Below are positions 1-39,768 of a stretch of 39,768 nt of DNA, piece by piece. How positions within the stretch are numbered: the stretch's first letter is position 1; each line of letters begins with the position of its first letter. A program made the position numbers and the translations under genes. The DNA is taken from the NCBI GenBank assembly GCA_903826575.1, contig CAIKEU010000004.1, positions 1-39,768 of the forward strand. The letters run 5' to 3'. The stretch is from an uncultured bacterium. GTDB lineage: Bacteria > Actinomycetota > Actinomycetes > S36-B12 > CAIYMF01. Below the pieces are notes generated by a model. The model saw only the letters and a list, made by a program, of their open reading frames with translations. It was not told where the DNA came from and searched no databases.

Positions 1-191
1 CTGAGGCGGAGCATCGGCGGGATGGCGAAGGCTGCGATGGCGGCGACAGCGAGGGTCGTGCCTGCGGTTGCTGCAAGCCTGATGCGACGACTGCGCCTTC
101 CGAGGCGGATGGCTCGTTCCACATCGAACCGGGCTCGAGGCGACCTTTCGACGACCTCAGCGAAGAGGTCACGGACCTGCATGTCGTTCAT
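1..191 (-). CDS. Anti-sigma-like membrane protein, N-terminal part (runs off window)
   Basis: The first 63 codons are visible and the rest lies beyond the left edge. The ATG at 191 overlaps the stop codon of the sigma-factor gene in an ATGA arrangement, so translation is probably coupled. The protein starts MNDMQVRDLFAEVVERSP, has a basic stretch (RLGRRSRRIRL), and then a hydrophobic Ala-rich segment from about residue 38 to 58 that looks like one membrane span. A short cytoplasmic N-terminus followed by a single span, directly downstream of a SigE-type sigma gene, is the usual layout of the membrane-bound partner of these sigma factors. I infer the anti-sigma role from position and topology; no recognisable zinc anti-sigma motif (HxxxCxxC) is visible in the part seen. 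Confidence 0.6.
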   Translation of the reverse strand, partial: MNDMQVRDLFAEVVERSPRARFDVERAIRLGRRSRRIRLAATAGTTLAVAAIAAFAIPPMLRL

Positions 192-706
192 GTTCCATCC
201 CTCATCGTGGCGGGCTGCCCGGCGTCGTGATCGCTCAGGATCGTCTTGAGGTTCGCCAATCCCTTGCTCGTGTTGCTCTTCACCGTGCCGGTGGAGCAGT
301 TCATGATCGACGCCGTCTCTTCCACCGAGTAACCCTCCCAGAACCGCAGCACGAGGGTCGCGCGCTGCCGGGGCGGCACCTCGTCAAGAGCGCCTGAGAG
401 GGCTGCTCTGCGGTCGTCAGCGGGCTCTGGCTGGGGTGGCTCGGGGAGCGCCTCGCGGGGCAACTCACGACGGGCTGGGCGACGGTTGTGGTCGATCAAG
501 AGGTTGACGGCGATGCGCCTTGTGTATGCCTCGGGGTCACCTCGCCTTGCCACGCGTTCCCAGACAGCAAACAGGCGGGTCATCGCGTCCTGGACGACGT
601 CGTCTGCGAGGTACCAGTCGCCACACATGAGATAGACGGTTCGGCGAAGAGGGTCACGCCGGAGAGCAACCCAGGCACGGAATCCGTCCTCGCCAGCGTC
701 GACCAT
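188..706 (-). CDS. SigE-family ECF RNA polymerase sigma factor
   Basis: Predicted 172-residue group IV (ECF) sigma factor of the actinobacterial SigE family, which directs RNA polymerase to a small regulon. Region 2 is visible as DPLRRTVYLMCGDWYLADDV followed by VQDAMTRLFAVWERV (about residues 17-52). Region 4 is visible as LDEVPPRQRATLVLRFWEGY, SVEETASIMNCSTGTVKSNT and SKGLANLK (about residues 105-155). A Pro/Glu-rich linker joins the two. The ATG at 706 is chosen because GGAAGGGGGG lies just upstream; a longer frame to 739 has no such site. The next gene overlaps the stop by 4 bases. It lies next to a decayed integrase-like gene and has higher GC than the core genes, so transfer is likely. 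The target promoters are unknown. Confidence 0.88.
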   Translation of the reverse strand: MVDAGEDGFRAWVALRRDPLRRTVYLMCGDWYLADDVVQDAMTRLFAVWERVARRGDPEAYTRRIAVNLLIDHNRRPARRELPREALPEPPQPEPADDRRAALSGALDEVPPRQRATLVLRFWEGYSVEETASIMNCSTGTVKSNTSKGLANLKTILSDHDAGQPATMRDGT

Positions 707-744
707 GGTCCCCCCTTCCGTCTGCGTGGACCTTCCCACACCCC

Positions 745-1382
745 TTACACGAGTTCCGGGCTCCGAAGGTTGCCTCGGCGCCCGGGGTTCCGTGTGCGAG
801 CGGCGATGTACTCAGTGAAGTCGGCCTGGAGGCCGTTGCGCCACTCGACAGCCGTGTTGATGTGCAGTCCGAGGGCTCGCGCCAGCACGGGCGCAGGCAG
901 GTCCTGGGCGAACTGAACGAGCGCGGCACGGCGGGTCGCTCTCGCGTTGATCCCGACCTCGGCCAAGAGGGTACGGAGGTACTCGGAGGTGATGTGGCGG
1001 CCGGGCTGACCGCCGGGGAAGACCCACCGCTGTGTCGTGGTGGCTCGCCCGACGCTGGCCTTCCCCCGAGTGGCGACCAGCATTCGTTCGACGACCGGAA
1101 CTAGCGGCGCGGGGAGCGGAAGCGGTGTGCGGCTAGGCGTGACCGAGACAGTGCCCCCTCGACGTCCTCCGGCGTCCACGCCCACGGGTACTCGTTGGTG
1201 AAGGCCGCGAACCGCCCGAGCAGGTCGAGGCGGCTCTTGATCGTGCTGGCCTTCAGACCCCTCGACAGCATCTGCCGACGCCATCCCTCGGTCATCGCAT
1301 CGAACACCGCCCGCTCGGGGTCGAGTAGACCCACACCGCCAGGCAGCAGGGCGGACGCCGATGCCGCTGTCACGTCCTCCAC
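745..1382 (-). pseudogene. Decayed integrase/recombinase-like gene (internal deletion and frameshift)
   Basis: Two fragments in different frames together resemble one actinobacterial recombinase-like protein. The N-terminal piece starts at a GTG (1382) behind GGAGGGG and contains a SAM-like core-binding segment, MTEGWRRQMLSRGLKASTIK and onward to WAWTPEDVE; its frame closes at 1101. The C-terminal piece is read in another frame down to 745 and contains RWVFPGGQPGRHITSEYLRT, LLAEVGINARATRRAALVQF and PAPVLARALGLHINTAVEWR. This matches the tail of a recombinase-like family common in Streptomyces and Frankia. The two pieces span only about 210 codons, far less than a full member, so most of the middle domain is gone. 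The frame changes somewhere near 1130-1190. No attachment site or tRNA gene was found nearby. Confidence 0.7.
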
Positions 1383-1463
1383 GAGCCCCTCCGTGGTGTT
1401 GTATCAGATGCCACATTGTTCCGCCTACATCGCCCAAGATCAAGGACATCCAGCAGACACAAC

Positions 1464-1503
1464 AGAACTGGGCGCCTCCGACGAATCGGAAGCGCCCAGT
1501 TCT
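1464..1503 (-). terminator. Terminator of nrdJ
   Basis: A 12-bp perfect stem (AGAACTGGGCGC paired with GCGCCCAGTTCT) continues after one mismatch into five more pairs. On the minus strand it closes on a UUCG tetraloop, and a U-rich tract (CTGTTGTGTCTG) follows. It lies 64 bp past the nrdJ stop and separates nrdJ from the integrase remnant. Confidence 0.8.
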
Positions 1504-1567
1504 CAACGGTTCTCGACGCTTAGGGCGCCGTGCTCAGATGTTGCATCCGATGCAATAAGGGACGGTT

Positions 1568-4432
1568 CTAGCTGCAGCCACTCGTTGAGCCACACCCTTC
1601 GCAGACATAGCATGAGCCAGCTGGACGCATCTTGATTCCACACGTCATACACAGTGGTGCGTCAGCGGTCTTACCCGTGATGGCCTCGAGCAGCTCAGCT
1701 GATGAGTGTGCCTGAGCTGGGGCAAGTGTTGAACCCATAGGTGCGTCCTCAGCAGTCACGGAACTTTCGACTGCAGCGGACTGGGCGAGGGTTTCTAACT
1801 GCTCTTCGACGGCTTCAGCGATAACCGACGTTGGTGCCGTGTTGTATGAACCTGAAACCTGCTCAGCACGCTCCTCGGCGGTGAAAATACCAAGTGCTGA
1901 ACGCTTTTCGTAGGGCAGGTAATCCAACGCCAGTCGACGGAAGATGTAGTCCATGATCGACTGCGCCATACGAACATCGGCGTCGTCGGTGAGGCCCGCA
2001 GGCTCGAATCGCATGTTGACGAACTTCGACGCGAACGCCTCGAGCGGGACGCCGTACTGCAATGCGATCGAGATGGCGATGGAGAAAGCATCCATCACAC
2101 CGGCAAGCGTAGAACCCTGCTTACCGAGCTTGAGGAAGACTTCACCAAGACCGTCATCTGGGTATGAGCCGGCGGTCATGTATCCCTCGGCACCACCCAC
2201 GGAGAACGAAATCGTCTGCGACGGACGAACCTTGGGAAGGCGCTTACGTACGGGGCGGTACTCAACTACGGTGGCCGCTGCTGCCTCAACCGGAGCATCC
2301 GCCTTGGCTGCCTTACCGTCAGACAGTGGCTGACCAACCTTGCAGTTATCGCGGTAGATCGCCAGTGCCTTGATGCCCATCTTCCACGACTGGAAGTAGA
2401 TCTCTTCGACCTCTTCGATGGTCGCATCCTCGGGCATGTTCACGGTCTTGGAGATCGCACCAGACAGGAACGGCTGGCACGCAGCCATCATGCGCACGTG
2501 ACCCATCGGCGTGATGGAGCGTGCACCCATTGCCGTATCGAAGATGGCATAGTGCTCGGTCTTCAGACCAGGCGCGTCGATGACGTGACCCTTATCTGAA
2601 ATGAACTCGACGATAGCCTCGACCGTCTCCTCTGCGTAGCCGAGCTTGCGTAGCGCCCGCGGAATCGTCTGGTTGACGATCTGCATCGAGCCGCCGCCCA
2701 CAAGCTTCTTGAACTTAACCAGTGAGAAGTCAGGCTCGATACCGGTCGTGTCACAGTCCATCATGAATCCGATGGTGCCGGTTGGGGCCAGAACCGAAGC
2801 TTGCGCGTTACGCCAACCGTTCTTAACACCAATCTTGTTGCCGTCTTCCCAAGCCTGGCGCGCGAGGCGAAGAACGTCCCCGTCAAGGCTCGTGACGGTG
2901 CGCACGGAATCAGTGGCTGCTGCATGCTTACGCATGACGCGCTGGTGGGCTTCGGCGTTCCGTGAGTAACCCTCGTATGGACCGACAACCCCAGCGAGCT
3001 CCGCCGAGCGCTTGTAGGCAGTGCCGGTCATCAGGCTGGTGATCGCACCGGCAAGTGCACGTCCACCATCTGAGTCGTAAGGCAGACCTGTCGCCATAAG
3101 AAGCGCTCCGAGGTTTGCATAACCAATGCCCAGCTGACGGTACTTACGTGTCGTATCGCCAATGGGCTCGGTTGGGAAGTCTGCGAAACAGATGGAGATA
3201 TCCATCGCCGTGATGATGAATTCAACGGCCTTGGCGAACTTAACGGCGTCGAAGGTGTCGTCTTCTTTGAGGAACTTCAGCAGGTTGAGGCTGGCGAGGT
3301 TACATGAGGAGTTGTCTAGGGACATGTACTCAGAGCATGGGTTCGACGCAGTGATTCGGCCCGTCTCTGGGTTGGTATGCCAGTCGTTGATGGTGTCGTC
3401 GTATTGGATACCGGGATCGGCGCACTCCCACGCGGCCTTACAGATCTTCTCGAACAAGGTCTTAGCATCGACTGTCTCGATGACCTCGCCCGTTGCGCGG
3501 GCGCGCAAGCCGAAGTCGCGGCCTTCTTCAACGGCGCGCATGAACTCATCGCTCACACGCACGGAATTGTTCGCGTTCTGGTACTGAACGCTGATGATGT
3601 CCTTGCCGCCAAGGTCCATGTCGAATCCGGCATCACGCAGAACGCGGATCTTTCGCTCTTCGGCCGCCTTAGTCTCAACGAACTCTTCGATATCGGGGTG
3701 ATCAACGTCGAGAACGACCATCTTCGCCGCACGGCGGGTAGCGCCACCAGACTTGATGGTTCCAGCTGACGCATCGGCACCACGCATGAATGACACCGGA
3801 CCACTGGCCGTGCCACCCGATGACAAGAGTTCCTTCGACGAACGAATGCGACTGAGGTTAAGACCCGCACCGGATCCACCCTTGAAGATCAGCCCTTCTT
3901 CGCGGTACCAGTTCAAGATCGCATCCATCGTGTCGTCGACCGCAAGGATGAAGCAGGCCGAAACCTGCTGCGGACTCGTGGTGCCGACATTGAACCAGAC
4001 TGGGGAGTTGAACGAGAAGATCTGGTTGAGGAGCATCCAGGTGAGCTCATGCTCAAAGATTTCTGCATCCTGTTCAGTCAGGAAGTAACCGAAGTCCTTA
4101 CCGGCCTTCGCGTAGGTAAGCACGACGCGGTCAATAAGTTGGCGAAGGCTACGCTCACGGACGTCCGAACCAAGGGCCCCACGGAAGTACTTCGTCGTCA
4201 CGATCGTGGACGCGTTAACGGACCAAAAGTCCGGATACTCAACACCGCGCTGTTCGAAGACGGTCTCCCCTGTCTTCCAGTTGGTCTGCACCACGTCGCG
4301 ATGCTCCCAATTCACCTCGTCATACGGGTGAACGCCCGGCGTGGTGTAGATGCGCTCCATCGTCAGCCCAGCAACTTCTGGACGTGCCTTCTTGGCTGCT
4401 GTGCTGCGTGCGCTTGCGGCTGTCTCGGTCAT
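1568..4432 (-). CDS. nrdJ: Vitamin B12-dependent (class II) ribonucleotide reductase
   Basis: Predicted 954-residue cytoplasmic adenosylcobalamin-dependent ribonucleotide reductase, which reduces ribonucleotides to deoxyribonucleotides without needing oxygen. The catalytic set is visible: a redox cysteine in SACFILAVDD (about Cys160), the thiyl-radical cysteine in NPCSEYMSLDN (about Cys366, with flanking Asn and Glu), and the partner redox cysteine in SSCNLASLNL (about Cys377). The C-terminus ends in a cysteine-rich zinc-ribbon-like tail (CMTCGIKM, YVCEGCGS) typical of the long actinobacterial NrdJ. The ATG at 4432 is preferred over the frame start at 4483 because AAGGAG lies 10 nt upstream. 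The gene follows nrdR after 99 bp and is likely repressed with it by NrdR. I saw no B12 riboswitch in the 99-bp gap. Confidence 0.97.
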   Translation of the reverse strand: MTETAASARSTAAKKARPEVAGLTMERIYTTPGVHPYDEVNWEHRDVVQTNWKTGETVFEQRGVEYPDFWSVNASTIVTTKYFRGALGSDVRERSLRQLIDRVVLTYAKAGKDFGYFLTEQDAEIFEHELTWMLLNQIFSFNSPVWFNVGTTSPQQVSACFILAVDDTMDAILNWYREEGLIFKGGSGAGLNLSRIRSSKELLSSGGTASGPVSFMRGADASAGTIKSGGATRRAAKMVVLDVDHPDIEEFVETKAAEERKIRVLRDAGFDMDLGGKDIISVQYQNANNSVRVSDEFMRAVEEGRDFGLRARATGEVIETVDAKTLFEKICKAAWECADPGIQYDDTINDWHTNPETGRITASNPCSEYMSLDNSSCNLASLNLLKFLKEDDTFDAVKFAKAVEFIITAMDISICFADFPTEPIGDTTRKYRQLGIGYANLGALLMATGLPYDSDGGRALAGAITSLMTGTAYKRSAELAGVVGPYEGYSRNAEAHQRVMRKHAAATDSVRTVTSLDGDVLRLARQAWEDGNKIGVKNGWRNAQASVLAPTGTIGFMMDCDTTGIEPDFSLVKFKKLVGGGSMQIVNQTIPRALRKLGYAEETVEAIVEFISDKGHVIDAPGLKTEHYAIFDTAMGARSITPMGHVRMMAACQPFLSGAISKTVNMPEDATIEEVEEIYFQSWKMGIKALAIYRDNCKVGQPLSDGKAAKADAPVEAAAATVVEYRPVRKRLPKVRPSQTISFSVGGAEGYMTAGSYPDDGLGEVFLKLGKQGSTLAGVMDAFSIAISIALQYGVPLEAFASKFVNMRFEPAGLTDDADVRMAQSIMDYIFRRLALDYLPYEKRSALGIFTAEERAEQVSGSYNTAPTSVIAEAVEEQLETLAQSAAVESSVTAEDAPMGSTLAPAQAHSSAELLEAITGKTADAPLCMTCGIKMRPAGSCYVCEGCGSTSGCS

Positions 4433-4531
4433 AACTTCCCCGCTCCTTGATGTGGTGACTCGTGTAAATCGTGCAGAGGTCAAACTGGTGGTGAGTTGAA
4501 ACTCGTCTGGAAAGCTGTGTCTTAGTGCGTC

Positions 4532-5017
4532 TTACTGCGAATTCGTGTCAGTGGACGTTCGGTTGTTGAACTCGCGCTCAGCCCGCAGGAGGGCGATTTC
4601 GGACTCGAAATCTTCAAGATCGGTGAAAGCTCGGTATACCGACGCAAATCGCAGGTAGGCGATCTCATCGAGAGACCTCAAAGGCCCCAGGATTGCCATA
4701 CCCACCTCGTGGCTCGCCATTTCAGCCGAGCCGGTGGCGCGGACCGCTTCCTCCACGTCCTGCGCGAGTAGCGCGAGGTCATCATCACTGACAGGCCGCC
4801 CTTGGCACGCCTTACGAACCCCGGAAATGACCTTCGACCGACTAAACGCTTCGGTGGCTCCGGAACGCTTCACGACCGTCAGCGTCACGGTTTCCGATGT
4901 GGTGAATCGCTTTCCACACTCGGGACATTGACGTCGACGGCGGATCGCGGTGCCATCCTCGGCTGCTCTGGAGTCGACCACGCGAGAATCGCTGTGCCGG
5001 CAGTAAGGACAGTGCAT
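4532..5017 (-). CDS. nrdR: Transcriptional repressor NrdR
   Basis: Predicted 161-residue zinc-ribbon and ATP-cone repressor that senses ATP/dATP and controls ribonucleotide reductase genes. The zinc ribbon is [17 protein letters not shown] with [14 protein letters not shown] (CxxC and CxxC, residues 1-37). The ATP-cone follows, starting [16 protein letters not shown], and the C-terminal [18 protein letters not shown] is the usual NrdR ending. The ATG at 5017 is chosen because AAGGAG sits just before it and because NrdR proteins normally begin MxCPxC. It is the first gene of the nrdR-nrdJ unit. Two palindromes upstream are probable autoregulatory sites. Confidence 0.97.
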
Positions 5018-5128
5018 CAAGTGGCTCCTTCCCGAGTTATGGCGTCCGATATAGCCCAATTCCTACTCAGCAATCCGATCAACTGTGGATGAACCTGTTG
5101 ATGACGTGGGGAGAACCTTGGGATCCCG

Positions 5129-5177
5129 AACCACAATCTGTGGATTACTTACACCCATGTAACTACTAGATGTAGGG
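5129..5177 (-). promoter_or_regulatory. Pair of NrdR-box-like palindromes before nrdR-nrdJ
   Basis: Two imperfect palindromes lie upstream of nrdR: CCACAATCTGTGG at 5131-5143 and CTACTAGATGTAG at 5163-5175. Their centres are 32 bp apart, three helical turns. NrdR is known to bind tandem 16-bp boxes separated by a whole number of turns, so spacing, symmetry and position all fit. The sequence match to the published consensus is partial. A possible promoter (TTGCCA, 17 nt, TACGGT on the minus strand) lies just upstream near 5186-5214. Confidence 0.6.
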
Positions 5178-5295
5178 GAACCGTAGACGCCTGAGCCCTA
5201 CTTGGCAAGATATACGCGTAATGTCGGCGTGTCGGCTTCATTCACGCAGGTCAACGACGCACACCGGACGTAGCCGAGCAGAGGTCGCGGTGCGA

Positions 5296-5706
5296 CTAAG
5301 CGGCAGGGATGACCAATCGCTGGCCTGGATAAACCGTTGCGGCGGCGTCACCGGCAAGGCCGTTAAGGTCGGCGATTCGAGCGATCGTCTCGCGTGGATC
5401 ATCGTTTGGGGCGATGCGCTCAGCCAAGCCCCACATTGTCTGACCTGGTTGAACAATGACGGTCGACGTCGTTACAGATGCGTGCGCCGAACTCGCCTGA
5501 CTTGCACTGATGTGGCCAAAAATCGCCACTCCGACGGTGACCAGCAGCGCCATCACGATGATGAGTGTGCGAGCTAGTCGGCGACCACGGGTGGTCAGAC
5601 GAACGCCGGTTGAGCCAGGGGCCTGGTTCGAGCGCGACACCTGCGGCTGGCGCGGGTTCAGTGCAACTCGTGGCGACACTGTGACCGTACTCATGGCCAT
5701 AGACAT
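5296..5706 (-). CDS. LysM-domain membrane-anchored protein
   Basis: Predicted 136-residue cell-wall-associated protein. A basic N-terminal region ends in RRLARTLIIVMALLVTVGVA, a membrane anchor or uncleaved signal at about residues 45-65. A short Ser/Ala linker is followed by one LysM peptidoglycan-binding domain (VIVQPGQTMWGLAERI to YPGQRLVIP, residues 83-134). The ATG at 5706 has GAGGAG upstream. A small LysM protein between nrdR and lexA, transcribed away from lexA, is a conserved actinomycete arrangement. Its promoter lies in the 11-bp repeat region, so control may be shared with lexA. The exact cell-wall role is unknown. Confidence 0.9.
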   Translation of the reverse strand: MSMAMSTVTVSPRVALNPRQPQVSRSNQAPGSTGVRLTTRGRRLARTLIIVMALLVTVGVAIFGHISASQASSAHASVTTSTVIVQPGQTMWGLAERIAPNDDPRETIARIADLNGLAGDAAATVYPGQRLVIPAA

Positions 5707-5743
5707 GGGACCAACTCCTCATTCGACGCTCTAACTCAGACGA

Positions 5744-5830
5744 CGTACTCATTGCCTACCCACTGCGAAGTCACTGCGTACTCACTGCGAAGTCACTGCG
5801 TACTCACTGCGAAGTCACTGCAAACGACTG
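5744..5830. repeat. 11-bp tandem repeat array upstream of the LysM gene
   Basis: Seven consecutive 11-bp units of the form CGWASTCACTG (plus strand) run from 5744 to 5820, followed by a degenerate 10-bp unit. The central five alternate cgaagtcactg and cgtactcactg, making a near-perfect 22-bp super-repeat. The first two units (cgtactcattg, cctacccactg) are diverged. An 11-bp period places each unit on nearly the same helix face. The array starts 38 bp before the LysM start codon and ends 40 bp before the first LexA-like box. Confidence 0.9.
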
Positions 5831-5842
5831 CGAACTAACTTC

Positions 5843-5860
5843 AAAAGTGAACCCACTTTT
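5843..5860. repeat. 7-bp inverted repeat between the array and the LexA boxes
   Basis: AAAAGTG and CACTTTT form a perfect inverted repeat with a 4-base spacer (AACC). It sits between the 11-bp array and the first LexA-like box. It could be an operator or a small hairpin; nothing further identifies it. Confidence 0.55.
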
Positions 5861-5869
5861 CGGATCGAA

Positions 5870-6012
5870 CCGAACGTGTGTTCGATCGAACGTGTATCCG
5901 ATTTCTATCAGGTTCGACGCGCCGTGTCTAGCATTAACGAACACATGTTTGAAACACGTGTCCGAAACCGCTACCTTGGTGCTCGGCCCTCACGAATGGA
6001 ACGCATGTTCGC
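5870..6012. promoter_or_regulatory. Cluster of LexA (SOS) boxes upstream of lexA
   Basis: The actinobacterial SOS box is TCGAACNNNNGTTCGA. Matches here are: 5870-5885 ccgaacgtgtgttcga (1 mismatch), 5886-5901 tcgaacgtgtatccga (2), 5937-5952 acgaacacatgtttga (2), 5950-5965 tgaaacacgtgtccga (3, overlapping the previous), and 5997-6012 tggaacgcatgttcgc (2). The first two abut. Such sites before lexA are expected for autorepression and may also control the divergent LysM gene. The box with three mismatches is doubtful. No obvious gene lies between 5707 and 6158. Confidence 0.8.
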
Positions 6013-6158
6013 TTTCGAGGTGTTCACATCGTCGGTTTCACTCTCGATGTGCACAGATATGAGTCTGCTCGAGGGGTCTGACAGTCACGGTGAATGCCGT
6101 GCGTCGAGATCGATATACGCACTGTGGCGGGAGCTGCCACGAAAAACGAAGGAGCACT

Positions 6159-6944
6159 ATGTCCAGCGATGACATGTCCAGCGATGACAACACGAGCCCC
6201 GCGGACGCCGACGAGGTAGTCGACAACGCCCCTCGCCGTAAGGCTGGCCGGCCCAAGGTCGTCGAGATACCGATCCCCGAGGGTCTGCCTGACGCTGATG
6301 GGCTCACCGTGCGTCAACGCATCATCTTGGACATGATCCGCACTGCTGTGGAAAGCCGCGGCTATCCTCCATCGATGCGTGAGATTGGCGAGGCTGTTGG
6401 ACTGACCTCACCCAGCAGCGTGGCTCACCAGCTCGCAGCCTTGGAGAAGAAGGGCTACATCCGTCGCGATCCGCGCCTACCGCGCGCCATGGAAGTCGTA
6501 CTGCCAGGCGAGTCGTCCGTCATTGGTGAGGACGCACTTGACGCGACCGGCTCCGGAGATGAAAGGCCAACAGCAGCCTATGTTCCTGTCATTGGTCGCA
6601 TTGCAGCCGGCGGCCCCATCCTTGCCGAGCAGTCCATTGAGGAGGTCTTTCCGCTCCCCCGTTCCATCGTTGGCGATGGCGAATTGTTCTTGCTCAAGGT
6701 CGTTGGCGAATCCATGATCGACGCGGCGATCTGCGATGGTGACTGGGTCGTTGTCCGCAGTCAGCCTGATGCGGTCAACGGCGATATCGTCGCGGCCATG
6801 CTCGACGACGAGGCCACCGTCAAGACGTACCAGCGCAAGGATGGTCACGTGCGCCTGCTCCCAGCGAACGTCAATTACTCACCGATCGATGGGGATCACG
6901 CTCGAATCGTCGGCAAGGTCGTAGCGGTTTTGCGCAAGCTTTAG
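6159..6944 (+). CDS. lexA: SOS repressor LexA
   Basis: Predicted 261-residue repressor of DNA-damage genes that cleaves itself when bound to RecA filaments. A winged-helix DNA-binding domain ([18 protein letters not shown] and [20 protein letters not shown]) is followed by a linker and an S24 peptidase domain. The Ala-Gly cleavage site is in GRIAAGGP, the catalytic Ser in [13 protein letters not shown], and the catalytic Lys in EATVKTYQR. The ATG at 6159 is chosen because GAAGGAG precedes it; a longer frame from 6090 lacks support. The first five codons are duplicated exactly (MSSDD twice), giving a second in-frame ATG at 6174. An acidic N-terminal extension precedes the DNA-binding domain. 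Multiple LexA-like boxes lie upstream. Confidence 0.98.
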
Positions 6945-6961
6945 TTGCCGCCCTGTCATCG

Positions 6962-7027
6962 CGAAAGCGCGGATGTCAACAACATCGGTTTCGGCCGAAG
7001 ACTGTTGGTATCCGCGCTTTCGTTTTT
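6962..7027 (+). terminator. Terminator of lexA
   Basis: A 13-bp stem (CGAAAGCGCGGAT with ATCCGCGCTTTCG) carries inner pairing (CAACA with TGTTG) and is followed directly by TTTTT at 7023-7027. It lies 18 bp after the lexA stop and before the convergent helicase gene. Confidence 0.9.
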
Positions 7028-7054
7028 GCCAAAACGCGCAGCGGACGGCGCGAG

Positions 7055-9094
7055 TTACGACGTTTCCTCGGTGAGCTCGTCGAGCCGGGTCAGACTTTGA
7101 CGAACGCGCTCGCCGTCGGTGGTGAACCAAAATGGCGGTAGCGATCTACGCAGGTAATCCCCGTACCGCGCGGTGGCAAGTCGAGGATCAAGAATGGCCA
7201 CAACACCTCGGTCTGTCGACGACCTGATGAGCCGCCCAACCCCTTGAGCCAGAAGCAAAGCGGCGCGCGGCACCGAAATCGAGGTGAACCCGTTGCCACC
7301 TGATTGTTCGGCCGCCCGTGAGCGTGCCGCGACAAGAGGATCGTCCGGGCGAGGGAAAGGGATGCGATCGATCACTACGAGGTGACAGGCCTCGCCCGGC
7401 ACATCAACGCCCTGCCACAGCGACAGCGTGCCTAGCAAGACTGAACGGGGTGAGGCGGAGAATCGAGACACCAGATCTGCAACCGAGTCACCGCGCTTCT
7501 GCACAAGTACTTCAACGTCAAGCGGCACGATTCCGCGATCAAGCAAGCGATCGGGTAACTCCTCGGCCAAGAATTCGGCTGCGCGTTCAACACCGCGCCA
7601 CGACGAAAATAACGCCAACGTACGTCCACCCGCAGCGGCAATGAGATCTGCAAGCTCCGCCATCGCTGCGGTGTCGGTGCCATCTCGACCCGGTGGGGGT
7701 ATTGATGCTGCGACGTAGAGGATCCCCTGGCGCTCATAGTCAAATGGCGATCCCACATCAAGTGACGACCACGATCCAGCAGCCGACGACGTGCCATCGG
7801 ATGGAAGTCCGAAACTGCGGGCCATCGGCTCGAAAGATCCACCGAGTTGCAATGTGGCTGACGTAACGACAACCCGAGAAACATCAAACAGTTGCGTGCG
7901 CAACAGGCCAGCCACAGACAGCGGAGCGATTCGAAGAGTCGGGGTTCGACGATCCCCCGGATCGAGCCAGGCAACTGCCTCGTCGTCGAGCGAGAGGAGA
8001 TCCCCGGCGACGTCATGAACTTCGCCAAGCAGTCCACGGGCTCGCTGACGGGCCGCTAGTGCCTCTGGATCGTCCTTACTCGACGAGTCACCTGCCAACG
8101 CAGTTATCGCGGCGTGAGTGGCGTCCCTAACTGCTGCCAGAGCCAACAGCAATCCCCCGCTGATCTTTTCAACTCGAATCGGGCCGAGAAGCCCATCGGC
8201 CATCATCTCAAGCTCGATCCCGATCGCCTCAGCAGCCGATTCGAGCCGGTCTGCCACATCCGCGTCGATGAGTCGGCGCGTTCGAGACAGAGCCCGTTCC
8301 ACATCCCCTGCTGCCAGTTCACTGGTTACCGCAGCCGTGGCACGATCAACGAGTTCATGACCTTCGTCAATGACGACCGCATCGTGATCGGGAAGCACCG
8401 GCGCGTTATCGAGGGTGTGGATAGCCAACATGGCGTGATTGGTTACAACGATGTCCGATTTACTAGCTCGCTCACGCGCCGCCTCAGCGAAACACTCCTG
8501 ACCGTAGACACACTTAGCGGCACCGACACATTCGCGGCCCGACACCGACACGCCACGCCACACCCGACCATCGACAGTGAACGGTAGATCGTCCCGATCA
8601 CCCGTCTCGGTGGCGTCGACCCACTCTCGTAATGCCTTGGCCTGCTTGCCGAGAACGGTAGTTGGAGCCGCAAAGAGAGCATCGTCATCAGAGTCTTCGC
8701 GATCATCAGCGCCACGATGCAGTCGATCAAGGCAGACGTAATTGTGTCTCCCCTTCAACACCGCGAAGGTCGGCCGCCGACCTATGACTGGCTCAACTGC
8801 ATCCGCGAGCCGCGGCAAATCGCGGCTGATCAGCTGATGCTGGAGATTTAGAGTAGCCGTCGCGACAATTACTCGCTGCTCGGGTGACGTGGCATGCAGA
8901 ACACTCGGTACGAGATATCCCAACGACTTACCCGTGCCCGTACCGGCCTGCACGAGCAGATGCCCACCCCCAGCCAGGGTTCGGGCAACCGCGTCGGCCA
9001 TATGAACCTGCCCCGGCCGGTCTTCGCCTCCGATGGCCTCGATCGCAGCCGTTAAAGCGCTGCCGACATCGCCGACCTCGGCTGATTCATCCAC
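7055..9094 (-). CDS. DinG/XPD-type ATP-dependent DNA helicase
   Basis: Predicted 679-residue superfamily 2 helicase that likely unwinds DNA 5' to 3' during repair. Walker A is QAGTGTGKSLGYLVP (about residues 50-65), and the Walker B/DEAH-like box is VVIDEGHEL. Between them lie a candidate iron-sulfur cysteine in YVCLDRL and three more in ECVGAAKCVYGQECF, the spacing seen in XPD/DinG enzymes. Motif VI is seen in LLLAQGVGRLIRSSTDRG. The ATG at 9094 has only a weak ribosome-binding site. The gene faces lexA tail to tail, but I saw no LexA box before it. A close DinG/YoaA relative in actinomycetes is often annotated only as ATP-dependent DNA helicase, so I give no symbol. Confidence 0.9.
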   Translation of the reverse strand: MDESAEVGDVGSALTAAIEAIGGEDRPGQVHMADAVARTLAGGGHLLVQAGTGTGKSLGYLVPSVLHATSPEQRVIVATATLNLQHQLISRDLPRLADAVEPVIGRRPTFAVLKGRHNYVCLDRLHRGADDREDSDDDALFAAPTTVLGKQAKALREWVDATETGDRDDLPFTVDGRVWRGVSVSGRECVGAAKCVYGQECFAEAARERASKSDIVVTNHAMLAIHTLDNAPVLPDHDAVVIDEGHELVDRATAAVTSELAAGDVERALSRTRRLIDADVADRLESAAEAIGIELEMMADGLLGPIRVEKISGGLLLALAAVRDATHAAITALAGDSSSKDDPEALAARQRARGLLGEVHDVAGDLLSLDDEAVAWLDPGDRRTPTLRIAPLSVAGLLRTQLFDVSRVVVTSATLQLGGSFEPMARSFGLPSDGTSSAAGSWSSLDVGSPFDYERQGILYVAASIPPPGRDGTDTAAMAELADLIAAAGGRTLALFSSWRGVERAAEFLAEELPDRLLDRGIVPLDVEVLVQKRGDSVADLVSRFSASPRSVLLGTLSLWQGVDVPGEACHLVVIDRIPFPRPDDPLVAARSRAAEQSGGNGFTSISVPRAALLLAQGVGRLIRSSTDRGVVAILDPRLATARYGDYLRRSLPPFWFTTDGERVRQSLTRLDELTEETS

Positions 9095-9208
9095 TGCACG
9101 ATCAAACCACTAGTCAGACACTTGTCGGCGCCGCCATCCCCACCAGCGGTCAAGAAACGATCAACAGGTGACGAATGAACCTGAGTGCCAACTCGACCTG
9201 CAGGCCGC

Positions 9209-12046
9209 TTACAGGTCTGATGCAAAATCCAAAATGGGTTGCTGTGCGAAGGCAGATGACGAATCAGGGCCGTACTCGCCTTGTCGGTCCAGCGCCACGA
9301 GAAGTTCGGCAAGCGGCATGGCCTTGGCAAAAAGCCACCCTTGGGCATATCTGGCGCCGGCTTTCATGATCGCCTCGAGCTCAGCTTCAGTCTCAACGCC
9401 TTCGACTACCGGCGGTGAGCTCAAAGCCTCTCCGAGAACGACGATCGCCTCGGTCAGTCTTTCTAAATTGGGCTTGCTATCAATGCCCTGCACAAAGGAC
9501 CGATCAATTTTGATGTAGTCAACCGGGAAGTGAGCGAGGTAACCCAGGGATGAATAGCCCACACCAAAATCATCAATCGCGATCTTGAGACCAAGTGAAT
9601 TGATGCGCTCAAGGACGGTCGTCGCTTCCTGGACGCTGGCAATGGCTGACTCTGTCACTTCAACAGTCAGCTGCGCTGACGGTGCCCCATGTCGGTCAAG
9701 TGCACTACCCAGATCGGCGAGCAACTGGCCTGTGAGTTGATCTGCCGAGATGTTGAAGCTTAGGTTGAAATCGCCATCGTATGGGTGTTGCTTCGAGATC
9801 GAGGCCAGCGCCGCCACTGCACGATCAACCGCTAGCGCCCGTAAATCGCCGCCCAGGCCCAGATCGTCTATCTGTTCAATGAACTCATACGCCGAAAGCA
9901 ACCCACGCTCTGGATGATTCCAGCGCAGCAAAGCTTCCGCTCCCGTGATCCGACGCGAGGGCAGGCGAACGATCGGCTGGAAATGCATGACGAATTCGTT
10001 GTCGGCGAATGCCTGACGAAGTTGATTTTCAATGTGTACGCGTTGCAGCAGAGCATCATGCATGTGGTGCTCGAATCGCAGGATTTCCATATGTGATGTT
10101 GATCGGGCTCGTGACAACGCCAGATCAGCATTACGAAGAAGCCCTTCCGCACCCTCATGCCCAAGATCGTTCACGCTGTATCCGGCACTCGCAGACATGA
10201 CGATGACGCGACCATCGCTTAATACCAAAGCACTCAGAAACCGCTGAATTCTTTCGAAGATCAAGGTGGCCGATCGATCAATCTGATGACCGACGACCAA
10301 GATCCCAAACTCATCGCCGCCGATGCGCGACACCACATCCCACGGCCGAACACAACGCGCCAATCCGTCAGCTACGATCGTGAGCACCTCGTCACCTACC
10401 GAATGTCCGAGTGAATCGTTAACAGCCCGAAAACCGTTGAGATCTATGGCGATTATCCCGACAGTATCCGGATCCGATTGTGCAAGTGCGCGATTGGTGT
10501 CGCGTCTCAATGCAGCCAAATTGGCGAGCCCCGTCAACATGTCTGCGTCCGCGCGAGCATCCAGTAACTCACGTATTCGCAGTGCATCAGTTACATCTCT
10601 CGAAGTGACTACATAGCCGGACAGCGGACCCTGCGCATCTATTACAGGAGAGATCGTCGATTCAGTGTGGATGTATCCGCCCGCTCTCGACAGCAGGCTC
10701 ATCTCCAGCGAAACCGATCGCAGTTGGTCCTTGGCAATTGCCTCTACGGCCGCCGAGACAGCCGCTCGGTCGTTAGCGGCTACCAACTCCATGAATGGAT
10801 GACCGCTCCAGGACGTCGGCGAATGTCCGAGAACTCTAGCCACCGAAGGTGATTGATAACCGATATTTCCTTGAGCATCAACAAGTGTGACGACGTCATT
10901 CGACTCATTAACTAAAGCCTTAAACCACTGCTGTTCAGTACTTTCGACGAGATCGCGCTGACTAACGCTGGATGAGTCGACTGCCGCTTCATGTGGGCTG
11001 TCACCTCGAATCTGAACCAGTTGCAAGATCAGGAGCAAGGTCGCCGCAACCGCCACGACAAGCGCGAATGTACCGATCTGGTTGCCGCTCGCAAGCTCCC
11101 ACATAAAGACCCCAACGGCCAGAAGCGGTGGGGTAAACGGGATGAACCTGGCCGAGCGCTGGGAATCCAACGTCTGAGAAACAGGTTCACTTATCGAATT
11201 CGCGACGTCACTAATCGCCTGAGCATCGTCAGGTGGCCTCATTGCCGCCGCGATGCCACACCACCCCGCAACAATTACCCCGACGATCGCTATCGCCAGC
11301 GGCACGTTGAAACCATGATCCCCGACTTCGACGGCGAGTAGATCTGAACCAAGGAATATGAGCGCCCAAAGCCACCACAGCCACAATTGGGTAGCGCCCA
11401 ACACAGGGGCAAATTGGTTGCGGGTTATAAGCCACACCACGCCTGCGCCACCTAGCGCTTGGGCTACCAAGATAACTCCGATGACCACGGGGTGATCAGC
11501 GGCCGCGAATTCATCCCTACGAAACTGAGCCAAAATGGCGAGAAAGGCCAACAAGGCGATGAAGAAGTCGAGAAGAGCGATCCGCCGCTCAGCCGCGCTG
11601 ATCGGCGCAACTGGCATCAGATGTAGTGCAGCGGCAGTGAACATCGGCGCCGCAAGGCACACTCCCACCTTGAGGAATCCGCCGCCGACCCAAGCACCAC
11701 TGAATCCGGCCGCCACAAGAAGTAGCGCCGGGAATGCGTAGAGAATGATGAAGCCGGCAAGTACAAAGTTGAAACCTCGACGGCGACGTTGGCTCAGTTC
11801 ACGACGGGAACGATCGCGAAAAGCGACGACTCCTGCCGCTACGGTCAATGCGGCAACGAGCGCTAAAGCGAGCTGACTCAGAGCGCGATTGTCGCTTACG
11901 GCGATCGCGAGGATGGCCCCGATCGACGCGACGATACATATCCCGGCAACACCGATGAGCTTCTTGCGTAACTCTTTCGCGGTCGACGACGAGTCAGTAC
12001 TCAATCCCGAATCCTCCGTCCCCGACTCCGATGCTGACGCATACAC
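9209..12046 (-). CDS. Membrane PAS-GGDEF-EAL protein (c-di-GMP turnover)
   Basis: Predicted 945-residue multi-pass membrane signalling protein. About ten hydrophobic segments fill residues 30-345, a PAS domain spans about 370-490, then come GGDEF (495-630) and EAL (665-920). Catalytic motifs are intact: RIGGDEF for diguanylate cyclase, with RPWD five residues upstream as the inhibitory I-site; EALLRW, the Asn in FNISADQ, EVTESA, IDDFGVGYSS, YIKIDRSF and VEGVET for phosphodiesterase. The late motif reads QGWLFAKAM rather than the usual QGYxFxKP. It could make, degrade or switch between both activities. The ATG at 12046 has a weak start context (a GTG lies one codon upstream). It lies between hflX and the helicase and is probably accessory. 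The sensed signal is unknown. Confidence 0.93.
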   Translation of the reverse strand: MYASASESGTEDSGLSTDSSSTAKELRKKLIGVAGICIVASIGAILAIAVSDNRALSQLALALVAALTVAAGVVAFRDRSRRELSQRRRRGFNFVLAGFIILYAFPALLLVAAGFSGAWVGGGFLKVGVCLAAPMFTAAALHLMPVAPISAAERRIALLDFFIALLAFLAILAQFRRDEFAAADHPVVIGVILVAQALGGAGVVWLITRNQFAPVLGATQLWLWWLWALIFLGSDLLAVEVGDHGFNVPLAIAIVGVIVAGWCGIAAAMRPPDDAQAISDVANSISEPVSQTLDSQRSARFIPFTPPLLAVGVFMWELASGNQIGTFALVVAVAATLLLILQLVQIRGDSPHEAAVDSSSVSQRDLVESTEQQWFKALVNESNDVVTLVDAQGNIGYQSPSVARVLGHSPTSWSGHPFMELVAANDRAAVSAAVEAIAKDQLRSVSLEMSLLSRAGGYIHTESTISPVIDAQGPLSGYVVTSRDVTDALRIRELLDARADADMLTGLANLAALRRDTNRALAQSDPDTVGIIAIDLNGFRAVNDSLGHSVGDEVLTIVADGLARCVRPWDVVSRIGGDEFGILVVGHQIDRSATLIFERIQRFLSALVLSDGRVIVMSASAGYSVNDLGHEGAEGLLRNADLALSRARSTSHMEILRFEHHMHDALLQRVHIENQLRQAFADNEFVMHFQPIVRLPSRRITGAEALLRWNHPERGLLSAYEFIEQIDDLGLGGDLRALAVDRAVAALASISKQHPYDGDFNLSFNISADQLTGQLLADLGSALDRHGAPSAQLTVEVTESAIASVQEATTVLERINSLGLKIAIDDFGVGYSSLGYLAHFPVDYIKIDRSFVQGIDSKPNLERLTEAIVVLGEALSSPPVVEGVETEAELEAIMKAGARYAQGWLFAKAMPLAELLVALDRQGEYGPDSSSAFAQQPILDFASDL

Positions 12047-12126
12047 GCCAGAACCCCACGCTCAGCGGATCAGCAGACATAGTTTGCCTGATTAGCGAAC
12101 CCGGTTGCAGAAATTGAGGTACACAT

Positions 12127-12146
12127 GCCGCCTATTTCTTGGCGGC
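12127..12146. repeat. Short GC-rich inverted repeat between hflX and the GGDEF/EAL gene
   Basis: GCCGCC and GGCGGC flank an 8-base loop in the 153-bp gap 12047-12199. No T-tract follows on either strand, so a terminator role for hflX is only possible. Nothing else was recognised in this gap. Confidence 0.3.
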
Positions 12147-12199
12147 CGAGGACGAACAGGGGCCAAGTCACCAGTCCCGTGGTGGCCAGAACAACTCAT

Positions 12200-13663
12200 T
12201 TAGCTGGTGGCAACCTCTGTGAGATCTTTACCGAGGCCTTCACCAACGCGCCCAACGATTCGCGTTCCCGCCTCAATGTGCTCAACAACGTCCAGCTCAC
12301 CCTCACGGTATGCGCGGGCCACCAGATCACCACGGTCATAGGGAACGATCACATCGACCTGCATTGGCGCGTGAGGGAGCTCGTCCTCGATGAGTGACAG
12401 AAGCTTGTCGATGCCTTCACCGGTGCGCGCGCTTACGGCGACGGAATGCGGCTCACGACGCAGCAACCTTGCCATCACGTCAGATTCAGCGGAATCAGAC
12501 TTGTTGACCACCACCAACTCCGGCACGTCCTGCGCGCCGATATCAGCTAACACAGCGCGCACAGCCGTCAATTGTGACTCAGGTTCGTCGTCACTACCGT
12601 CAACGACGTGGACGATCAAATCAGCATCAGCAACTTCTTCGAGCGTGGAACGAAACGCCTCGACTAGTTGATGAGGTAGGTGGCGGACAAAACCGACCGT
12701 GTCGGTGACAGTCATTTCCCGCCCACTCGGCGTGATTGCCTTGCGCACGGTGGGATCGAGAGTGGCGAAGAGCGCGTCCTCCACCAACACACCGGCTCCA
12801 GTGAGCTGGTTAAGCAGACTGGACTTCCCGGCATTCGTATAACCCGCAATGACGACGCTTGGAACCCCATGACGTTTACGGTCGCGTCGCTGGGTATCGC
12901 GCGCCGTCTTCATCTCTTTGATTTCCCGACGAAGCTTGGCCATCGAGGCATTAATCCGTCGACGATCGGTCTCAATTTTTGTTTCACCGGGTCCACGAGT
13001 ACCGACACCACCGGTGCCACCACCGCCCATACCACCGGCCTGACGCGAGAGCGATTCACCCCAACCACGCAGTCGGGGCAGCAGGTACTGCATCTGAGCT
13101 AGAGATACCTGGGCCTTACCCTCACGACTACGCGCATGTTGGGCGAAGATATCGAGGATCAACCAAGTGCGATCGACAACCTTTACCTTGACGACGTCTT
13201 CCAATTGGCGCAGCTGGCCCGGCGAAAGTTCACCATCGCAAATAACCGTATCTGCGGCGTTGGCCACCACGATCGCACGTAGTTCCTTAGCCTTGCCCGA
13301 GCCGATATATGTTGCAGGGTCTGGCCGATCGCGGCGTTGCATAACGCCGTCCACAACGACCGATCCGGCAGTCTCGGCAAGCCTGGCTAACTCTTCGAGG
13401 CTTCGTTCCGCGTCGCGAACGGTGCCTTCAGTCCACACGCCGACCAGAACAACCCGCTCCAGACGAATCTGGCGATACTCAACCTCGGTGACATCGTCGA
13501 GTTCGGTCGAAAGGCCCGCAACCCGTCGAAGGGCAGCACGGTCAGACAGATCCATCGACCCTGTCGTTGGATCGTTACCTACACCGACAGTTTCGTAGTA
13601 CTGATCGTCGCTGAAGTCGCCGATCTCGTCGGTGGCACCTGCATCGAGCTCACTGTGTTTCAT
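12200..13663 (-). CDS. hflX: Ribosome-associated GTPase HflX
   Basis: Predicted 487-residue GTPase that binds and splits or rescues stalled ribosomes. The N-terminal HflX domain (about residues 70-180, with DPATYIGSGKAKEL and DGELSPGQLRQLED) is followed by a Gly-rich loop and GTRGPGETKIETDRRRI. The G domain then follows: G1 GYTNAGKSSLLN, G3 DTVGFVRHLP and G4 NKSD. The ATG at 13663 is supported by GAGGA just upstream. The gene follows dapF after 77 bp, the conserved actinomycete order miaA-dapF-hflX. The acidic first 50 residues are family-variable. Confidence 0.97.
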   Translation of the reverse strand: MKHSELDAGATDEIGDFSDDQYYETVGVGNDPTTGSMDLSDRAALRRVAGLSTELDDVTEVEYRQIRLERVVLVGVWTEGTVRDAERSLEELARLAETAGSVVVDGVMQRRDRPDPATYIGSGKAKELRAIVVANAADTVICDGELSPGQLRQLEDVVKVKVVDRTWLILDIFAQHARSREGKAQVSLAQMQYLLPRLRGWGESLSRQAGGMGGGGTGGVGTRGPGETKIETDRRRINASMAKLRREIKEMKTARDTQRRDRKRHGVPSVVIAGYTNAGKSSLLNQLTGAGVLVEDALFATLDPTVRKAITPSGREMTVTDTVGFVRHLPHQLVEAFRSTLEEVADADLIVHVVDGSDDEPESQLTAVRAVLADIGAQDVPELVVVNKSDSAESDVMARLLRREPHSVAVSARTGEGIDKLLSLIEDELPHAPMQVDVIVPYDRGDLVARAYREGELDVVEHIEAGTRIVGRVGEGLGKDLTEVATS

Positions 13664-13740
13664 ATGTCCTCAAGACTGTCACGCAAAATCACGGTTTACC
13701 ACTCAATTTGCGCCGAACCCAGCCATCAAGTCCGGACTTT

Positions 13741-14661
13741 TCATCGTTCGGATGAGCCCCAACCTAGAACCAGTGAAGCGACGAGTGTGGCTGGTCCCCG
13801 GAGGTACAGATTCTGATTCAGATCTCGGCGCACCGTCACCGAACCACCCGGCGATTCCACCTGATAGGAAACTTCGACGGGCGCCTGATCGCGCGCAGCC
13901 GCTGCCCACATTGTGGCAACAGAACCGGTACCGCAGGCCATCGTTTCGCCGACCCCGCGTTCATGTACTCGAAGCATGAGGTGACGTTCACTAACGCGGA
14001 TCACGAATTCGACATTTGCAGACTCAGGGAATACTGCTGCCGGCTCAATACCAGGCTTTTTTGTCAGATCGAGAGAGGCTAAAACGTGGGAAGCGTTCTC
14101 GCCAGGGGCTAATTCGTCTTCAACGAAGACAACACAGTGCGGGTTCGAGGTGAGCACCGGTGAACCGTTCCAGGCACGGTCGCCGACCGTCACACACGGC
14201 ATGGCACCAACAGCGGGAGTCGTCGCCTGCCCCATGTTGATTTCGACGTCACCATCGTCATGCAGTTGAACCGCACACGGGCCGCGACGAGTGGCAATGG
14301 AGAAATCCGATGTCGTCTCCAATCCGGTCACGTGCAGGTAGCGCGCAAAAACTCGAGCGCCGTTGCCGCACATCTCAGCGAGCGAGCCATCGGCGTTGCG
14401 ATAATCCATGAACCACGCAGCCTGCGAGGCCTGACCTGACACCTCAGGCGCTAACGCAGTTGGCACTATGCGCAGAACGCCATCACCACCGACGCCGCGA
14501 TGGCGGTCACACAGGGCGCGCACCTGCTCGGGCGCGAGATCCAGCACACCTTCCGGATCTGGTACGAGGACAAAGTCATTACCTGTTCCGTGGCCTTTGA
14601 CGACCCGCAGCCCACTAAGGCGTGCAAGCGCGCTATCACGGACGCTAACTGTCTCGGTCAC
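13741..14661 (-). CDS. dapF: Diaminopimelate epimerase
   Basis: Predicted 306-residue cytoplasmic enzyme that converts LL- to meso-diaminopimelate for lysine and peptidoglycan. Both catalytic cysteines are visible, in EMCGNGARVFARYL and ETMACGTGSVATMW, and the GHGTGNDFVLVPDPEG start of the fold is intact. The GTG at 14661 lies 9 bp after the glycosyltransferase stop. No Shine-Dalgarno sequence is seen, but TAGACT occurs 6 nt before the GTG, so a leaderless transcript within the operon is plausible. It pairs with dapA at the far end of the window for the same pathway. Confidence 0.96.
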   Translation of the reverse strand: MTETVSVRDSALARLSGLRVVKGHGTGNDFVLVPDPEGVLDLAPEQVRALCDRHRGVGGDGVLRIVPTALAPEVSGQASQAAWFMDYRNADGSLAEMCGNGARVFARYLHVTGLETTSDFSIATRRGPCAVQLHDDGDVEINMGQATTPAVGAMPCVTVGDRAWNGSPVLTSNPHCVVFVEDELAPGENASHVLASLDLTKKPGIEPAAVFPESANVEFVIRVSERHLMLRVHERGVGETMACGTGSVATMWAAAARDQAPVEVSYQVESPGGSVTVRRDLNQNLYLRGPATLVASLVLGWGSSER

Positions 14662-14667
14662 AACGCA

Positions 14668-14673
14668 AGTCTA
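14668..14673 (-). promoter_or_regulatory. Candidate leaderless -10 element of dapF
   Basis: TAGACT on the minus strand lies 6 nt before the GTG start. It overlaps the stop codon of the upstream glycosyltransferase gene. The TANNNT-N6-start layout is the known leaderless promoter form of actinobacteria. Confidence 0.45.
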
Positions 14674-15804
14674 GGCGAGTTCGGCGGCTCGAGCGTAGGC
14701 GTCCTGAACCAGCTCAAGAACATTCGGCCATGACTCGATGGGCTCGGTAGCTCGATTATGTTCCGCGATGCGAGCGCGCAACGAATCATCGACAGCCAGA
14801 CGCACTATATTTGCCACCATGCCACCGTCGGTAGTGGCCAAGAGGCCCTCAACTTCGTCATGAACAAATGATGCGATCCCAGTCGAGGCGTAGGCCAATA
14901 CTGGCAGCCCAGCAGTTCGCGCTTCTAGCGCTGCTATACCAAACGATTCCAAGAGCGCGGGCGCTATGAACACATCGGACGATGCCAGCGTCGACCGAAC
15001 CGCATCGGGAGTGAGCCGTCCGACAAGATCCACGGTGCAATTCGGCATTGACGTGTCGATAGCACGTCGCGTTCGCGATTCCAACGGGCCGTTGCCAACC
15101 ACGACAAGCCGAATTCGCTTGCCACGCGGTAGTCCGTGGGCCGCTTGCTGGACCATCGTTACCAGTGGCACCGACCGCTTGCGCGGCGCCAAACGCATGA
15201 CGGCGACGATGCGCAATTCGTCGCTATCCCCCGCTACCGGCACAACCCGCCAACGCGCAGCGTCGATTCCATTAGGTACCAGCGTGACAGGCACGGCCGC
15301 ACCGACAATACGGCGAATCGGTTCGGCGGCAGCATCACTCACCGCGGTGAGTGCAACCCCCCACGACGTCCACGACGTGATGTGTTCAGCTAACTGGGCA
15401 AGTGGTCGAAAGACCCCGCCCCACACACCGTGGATCGTGACGACGGTGGGTAGCCCTAGCCCTCGCGAAACCTTCGCACCTGGGTAGGCGAATGGCGAAA
15501 CGACGCCACCATGCACGTGAACTGCATCCGCGCCGGCCGCAACCCCGCCGGAACTCAACGCTGTGCGAATCTCTTTCACCACCCGCGGATGCACGGGCAG
15601 ATCCGCCGGCATTCGCGCTGTCACGCGATGAACCTTCACACCGTCGAGCACTTCGCTCCCATTACGAACTGCAGCACTCGGAGTCGCAGTGACGACGTGA
15701 ACGTCGTGGCCTTGTTCGGCTTGGCGGATAGCTAACGCTCGCACCTGCGTCTCGATACCGCCGAGTCGCGGCGCGTAGCAGTCACTGATGTGGACGATCC
15801 GCAC
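14671..15804 (-). CDS. GT4-family glycosyltransferase
   Basis: Predicted 377-residue GT-B fold glycosyltransferase that transfers a sugar from an activated donor to an unknown acceptor, probably at the inner membrane face. The N-terminal half starts VRIVHISDCYAPRLGGIETQ. The C-terminal half has LVPNGIDAARW, VGNGPLESR and the donor-site ESFGIAALE (the E-x7-E motif). The open frame extends to 15924, but I choose the GTG at 15804 because the protein then begins like its family. TACAGT also lies 6 nt upstream, and the longer form would run across the divergent deacetylase start. It ends 9 bp before dapF. It does not carry the typical MshA start, so a mycothiol role is unsupported. Confidence 0.85.
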   Translation of the reverse strand: MRIVHISDCYAPRLGGIETQVRALAIRQAEQGHDVHVVTATPSAAVRNGSEVLDGVKVHRVTARMPADLPVHPRVVKEIRTALSSGGVAAGADAVHVHGGVVSPFAYPGAKVSRGLGLPTVVTIHGVWGGVFRPLAQLAEHITSWTSWGVALTAVSDAAAEPIRRIVGAAVPVTLVPNGIDAARWRVVPVAGDSDELRIVAVMRLAPRKRSVPLVTMVQQAAHGLPRGKRIRLVVVGNGPLESRTRRAIDTSMPNCTVDLVGRLTPDAVRSTLASSDVFIAPALLESFGIAALEARTAGLPVLAYASTGIASFVHDEVEGLLATTDGGMVANIVRLAVDDSLRARIAEHNRATEPIESWPNVLELVQDAYARAAELA

Positions 15805-15810
15805 GTCCCG

Positions 15811-15816
15811 ACTGTA
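15811..15816 (-). promoter_or_regulatory. Candidate leaderless -10 element of the glycosyltransferase gene
   Basis: TACAGT lies exactly 6 nt before the GTG at 15804. It supports that start over the longer open frame. Confidence 0.45.
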
Positions 15817-15901
15817 TCCCCCGCCCCACGCCCCTGCCGACCTCGCCGACTTCAACACGCGCAAAGCCATCGCAAGCCTTTGTTGGATGTCAGAATGCAC
15901 T

Positions 15902-16714
15902 ATGCCCTTGTCGTCCGCCCGCACACTAGTTTTTGTTCACGCACATCCGGACGACGAAGCTTTCCTTACCTCAGGGACGATGGCACGTGCGTCGAAAGAA
16001 GGCCAACGGGTCGTTCTGGTCGTCGCGACCGATGGCGCGGCGGGCCTTGCCGCCGGTGAATTGACCGGTGATCTTGCGACCATTCGAGCTGCTGAACTTG
16101 ATGAAAGTGCGCGCATCCTGGGCGTCGCCCGCACAGTGCGACTTGGATACGCGGACTCCGGCCTGCACGGTGATGAGGTGCAGCAGGCTGGCGGGTCCGT
16201 GCCGCTCTGCCAAGCGTTAGTCGCTGATGTTGCCCAAGAGCTCGCTGAGATCCTGCGGGAAGAATGCGCGGATGTTCTCGTCACCTACGACCCCAACGGT
16301 GGCTACGGCCATCCAGACCACATCCGTGTTCACGACGTGTCTGTTCGAGCAGCCGAAATCGCCCGTACTCCATATGTTTTTGAGGCAACGGCTCCGCGCG
16401 ACCTGATCGTCAAGGCGCTGAAGCTCATCTCGACCTTTTACACATTCCCACCCGAGTTCGACCCAACTTCATTCGAACGCGCGTATCGCTCGAGCGCAGA
16501 AATCACGCACCGCGTCAACGTGCGTGACTACATAGGCCAGAAGCGAGCGTCCATGCGAGCGCACTCGTCGCAGGCCACCGCTGACTCTGGGGATCGCACA
16601 CTCGCAGCATTCCTACGCATCCCTCAACCGATCTTCAGATACGTCTTCGGCACCGAGTACTACGTGTTGCGCACAACCGCTAACGCTCGTTCGAGCACAT
16701 GCGGATCGTCGTAA
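15902..16714 (+). CDS. PIG-L family N-acetyl-sugar deacetylase
   Basis: Predicted 270-residue zinc-dependent deacetylase of the LmbE/PIG-L family, which removes acetyl groups from GlcNAc-type substrates. The zinc motif is FVHAHPDDEAF (residues 9-19) and the second metal site is GGYGHPDHIRVHD (about 135). The ATG at 15902 is the closest in-frame start before the first motif; an ATG at 15887 is an alternative, and neither has a good ribosome-binding site. The gene is divergent from the glycosyltransferase, so the two may act on one glycoconjugate (inference). Its last 55 bp overlap the 3' end of miaA on the other strand. MshB and Mca belong to this family, but I see nothing that decides between them. 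Confidence 0.87.
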   Translation: MPLSSARTLVFVHAHPDDEAFLTSGTMARASKEGQRVVLVVATDGAAGLAAGELTGDLATIRAAELDESARILGVARTVRLGYADSGLHGDEVQQAGGSVPLCQALVADVAQELAEILREECADVLVTYDPNGGYGHPDHIRVHDVSVRAAEIARTPYVFEATAPRDLIVKALKLISTFYTFPPEFDPTSFERAYRSSAEITHRVNVRDYIGQKRASMRAHSSQATADSGDRTLAAFLRIPQPIFRYVFGTEYYVLRTTANARSSTCGSS

Positions 16715-17574
16715 GGTATCCAAACGATCCGAAGGTCGCGACGAAACCACGTGTCCTGCCGACGAGCAAATCGTCGAGTGGTGCGCTTGGTGTGCTCAAT
16801 CGCTTCATCCTGAGTCCATTCGCCGTCAAGAAACTTCAACGCTTGCGCATAACCCAACGCACGCCGTGCAGTCACTCCGTCACGTAGCCCGAGCGCATCA
16901 AGCCGAGCCACTTCCTCGATGAGTCCGCCGGCCCACATTCGATCAACGCGCCGATCGATGCGTTGATCCAACTGATCACGCGGAACGTCCAGACCAACCT
17001 GCACAGTTGGATACACATCGGCCGGTTCGGGCAAGGTAGCGACGAATTCCTGCCCCGTCACTTCAATGACTTCAAGCGCCCGCACGATCCGGCGTCCATT
17101 CATCGGCGAGATCGCAGCCGCGGAGGTTGGGTCCAGCAGGACCAGACGTTCGTGCAGGGCCTGCGGTCCTTGCGACTCGAGTTCGGTTTCCAACCGCGAA
17201 CGGATCTGTGGATCCGTTCCGGGAAAGCTGAGATCGTCCACAACCGCCCTGACGTAAAGCCCCGATCCACCAACGAGGATTGGGGTGCGCGCGCGAGCAT
17301 GGATGTCGTCGACAGCCATGCGGGCAAGCCGCTGATACTCCGCGACGTTGGCCGTCTGCGTCACCGGCCACAGATCCAACATGTGGTGAGAAATGCCACG
17401 TCGCTCGTTGGCTGGCAGTTTTGCCGTGCCGATGTCCATCCCCTGATAAACCTGCATCGAGTCGGCGTTGATTACCTCACCACCTAGCGCCAGCGCCAGA
17501 TCCAGTGCGAGATCAGACTTACCCGACGCCGTCGGGCCGACGACGGCAACGACAATATGGCTGGTCACGGTCAC
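16660..17574 (-). CDS. miaA: tRNA dimethylallyltransferase MiaA
   Basis: Predicted 304-residue enzyme that adds a dimethylallyl group to A37 of tRNAs reading codons that start with U. The P-loop is VVGPTASGKSDLALDLAL, followed by NADSMQVYQGMDIGTAKL and VGGSGLYVRAVVDDLSFPGT, all characteristic. The open frame continues to 18156, but that part is the antisense of the repeat gene at 17681 and I exclude it. The GTG at 17574 (AGGT upstream) or the GTG at 17568 is the likely start. Its product is the substrate for MiaB, encoded nearby. Confidence 0.95.
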   Translation of the reverse strand: MTVTSHIVVAVVGPTASGKSDLALDLALALGGEVINADSMQVYQGMDIGTAKLPANERRGISHHMLDLWPVTQTANVAEYQRLARMAVDDIHARARTPILVGGSGLYVRAVVDDLSFPGTDPQIRSRLETELESQGPQALHERLVLLDPTSAAAISPMNGRRIVRALEVIEVTGQEFVATLPEPADVYPTVQVGLDVPRDQLDQRIDRRVDRMWAGGLIEEVARLDALGLRDGVTARRALGYAQALKFLDGEWTQDEAIEHTKRTTRRFARRQDTWFRRDLRIVWIPYDDPHVLERALAVVRNT

Positions 17575-17680
17575 GTTGACCTGGAGAAGACCTGGGACAG
17601 ACGTGGACGAGTGGGCAGGACGCTCATGGTCCCCTAGATTAGGACATGTTCTTACCTTCGACAGTGCACTAGGAGTAGTT

Positions 17681-18160
17681 ATGACAAGCATGGACGATGC
17701 CAAGGACGCCGTAAGCGGCCTGCTTAACAAGGCAAAGGCATTCATCGACGATGCACTCGACAGCGACGCAGGCGAGAAGGCCAAGGCAGCTGTTAACGAT
17801 CTTTCTGAGAAAGCCAAGGCCGCCCTTGACGACGTCAGCAATAGCGACCTAGCTGAGAAGGCAAAGTCGACGACGTCAGATCTTCTCGACAAGGCAAAGG
17901 AAGCGGTCGACAACATCGGCAGCAGCGACACCGTTGACTCCGTGAAGTCAGCTGCTGCAGATGTCGCAGACAAGGCCACGTCAGCTGCCAGCGACGCCGT
18001 CGACACAGCAAAAACGGTTGCCGGTGACGCAGCGGACGCAGCGTCAAAGGCTGCAAGTAGTGCTGCCGACGCGGCCAAGTCCGCCGCCGGAAGTGCCGCT
18101 GATGTGGCAGCCAAGGCCGCGAGCGATGCCGCTGAGGCCGCAAAGAACATCATCAAGTAA
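17681..18160 (+). CDS. LEA/apolipoprotein-like Lys-Ala repeat protein
   Basis: Predicted 159-residue protein without a signal peptide or membrane span. After 16 residues come three 27-residue repeats (17-43, 44-70, 71-97), each starting KAKxAxDD or similar and carrying a second KAK/VKS block near position 17-20. A tail of about 60 residues (98-159) is almost only Ala, Asp, Ser, Lys and ends AAEAAKNIIK. The pattern predicts long charged amphipathic helix or disorder, as in LEA proteins and ElaB/YqjD-like stress proteins. The ATG at 17681 has AGGAG 5-6 nt upstream. It is divergent from miaA with 106 bp between. A function in desiccation or osmotic stress is a guess from composition. Confidence 0.85.
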   Translation: MTSMDDAKDAVSGLLNKAKAFIDDALDSDAGEKAKAAVNDLSEKAKAALDDVSNSDLAEKAKSTTSDLLDKAKEAVDNIGSSDTVDSVKSAAADVADKATSAASDAVDTAKTVAGDAADAASKAASSAADAAKSAAGSAADVAAKAASDAAEAAKNIIK

Positions 18161-18181
18161 CTGACTAGCTAGCCAGCCCTG

Positions 18182-18225
18182 GCGGGGTTCGTCATCGTTC
18201 CGATGACGGGCCCCGCGTTAGTTTG
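18182..18225 (+). terminator. Terminator of the Lys-Ala repeat gene
   Basis: A 16-bp stem (GCGGGGTTCGTCATCG with CGATGACGGGCCCCGC, two U-G pairs) closes on a 3-base loop, and GTTAGTTTG follows. It begins 21 bp after the stop codon. Confidence 0.85.
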
Positions 18226-18257
18226 TGCCTGACGTCACCTGCATCGCTGTTGCAGAT

Positions 18258-18289
18258 AAGACGTGCGTTGACTCGTCAGCGCACGTCTT
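18258..18289 (-). terminator. Hairpin after the Rv2728c-like gene
   Basis: AAGACGTGCG pairs with CGCACGTCTT, with further inner pairing (TGAC with GTCA). It lies 9 bp past the stop of the minus-strand gene at 18299. The T content after it is low, so termination efficiency is uncertain. Confidence 0.6.
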
Positions 18290-18298
18290 GGCGTCAAT

Positions 18299-19012
18299 CT
18301 AGACACAGACCCACGACGCGACGAAATAACCCACGCCGTATGGAGCCTCAGCGTACTCACAACGTGCCTCGACGTGACGATCGCGCATCGACTCCGCAGC
18401 GAACTGCCACGCAGGCCACCCGGCAGCCATAACTGCTTCAGCCAGTGCGCGATCGAGTGACGCGAGCCCTTGTGCACTGCCGGATACCAGAGCATCCTCC
18501 ACGATCGCGTCGAAAGCCGTCGCATCTGAATGTAGATAGCCTGGCGCTTTTTCGGTGCGCGCCGCCGATCCATCTGCCACGACAACTAGCACCGTCTGAT
18601 CAGGCGCTGCCGCCACTTCTTGCACGAGCGCAGCGATGTTCTCCACCGATTCATCGGGTGAGATTTCAATGACGGTACGAGCGCCAGCCCATCGAGTTTG
18701 ATCGAGCAGCCACACACCAATACTCGCCGCCAAACCCAGTCGGACCGTGGGCTCACTAACGTCAACAGTCGCACTGCGGTCCAGCGTGACCGAAAGTGGA
18801 ACGCCGAACCCAGTAAAAGTGCCCATCCCTGAATCGAATCGCTGCGTGCGCTCACCTGCACCAACGATCACAACGCGCTCGGCCGATTCAACGACTCGAT
18901 CAATGGTGGCAATCGCCACGGCGCGAAGATCGTCGAGCTCGTGGGCCGCACCGCTGGCAATCTGCGGAATCAAAATCGGTGCACTAGGCACGAACACAGC
19001 GGCAACAATCAC
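18299..19012 (-). CDS. Rv2728c-like protein, class III extradiol dioxygenase fold
   Basis: Predicted 237-residue cytoplasmic protein found next to miaB and miaA in many actinomycetes. It starts MIVAAVFVPSAPILIPQIAS, resembling the start of LigB-type extradiol ring-cleavage dioxygenases, and contains VVIVGAGERTQRF and VVVADGSAARTEKAPGYL. The canonical metal-binding histidines of true dioxygenases are not evident, so an enzymatic role is doubtful. The GTG at 19012 lies 5 nt after the miaB stop, indicating coupled translation. The function is unknown. Confidence 0.8.
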   Translation of the reverse strand: MIVAAVFVPSAPILIPQIASGAAHELDDLRAVAIATIDRVVESAERVVIVGAGERTQRFDSGMGTFTGFGVPLSVTLDRSATVDVSEPTVRLGLAASIGVWLLDQTRWAGARTVIEISPDESVENIAALVQEVAAAPDQTVLVVVADGSAARTEKAPGYLHSDATAFDAIVEDALVSGSAQGLASLDRALAEAVMAAGWPAWQFAAESMRDRHVEARCEYAEAPYGVGYFVASWVCV

Positions 19013-19017
19013 GAATG

Positions 19018-20469
19018 TCAGCCTCGAATCGTGGGTAAACCGAGCAGAACCGGCGCGCCCGAGGACTGACCGTGGGTGCGCTCAGTCTCACCAGAGGCAC
19101 GTGCCTGCCACGCATCACCTGACCGGGTTCGTCGAACCCCGGTAATCGGGACGTCCGACACTAGGTGGTGAGGAGCTGCGTACGTTACTTCCGCCACCAC
19201 GACGTCACCCGGACGCGGAACCTCGTCCCCCGGGGTGAAATGGACGAGTCGGTTGTCGCGGGCTCGTCCTGAAAGTCGTGCCGTCGCTTCATCTTTGCGA
19301 CCTTCACCTTCAGCGACCAGAAGCTCCACGGAAGTACCGATGAGCGCTTTGTTTTCATCCCAGGCGATCTGTTCGACAACAGACGAAAGCCGTTTGTAGC
19401 GATCGGCCACCACATCCGCTGGCACCTGTTCAGCCATAGTGGCAGCAGGTGTACCTGGACGAGGCGAGTACTGGAATGTGAAGGCCGACGCGAAACGCGC
19501 CGCTTTCGCGACATCAATGGTTGCTTGGAAGTCCTCTTCGGTCTCACCAGGAAAACCAATGATGATGTCAGTTGTAATTGCCGCATGTGGCATCGCTTCA
19601 CGGACCCGATCGATGATGCCGAGGTACCGTTCACTTCGATACGAACGACGCATCTCACGCAGGACACGATCCGATCCCGACTGCAATGGCATGTGCAGGG
19701 ATGGCATGACGTTGTGGGTCTGCGCCATCGCGGCGATCACATCATCGGTGAAGTCGGCCGGATGAGGCGAGGTAAAGCGCACACGCTCGAGGCCATCGAT
19801 GTCGCCACACGCACGCAACAGTTTTGCGAACGCCTGACGATCACCGAATTCGACTCCGTACGCGTTGACGTTCTGGCCAAGCAACGTCACCTCCATCACG
19901 CCTTCGGCAACGAGCGCCTGAATCTCAGCTAGTACGTCACCGGGGCGTCGATCTTTTTCCTTGCCCCGAAGCGACGGCACGATGCAGAACGTGCAGGTGT
20001 TGTTACAGCCAACGCTGATCGCTACCCACGCCGCATAGGCAGACTCGCGACGCGTGGGCAGGGTGGACGGGAACGTCTCGAGCGAATCAAGGATTTCGAC
20101 CTGCGCCTCGGAGTTGACGCGAGCGCGCTCTAAAAGGACGGGAAGGGAGCCAATGTTGTGCGTACCAAACACCACGTCAACCCATGGCGCACGTCGGATG
20201 ATTTCGCCCTTGTCCTTTTGCGCCATGCATCCGCCGACAGCGATCTGCATGTCAGGGTTGGCATCTTTGAACGGCTTGAGGTGTCCAAGGTTTCCATAAA
20301 GACGGTTGTCAGCATTTTCTCGCACGGCACAGGTATTGAACACGATCACGTCGGCATCCTCGCCGCTGACTGGACGCACGTACCCGGCGTCCTCAAGCAG
20401 GCCTGACAACCGCTCTGAGTCGTGGACATTCATCTGGCACCCGTAGGTGCGCACTTCGTACGTACGCAT
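19018..20469 (-). CDS. miaB: tRNA-2-methylthio-N6-dimethylallyladenosine synthase MiaB
   Basis: Predicted 483-residue radical-SAM methylthiotransferase that adds a methylthio group to i6A37 made by MiaA. The N-terminal domain has three cluster cysteines ([21 protein letters not shown]). The radical-SAM motif is [20 protein letters not shown], and a C-terminal TRAM domain ends near residue 450. The ATG at 20469 has no clear ribosome-binding site; TAGGCT lies 9 nt before it. The gene follows the cupin gene after 43 bp. The roughly 30-residue tail past TRAM is unconserved in type. Confidence 0.97.
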
Positions 20470-20512
20470 GATCTGCCTAGCCTACGGGCATCCGCGCGTC
20501 GGACCAACCGAC

Positions 20513-20929
20513 CTAGGGCATTGCTTGGACGGGCAGGTCAGAGAGCAGCAAGATTCGCAGAGTTGATTCGCCGGTGTTCACGATGCCGCGAGACGTATGC
20601 GGATTGATGAAGATCGCATCTCCTGGGGCGAGGTCCACCTCCTGGTCCGCGAGCAGAAAGCGGCCACGGCCGTCGAGCACGATGTAGCACTCGTCAATCA
20701 TCACGTAGCCATCAGGATCAACTTCGTCATGAACGTGAGCACCCTCAGTGGCACCGACGGGAATATCCCAAATCTCAAGTTCGAGTGGCCACTTGAAACC
20801 CAGTTCGAAATATCGACGCATCGTGATGGGCCCAACGCCGCCATGGACGTCATCCATAACGAACATGTTCTCGTCACGACGCTGAACACGTGAAGGACGG
20901 GGGGCATCGGGCTGCCATGTGTTGACCAT
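20513..20929 (-). CDS. Small cupin-domain protein
   Basis: Predicted 138-residue single-domain cupin. The first cupin motif is visible as GAHVHDEVDPDGYVMIDECY with candidate metal ligands (two His, one Glu), and the second as PGDAIFINPHTSRGIVNTGE with a His. The overall metal site could therefore be intact. The ATG at 20929 has TAGGGT exactly 6 nt upstream and no Shine-Dalgarno sequence, so a leaderless transcript is likely. It lies between rny and miaB. The substrate is unknown; cupins include dioxygenases, isomerases and binding proteins. Confidence 0.82.
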   Translation of the reverse strand: MVNTWQPDAPRPSRVQRRDENMFVMDDVHGGVGPITMRRYFELGFKWPLELEIWDIPVGATEGAHVHDEVDPDGYVMIDECYIVLDGRGRFLLADQEVDLAPGDAIFINPHTSRGIVNTGESTLRILLLSDLPVQAMP

Positions 20930-20935
20930 GGCGAC

Positions 20936-20941
20936 ACCCTA
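20936..20941 (-). promoter_or_regulatory. Candidate leaderless -10 element of the cupin gene
   Basis: TAGGGT lies 6 nt before the ATG on the minus strand. The same hexamer and spacing occur before rimO. Confidence 0.45.
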
Positions 20942-20993
20942 CTGGGACACCGATTCGTTCGCACCCACTCGTGCAGCGCGGATTTCGAAAGAA

Positions 20994-22688
20994 CTAACGG
21001 GCTAATCCGGTGGCCCGTGACTCACGAACGACAGTCACGCGGATCTGACCCGGATACGTCAACTCATGCTCGATCTCAGCCGCAATATCACGGGCGAGTA
21101 CCTGCATGCCGATGTCATCGACAACCTCAGGCACCACAACGACGCGCACCTCACGTCCAGCCTGCATAGCGAACACCTTTTCTACACCGGCGTGAGACGA
21201 CGCGATCTGTTCAAGCTTTTCTAGCCGCTCCACATAGTGCTCAAGGGATTCGCGACGGGCACCCGGACGCCCACCACTCATCGCATCCGCAGTCTGTGTC
21301 AGAACCGCCTCAAGTGTGCGTACCTCAACCTCGTTGTGGTGCGCCTCGATGGCGTGGATAACGTCGTCATCCTCGCCGTAGCGGCGGGCCACTTCAGCGC
21401 CAATCAAAGCGTGTGATCCCTGAACCTCATGGGTAAGCGCCTTACCAATGTCATGCAGGAGTGCGCACCGCTTGGCATGCTCAATCGGAAGCTTCAGCTC
21501 TGCTGCCATGATGCCCGCGAGATGAGCGCACTCGACCAAGTGACCGAGGACGTTTTGACCGTAGGACGTGCGATAGCGCAGGCGTCCGAGCAAAGCGATG
21601 AGATCAGGGTGCATGTCGCCAAGTGCGAGATCCATCAACGCATCTTCACCGGCACGAATACACCGCGCGTCCACTTCGAGCCGGCTGCGCTCATACTCCT
21701 CTTCGATCCGCGACGGTTGAATACGCCCATCAGTGATGAGTGCTTCAAGGGTCACCCGAGCAATCTCACGACGTACCGGATCAAAGGAGGACAGCAACAC
21801 TGCCTCAGGTGTGTCATCGATCAGCAGGTTGACGCCCGTTACCGCCTCAAAGGTGCGGATGTTGCGACCCTCTCGTCCGATGATGCGCCCCTTCATCGAG
21901 TCGTCGGGAAGGTGAAGCACCGAAACCGTTGACTCGGCGGTCTGCTCGCTGGCGATTCGCTGCGCGGCCAGCGTGACGATACGACGCGCGCGAGCGTCAC
22001 CCTCATCGCGGGCCTCCCGCTCGATATCACGAACCGTCAGCGCGGCCTCACGTTTGGCTTGAGCGGTTATGGAGGCGACCAACTCCGCCTTCGCCTGCTC
22101 AACTGTCATCGACGCCACCCTTTCTAGAGCGGCGGCGCGGTCTGCGTCGAATGACTCCTCCCGAGCGGACAACGTCTCTAGGCGCACCCCGAATTCACGG
22201 GCCCGCGTCTCAAGTTCGGTAGCCCTAGACGCCAGGGTCGTTGCTTCACCGCTGATGAGGTTTTCGCGTTCGATGAGTCGATCTTCGCGGCGGCTAACTT
22301 CATCACGCATACGCGTGACCTCGTCCCGCAGTCGCTCGATATCGGCGCGGATCGTGGATGACTCATTCTCAATCGCCGCACGCCGCTCTTCGGCCCTGCG
22401 CACATCATCGGCTGCCTGGGCTCGAGATTGCTCAGCGGCTGCAAGGGCCGCCGCGGCGAGTGCTCTCGTGCGATCCGCCTCAGCTTGGGCGTTTGAGCGA
22501 AGCAGGTCGACGCGATCGTCAATATCGCGTTGACGCCTGGTGAGTTCGGCGTCAACGCCCGCAGTCACTTCAAGCGCGCGGCTTTGGGTGGCCTGTTCAA
22601 GCAGATGACGCTGGCGAACAAGTGCCCCACCAAGAACACCGGAGACGACAAGGCCCGCGATCAAAGCAACAACGGCGATGGGATCCAC
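20994..22688 (-). CDS. rny: Ribonuclease Y
   Basis: Predicted 564-residue membrane-anchored endoribonuclease that starts mRNA decay. A single span (residues 4-23) is followed by a long charged coiled coil (about 30-230), a KH domain with GRIIGREGRN (267-276), and an HD domain with CALLHDIGKALTH (His412-Asp413) and EAHHNEVEVRT. Length and order match RNase Y. The GTG at 22688 has GGGAG upstream. RNase J is encoded in the same window, so this organism has both decay enzymes. Confidence 0.96.
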   Translation of the reverse strand: MDPIAVVALIAGLVVSGVLGGALVRQRHLLEQATQSRALEVTAGVDAELTRRQRDIDDRVDLLRSNAQAEADRTRALAAAALAAAEQSRAQAADDVRRAEERRAAIENESSTIRADIERLRDEVTRMRDEVSRREDRLIERENLISGEATTLASRATELETRAREFGVRLETLSAREESFDADRAAALERVASMTVEQAKAELVASITAQAKREAALTVRDIEREARDEGDARARRIVTLAAQRIASEQTAESTVSVLHLPDDSMKGRIIGREGRNIRTFEAVTGVNLLIDDTPEAVLLSSFDPVRREIARVTLEALITDGRIQPSRIEEEYERSRLEVDARCIRAGEDALMDLALGDMHPDLIALLGRLRYRTSYGQNVLGHLVECAHLAGIMAAELKLPIEHAKRCALLHDIGKALTHEVQGSHALIGAEVARRYGEDDDVIHAIEAHHNEVEVRTLEAVLTQTADAMSGGRPGARRESLEHYVERLEKLEQIASSHAGVEKVFAMQAGREVRVVVVPEVVDDIGMQVLARDIAAEIEHELTYPGQIRVTVVRESRATGLAR

Positions 22689-22879
22689 GTGAGCTCCCTG
22701 CTCGCACGCAGGTACGCTATAAATTTAGTGCGCTAAAAAGCCGCCACTAAGAACGTAATCAAGCACATGCGTGCGTATCAATAGTCAGAGTTAAGAAAGT
22801 GTGATCGTGCGGTTCGGGACGTGCATTTAATTGCCGCTAACTCATTGTTCATTCATCGAGCTACTTCAGGTTAAACGCA
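22689..22879 (-). promoter_or_regulatory. Upstream region of rny, candidate promoter
   Basis: No gene is seen in the 251 bp between rny and the MMPL gene. An AT-rich stretch near 22714-22735 contains TAGCGT and TTTATAG on the minus strand, suitable as a -10 element for rny, but no clear -35 was found. The far end holds the MMPL terminator. Confidence 0.3.
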
Positions 22880-22921
22880 CATGGCCCGAATCCGCGCGAT
22901 GAAGCGCGCATTCGGGCCATG
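22880..22921 (-). terminator. Terminator of the MMPL transporter gene
   Basis: A 12-bp perfect stem (CATGGCCCGAAT with ATTCGGGCCATG) extends after one mismatch by five GC pairs, and TGCGTTTAACC follows on the minus strand. It starts 18 bp past the stop codon. Confidence 0.85.
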
Positions 22922-22939
22922 TCTGAGCGTGATTTGAGG

Positions 22940-25474
22940 TTAGACCAAAACCTTCTCGGGTTCGAGGTCTGGATCGTCCGCGATCTCGTCCTCCGCACCC
23001 TCCACATCGAAGTGAGGAAGGATCTTGTCGAGCCACCCCGGAAGCCACCAGTTCGTCTTACCGAGGATCGACATGAATGCCGGCACAAACACCAGTCGAA
23101 TCAGGAACGCATCGACCAGCACCGCTGAGGCGAGCGCAACACCAAACAGCTTGATCGTGTTATTCGGTGTCGGGATGAACGCTGCGAAAACACTGGCCAT
23201 GATCAACGCCGCCATCAGAACAACACGGCCTGAGCCAGCCAGACCACGGCGCACAGACGCCGCATTGTCACCAGTACGCGACCATTCCTCCTGCATGCGG
23301 CTAACTAAGAAGACCTGGTAATCCATCGACAGACCGAACAGGATCGCGAACACCATGACGGGCAGGAACGGGAAGATCGGCCCTGTTCCGGTGACGCCGA
23401 GCAGGTTGTTCAACCAACCCCATTGGAACACCGCAACGGTGATTCCGGTCGACGCGGCAAACGACAGGAGGCTGGTGATGACGGCCGTCAAGGAAACGAC
23501 CGGTGCTCTAAACAGAATCATCAGCATCAAGAAGCCAAGACCCACAACGACCGCCAAGAACAGTGGCATAGCGTTCTTCATAACCGAACTGAAGTCCGCG
23601 GTGATTGCCGTGGTACCGCCGACATACGCCTGCGCGCCGATCTTTTGGTCGACCGCGGGCAGAGTCTCGCTACGCAGACGATCTAGCAGCTGCTGGGTGG
23701 CCTCGTCCTGCGGTCCAGTTGTCGGCTGCACCTCAACCGCGGTGATGCTCTGATCCTTCAGCGACGGGCCGACGAGTGGGAGCATGGCCAGGCTTGGATT
23801 GACGGATGCAACGCCTTGCGTCTTGGTCAAAGCCCCAATGATCTGACCCAGACCTTCCACATCGCCATTCTTCGGAAGTTGAACCGCGACAAAGAATGGA
23901 CCGTTAGCACCCGGACCAAAGCCCTTCGACGTCAGGTCGTACGCAATGCGGCTGATGCTGCCCGGAGGTGTCCCTGAGTCATCAGGGAAGCCCAAGCGAA
24001 GTGAGAGCGCGGGCACGGCCAGTGCCAGCACCGCGCCTAGCGCTAGGAGCGCGGGGATGACGGGGTGCTTTTGAAGTGCACGAGCATAGCGTGCCCATCC
24101 GGCACCCTCGGGAGCATGGGCACCCTCGGCACGCGACTGACGGGTGAGCTTGTAGAACCATGGGCCAACACCGGCGACAAGGGCCACGAGCCCGATGGCT
24201 GACGCCACACCCTTAGCTGCCGGGGACAGCGACGGGAGTGCACTTGCGCCAAGCAGAGCCAGACCAACGATCGTCGCGCCAATCTGGACGGGTACTCCGT
24301 AGCGGCCGTTCTCCACGGCCTTGGCCGCGAATCGCGAAACCGGAGATACAGCACGATCACCCAGCAGTGACAGCATTGCCGGCAGTAACCAGACGGCAGC
24401 CAGCATGACCATGATCACGGTGCCCGATGCGGCCAGCGCGAGTCCATTGAAGAAGCTGATCCGCATAATGAATAGACCGAGCAGAGCGATAACGACGGTG
24501 GACGCCGCAAAGACAACAGCACGTCCGGAGGTGTTCACCGCCTCTGTCGCCGCCTGCTTTGCGTCGTGCCCAGCCAAGATGCCTTGACGGAAACGGTTGA
24601 TGACGAACAGTGAGTAGTCGATACCGACGCCAAGGCCGATCATCGAGGCCAGTGTCGGCGCGAATGTGGCCACGTCCATGAAGCGCGCAATGTACAGAAG
24701 CAAGGTGCCGCCAAGGGCCACACCGAATCCGGCCGTTACCAGTGGAAGGCCGGCCGCGAGAAGAGATCCGAACGCGATAAGCAGGATGATGAGGGCAACG
24801 GTCAGACCGATACCTTCGCTGCTCGGCGGCTCCTGCCCAGCAAAACTCAGAACCTGACCATTTGCACCGACCTGCATTCCGTTGACGCCATTGGCACCCT
24901 TGATACCAGCGATGATGTCCTTGGCTGTCTGAGTTGGAACTCCCGTACCATCTCCGGCGCCGGCGAACGTGACGACGGACTTCGCAACCGTGCCATCAGG
25001 GCTAACTGGCGAGTACGCCTTCTGCGCGGCCACGAGTGCGGCTTGAACCGCGGCTGCCTGCGCGGGGGGAAGGGTCGTCGGATCAATCGGTGAGGTCTGC
25101 GGCTTCGGGCATGACGCACCGAGGCCCTGACCGGTCTTGTCGAATGGATTCGTCACGCAAGAAACGCCCGGCAACTTGGAGATGTTCGTGAGTACCGGCA
25201 CGATCGCCGCAGCACTCGACGGATCCACCGCAAGGCCCTTTGCAGGCGACCACAGGATGTTCGCAGTGGCCGTGGTGGCAGCCGAAGCCTGACCGCTAGG
25301 CATCTTGGCCAGCAGCTCGGTGGCCTTCAACGACTCGGTATCTGGCAGGGAGAAAGAGTCATTGAGCTTGCCGCCGAACTTACCCCCCAGCGTAAAGACG
25401 ATTGCGACCAACACGAACCATGCTGCAATGGCAGCCCACGGCTTACGAACAGCCCAGCGGGAAAGTCCACCCAT
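22940..25474 (-). CDS. MMPL-family RND exporter
   Basis: Predicted 844-residue inner-membrane transporter with the duplicated MMPL layout: one span (residues 13-33), an extracytoplasmic loop to about 210, five or more spans, then a second set. The proton-relay motifs are seen twice, GVGIDYSLFVINRFRQG and GLSMDYQVFLVSRMQEEW. A middle region carries extra spans (about 395-490). The ATG at 25474 lies in the divergent region shared with the MarR gene and has a weak ribosome-binding site. Members export lipids, siderophores or drugs; the substrate cannot be told from sequence. The divergent regulator suggests ligand-controlled export. Confidence 0.94.
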   Translation of the reverse strand: MGGLSRWAVRKPWAAIAAWFVLVAIVFTLGGKFGGKLNDSFSLPDTESLKATELLAKMPSGQASAATTATANILWSPAKGLAVDPSSAAAIVPVLTNISKLPGVSCVTNPFDKTGQGLGASCPKPQTSPIDPTTLPPAQAAAVQAALVAAQKAYSPVSPDGTVAKSVVTFAGAGDGTGVPTQTAKDIIAGIKGANGVNGMQVGANGQVLSFAGQEPPSSEGIGLTVALIILLIAFGSLLAAGLPLVTAGFGVALGGTLLLYIARFMDVATFAPTLASMIGLGVGIDYSLFVINRFRQGILAGHDAKQAATEAVNTSGRAVVFAASTVVIALLGLFIMRISFFNGLALAASGTVIMVMLAAVWLLPAMLSLLGDRAVSPVSRFAAKAVENGRYGVPVQIGATIVGLALLGASALPSLSPAAKGVASAIGLVALVAGVGPWFYKLTRQSRAEGAHAPEGAGWARYARALQKHPVIPALLALGAVLALAVPALSLRLGFPDDSGTPPGSISRIAYDLTSKGFGPGANGPFFVAVQLPKNGDVEGLGQIIGALTKTQGVASVNPSLAMLPLVGPSLKDQSITAVEVQPTTGPQDEATQQLLDRLRSETLPAVDQKIGAQAYVGGTTAITADFSSVMKNAMPLFLAVVVGLGFLMLMILFRAPVVSLTAVITSLLSFAASTGITVAVFQWGWLNNLLGVTGTGPIFPFLPVMVFAILFGLSMDYQVFLVSRMQEEWSRTGDNAASVRRGLAGSGRVVLMAALIMASVFAAFIPTPNNTIKLFGVALASAVLVDAFLIRLVFVPAFMSILGKTNWWLPGWLDKILPHFDVEGAEDEIADDPDLEPEKVLV

Positions 25475-25522
25475 GATCTAAACACCCATTTCGACGATGT
25501 ACCCCGACGTACCTGATCAAGA

Positions 25523-25597
25523 ATATGTGCGAGACATATATTCTTCCTGTACTCTAAATTACGTGCCTGACACATGCAAGTTATATGCTCGACACAC
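25523..25597. promoter_or_regulatory. Three MarR operator-like sites in the MMPL-marR intergenic region
   Basis: Three aligned 17-bp sites occur: ATATGT-GCGAG-ACATAT at 25523-25539 (a perfect 6-bp inverted repeat), TTACGT-GCCTG-ACACAT at 25559-25575, and TTATAT-GCTCG-ACACAC at 25581-25597. All share T-GCNNG-ACA. Their centres lie 36 and 22 bp apart. Placement between divergent regulator and transporter is typical of MarR autoregulation. Confidence 0.65.
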
Positions 25598-25617
25598 ACA
25601 TCGTAGGAGGAGGTGAC

Positions 25618-26232
25618 ATGGCCCGCACGCCCACATCCATTGGTGATCATCTGCCCAATGAACTCGTCGACTCTGTAGATAGAACGTTCAGGCGATTGCG
25701 CAAGGCAACCGTTAAGCCTCCCGCAGCCCAAATGCCAATGCCCTGCTTGGGTCATCCTCTCGATATGGCCAAGATATTTGCCTGCGACGCCGTGTCCGAG
25801 CTTGCAGACGGTGGCACCGCTGTAACCGTGAAGGACGTTGCCCTCGCGCTGGACCTCGAACATTCCACGGTCAGCCGCCTGCTGGGCGAGTTACATGACG
25901 ACGGGTTGATTGTTCGTGGAATGGACCCCGTGGATCGACGCAGAACCACCGTGGAACTCACCGATTTGGGCCGAGAAGTCGTAGCTGAGGCCACCACGCT
26001 TTCCCGCTTCTTCACCCGCATTCTGTTGGCGGACTGGACTCGCGATGAAGTCGACGAACTGGCTCGTGTGATGGCACGTCTAGCCACCACTATTCACGAT
26101 CGTTTGCCGCTGGTGCCTCAACTAGCCGCGCAAGAGTTCTGCGGAGACACAAAACTTGCCGACTTTCTTGCCACAACGCTTTTACCGACGGGCGCGGAGG
26201 CTTCTACTCCCCCACCCGCGCAGCATCACTAA
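25618..26232 (+). CDS. MarR-family transcriptional regulator
   Basis: Predicted 204-residue winged-helix regulator. The DNA-binding part is VTVKDVALALDLEHSTVSRL, then LGELHDDGLIVRGMDPVDRR and TTVELTDLGREVV (about residues 68-122), flanked by dimerisation helices. The ATG at 25618 has the strong site GGAGGAGGTGAC directly before it, so an upstream in-frame ATG at 25585 is rejected. It is divergent from the MMPL exporter with three operator-like repeats between and is probably its repressor. Its last 29 bp overlap recX on the opposite strand. The ligand is unknown. Confidence 0.92.
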   Translation: MARTPTSIGDHLPNELVDSVDRTFRRLRKATVKPPAAQMPMPCLGHPLDMAKIFACDAVSELADGGTAVTVKDVALALDLEHSTVSRLLGELHDDGLIVRGMDPVDRRRTTVELTDLGREVVAEATTLSRFFTRILLADWTRDEVDELARVMARLATTIHDRLPLVPQLAAQEFCGDTKLADFLATTLLPTGAEASTPPPAQHH

Positions 26233-26815
26233 GGGCAATATCCATCGCACTGAGGACCTGGCTCTCATGCAGGGTGAGTGCGCGTTCATCGGCCAGGGCT
26301 TCGCGAACCACGCGCATAGCAACGCCACCTGAATAGCCTTTACGTCCCAGCATCGCAACTAGTCGTCGCATGCGCGTCTCGATCCCGAGGCTGCGGGTAG
26401 AGGGAAGTTTCTTGTCGACGAGCTTTCGAGCAGCGGTGTACTCGTCATCAACACTTATGTCATCGAGGGCTTGCTCGACGAATGGCTCAGCAACACCACG
26501 CTGCCGCAGTTCCTGTCCCAGGGCTCGTCGTGAAAGCCCGCGCGAGGAATGCCGAGATCGCACCCACATCGCCGCGTACGTTTCGTCGTCGATCAAACTC
26601 ACATCTTCGAGACGGTCGAGAACCTGTTCAGCAACCTCGGGAGCGACATTTCGCTTCGCCAATGCCGTAGACAGTTGATGACGCGTGCGCGGTCCCATTG
26701 TGAGTTGTCGAAGGCAAATAGCACGAGCAACGTCGACAGGATTAGCGTCTGGAACTTCGTCTGCCGATGAGCCCGGGGTGGGTCCATCGGCAGACGACAT
26801 GGATTTCTTGGCCAT
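26204..26815 (-). CDS. recX: Regulatory protein RecX
   Basis: Predicted 203-residue modulator that restrains RecA filaments. Three-helix RecX repeats are visible: ARAICLRQLTMGPRTRHQL, LIDDETYAAMWVRSR and HSSRGLSRRALGQELRQRGV, and MRRLVAMLGRKGYSG. The ATG at 26815 starts 5 nt after the recA stop, so the two are co-transcribed and probably coupled. The first 28 residues are a disordered-looking extension. The 3' end overlaps the convergent marR gene by 29 bp. Confidence 0.94.
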   Translation of the reverse strand: MAKKSMSSADGPTPGSSADEVPDANPVDVARAICLRQLTMGPRTRHQLSTALAKRNVAPEVAEQVLDRLEDVSLIDDETYAAMWVRSRHSSRGLSRRALGQELRQRGVAEPFVEQALDDISVDDEYTAARKLVDKKLPSTRSLGIETRMRRLVAMLGRKGYSGGVAMRVVREALADERALTLHESQVLSAMDIALSDAARVGE

Positions 26816-26820
26816 CAGGC

Positions 26821-27906
26821 TTATAGATCGATCGGCGCGATCTCTGGGAGATCAACGATGATGTCGTCAGCCGGAAGATCCAGTCGTGCACCGATCCCCA
26901 GCTTGTCCTTGATGCGCTTTTCAAGCTCATCGGCCAAGTCGGGGTTATCGCGAAGGAACTGGCGGGCATTTTCCTTACCTTGGCCGAGCTGATCGCCATC
27001 GTAGGTGTACCAAGCACCAGCCTTGCGCACGAAGCCTTCGTCCACACCCATGTCGATCAGGCCACCCTCGCGGGAGATACCTTCGCCGTAGATCATGTCG
27101 AACTCGGCCTGCTTGAACGGAGGTGCAACCTTGTTCTTCACGATCTTGACGCGGGTACGGTTACCGACAGCCTCCGTGCCGTCCTTCAAGGTTTCAATAC
27201 GACGAACATCGAGTCGAACTGACGCATAGAACTTCAGTGCCTTACCACCGGTGGTGGTTTCAGGGCTACCGAACATGACACCGATCTTCTCGCGAAGCTG
27301 GTTGATAAAGATCGCGGTGGTGCCGGAATTGCTTAGGGCACCGGTGATTTTGCGAAGGGCCTGGGACATCAGTCGAGCCTGAAGGCCAACGTGGCTATCG
27401 CCCATTTCACCTTCGATTTCCGCGCGCGGTACGAGCGCGGCCACCGAGTCAATGACGATCAAGCTCACGGCACCGGACCTGATCAGCATGTCGGCGATCT
27501 CAAGGGCCTGCTCACCATTGTCTGGCTGGCTGACTAGAAGTGCATCAATGTCGACGCCAAGTGCCTTTGCGTACTCGGGATCAAGCGCGTGTTCAGCGTC
27601 GATGATGGCCGCGATACCACCGGCCTTCTGCGCGCTCGCGATTGCGTGCAGCGCCAACGTCGTCTTACCGGACGATTCAGGACCATAGATCTCGATGATG
27701 CGCCCACGAGGTAGACCACCAATTCCGAGGGCCACGTCCAGCGCGATCGAACCAGTGGGGATTACCTCGATCGGTGCACGACCCTCTTGACCAAGGCGCA
27801 TCACCGAACCCTTGCCAAACTGCCGCTCGATCTGCGCAAGTGCGGTGTCGAGTGCCTTTTCGCGATCTGTCTCGCGTGACCCGCCTGGAGTCTTGGAGGC
27901 TGCCAT
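26821..27906 (-). CDS. recA: Recombinase RecA
   Basis: Predicted 361-residue recombinase that forms filaments on single-stranded DNA, drives strand exchange and triggers LexA self-cleavage. Walker A is [18 protein letters not shown], Walker [19 protein letters not shown], and the L2-region sequence [20 protein letters not shown] is intact; no intein is present. The ATG at 27906 has AGGTAGG upstream. recX follows. Two promoters are visible upstream: one with the damage-inducible TTGTCGG motif and one covered by a perfect LexA box. Confidence 0.99.
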
Positions 27907-27947
27907 TGTGGACCTACCTTCGTACGTTTCGGATATCGATGACGTGG

Positions 27948-27970
27948 ACGTTACGGACTAGGTCCGACAA
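27948..27970 (-). promoter_or_regulatory. recA proximal promoter, PafBC (RecA-NDp) type
   Basis: TTGTCGGAC, 8 nt, then TAACGT on the minus strand matches the RecA-independent damage promoter of mycobacteria (TTGTCRGTG-N8-TANNNT) in spacing and in all but two defined bases. The -10 ends 41 bp before the recA start codon. Confidence 0.75.
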
Positions 27971-28088
27971 CGACCGTGGCCGAGCATCTTGCTGAGGACG
28001 ACTCTCCGATATTCGTACCTGTGCAAAGTCCCTCGCGCGAACTTGCATGGAGAGTTAATGACCAGTCATCGAGCGGCTGATGGGAAGT

Positions 28089-28112
28089 ACATTACGTCGA
28101 ACGGGTGTTCGA
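28089..28112 (-). promoter_or_regulatory. recA distal promoter with perfect LexA box
   Basis: TCGAACGGGTGTTCGA at 28097-28112 is a perfect match to the actinobacterial SOS box on the plus strand and is palindromic in its arms. On the minus strand it is followed by TAATGT at 28089-28094, a good -10, so bound LexA would block the promoter. A poorer copy (TCGAACATATGTCGCA) lies at 28137-28152. This copies the known LexA-controlled distal recA promoter of mycobacteria. Confidence 0.85.
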
Positions 28113-28159
28113 CTCCATACCGACACGCCGCATTAGTCGAACATATGTCGCAAAGCTTT

Positions 28160-28354
28160 TTAGCGGTCGGAAGCTGGCATTCGCAATTCGGCATGGACTG
28201 CTCGCCAGATGTCCACCGTGTCTATGCCCTCGTCAATGGATTGCATGACCGTCCGCCCGCCCAGATCCGCGATGACGAAATCTGACGCCCAGGAACGGGC
28301 GTAGCCGGCCCCCAGCGCTAGTTCAAGACGCTCCCAGAAATCAGTTAACCGCAC
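28160..28354 (-). CDS. DUF3046 protein
   Basis: Predicted 64-residue protein of the DUF3046 family, found just upstream of recA across actinomycetes. It starts MRLTDFWERLELALGAGYAR and contains SWASDFVIADLGGRTVMQSI and the DIWRAVHAEL end, all typical. Length is normal. The GTG at 28354 has no Shine-Dalgarno sequence, but TAGCCT lies 8 nt upstream. The family has no settled function. The recA SOS promoter begins 48 bp past its stop. Confidence 0.93.
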   Translation of the reverse strand: MRLTDFWERLELALGAGYARSWASDFVIADLGGRTVMQSIDEGIDTVDIWRAVHAELRMPASDR

Positions 28355-28362
28355 GAGAACAC

Positions 28363-28368
28363 AGGCTA
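28363..28368 (-). promoter_or_regulatory. Candidate leaderless -10 element of the DUF3046 gene
   Basis: TAGCCT lies 8 nt before the GTG start on the minus strand, and no ribosome-binding site is present. Confidence 0.35.
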
Positions 28369-28441
28369 GTCACGCTTTGATCGGCTGGCCAATGCGGCCG
28401 GCAAGCACCAACGCGTGCGAGCCGCTCAAACTCCCATCAAC

Positions 28442-28696
28442 TCACACGAGATCGAGCTTGGCGCCGAGTTCCTTGTCGCTCGGTTCGGCGAGATGACTCC
28501 CGTCCGCGAACACGATAGTCGGGATCGGCCGATTGCCACCGTTGTATGACTTCACCGTTTCGTCATGCTCTGGGAAGGCTTCAAGATCGACGTAGGTGTA
28601 CGAGACGCCACGGCCGTCCAGATACGCCTTGCTGCGCACACAGTCAGGGCACCAATCAGCGCCATACATCACGATCGAAGACTCAGTCTCTGCCAC
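28442..28696 (-). CDS. Glutaredoxin-like protein (mycoredoxin type)
   Basis: Predicted 84-residue thioredoxin-fold oxidoreductase. The active site is YGADWCPDCVRSKAYLDGRG (CPDC), followed by the cis-proline region in GGNRPIPTIVFADGSHLAEP and a C-terminal helix. Spacing and ending resemble mycoredoxin-1, which has CxxC with other middle residues. The GTG at 28696 is preferred to the open-frame start at 28876 because AGGAG lies 8 nt upstream and the protein then has normal length. It likely reduces mixed disulfides with mycothiol (family inference). Confidence 0.9.
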   Translation of the reverse strand: MAETESSIVMYGADWCPDCVRSKAYLDGRGVSYTYVDLEAFPEHDETVKSYNGGNRPIPTIVFADGSHLAEPSDKELGAKLDLV

Positions 28697-28916
28697 GACA
28701 AACACTCCTGTGTCACTAGGCCGGGGACACCCACGATTGGCGTCCACTGCGCCACTTAGTCTCGCACCTAGTAGCGCGCACAAAAACCACTTCATGATAC
28801 CCGGCGGGGAACACGGAGGGCATGCATCGTTGTTTCTTGTCAGGATCGTAACGTCCACCGCACTCGAGGTGCGCACATAGATCCCGGGTCGGGATCAGAA
28901 GGTAGTGAGCAGGTCA

Positions 28917-29411
28917 ATGTCCGAGCCCAACAGTCCCCTGAGCAACAAAAACCTCCTTGCGGGAGATTTCGACGGTGACGCCGTCGTCGCCTGTCTGTCC
29001 GCGCATCCTGATCGCGAAATTGGTGCAGCCCTACACGACAAAAACTGCATTCAAGGGGTAGACAACATCTTGATCTGCGAAGCGCTCTACGTGAACAAAA
29101 CATCGCCGTGGGCCAAGGTCGACGAGGTTGAGGTGACAGAAATCCTCAACACCTTGCGGGGTATCGCCATTGCAAATCGCGGGCTCGAACTGATCTCAAC
29201 GACCGGAACGCGACGAGCCGGCCACGAGTTCTACGTTCACGCCCGCGCCCATGCCAACTGCCGGCGGTGTCGAGGGAAAATCGCTGCCGCGATGCAGGGC
29301 ACAAAACCAAACGATCGCATTATGTACTTCTGCCCGACCTGCCAGCCTGGGGAACACCCACAACCTCTTGAGCGGGCCGCTCGTCGACCTGCGAGCCAGA
29401 CCAGTCGCTAA
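28917..29411 (+). CDS. Truncated Nei/Fpg-like protein: H2TH and zinc ribbon only
   Basis: Predicted 164 residues matching only the C-terminal half of endonuclease VIII/Fpg DNA glycosylases. The H2TH region is visible (DFDGDAVVACLSAHPDREIG, GVDNILICEALYVNK), then ISTTGTRRAGHEFYVHARAH and a zinc ribbon CRRCRGKI to DRIMYFCPTCQPG with four cysteines. The conserved GxGNxYRxE is altered to GVDNILICE. The catalytic N-terminus that starts Pro-Glu is absent, and there is no room for it before the divergent glutaredoxin gene. The ATG at 28917 has only a weak site; a GTG at 28905 is an alternative. It may be a DNA-binding remnant or a pseudogene. It runs convergent to the TetR gene with 6 bp between. 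Confidence 0.75.
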   Translation: MSEPNSPLSNKNLLAGDFDGDAVVACLSAHPDREIGAALHDKNCIQGVDNILICEALYVNKTSPWAKVDEVEVTEILNTLRGIAIANRGLELISTTGTRRAGHEFYVHARAHANCRRCRGKIAAAMQGTKPNDRIMYFCPTCQPGEHPQPLERAARRPASQTSR

Positions 29412-29417
29412 TCAGCA

Positions 29418-30071
29418 CTACCCGGAAACCGGCGTGGCGAAGGATGTGGTGCGAACGGCCGGCGGAAGTCCAGCGGCGATCACACGGGCCCCCGAAGTTC
29501 GCCCCGCCGAGGTCCCTGGTGCTAGCGCATGGCTCGCCAACCACCTGCACACAAGATCGACGCTGCCGGCACTGGACGACACATCGGCAGCATCGAGTAC
29601 GAGTGCAACCTGCAAGCGAATCGAAGACCACACCACGCCATCACCTGGGCTAGCGGCGACAAGCAGGGCCGTTGGCTCTACCTTTCGCAAGCCAGTTAGC
29701 ACCGGATGTTGTGCCACCGCATCGGCGGCCCGGGTCAAGGCCGTGCCCAGGTCAGCTCGAGCCAAATCGCAACAATCGGACGTCAACTCCGCGACATCGT
29801 CGGCAACGAGTCCAGCAATCAGGTCGGCCTTGGTACGAAAGTGGTTGTACAACGTGGCCTTTGCCAGACCGCCGCGGACAGCAACATCCCCCATACTCGC
29901 TTTACGGATGCCATTCTCGGCAAAAACACGACGAGCGCCTTCTAATGCCCCGGCCCGACTACGTCCCATGGCATTGCCAGCCCTCGAGCGAGGTGATCGC
30001 GACGCCGAAGCAGTAACAGTGGTGGACGCGAGGTGCGCAGCGTCACCGTCGGTGGGCCGATCGTCAGACAC
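29418..30071 (-). CDS. TetR-family transcriptional regulator
   Basis: Predicted 217-residue regulator. The helix-turn-helix is at about residues 40-88 (ALEGARRVFAENGIRKASMG, GGLAKATLYNHFRTKADLIA), followed by a variable ligand-binding domain. The GTG at 30071 lies one base after the clgR stop (TAA-C-GTG), so it is probably co-translated with clgR. An ATG at 29969 would give a more compact 183-residue form lacking a Ser/Thr/Ala-rich stretch of 34 residues. Ligand and targets are unknown; clgR itself is a possible target given the palindrome upstream of the pair. Confidence 0.88.
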   Translation of the reverse strand: MSDDRPTDGDAAHLASTTVTASASRSPRSRAGNAMGRSRAGALEGARRVFAENGIRKASMGDVAVRGGLAKATLYNHFRTKADLIAGLVADDVAELTSDCCDLARADLGTALTRAADAVAQHPVLTGLRKVEPTALLVAASPGDGVVWSSIRLQVALVLDAADVSSSAGSVDLVCRWLASHALAPGTSAGRTSGARVIAAGLPPAVRTTSFATPVSG

Positions 30072-30072
30072 G

Positions 30073-30366
30073 TTAAGCGGCGGCGATTACCGAGGCGTCC
30101 GAGACCGGAAGATCGGTGACAGGCGCGACGCCCTCGAGCACTGCGACCTCATCGCTTACTGATCGCATGACCGTGGAAATCGGCACGTCGAGTGCAGTGC
30201 AAATTGAGGCGAGTAATTCACTCGATGCCTCCTTTTGACCGCGCTCGACCTCTGACAGATAGCCGAGGGAAACACGGGCGGCTGAGGAGACCTCACGAAG
30301 GGTACGGCCCTGGTCTTGCCGACGTCGACGTAGTTCATCACCGATAACACGACGCAAAATGATCAC
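30073..30366 (-). CDS. clgR: ClgR-type XRE-family regulator
   Basis: Predicted 97-residue helix-turn-helix activator of Clp protease and stress genes. The family signature is visible: [40 protein letters not shown] and [20 protein letters not shown]. The GTG at 30366 is chosen because GGGAGGT precedes it and family proteins begin at this point; the open frame to 30573 is not supported. The protein ends VIAAA. In Streptomyces ClgR, terminal alanines serve as a ClpP degradation signal, so self-limiting turnover is likely. It sits in the conserved cinA-clgR-recA neighbourhood and is followed by tetR. Confidence 0.92.
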
Positions 30367-30661
30367 TGCGGTACCTCCCTTCTGCGATTCCTGACGCCGC
30401 CCCGCAACGTCTTGTTGGGTACTACGGTACCCGGCGGAAGTCTCGGACGCAGGAAGAGTGCCCCATTCGGAGCGGGCGAGTCGCGAACTGTGAGCCGATT
30501 GGGTGTCCACTGATGACCTCATCCTGTTCATGATCGTGAGCCTTGTGCCGACCGTTAGCCGAGCGTGCGGCACGTACTACACGTTTCAACGTCACACCGG
30601 CTGAGAAATGTTCCCGAACCCAAGACTTTCCAGCGGGCAATTCTATTAACTCAAAGGCGCG
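30367..30661 (-). promoter_or_regulatory. clgR upstream region with a 16-bp palindrome
   Basis: No gene is seen in these 295 bp, although the clgR frame stays open to 30573. GGGTAC-TACG-GTACCC at 30417-30432 is a perfect 6-bp inverted repeat about 50 bp before the clgR start and is a likely operator. At 30475-30485 GGCGAGTCGCG is one base from the ClgR core CGC-N5-GCG (read on the minus strand); this match is weak. No terminator for cinA was recognised. Confidence 0.45.
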
Positions 30662-31189
30662 CTATTCACTGCCGTCAGGCGCCACATATGTCGACAGAAC
30701 CTGCTCAAGAAGCACAAGCACTGCATCCACAGTCGCGGTCCTAATCCCGGCCCGACCAAGTTCAGCATCAACGCTCAGCGATCGAACCTCAAGACTGGTC
30801 GCGGTTGACACCGCGATGTGCACCTCGCCCACAGGCTTACCGTCCTGTGGCTCGGGCCCGGCGACACCGGTCGTGCCAACACCGACGTCAGCACCGAGTT
30901 GGACGCGAACTCCCTGTGCCATTTGCGCCGCGACCTCAGGATGTACGGCCCCTTCCCGCTCGAGAAGCGCTGCATCAACCCTAAGGAGGTCTGCCTTGAG
31001 TTCGGTCGCGTACGCCACAATTGCGCCACGAACCACACTCGACGCACCCGGGACGGAGGTCAGTGCAGCGCACACCAGACCACCTGTCAGTGATTCCGCA
31101 ACAGCGACCGTCGCAGCATGACCGATCAGGGCATGGACTGCGCTCGCAGCCGATATTGAGGTCGATGCACTGTCCGACACGTCACTCAC
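30662..31189 (-). CDS. cinA: CinA-family nicotinamide-nucleotide amidase
   Basis: Predicted 175-residue protein equal to the C-terminal CinA (PncC) domain, which deamidates NMN in NAD recycling. Family sequence is seen in TVAVAESLTGGLVCAALTSV, GAIVAYATELKADLLRV and GVGTTGVAGPEPQDGKPVGE. The N-terminal COG1058 domain is absent, which is normal in actinomycetes. The GTG at 31189 overlaps the pgsA stop by 8 bases; a second GTG four codons later is also possible with GAGGAAAG before it. It belongs to the rimO-pgsA-cinA operon. Confidence 0.93.
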   Translation of the reverse strand: MSDVSDSASTSISAASAVHALIGHAATVAVAESLTGGLVCAALTSVPGASSVVRGAIVAYATELKADLLRVDAALLEREGAVHPEVAAQMAQGVRVQLGADVGVGTTGVAGPEPQDGKPVGEVHIAVSTATSLEVRSLSVDAELGRAGIRTATVDAVLVLLEQVLSTYVAPDGSE

Positions 31190-31778
31190 CTTTCCTCAAA
31201 CGCAACGCGCGCACCACATAGTCGACACCTGTCACGACCGTGAGTATCAGTGCCACGGCCATCACTGCCATCCGGACGGTGTCAAAGCTTGACGGCAATG
31301 CAAGCAGGTACAAAACAATTGCGGTCATTTGCATGGCCGTCTTCCACTTGCCACCGCGGCTCGCCGGAATGATGCCGTCGCGAATAACCCAGAAACGCAG
31401 CAACGTCACACCGACCTCGCGGACAAGAATCACACTGGTGATCCACCACGGGAGTTCACCCAAGACGGATAACCCGATAAGTGCCGCACCCGTCAGTGCC
31501 TTGTCTGCAATCGGATCCGCGACTTTGCCAAATGACGTAACTTGACCGTTTCGTCGCGCCAATTCCCCGTCGACGAAATCAGTTAGTGACGCGATCAGGA
31601 ACACCGCAGCTGCCCAGAACCTCGAGGCCGCATCGCCGCCATCCTGTCGAAGCAGAAGCCAGAGGAATAGCGGCACCATGAATAGCCGAACTACGGTCAA
31701 CCCGTTCGGTACATTCCATGACGAGGGTTCAGCGGCGGTCGTTGCCGCCAACTGGTCATCGTCCTCGCGGGCACTCAT
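31182..31778 (-). CDS. pgsA: CDP-diacylglycerol-glycerol-3-phosphate 3-phosphatidyltransferase
   Basis: Predicted 198-residue membrane enzyme that makes phosphatidylglycerophosphate for phosphatidylglycerol and cardiolipin. The CDP-alcohol phosphotransferase motif is intact: [20 protein letters not shown] followed by IADKAL. Several hydrophobic spans are present (for example [16 protein letters not shown] and [16 protein letters not shown]). The ATG at 31778 overlaps the rimO stop (ATGA). The order rimO-pgsA-cinA is conserved in actinomycetes. Confidence 0.96.
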
Positions 31779-33262
31779 ACCCTAGTGAGCCGCCGATCGA
31801 TAACACTGGCGATGAGGTCAACACCATCAGCGCGTTCGACCGATGCGGTGATGATGTCGCCGATCTTGACGTCCGCAAGGCGCAGGTTAGCCAGCGGGTC
31901 GTCGATCAAGGTCGTGATGCCATCAACCTCAGGCGCCTGATGAGCAGAACGGCCCTCAACTACGTCGCCTTCAATTGACTCGACAAGTACTTTGACGGTT
32001 TCACCGATGCGTTCCTCAGCACGCTGCGCAGTGAGTTCCTCGGCAAGTGACGTGATGCGCTCGACGCGGGCAGCAATGACATCGGCGGCGATTTTATCGT
32101 CGTGATTGAACGCCTCGGTTCCGTCCTCGTCCGAATAACCGAAGACCCCAATTGCATCAAGCCGGGCCGCGGTCAGAAAGCGTTCCAATTCGTCGACATC
32201 ATCCTCGGTCTCACCGGGGAACCCGACGATCACATTGCTACGCGCACCGGCATGCGGAGATAGCGTGCGCGCACTGGCCAAGAGTTCGAGGAAGGAATCT
32301 GTTCCGCCAAACCGACGCATCCGACGAAGTACCGAAGGCGAGGAATGTTGGAATGACAGATCGAAGTACGGCACCACGCCGGGCGTTTCCGCGATGGCCG
32401 CAAGCAGCGACGGACGGGTCTCCGCGGGCTGAAGGTACGACACTCGCACCCAGGAAATTCCATCGATCGCGGCGATTTCCGGAAGCAAGGTTTCGAGCAA
32501 TCGCAGATCGCCGAGGTCCTTACCGTACGAGGTCGAGTTTTCGCTGACGAGTACGAGCTCGCGCACTCCCTGCGTTGCCAGCCATCGAGCCTCGTCCAAA
32601 ACCTCCGTTGGACGGCGGGAAATGAAAGACCCGCGAAACGCCGGGATCGCACAAAACGCACAGCGTCGATCGCAACCGGAGGCAAGTTTCAGTGGTGCGC
32701 TCGGACCACCACCAAGCCGGCGCCGAACGACACGAGGGCCACTGGCCGGGGCCAGCCCCTCCGGCAAATCAGGCTCGTCCCCCTGCGCGTGCCCGGGGAT
32801 CACCACTGCAGACGCGGCGCGATCAACGGGGCTGATCGGAAGTAGCGCCCGACGATCACGGGGTGCATGCGACACGTGTTGTTCACCCGCGACCACCCGA
32901 CGAAGTCGCCCGGCGATATCGACGTAATCATCAAAGCCGAAAACAGCATCAGCCTCGGGTAAAGACTCAGCTAGCTGCTCCCCGTACCGCTCGGCCATAC
33001 AACCAATTGCTACAACGGCTTGGGCCCGCCCGGTGCTCTTGAGATCTGCGGCTTCTAAAAGTGCGTCAACGGAGTCTTTTTTGGCCGCCTCGACGAATGT
33101 GCAGGTGTTGACCAGTACCGCGTCGGCATCGGCGGCATCGTCCACGAGCTCCCAGCCATCAGCTTCGAGTCGGCCCGCAAGTTCTTCAGAATCAACATCA
33201 TTACGGGCGCACCCCAAAGTGACAAGGGCGACGCGCAGCGGTGCTGTTGGCTCAACGGTCAT
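31775..33262 (-). CDS. rimO: Ribosomal protein S12 methylthiotransferase RimO
   Basis: Predicted 495-residue radical-SAM enzyme that methylthiolates an aspartate of ribosomal protein S12. The N-terminal cluster cysteines are in [29 protein letters not shown] and AIGCMAERY. The radical-SAM motif is [20 protein letters not shown], which distinguishes it from MiaB in this window. A TRAM domain closes the protein. A longer than usual loop (about residues 135-190) precedes the radical-SAM motif. The ATG at 33262 has TAGGGT exactly 6 nt upstream, suggesting a leaderless transcript, and heads the rimO-pgsA-cinA operon. Confidence 0.96.
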
Positions 33263-33268
33263 GATGAA

Positions 33269-33274
33269 ACCCTA
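33269..33274 (-). promoter_or_regulatory. Candidate leaderless -10 element of rimO
   Basis: TAGGGT lies 6 nt before the ATG on the minus strand. AGGG within it could alternatively act as a weak ribosome-binding site. Confidence 0.45.
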
Positions 33275-33374
33275 GTGCGTCGGGTCCGCAAAGCCGACCA
33301 TCTGGTCACAGCCGTCCAACGGCCCACTTCTGATCTATAACGTTCGGCCCACACTTTGCCCACTTGTGCGCGTA

Positions 33375-34298
33375 CTACTGAGGATTCCCCGGACCGTACT
33401 CATGCCGTACAACCTGTCCGGCCGCTCCCGGAACACCGACGTTATATCCGTTGACGGTCAGATTTACCGCCCCTGCATCGCCTACGACGAGATACACATG
33501 TCCATCGGAAGCAAAGACCTTTGTCTCCCCCGATGTGAGCAACCCTTCAAAAATCTTCTCTCCGCCCTTGCCTTTAGCCGCGCTCACCCAGGCCGCCTGA
33601 CCCGTCACTGTTACTTGAACAGTCGTACCCGAAGTGGGCGCAACTGACGACATGGTGGAGGGGTCGGGTGTGGCCGAATCAGATGCAGAACTCGTACCCG
33701 AGGGTGATTGTGACGGGCCAGTCGATGGATCGGTCGAAGGCGCATTGGAGTCTGTGGTCGATGGCGACGCCGTGGGCGTCGCAGTTGGGGTAGCACTAGT
33801 CATCGACGTCGGAGTCGAAGTGGGCAACGCGTTGGTACCTGTTGCACTGCGGTGACTGAAGAAACAGAACATTCCAACGCCAGCCAGAACGATTCCGAGG
33901 ATGGCCAGCAGTGGCATCGCGATTCGGCCGCCACGCGCGTCCTGCATTCCAAGTGAACCAGCCAGTTGACGCAGCCCATCTGAACGATTAGCCGTCTCCA
34001 TGATTCGGGTCGGTTGCTCGATCGGTGCTACCGAAGTGGCCACGCGGGTTGGCGTGCCCCCTTGAGCACCGAACTGATCGAGTAGCAGCCTCCCGTCGAG
34101 GCCCAGCGCCATGGCGATTGTTCGGATGTGCCCGCGCGCGTATGTGTCACCACCGCAGGGCGCGAAATCGTCGACCTCGATTGATTGCAGCAAGGAGGGA
34201 CGAATTCGCGTCTTCTCACTGAGGTCATCAACGGACAGACCTTGCGCCTCGCGGGCAGCGGTGATCGTCTGACCGATCGTCGCGCCACTGCTCACCAC
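33375..34298 (-). CDS. RodZ-like HTH membrane protein with DUF4115 domain
   Basis: Predicted 307-residue protein. A cytoplasmic helix-turn-helix (IGQTITAAREAQGLSVDDLS to IRTIAMALGLD, residues 8-70) is followed by one span (AMPLLAILGIVLAGVGMFCF, about 126-145). A Ser/Thr/Pro-rich linker of about 75 residues leads to an outer DUF4115 domain (from VQVTVTGQAAWVSAAKGKGG to the end). This is the RodZ layout, which links cell shape or division machinery to the wall. The GTG at 34298 follows GAGGGG. It lies just downstream of ftsK, as in Streptomyces. The linker is likely disordered and perhaps glycosylated (inference). Confidence 0.9.
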   Translation of the reverse strand: MVSSGATIGQTITAAREAQGLSVDDLSEKTRIRPSLLQSIEVDDFAPCGGDTYARGHIRTIAMALGLDGRLLLDQFGAQGGTPTRVATSVAPIEQPTRIMETANRSDGLRQLAGSLGMQDARGGRIAMPLLAILGIVLAGVGMFCFFSHRSATGTNALPTSTPTSMTSATPTATPTASPSTTDSNAPSTDPSTGPSQSPSGTSSASDSATPDPSTMSSVAPTSGTTVQVTVTGQAAWVSAAKGKGGEKIFEGLLTSGETKVFASDGHVYLVVGDAGAVNLTVNGYNVGVPGAAGQVVRHEYGPGNPQ

Positions 34299-34311
34299 GA
34301 AAACCCCTCAT

Positions 34312-34328
34312 CACACACCGAGTGTGTG
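34312..34328. repeat. 17-bp palindrome before the RodZ-like gene
   Basis: CACACAC-CGA-GTGTGTG is a perfect 7-bp inverted repeat ending 14 bp before the GTG start. It could be an operator or a small hairpin in the leader. Nothing else was seen in the 108-bp gap to ftsK. Confidence 0.45.
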
Positions 34329-34406
34329 CCCGTGCAACAACCCCGCGTTAGTAATCGTACGCCTTGAACTGCCCAACCAGGGCAGATCAGGTCGGCGTCC
34401 ACGCGG

Positions 34407-37145
34407 CTACTCGCCTAACGTCGCAAGGATGTCTTCGAGTTCCTCGGCACTGACAAGAACCTCGCGAGCCTTGCTGCCCTCAGACGGCCCGACGATCCCG
34501 CGGGTTTCCATCAAGTCCATGAGTCGACCCGCCTTGGCAAAGCCAACACGCAACTTGCGCTGCAGCATCGACGTTGAACCAAACTGCGAGGTCACCACCA
34601 GTTCGACGGCCTGACGCAAGATGTCGAGATCGTCACCGATCTCTTCGTCCACATCCTTTTTCGCCGCCACGGGAGCTGCCATGTCTTCGCGATACGCCGG
34701 TGCCATTTGCGTTTTGCAGTGAGCGACGATGCTGCGGATCTCATTCTCGCTGACCCAGGACCCTTGAATGCGAATCGCCTTGTTCGCACCCATCGGCAAG
34801 AAGAGCGCATCTCCCTGGCCTACGAGCTTCTCCGCACCGGGCTGGTCGAGAATGACTCGACTGTCGGCAAGGCTTGAGGTCGCGAACGCCAATCGACTCG
34901 GCACGTTCGCTTTGATCAGGCCAGTGACCACATCAACACTCGGACGCTGCGTGGCCAGGACGAGGTGGATACCCGCCGCGCGAGCAAGTTGGGTAATACG
35001 AACGATCGAGTCTTCAACATCACGAGGTGCGACCATCATAAGGTCGGCCAACTCGTCAACAACCACAAGCAGATACGGGTACGGCGTTATGACCCGCTCG
35101 CTGCCCGGAAGTGGCTTCACCTGTCCGGCGCGAACCGCTTTGTTGAAGTCGTCAATATGGCGATATCCGAAGTGCGCGAGATCGTCGTAACGCATATCCA
35201 TTTCACGAACAACCCACTGCAATGCTTCAGCAGCCTTCTTCGGGTTCGTGATGATCGGTGTGATGAGGTGTGGCACGCCCTCATACGCAGTGAGTTCAAC
35301 GCGCTTGGGATCAATCAAGACCATGCGGACTTCGTCAGGTGTTGAACGCATCAGCACACTCGTGATGAGAGTGTTCATGCACCCAGACTTACCGGCACCC
35401 GTGGCTCCAGCAACGAGAATGTGCGGCATTTTCGCGAGGTTGGCGCAGACAAATCCACCCTCAACATCTTTGCCAAGTCCAACCAGCATCGGATGGTGAT
35501 CGCCCGATGCCGTCTTGCTACGAAGAACATCACCAAGGCTTACCAGTTCGCGATCAGTGTTCGGAATTTCGATACCGATCGCAGACTTGCCCGGGATCGG
35601 GGACAGGATGCGAACATCCGCGCTCGCCACCGCATACGAGATGTTCTTACTTAGGGCGGTAACACGTTCAACCTTGACGGCCGGACCAAGTTCAACCTCG
35701 TAGCGCGTAACGGTCGGTCCACGCATGTAGCCAGTGACCTGCGCATCAATCCCGAACTGGTCAAGCACTCCAGTTAGTGAAGCGACGACGGCATCGGATG
35801 CCTTACTCGTCACCTTCGGTGCTGCGCCCGGCTTGAGTAACTGCGTGTCTGGAAGTTCGTAGACAACATCACCGGCAAGTGGTAATTGTTCAATGACATC
35901 AGGGTTTTCCGGAAGTTGCTTTGCCGCGCGTCGCTTAGGCTTAACCACCTCACCGGTTGTTAAGTCAACAATAAGGGTTGAGACATCATCCGGATCCGCG
36001 TCGACATCTTCTTGCACGTCAAACTCGGCGAGCGCAATTTCAAGCGGATCTGATATGTCGATCTTGATTGATTCTGTGAGCTGCTCATCAGGGGCTATGT
36101 CATCAGGTGACCCATGACGGAACCAGCGACCGCGACGCTTTGTGGGCTCAGCCAGTAGCGGCGTTTCGAAGGCTTCATCCCCCGCAAGTGCGCCTAGATC
36201 AACTGCGCTCGCCGACCTGCCCCGACGCCACGTGGCCGCCGCATCGAGATCGTCAACACCCTCGTCACCTTCGGGAGTGCCGAAGATACGAGCGTTGATC
36301 GAGCGTACGCGTTCTGGGATAGCTGAAACCGGGGTCGCCGTCACAACGAGGATGCCGAAGAAGGCCAGAAGGATGAGGAACAGCGCGGCAACGATCGGGT
36401 GAGTAGCAGAAACCATGGGTGCTGACGAAAGCCACCCAATCCATCCACCGCCGGAAGCCATCGCCTCGGCACCATCAGCGGGAACCGGTGTGCCATGAAT
36501 GATGTGCACGAGGCCACATGCGGCGAGTACGAGAGCTCCGCCACCGATCGTCACGCGACCTGTCGTTGCACTTTCGTCTGGATGGCGCAGTACTCGCCAC
36601 GCGAGCCCGAGCAGTAGGAACGGAAGCACCCAATCGAGGCTTCCCATCGCGCCGGTCACCAAGAAACTGGTAATGCCACCGAGGCCGGCCGAGATGTTCC
36701 ACCACGTCGCGAAGGCGACCAAGATCGCCAGCGCAATGAACATGAGGCCAAGCCCGTCACGGCGATGCGCTGGGTCAAGCTCACGGGCGCCGTGGCCAAG
36801 CTTGCGCGCGCCGCCGCCTACGACATGGGCGATACCCACCCAGATCGCGGCCAGGATCCGGGCCACAGTCGTGCCGATACGGCTAAGCAGCGACGGGCCC
36901 GACTTCGCCGGAGCGGGTCGGCTTGCCGTGCGCGGCGCGGCGCTCGAGCGTGCTTTCGACGTCGGCTTGGCCTTTGCGCTGGACTGACCAGCACGTGAAC
37001 GGGACGTGCTTGATGAAGCGCGCGTCGAGGTTGACCGTGAAGCAGTCTTACTCGAGCGGGCCGCAGGGGAAGATCCACGAACCTCAACCTCAGGTTCAGC
37101 CTGAGCTGAACGAGACTGGGGCGCCGTGGAGGTACGGGTCGCCAT
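34407..37145 (-). CDS. ftsK: DNA translocase FtsK/SpoIIIE
   Basis: Predicted 912-residue division-septum DNA pump. The first 80 residues are Ser/Thr/Arg-rich and disordered. Four or so spans follow (about 95-270), then an acidic linker and the motor domain. Walker A is HILVAGATGAGKSGCMNTLI (580-588 core), Walker B is LLVVVDELADLMM, and the C-terminal gamma winged helix is VVTSQFGSTSMLQRKLRVGF with KAGRLMDLMETRGIVG, which reads polar KOPS-type sites. The ATG at 37145 lacks a ribosome-binding site but has TAACGT 8 nt upstream. It lies between rnj and the RodZ-like gene. Confidence 0.97.
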   Translation of the reverse strand: MATRTSTAPQSRSAQAEPEVEVRGSSPAARSSKTASRSTSTRASSSTSRSRAGQSSAKAKPTSKARSSAAPRTASRPAPAKSGPSLLSRIGTTVARILAAIWVGIAHVVGGGARKLGHGARELDPAHRRDGLGLMFIALAILVAFATWWNISAGLGGITSFLVTGAMGSLDWVLPFLLLGLAWRVLRHPDESATTGRVTIGGGALVLAACGLVHIIHGTPVPADGAEAMASGGGWIGWLSSAPMVSATHPIVAALFLILLAFFGILVVTATPVSAIPERVRSINARIFGTPEGDEGVDDLDAAATWRRGRSASAVDLGALAGDEAFETPLLAEPTKRRGRWFRHGSPDDIAPDEQLTESIKIDISDPLEIALAEFDVQEDVDADPDDVSTLIVDLTTGEVVKPKRRAAKQLPENPDVIEQLPLAGDVVYELPDTQLLKPGAAPKVTSKASDAVVASLTGVLDQFGIDAQVTGYMRGPTVTRYEVELGPAVKVERVTALSKNISYAVASADVRILSPIPGKSAIGIEIPNTDRELVSLGDVLRSKTASGDHHPMLVGLGKDVEGGFVCANLAKMPHILVAGATGAGKSGCMNTLITSVLMRSTPDEVRMVLIDPKRVELTAYEGVPHLITPIITNPKKAAEALQWVVREMDMRYDDLAHFGYRHIDDFNKAVRAGQVKPLPGSERVITPYPYLLVVVDELADLMMVAPRDVEDSIVRITQLARAAGIHLVLATQRPSVDVVTGLIKANVPSRLAFATSSLADSRVILDQPGAEKLVGQGDALFLPMGANKAIRIQGSWVSENEIRSIVAHCKTQMAPAYREDMAAPVAAKKDVDEEIGDDLDILRQAVELVVTSQFGSTSMLQRKLRVGFAKAGRLMDLMETRGIVGPSEGSKAREVLVSAEELEDILATLGE

Positions 37146-37153
37146 AAAACGCC

Positions 37154-37159
37154 ACGTTA
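37154..37159 (-). promoter_or_regulatory. Candidate leaderless -10 element of ftsK
   Basis: TAACGT lies 8 nt before the ATG on the minus strand and no Shine-Dalgarno sequence is present. The rest of the 131-bp gap to rnj shows nothing recognisable. Confidence 0.35.
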
Positions 37160-37276
37160 CCTAAGCGAACCCCATTGATCACGCACGCCACACCGGTAAC
37201 ACCAGCAACAGCGAATGACCATGAATTCGAACGGGCTGAAATGTTGCAGCGGACAGGCCGATGGAGAGGCGAGCGA

Positions 37277-38962
37277 TTAGACCTCAACGACGACGGGGAC
37301 GATCATGGGGCGACGGCGATGCTGATCGTTTACCCAGCGGCCAAGAGTGCGGCGCACGACTTGCTGCAGTGCGTACTGATCGGTTGTGCCCTCACGAAGC
37401 GAATCCTCAACGGCTTGGCGAATCTTGGCGACGACCGGGTCGAAGGCCGCGTCATCTTCAACGAAGCCGCGCGCCTGAATCTCCGGCCCAGCGGTGACCT
37501 TGCCTTCGACGGAGTCGACGACGACGAAACACGTGATGATGCCCTCGGTGCCAAGAACGCGACGATCCTTGAGCGACGACTCGGTCAGATCACCGACGCT
37601 AGCTCCGTCGACGTAGACGAAGCCACACGGCACCGCCCCAACCACACTGGCCTTCCCATCAATGAGATCGACGACTCCCCCGGCAAGGGTCAGGATTATC
37701 CGTTCAGCTGGGATACCCGTGGCCAGTGCCAGTTCGGCATTAGCTTTGAGGTGGCGCGGCTCGCCGTGAACCGGCATGACGTTGCGCGGCTGCACGATGT
37801 TGTAACAGTAAAGGAGCTCACCAGCGGCCGCGTGACCACTGACGTGAACCATCGCGTTGCCCTTGTGAACAACCTTGGCGCCAAGTCGCGTCAACCCGTT
37901 GATGACGCGACTCACAGCGTTCTCATTACCCGGGATCAATGATGACGCCAAAATGACGGTGTCACCTGGACCTATCTTGATCTGATGATCGTTGTTGGCA
38001 ATGCGCGATAAAGCCGCCATGGGCTCCCCCTGAGATCCGGTGCACACCAAGACAACCTGGTCGTCCGGAAGTTCACTCAGCTGATCACTGGCAACGAGCA
38101 AGTTGCCGGGAATCGTTAGATACCCAAGATCTCGGGCAACACCCATGTTGCGCACCATCGAGCGGCCAAAGAACGCCACCTTGCGATTGTGTCGATGAGC
38201 TACTTCAATCATTTGCTGCACGCGGTGGACATGGGACGCGAACGAGGCGATGACGATACGTCCCTTTGCAGAGGCAAATACTCGCTCGAGCGCTGGTTCA
38301 ATCTCACGCTCGCTGGGCACGAAGCCAGGCACCTCGGCATTGGTGGAGTCGACGAGGAACATATCGACGCCGCGTTCACCAAGGCGGGCAAAAGCGCGCA
38401 GATCCGTCGTACGTCCATCGAGTGGAAGCTGATCCATCTTGAAGTCACCGGTGTGTAGCACCGTGCCGGCGGCGGTCTCGATGAACACAGCAAGCGCGTC
38501 TGGGATCGAGTGGTTCACTGCAACGAACTCGAGGGTGAACGGGCCAGCCTTGGAGACTTGGCCCTCAACGACCTCAATAGTCGAAGCCTTGATGCGGTGT
38601 TCTTTGAGCTTCGCTTCGAGCATTGCCAACGTGAGTTGTGATCCGTAGATCGGGATGTCTTGACGCTCACGCAGTAGGTACGGAACCGCGCCGATGTGGT
38701 CTTCGTGCGCATGAGTCAGGACCATGCCGTCGATCAGGTGAAGCCGGTCTCGAATGAAATCGAAGTCGGGAAGAATCAGGTCAACGCCAGGCTGTGAATC
38801 CTCCGGGAAAAGAACACCGCAGTCGACGATCAGCAGCCGGCCCGCATGCTCGAACACGGTCATATTGCGACCGATCTCTCCCAAACCTCCGAGCGGAACT
38901 ACGCGCAAGCCATTAGCTGGCAACTCTGGCGGCAAGCCAAGTTCTGGATGCGCATGAGTCAT
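37277..38962 (-). CDS. rnj: Ribonuclease J
   Basis: Predicted 561-residue metallo-beta-lactamase/beta-CASP nuclease with 5'-exo and endo activity on RNA. The zinc motif is VLTHAHEDHIGAVPYLLRER; other signature regions are LGGLGEIGRNM, HTGDFKMDQ, VDSTNAEVPGFVPSEREIEP and HVSGHAAAGELL. A C-terminal domain follows to residue 561. The ATG at 38962 overlaps the dapA stop (ATGA), a conserved actinomycete pairing. It acts with RNase Y in mRNA decay and rRNA processing. Confidence 0.97.
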   Translation of the reverse strand: MTHAHPELGLPPELPANGLRVVPLGGLGEIGRNMTVFEHAGRLLIVDCGVLFPEDSQPGVDLILPDFDFIRDRLHLIDGMVLTHAHEDHIGAVPYLLRERQDIPIYGSQLTLAMLEAKLKEHRIKASTIEVVEGQVSKAGPFTLEFVAVNHSIPDALAVFIETAAGTVLHTGDFKMDQLPLDGRTTDLRAFARLGERGVDMFLVDSTNAEVPGFVPSEREIEPALERVFASAKGRIVIASFASHVHRVQQMIEVAHRHNRKVAFFGRSMVRNMGVARDLGYLTIPGNLLVASDQLSELPDDQVVLVCTGSQGEPMAALSRIANNDHQIKIGPGDTVILASSLIPGNENAVSRVINGLTRLGAKVVHKGNAMVHVSGHAAAGELLYCYNIVQPRNVMPVHGEPRHLKANAELALATGIPAERIILTLAGGVVDLIDGKASVVGAVPCGFVYVDGASVGDLTESSLKDRRVLGTEGIITCFVVVDSVEGKVTAGPEIQARGFVEDDAAFDPVVAKIRQAVEDSLREGTTDQYALQQVVRRTLGRWVNDQHRRRPMIVPVVVEV

Positions 38963-39768
38963 GATGAAGCAAACCCCACAACTCCGCCGTCAGCTAGGCC
39001 CTCAAACAGGGCCCGCTTCTCATCGGCGGAAATAGAAAGAAGTGGTAGACGAAGCAGCCCACCACCAGGACGGCCGAGATGGGTGAGCGCAGCCTTTACC
39101 GCGATCACCCCTTGAGTAATTCCCATAACTGCCTCAGTCACAGGAACAAGCTCATCGTTCAGTTCACGTGCAAGTTCGACGTCACCTGATTCAAATGCAA
39201 GGATCATCGCCGAAATCCGGTCAGCCACAAGGTGACCCGTCACGCTCACAGCGCCAACTGCTCCCACAGAAAGCAAGGGCAGATTCATCGCGTCGTCACC
39301 CGAGTAGTAGACAAGTTCAGATCGCGACATGACCTGTTGTGACGCGAAGAGATCACCCTTGGCATCCTTGTTGGCGATGATCTGCGGGTGCTCAGCAAGA
39401 CGCAGCAACGTGGACGTGGCGATCGGAACGCCGGAGCGACCGGGAATGTCGTAGAGCATCACGGGCAGTCCCGTGGCGTCAGCAACCGCGGTGAAGTGCG
39501 CGTACAGCGAATCCTGTGGTGGCTTGTTGTAGTAAGGGGTCACCACAAGAAGTCCGTCGACGCCGGACTTTTCCGCGGCCTTACTCAGTTCGATCGTGTG
39601 CCGGGTGTCGTTCGTTCCAACGCCTGCAATCACATGTGCCCGGCTGCCCACAGCTTCAACGACGATACGTAAAAGGCGATCCTTCTCTGCATCAGACGTA
39701 GTTGGCGATTCACCCGTGGTGCCGTTGACGATGAGGCCATCGTTACCGAGATCTACTAGGTCGACGGC
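38959..39768 (-). CDS. dapA: 4-hydroxy-tetrahydrodipicolinate synthase (5' end outside window)
   Basis: The frame is open to the window edge, giving 269 visible residues; about 20-30 N-terminal residues are missing. The enzyme condenses pyruvate with aspartate semialdehyde, the first committed step to diaminopimelate and lysine. Visible features are GNDGLIVNGTTGESPTTSDA, the catalytic-Tyr region VMLYDIPGRSGV and the Schiff-base Lys in IIANKDAKGD. The ATG at 39651 is internal. It is translationally coupled to rnj. It shares its pathway with dapF in this window. Confidence 0.96.
   Translation of the reverse strand, partial: AVDLVDLGNDGLIVNGTTGESPTTSDAEKDRLLRIVVEAVGSRAHVIAGVGTNDTRHTIELSKAAEKSGVDGLLVVTPYYNKPPQDSLYAHFTAVADATGLPVMLYDIPGRSGVPIATSTLLRLAEHPQIIANKDAKGDLFASQQVMSRSELVYYSGDDAMNLPLLSVGAVGAVSVTGHLVADRISAMILAFESGDVELARELNDELVPVTEAVMGITQGVIAVKAALTHLGRPGGGLLRLPLLSISADEKRALFEGLADGGVVGFASS

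Follow-up and report, generated by a model that had tools for sequence, protein, structure and literature searches.

An 11-bp tandem array between a LysM gene and lexA is probably a species-specific minisatellite in the predicted LysM leader

The window, which is the whole stretch of 39,768 nucleotides that was analysed, is contig C4 of a 3.01-Mb draft genome in 106 contigs from an uncultured actinobacterium. A tandem repeat array sits in this window between a small LysM gene and lexA. Further to the left lie nrdR and a gene for a class II ribonucleotide reductase, and a gene for a helicase of the DEAD type follows on the right. The features of the region are as follows.

5296 to 5706, minus strand: small LysM gene (136 aa), a YneA-like candidate SOS cell-division suppressor (Pfam LysM, NCBIfam YneA)
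5707 to 5895, minus strand: 5' leader predicted for the LysM transcript, array included (from the position of the putative -10)
5744 to 5840, no strand: whole degenerate array (Tandem Repeats Finder rows and unit table)
5761 to 5821: homogeneous core of five perfect 11-bp units, A-B-A-B-A, and the start of a sixth (sequence, Tandem Repeats Finder and unit table)
5871 to 5884, no strand: LexA-box-like palindrome CGAACGTGTGTTCG (genus comparison and box pattern)
5887 to 5900, no strand: second, weaker box-like copy CGAACGTGTATCCG (sequence and genus comparison)
5902 to 5907, minus strand: putative -10 element for the LysM gene, TAGAAA (genus conservation)
5925 to 5930, minus strand: putative -35 element for the LysM gene, TAGACA, separated by 17 bp from the -10 (conserved to a lesser degree)
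6159 to 6944, plus strand: lexA, divergent from the LysM gene (Pfam LexA_DNA_bind and Peptidase_S24)

The LysM protein contains a C-terminal LysM domain (Pfam, 35 bits against a cut-off of 20.9) that is preceded by a hydrophobic stretch recognized by eye. YneA is its sole NCBIfam match at E values up to 0.001, with a score of 39.2 bits, which remains under the curated cut-off of the model (60 bits). B. subtilis YneA, C. glutamicum DivS and mycobacterial ChiZ (Rv2719c) are described in the available text of PMC3989709 and PMC13396833 as DNA-damage-induced negative regulators of division, and DivS is reported there, in a review, to share no significant homology with YneA and to have a similar organization with lexA close by. 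The window resembles the yneA and divS loci in that lexA lies near a gene for a small candidate membrane LysM protein, with LexA-box-like sites between the two genes; Rv2719c/ChiZ is a relative of these suppressors in function. No repeat array is mentioned for the yneA, divS and ChiZ systems in the same portions of these sources, whereas one is present in the window. Division suppressors with lexA nearby are known from YneA and DivS, and the lexA/LysM gene pair itself is therefore ordinary.

Nine loci of the genus that contain both genes, drawn from 11 genus genomes, were compared with respect to the intervening region. Two genomes (G003 and G005) fall outside this comparison, having no LysM match and, in the case of G003, no LexA match either; the loci L002 and L088 apparently belong to one genome, of which L088 alone is used. 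The palindrome at 5871-5884 is presumably a LexA box, as judged from the actinobacterial consensus. The box pattern is matched at this position in seven of the nine loci, and the other two, L084 and L086, carry a CGTACG variant. At the site of the putative -10, the 7-mer TA[GC][AG][AG]AT is found in all nine loci, at a distance of 16 bp from the box in eight of them and 14 bp in one. A -35-like TAGACA or TCGACA occurs 17 bp upstream of the -10 in five loci, and the remaining four display TTGCTT (two loci), TGGACC and TGCCCC at that site.

A consensus promoter scan over 5000-6300 reported no promoter; the scan requires a T at position six, and the putative -10 has none. Since this generic scan is empty, we infer the LysM promoter and leader from conservation only. 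If the putative promoter is right, the LysM transcript would start near 5895 and the array would lie downstream of the operator, in the leader. The array is located between the conserved block and the LysM start codon and is therefore probably part of the 5' leader of the LysM gene, whose regulation would be exerted by LexA at the conserved boxes. The original prediction had placed the array immediately upstream of the LysM gene; the position is correct, but on comparative grounds the array falls inside the predicted transcribed leader and not in the promoter.

Several observations concern the lexA side of the region. A short element, GAGTCTGCTCGAGGGGTCTGACAG, is present at 6061-6084 on the plus strand in the lexA leader and recurs, by eye, in the nine genus loci, with only its right half in L088; a pattern search for it matched eight loci and missed the variant of the window. 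The upstream regions of lexA were collected from 80 loci, of which 75 had the 500 bp available (L002 from the genus, the others from outside it). The GGGTCYGACA core of the element occurs in three of these 75 regions and in none of the 75 on the other strand, and L002, which is among the three, apparently represents the same genome as L088. Additionally, the lexA start is perfectly duplicated over 15 bp at 6159-6189 (ATGTCCAGCGATGAC twice), which yields two in-frame start codons, and the second copy is diverged in the nearest relative found, G010, as judged by eye.

The array is built from perfect units at 5761, 5772, 5783, 5794 and 5805, which are alternately CACTGCGAAGT and CACTGCGTACT and which read GCAGTGACTTC and GCAGTGAGTAC on the minus strand, i.e., the strand of the LysM mRNA. 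The units at 5739, 5750 and 5816 match at 8 of 11 positions at best, and an ACTGC remnant follows the last unit after a step of 10 bp in the sequence; the centre of the array is uniform, and decay is seen towards both edges. Tandem Repeats Finder calls the region 5749-5821 with a period of 22 (3.3 copies, 94% match, score 125), the region 5761-5821 with a period of 11 (5.5 copies) and a degenerate array at 5744-5840. None of 300 simulations of the whole window with a first-order Markov model reached the score of 125; the best score per window had a mean of 43.6 and a maximum of 69. The head-to-tail copies hence exceed chance and the tandem 11-bp repeat is real, as is the 22-bp super-repeat that was noted earlier, given the A/B alternation and the period of 22. 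Of the seven near-identical units originally described, five are perfect and the remaining two are decayed. The proposal that the repeated motif lies on one helix face is weak and holds only approximately, because, with 10.5 bp per turn, a spacing of 11 bp drifts by 17 degrees per unit and has accumulated 103 degrees after six steps.

Several structural and coding explanations of the array were tried and rejected. A coding repeat was dismissed because a period of 11 is not divisible by 3, the mRNA strand offers only short frames and the region contains no called gene. With respect to RNA structure, the fold z-scores are 0.13 for the leader and +1.57 for the array relative to shuffled sequences; the leader thus has no folding advantage over its shuffles, and the array folds less well. 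The only Rfam match in 5200-6300 at E values up to 1 is c-di-GMP-II at 6021-6055, which lies outside the array and scores 20.5 bits against a gathering threshold of 53.5. DNA bending is not indicated either: in a rough wedge model, 50.6% of the other stretches of the window are more curved. The suggestion of a bent or flexible promoter element is not borne out, as curvature is at the window average and the array lies downstream of the predicted start. Plasmid-type iterons were considered from the layout of the repeats and set aside; the neighbourhood consists of lexA, the LysM gene, nrdR, the class II ribonucleotide reductase gene and the helicase gene.

On the mRNA strand of the core, GTGA recurs every 11 nt and creates overlapping four-codon frames, GTG-NNN-NNN-NNN-TGA, that encode VTSQ and VSTQ and that could pass ribosomes along the leader by termination and re-start. 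However, such frames arise from any 11-bp array that contains ATGA, GTGA or TTGA, which applies to 8.7% of random 11-mers on one strand; no convincing ribosome-binding sequence is seen in their contexts, and the frames are not conserved. It is therefore extremely improbable that the array serves in this way.

Comparison with relatives reveals that the array is restricted to one lineage. The nearest relative found by LexA is G010 (93% identity), in which the 90 bp from 5867 on are identical to the window at 89 of 90 positions, while the array is absent at the orthologous LysM leader. The LysM start and the LexA box are separated by 164 bp in the window genome and by 26 bp in G010, and the distances over the nine genus loci are 164, 26, 143, 145, 95, 112, 28, 151 and 72 bp. 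In G009 the LysM leader is also long (143 bp), and thus G010 may instead have lost sequence. A triplet of the unit is found in one of the 11 genus genomes when as many as 3 mismatches are allowed and in one of the 166 genomes of the order with up to 2 mismatches, in both cases only at the locus of the window, and the eight other genus loci, which were read directly, lack the array at this site. Across species, neither phase nor position of the array is therefore conserved, as it is absent in the relatives; such a lack of conservation, there among strains, had been named in advance as speaking against a functional element.

All five matches of the unit dimer with 0-1 mismatches in the genome are located inside the array, and with up to 3 mismatches there are 18 matches, six of them in the array, versus 14 for a reversed control. 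A mobile source was sought in viral contigs, in which the unit triplet has no exact match. In a plasmid collection, every match among the best 20 of 37 records starts at query base 1298 or later, i.e., inside lexA. The earlier remark that no described element with this unit is known agrees with the literature search, in which neither such an element nor any array between lexA and a LysM gene appears among the open-access titles and abstract openings that were listed.

Arrays with other units also occur in the intergenic DNA of the same genome. In a background sample of 560,465 bp (18.6% of the window genome, window included), the 72.8 kb of intergenic sequence contain 11 arrays with a score of 50 or more (15.1 per 100 kb) versus 19 in the 488 kb of genic sequence (3.9 per 100 kb), an excess that depends on genes called by a home-made caller. 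Two of the 11 are the studied array and the double LexA box, which leaves nine others. The samples from relatives comprise 309,762 bp for G010, 155,292 for G009, 120,000 for G002, 80,000 for G004, 14,989 for G007 and 13,604 for G001. The 32.8 kb of intergenic DNA sampled in G009 contain 18 arrays of unrelated units, with periods of 4, 11, 12, 13, 14, 15, 17, 18, 23, 26 and 33 bp, and the array-rich loci of this genome include L143, L142 and L195; G010 has five in 28.6 kb, its own double LexA box counted. The intergenic excess is uneven, as none of 24 arrays in G002 and 3 of 13 in G004 are intergenic.

Unrelated 11-bp arrays occur in G009 on both sides of lexA, one in the lexA leader (8.3 copies) and one downstream (4.1 copies), the latter in a stretch without alignment to the window genome. 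In the window genome itself, a 19-bp array of 4.1 copies at L126:3641-3718 extends from the stop-codon region of a gene called at 2269-3657 almost to the start of the next gene at 3720. The unit is single-copy at the same gene end in G010, which is consistent with tandem amplification since the split from G010. Arrays with a score of 60 or more are present in 10 of the 75 lexA upstream regions, and repeats near lexA are therefore not confined to the genus. The variety of unrelated arrays indicates that units arise and turn over here, a class into which the studied array fits.

Some further repeats were observed in these genomes. A 35-bp unit is repeated 7.1 times with 91% match between two plus-strand genes at L165:2351-2598 of the window genome. 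At L160:7282-7405, a perfect TCCACT repeat of approximately 20.7 copies runs up to the contig end and is perhaps the cause of the contig break. In the L084 locus of G009, 18-bp repeats are present where the LysM gene encodes the N-terminal part of its product, and the lexA leader includes a 4-bp tract similar to CAGC/CAGT.

The genome is a draft in 106 contigs, and the repeat number could in principle be a product of short-read assembly. However, arrays of the same kind with other units are found in other genomes of the genus, and the total length of the array, approximately 97 bp, is below common read lengths. An assembly artefact is thus highly unlikely.

A serious functional alternative is a cooperative platform for a response regulator of the OmpR/PhoB family, similar to PhoP or MtrA, that would bind the array as TCACTGC-NNNN units. 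Regulator molecules oligomerized head to tail over as many as seven sites, shortly past the LysM transcription start, would form a road-block and would thereby link the SOS cell-division suppressor to a two-component signal. Binding of PhoP/PhoB-type regulators to 11-bp direct repeats is a real precedent. According to the available text of PMC4832192, M. tuberculosis PhoP binds as a tandem dimer to TCACAGC-N4-TCACAGC, in which the 4-bp spacing is strict, and its binding is tighter with three or four consecutive motifs than with two. For MtrA, the available text of PMC2945938 quotes a 'GTCACAgcg' motif from another study, and its own 7-bp motifs are CACGCCG or CACGAGG. The array repeats TCACTGC five times in exact form, every 11 bp from 5771 to 5815, and has two further 7-mers with one change at 5749 and 5760; both differences between units A and B fall in the N4 spacer. 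Like the M. tuberculosis PhoP box as given in PMC4832192, it therefore consists of a 7-bp motif and a strict 4-bp spacer in an 11-bp direct repeat, and six of the seven bases agree; unlike that box, it has T for A at motif position 5 and is located downstream of the predicted start.

Candidate regulators are encoded in the window genome, which has seven Trans_reg_C proteins, including MtrA (390.7 bits against an NCBIfam cut-off of 300) and one protein for which M. tuberculosis PhoP is the best match of known structure (E 1.6e-75). Residue numbers from PMC4832192 were placed by us on this PhoP-like protein, whose recognition helix keeps four of the six named base-facing residues (N212, E215, Y217 and Y220) and carries V213I and S216Q. 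From the contacts given in the available text of PMC4832192, S216 would be near the thymine opposite the A of the differing motif position. The A-to-T change in the motif may match S216Q, a correspondence that is suggestive and was drawn after the fact.

However, paired sites of this kind show no enrichment in the remainder of the genome. Outside the array, four sites in the genome lie within 1 mismatch of TCACWGC-N4-TCACWGC versus six for a reversed control. With the array masked, the sampled intergenic DNA has two paired sites when 2 mismatches are tolerated and 17 when 3 are; the averages over 200 permuted motifs are 1.35 and 15.3, and 38.5% of the permuted motifs reach each of these counts. 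The 3.2-kb locus of the phoP-like gene has no paired site within 3 mismatches, and neither further genomic sites nor an autoregulatory site are thus found; in this the window genome, with no regulon of array-like sites, differs from the M. tuberculosis PhoP system. The array is also absent from the relatives searched (11 genus and 166 order genomes), and the probability that a random 11-bp array agrees with the PhoP motif at six of seven positions is 3.2%, or higher if other motifs are counted. A cooperative binding platform, as originally suggested, has the PhoP/PhoB precedent in its favour but is not supported, with the triplet missing from G010 and the other 165 genomes of the order and the paired motif unenriched.

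We consider such an operator very unlikely. A more specific version, in which slippage amplified one chance half-site into a lineage-specific PhoP- or MtrA-type multimer site of up to seven tandem sites that blocks the LysM gene past its LexA-controlled promoter, is slightly less probable again. The likeness to the PhoP box survives weakly as a lead.

Other bacteria are known to tune expression by means of repeats, and the array could be a slippage-prone tuner selected to vary, the number of units setting the leader length and the LysM output in a manner similar to phase variation. The homogeneous centre and the position in the predicted leader agree with this role. However, the array is short and its edges are imperfect, the other arrays of the genome occur in many contexts, and the RNA of the array is weakly structured, which together make selection for copy-number change improbable.

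Most probably, the array is a species-specific minisatellite located in a LysM 5' leader that is free of constraint, and the best reading is that it is recent and was made by slippage. Bacterial intergenic minisatellites and VNTR loci consist of short head-to-tail units with a homogeneous centre and decayed edges and are species-specific. The array shares all of these characteristics and is intergenic; it differs from typical members of the class by its location, the predicted leader of a gene that is an SOS candidate. The homogeneous middle and the decayed edges count for the minisatellite reading, whereas the lack of an 11-bp period in most other intergenic arrays and the resemblance to a known regulator box count against it. 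Among the options that were originally offered, slippage-prone DNA fits the sequence data best.

In this minisatellite reading, an 11-bp tandem duplication would have come first and 22-bp steps would have followed, both by replication slippage inside the unconstrained untranslated leader of the SOS-controlled LysM gene. The LysM transcript would start near 5895 and pass through the array, the main effect of which would be to lengthen the leader by approximately 100 nt of weakly structured spacer; translation or mRNA stability would be altered mildly at most.

If the PhoP-type reading were true, the array would represent a cooperative operator being born by slippage. If the minisatellite reading holds, the array is a warning against reading function into helically phased repeats, because a conserved control block adjoins it while the array itself is missing in relatives. 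The lexA/LysM leaders of this genus would then appear to be regions of fast change and repeat gain, and their repeats could serve as strain markers.
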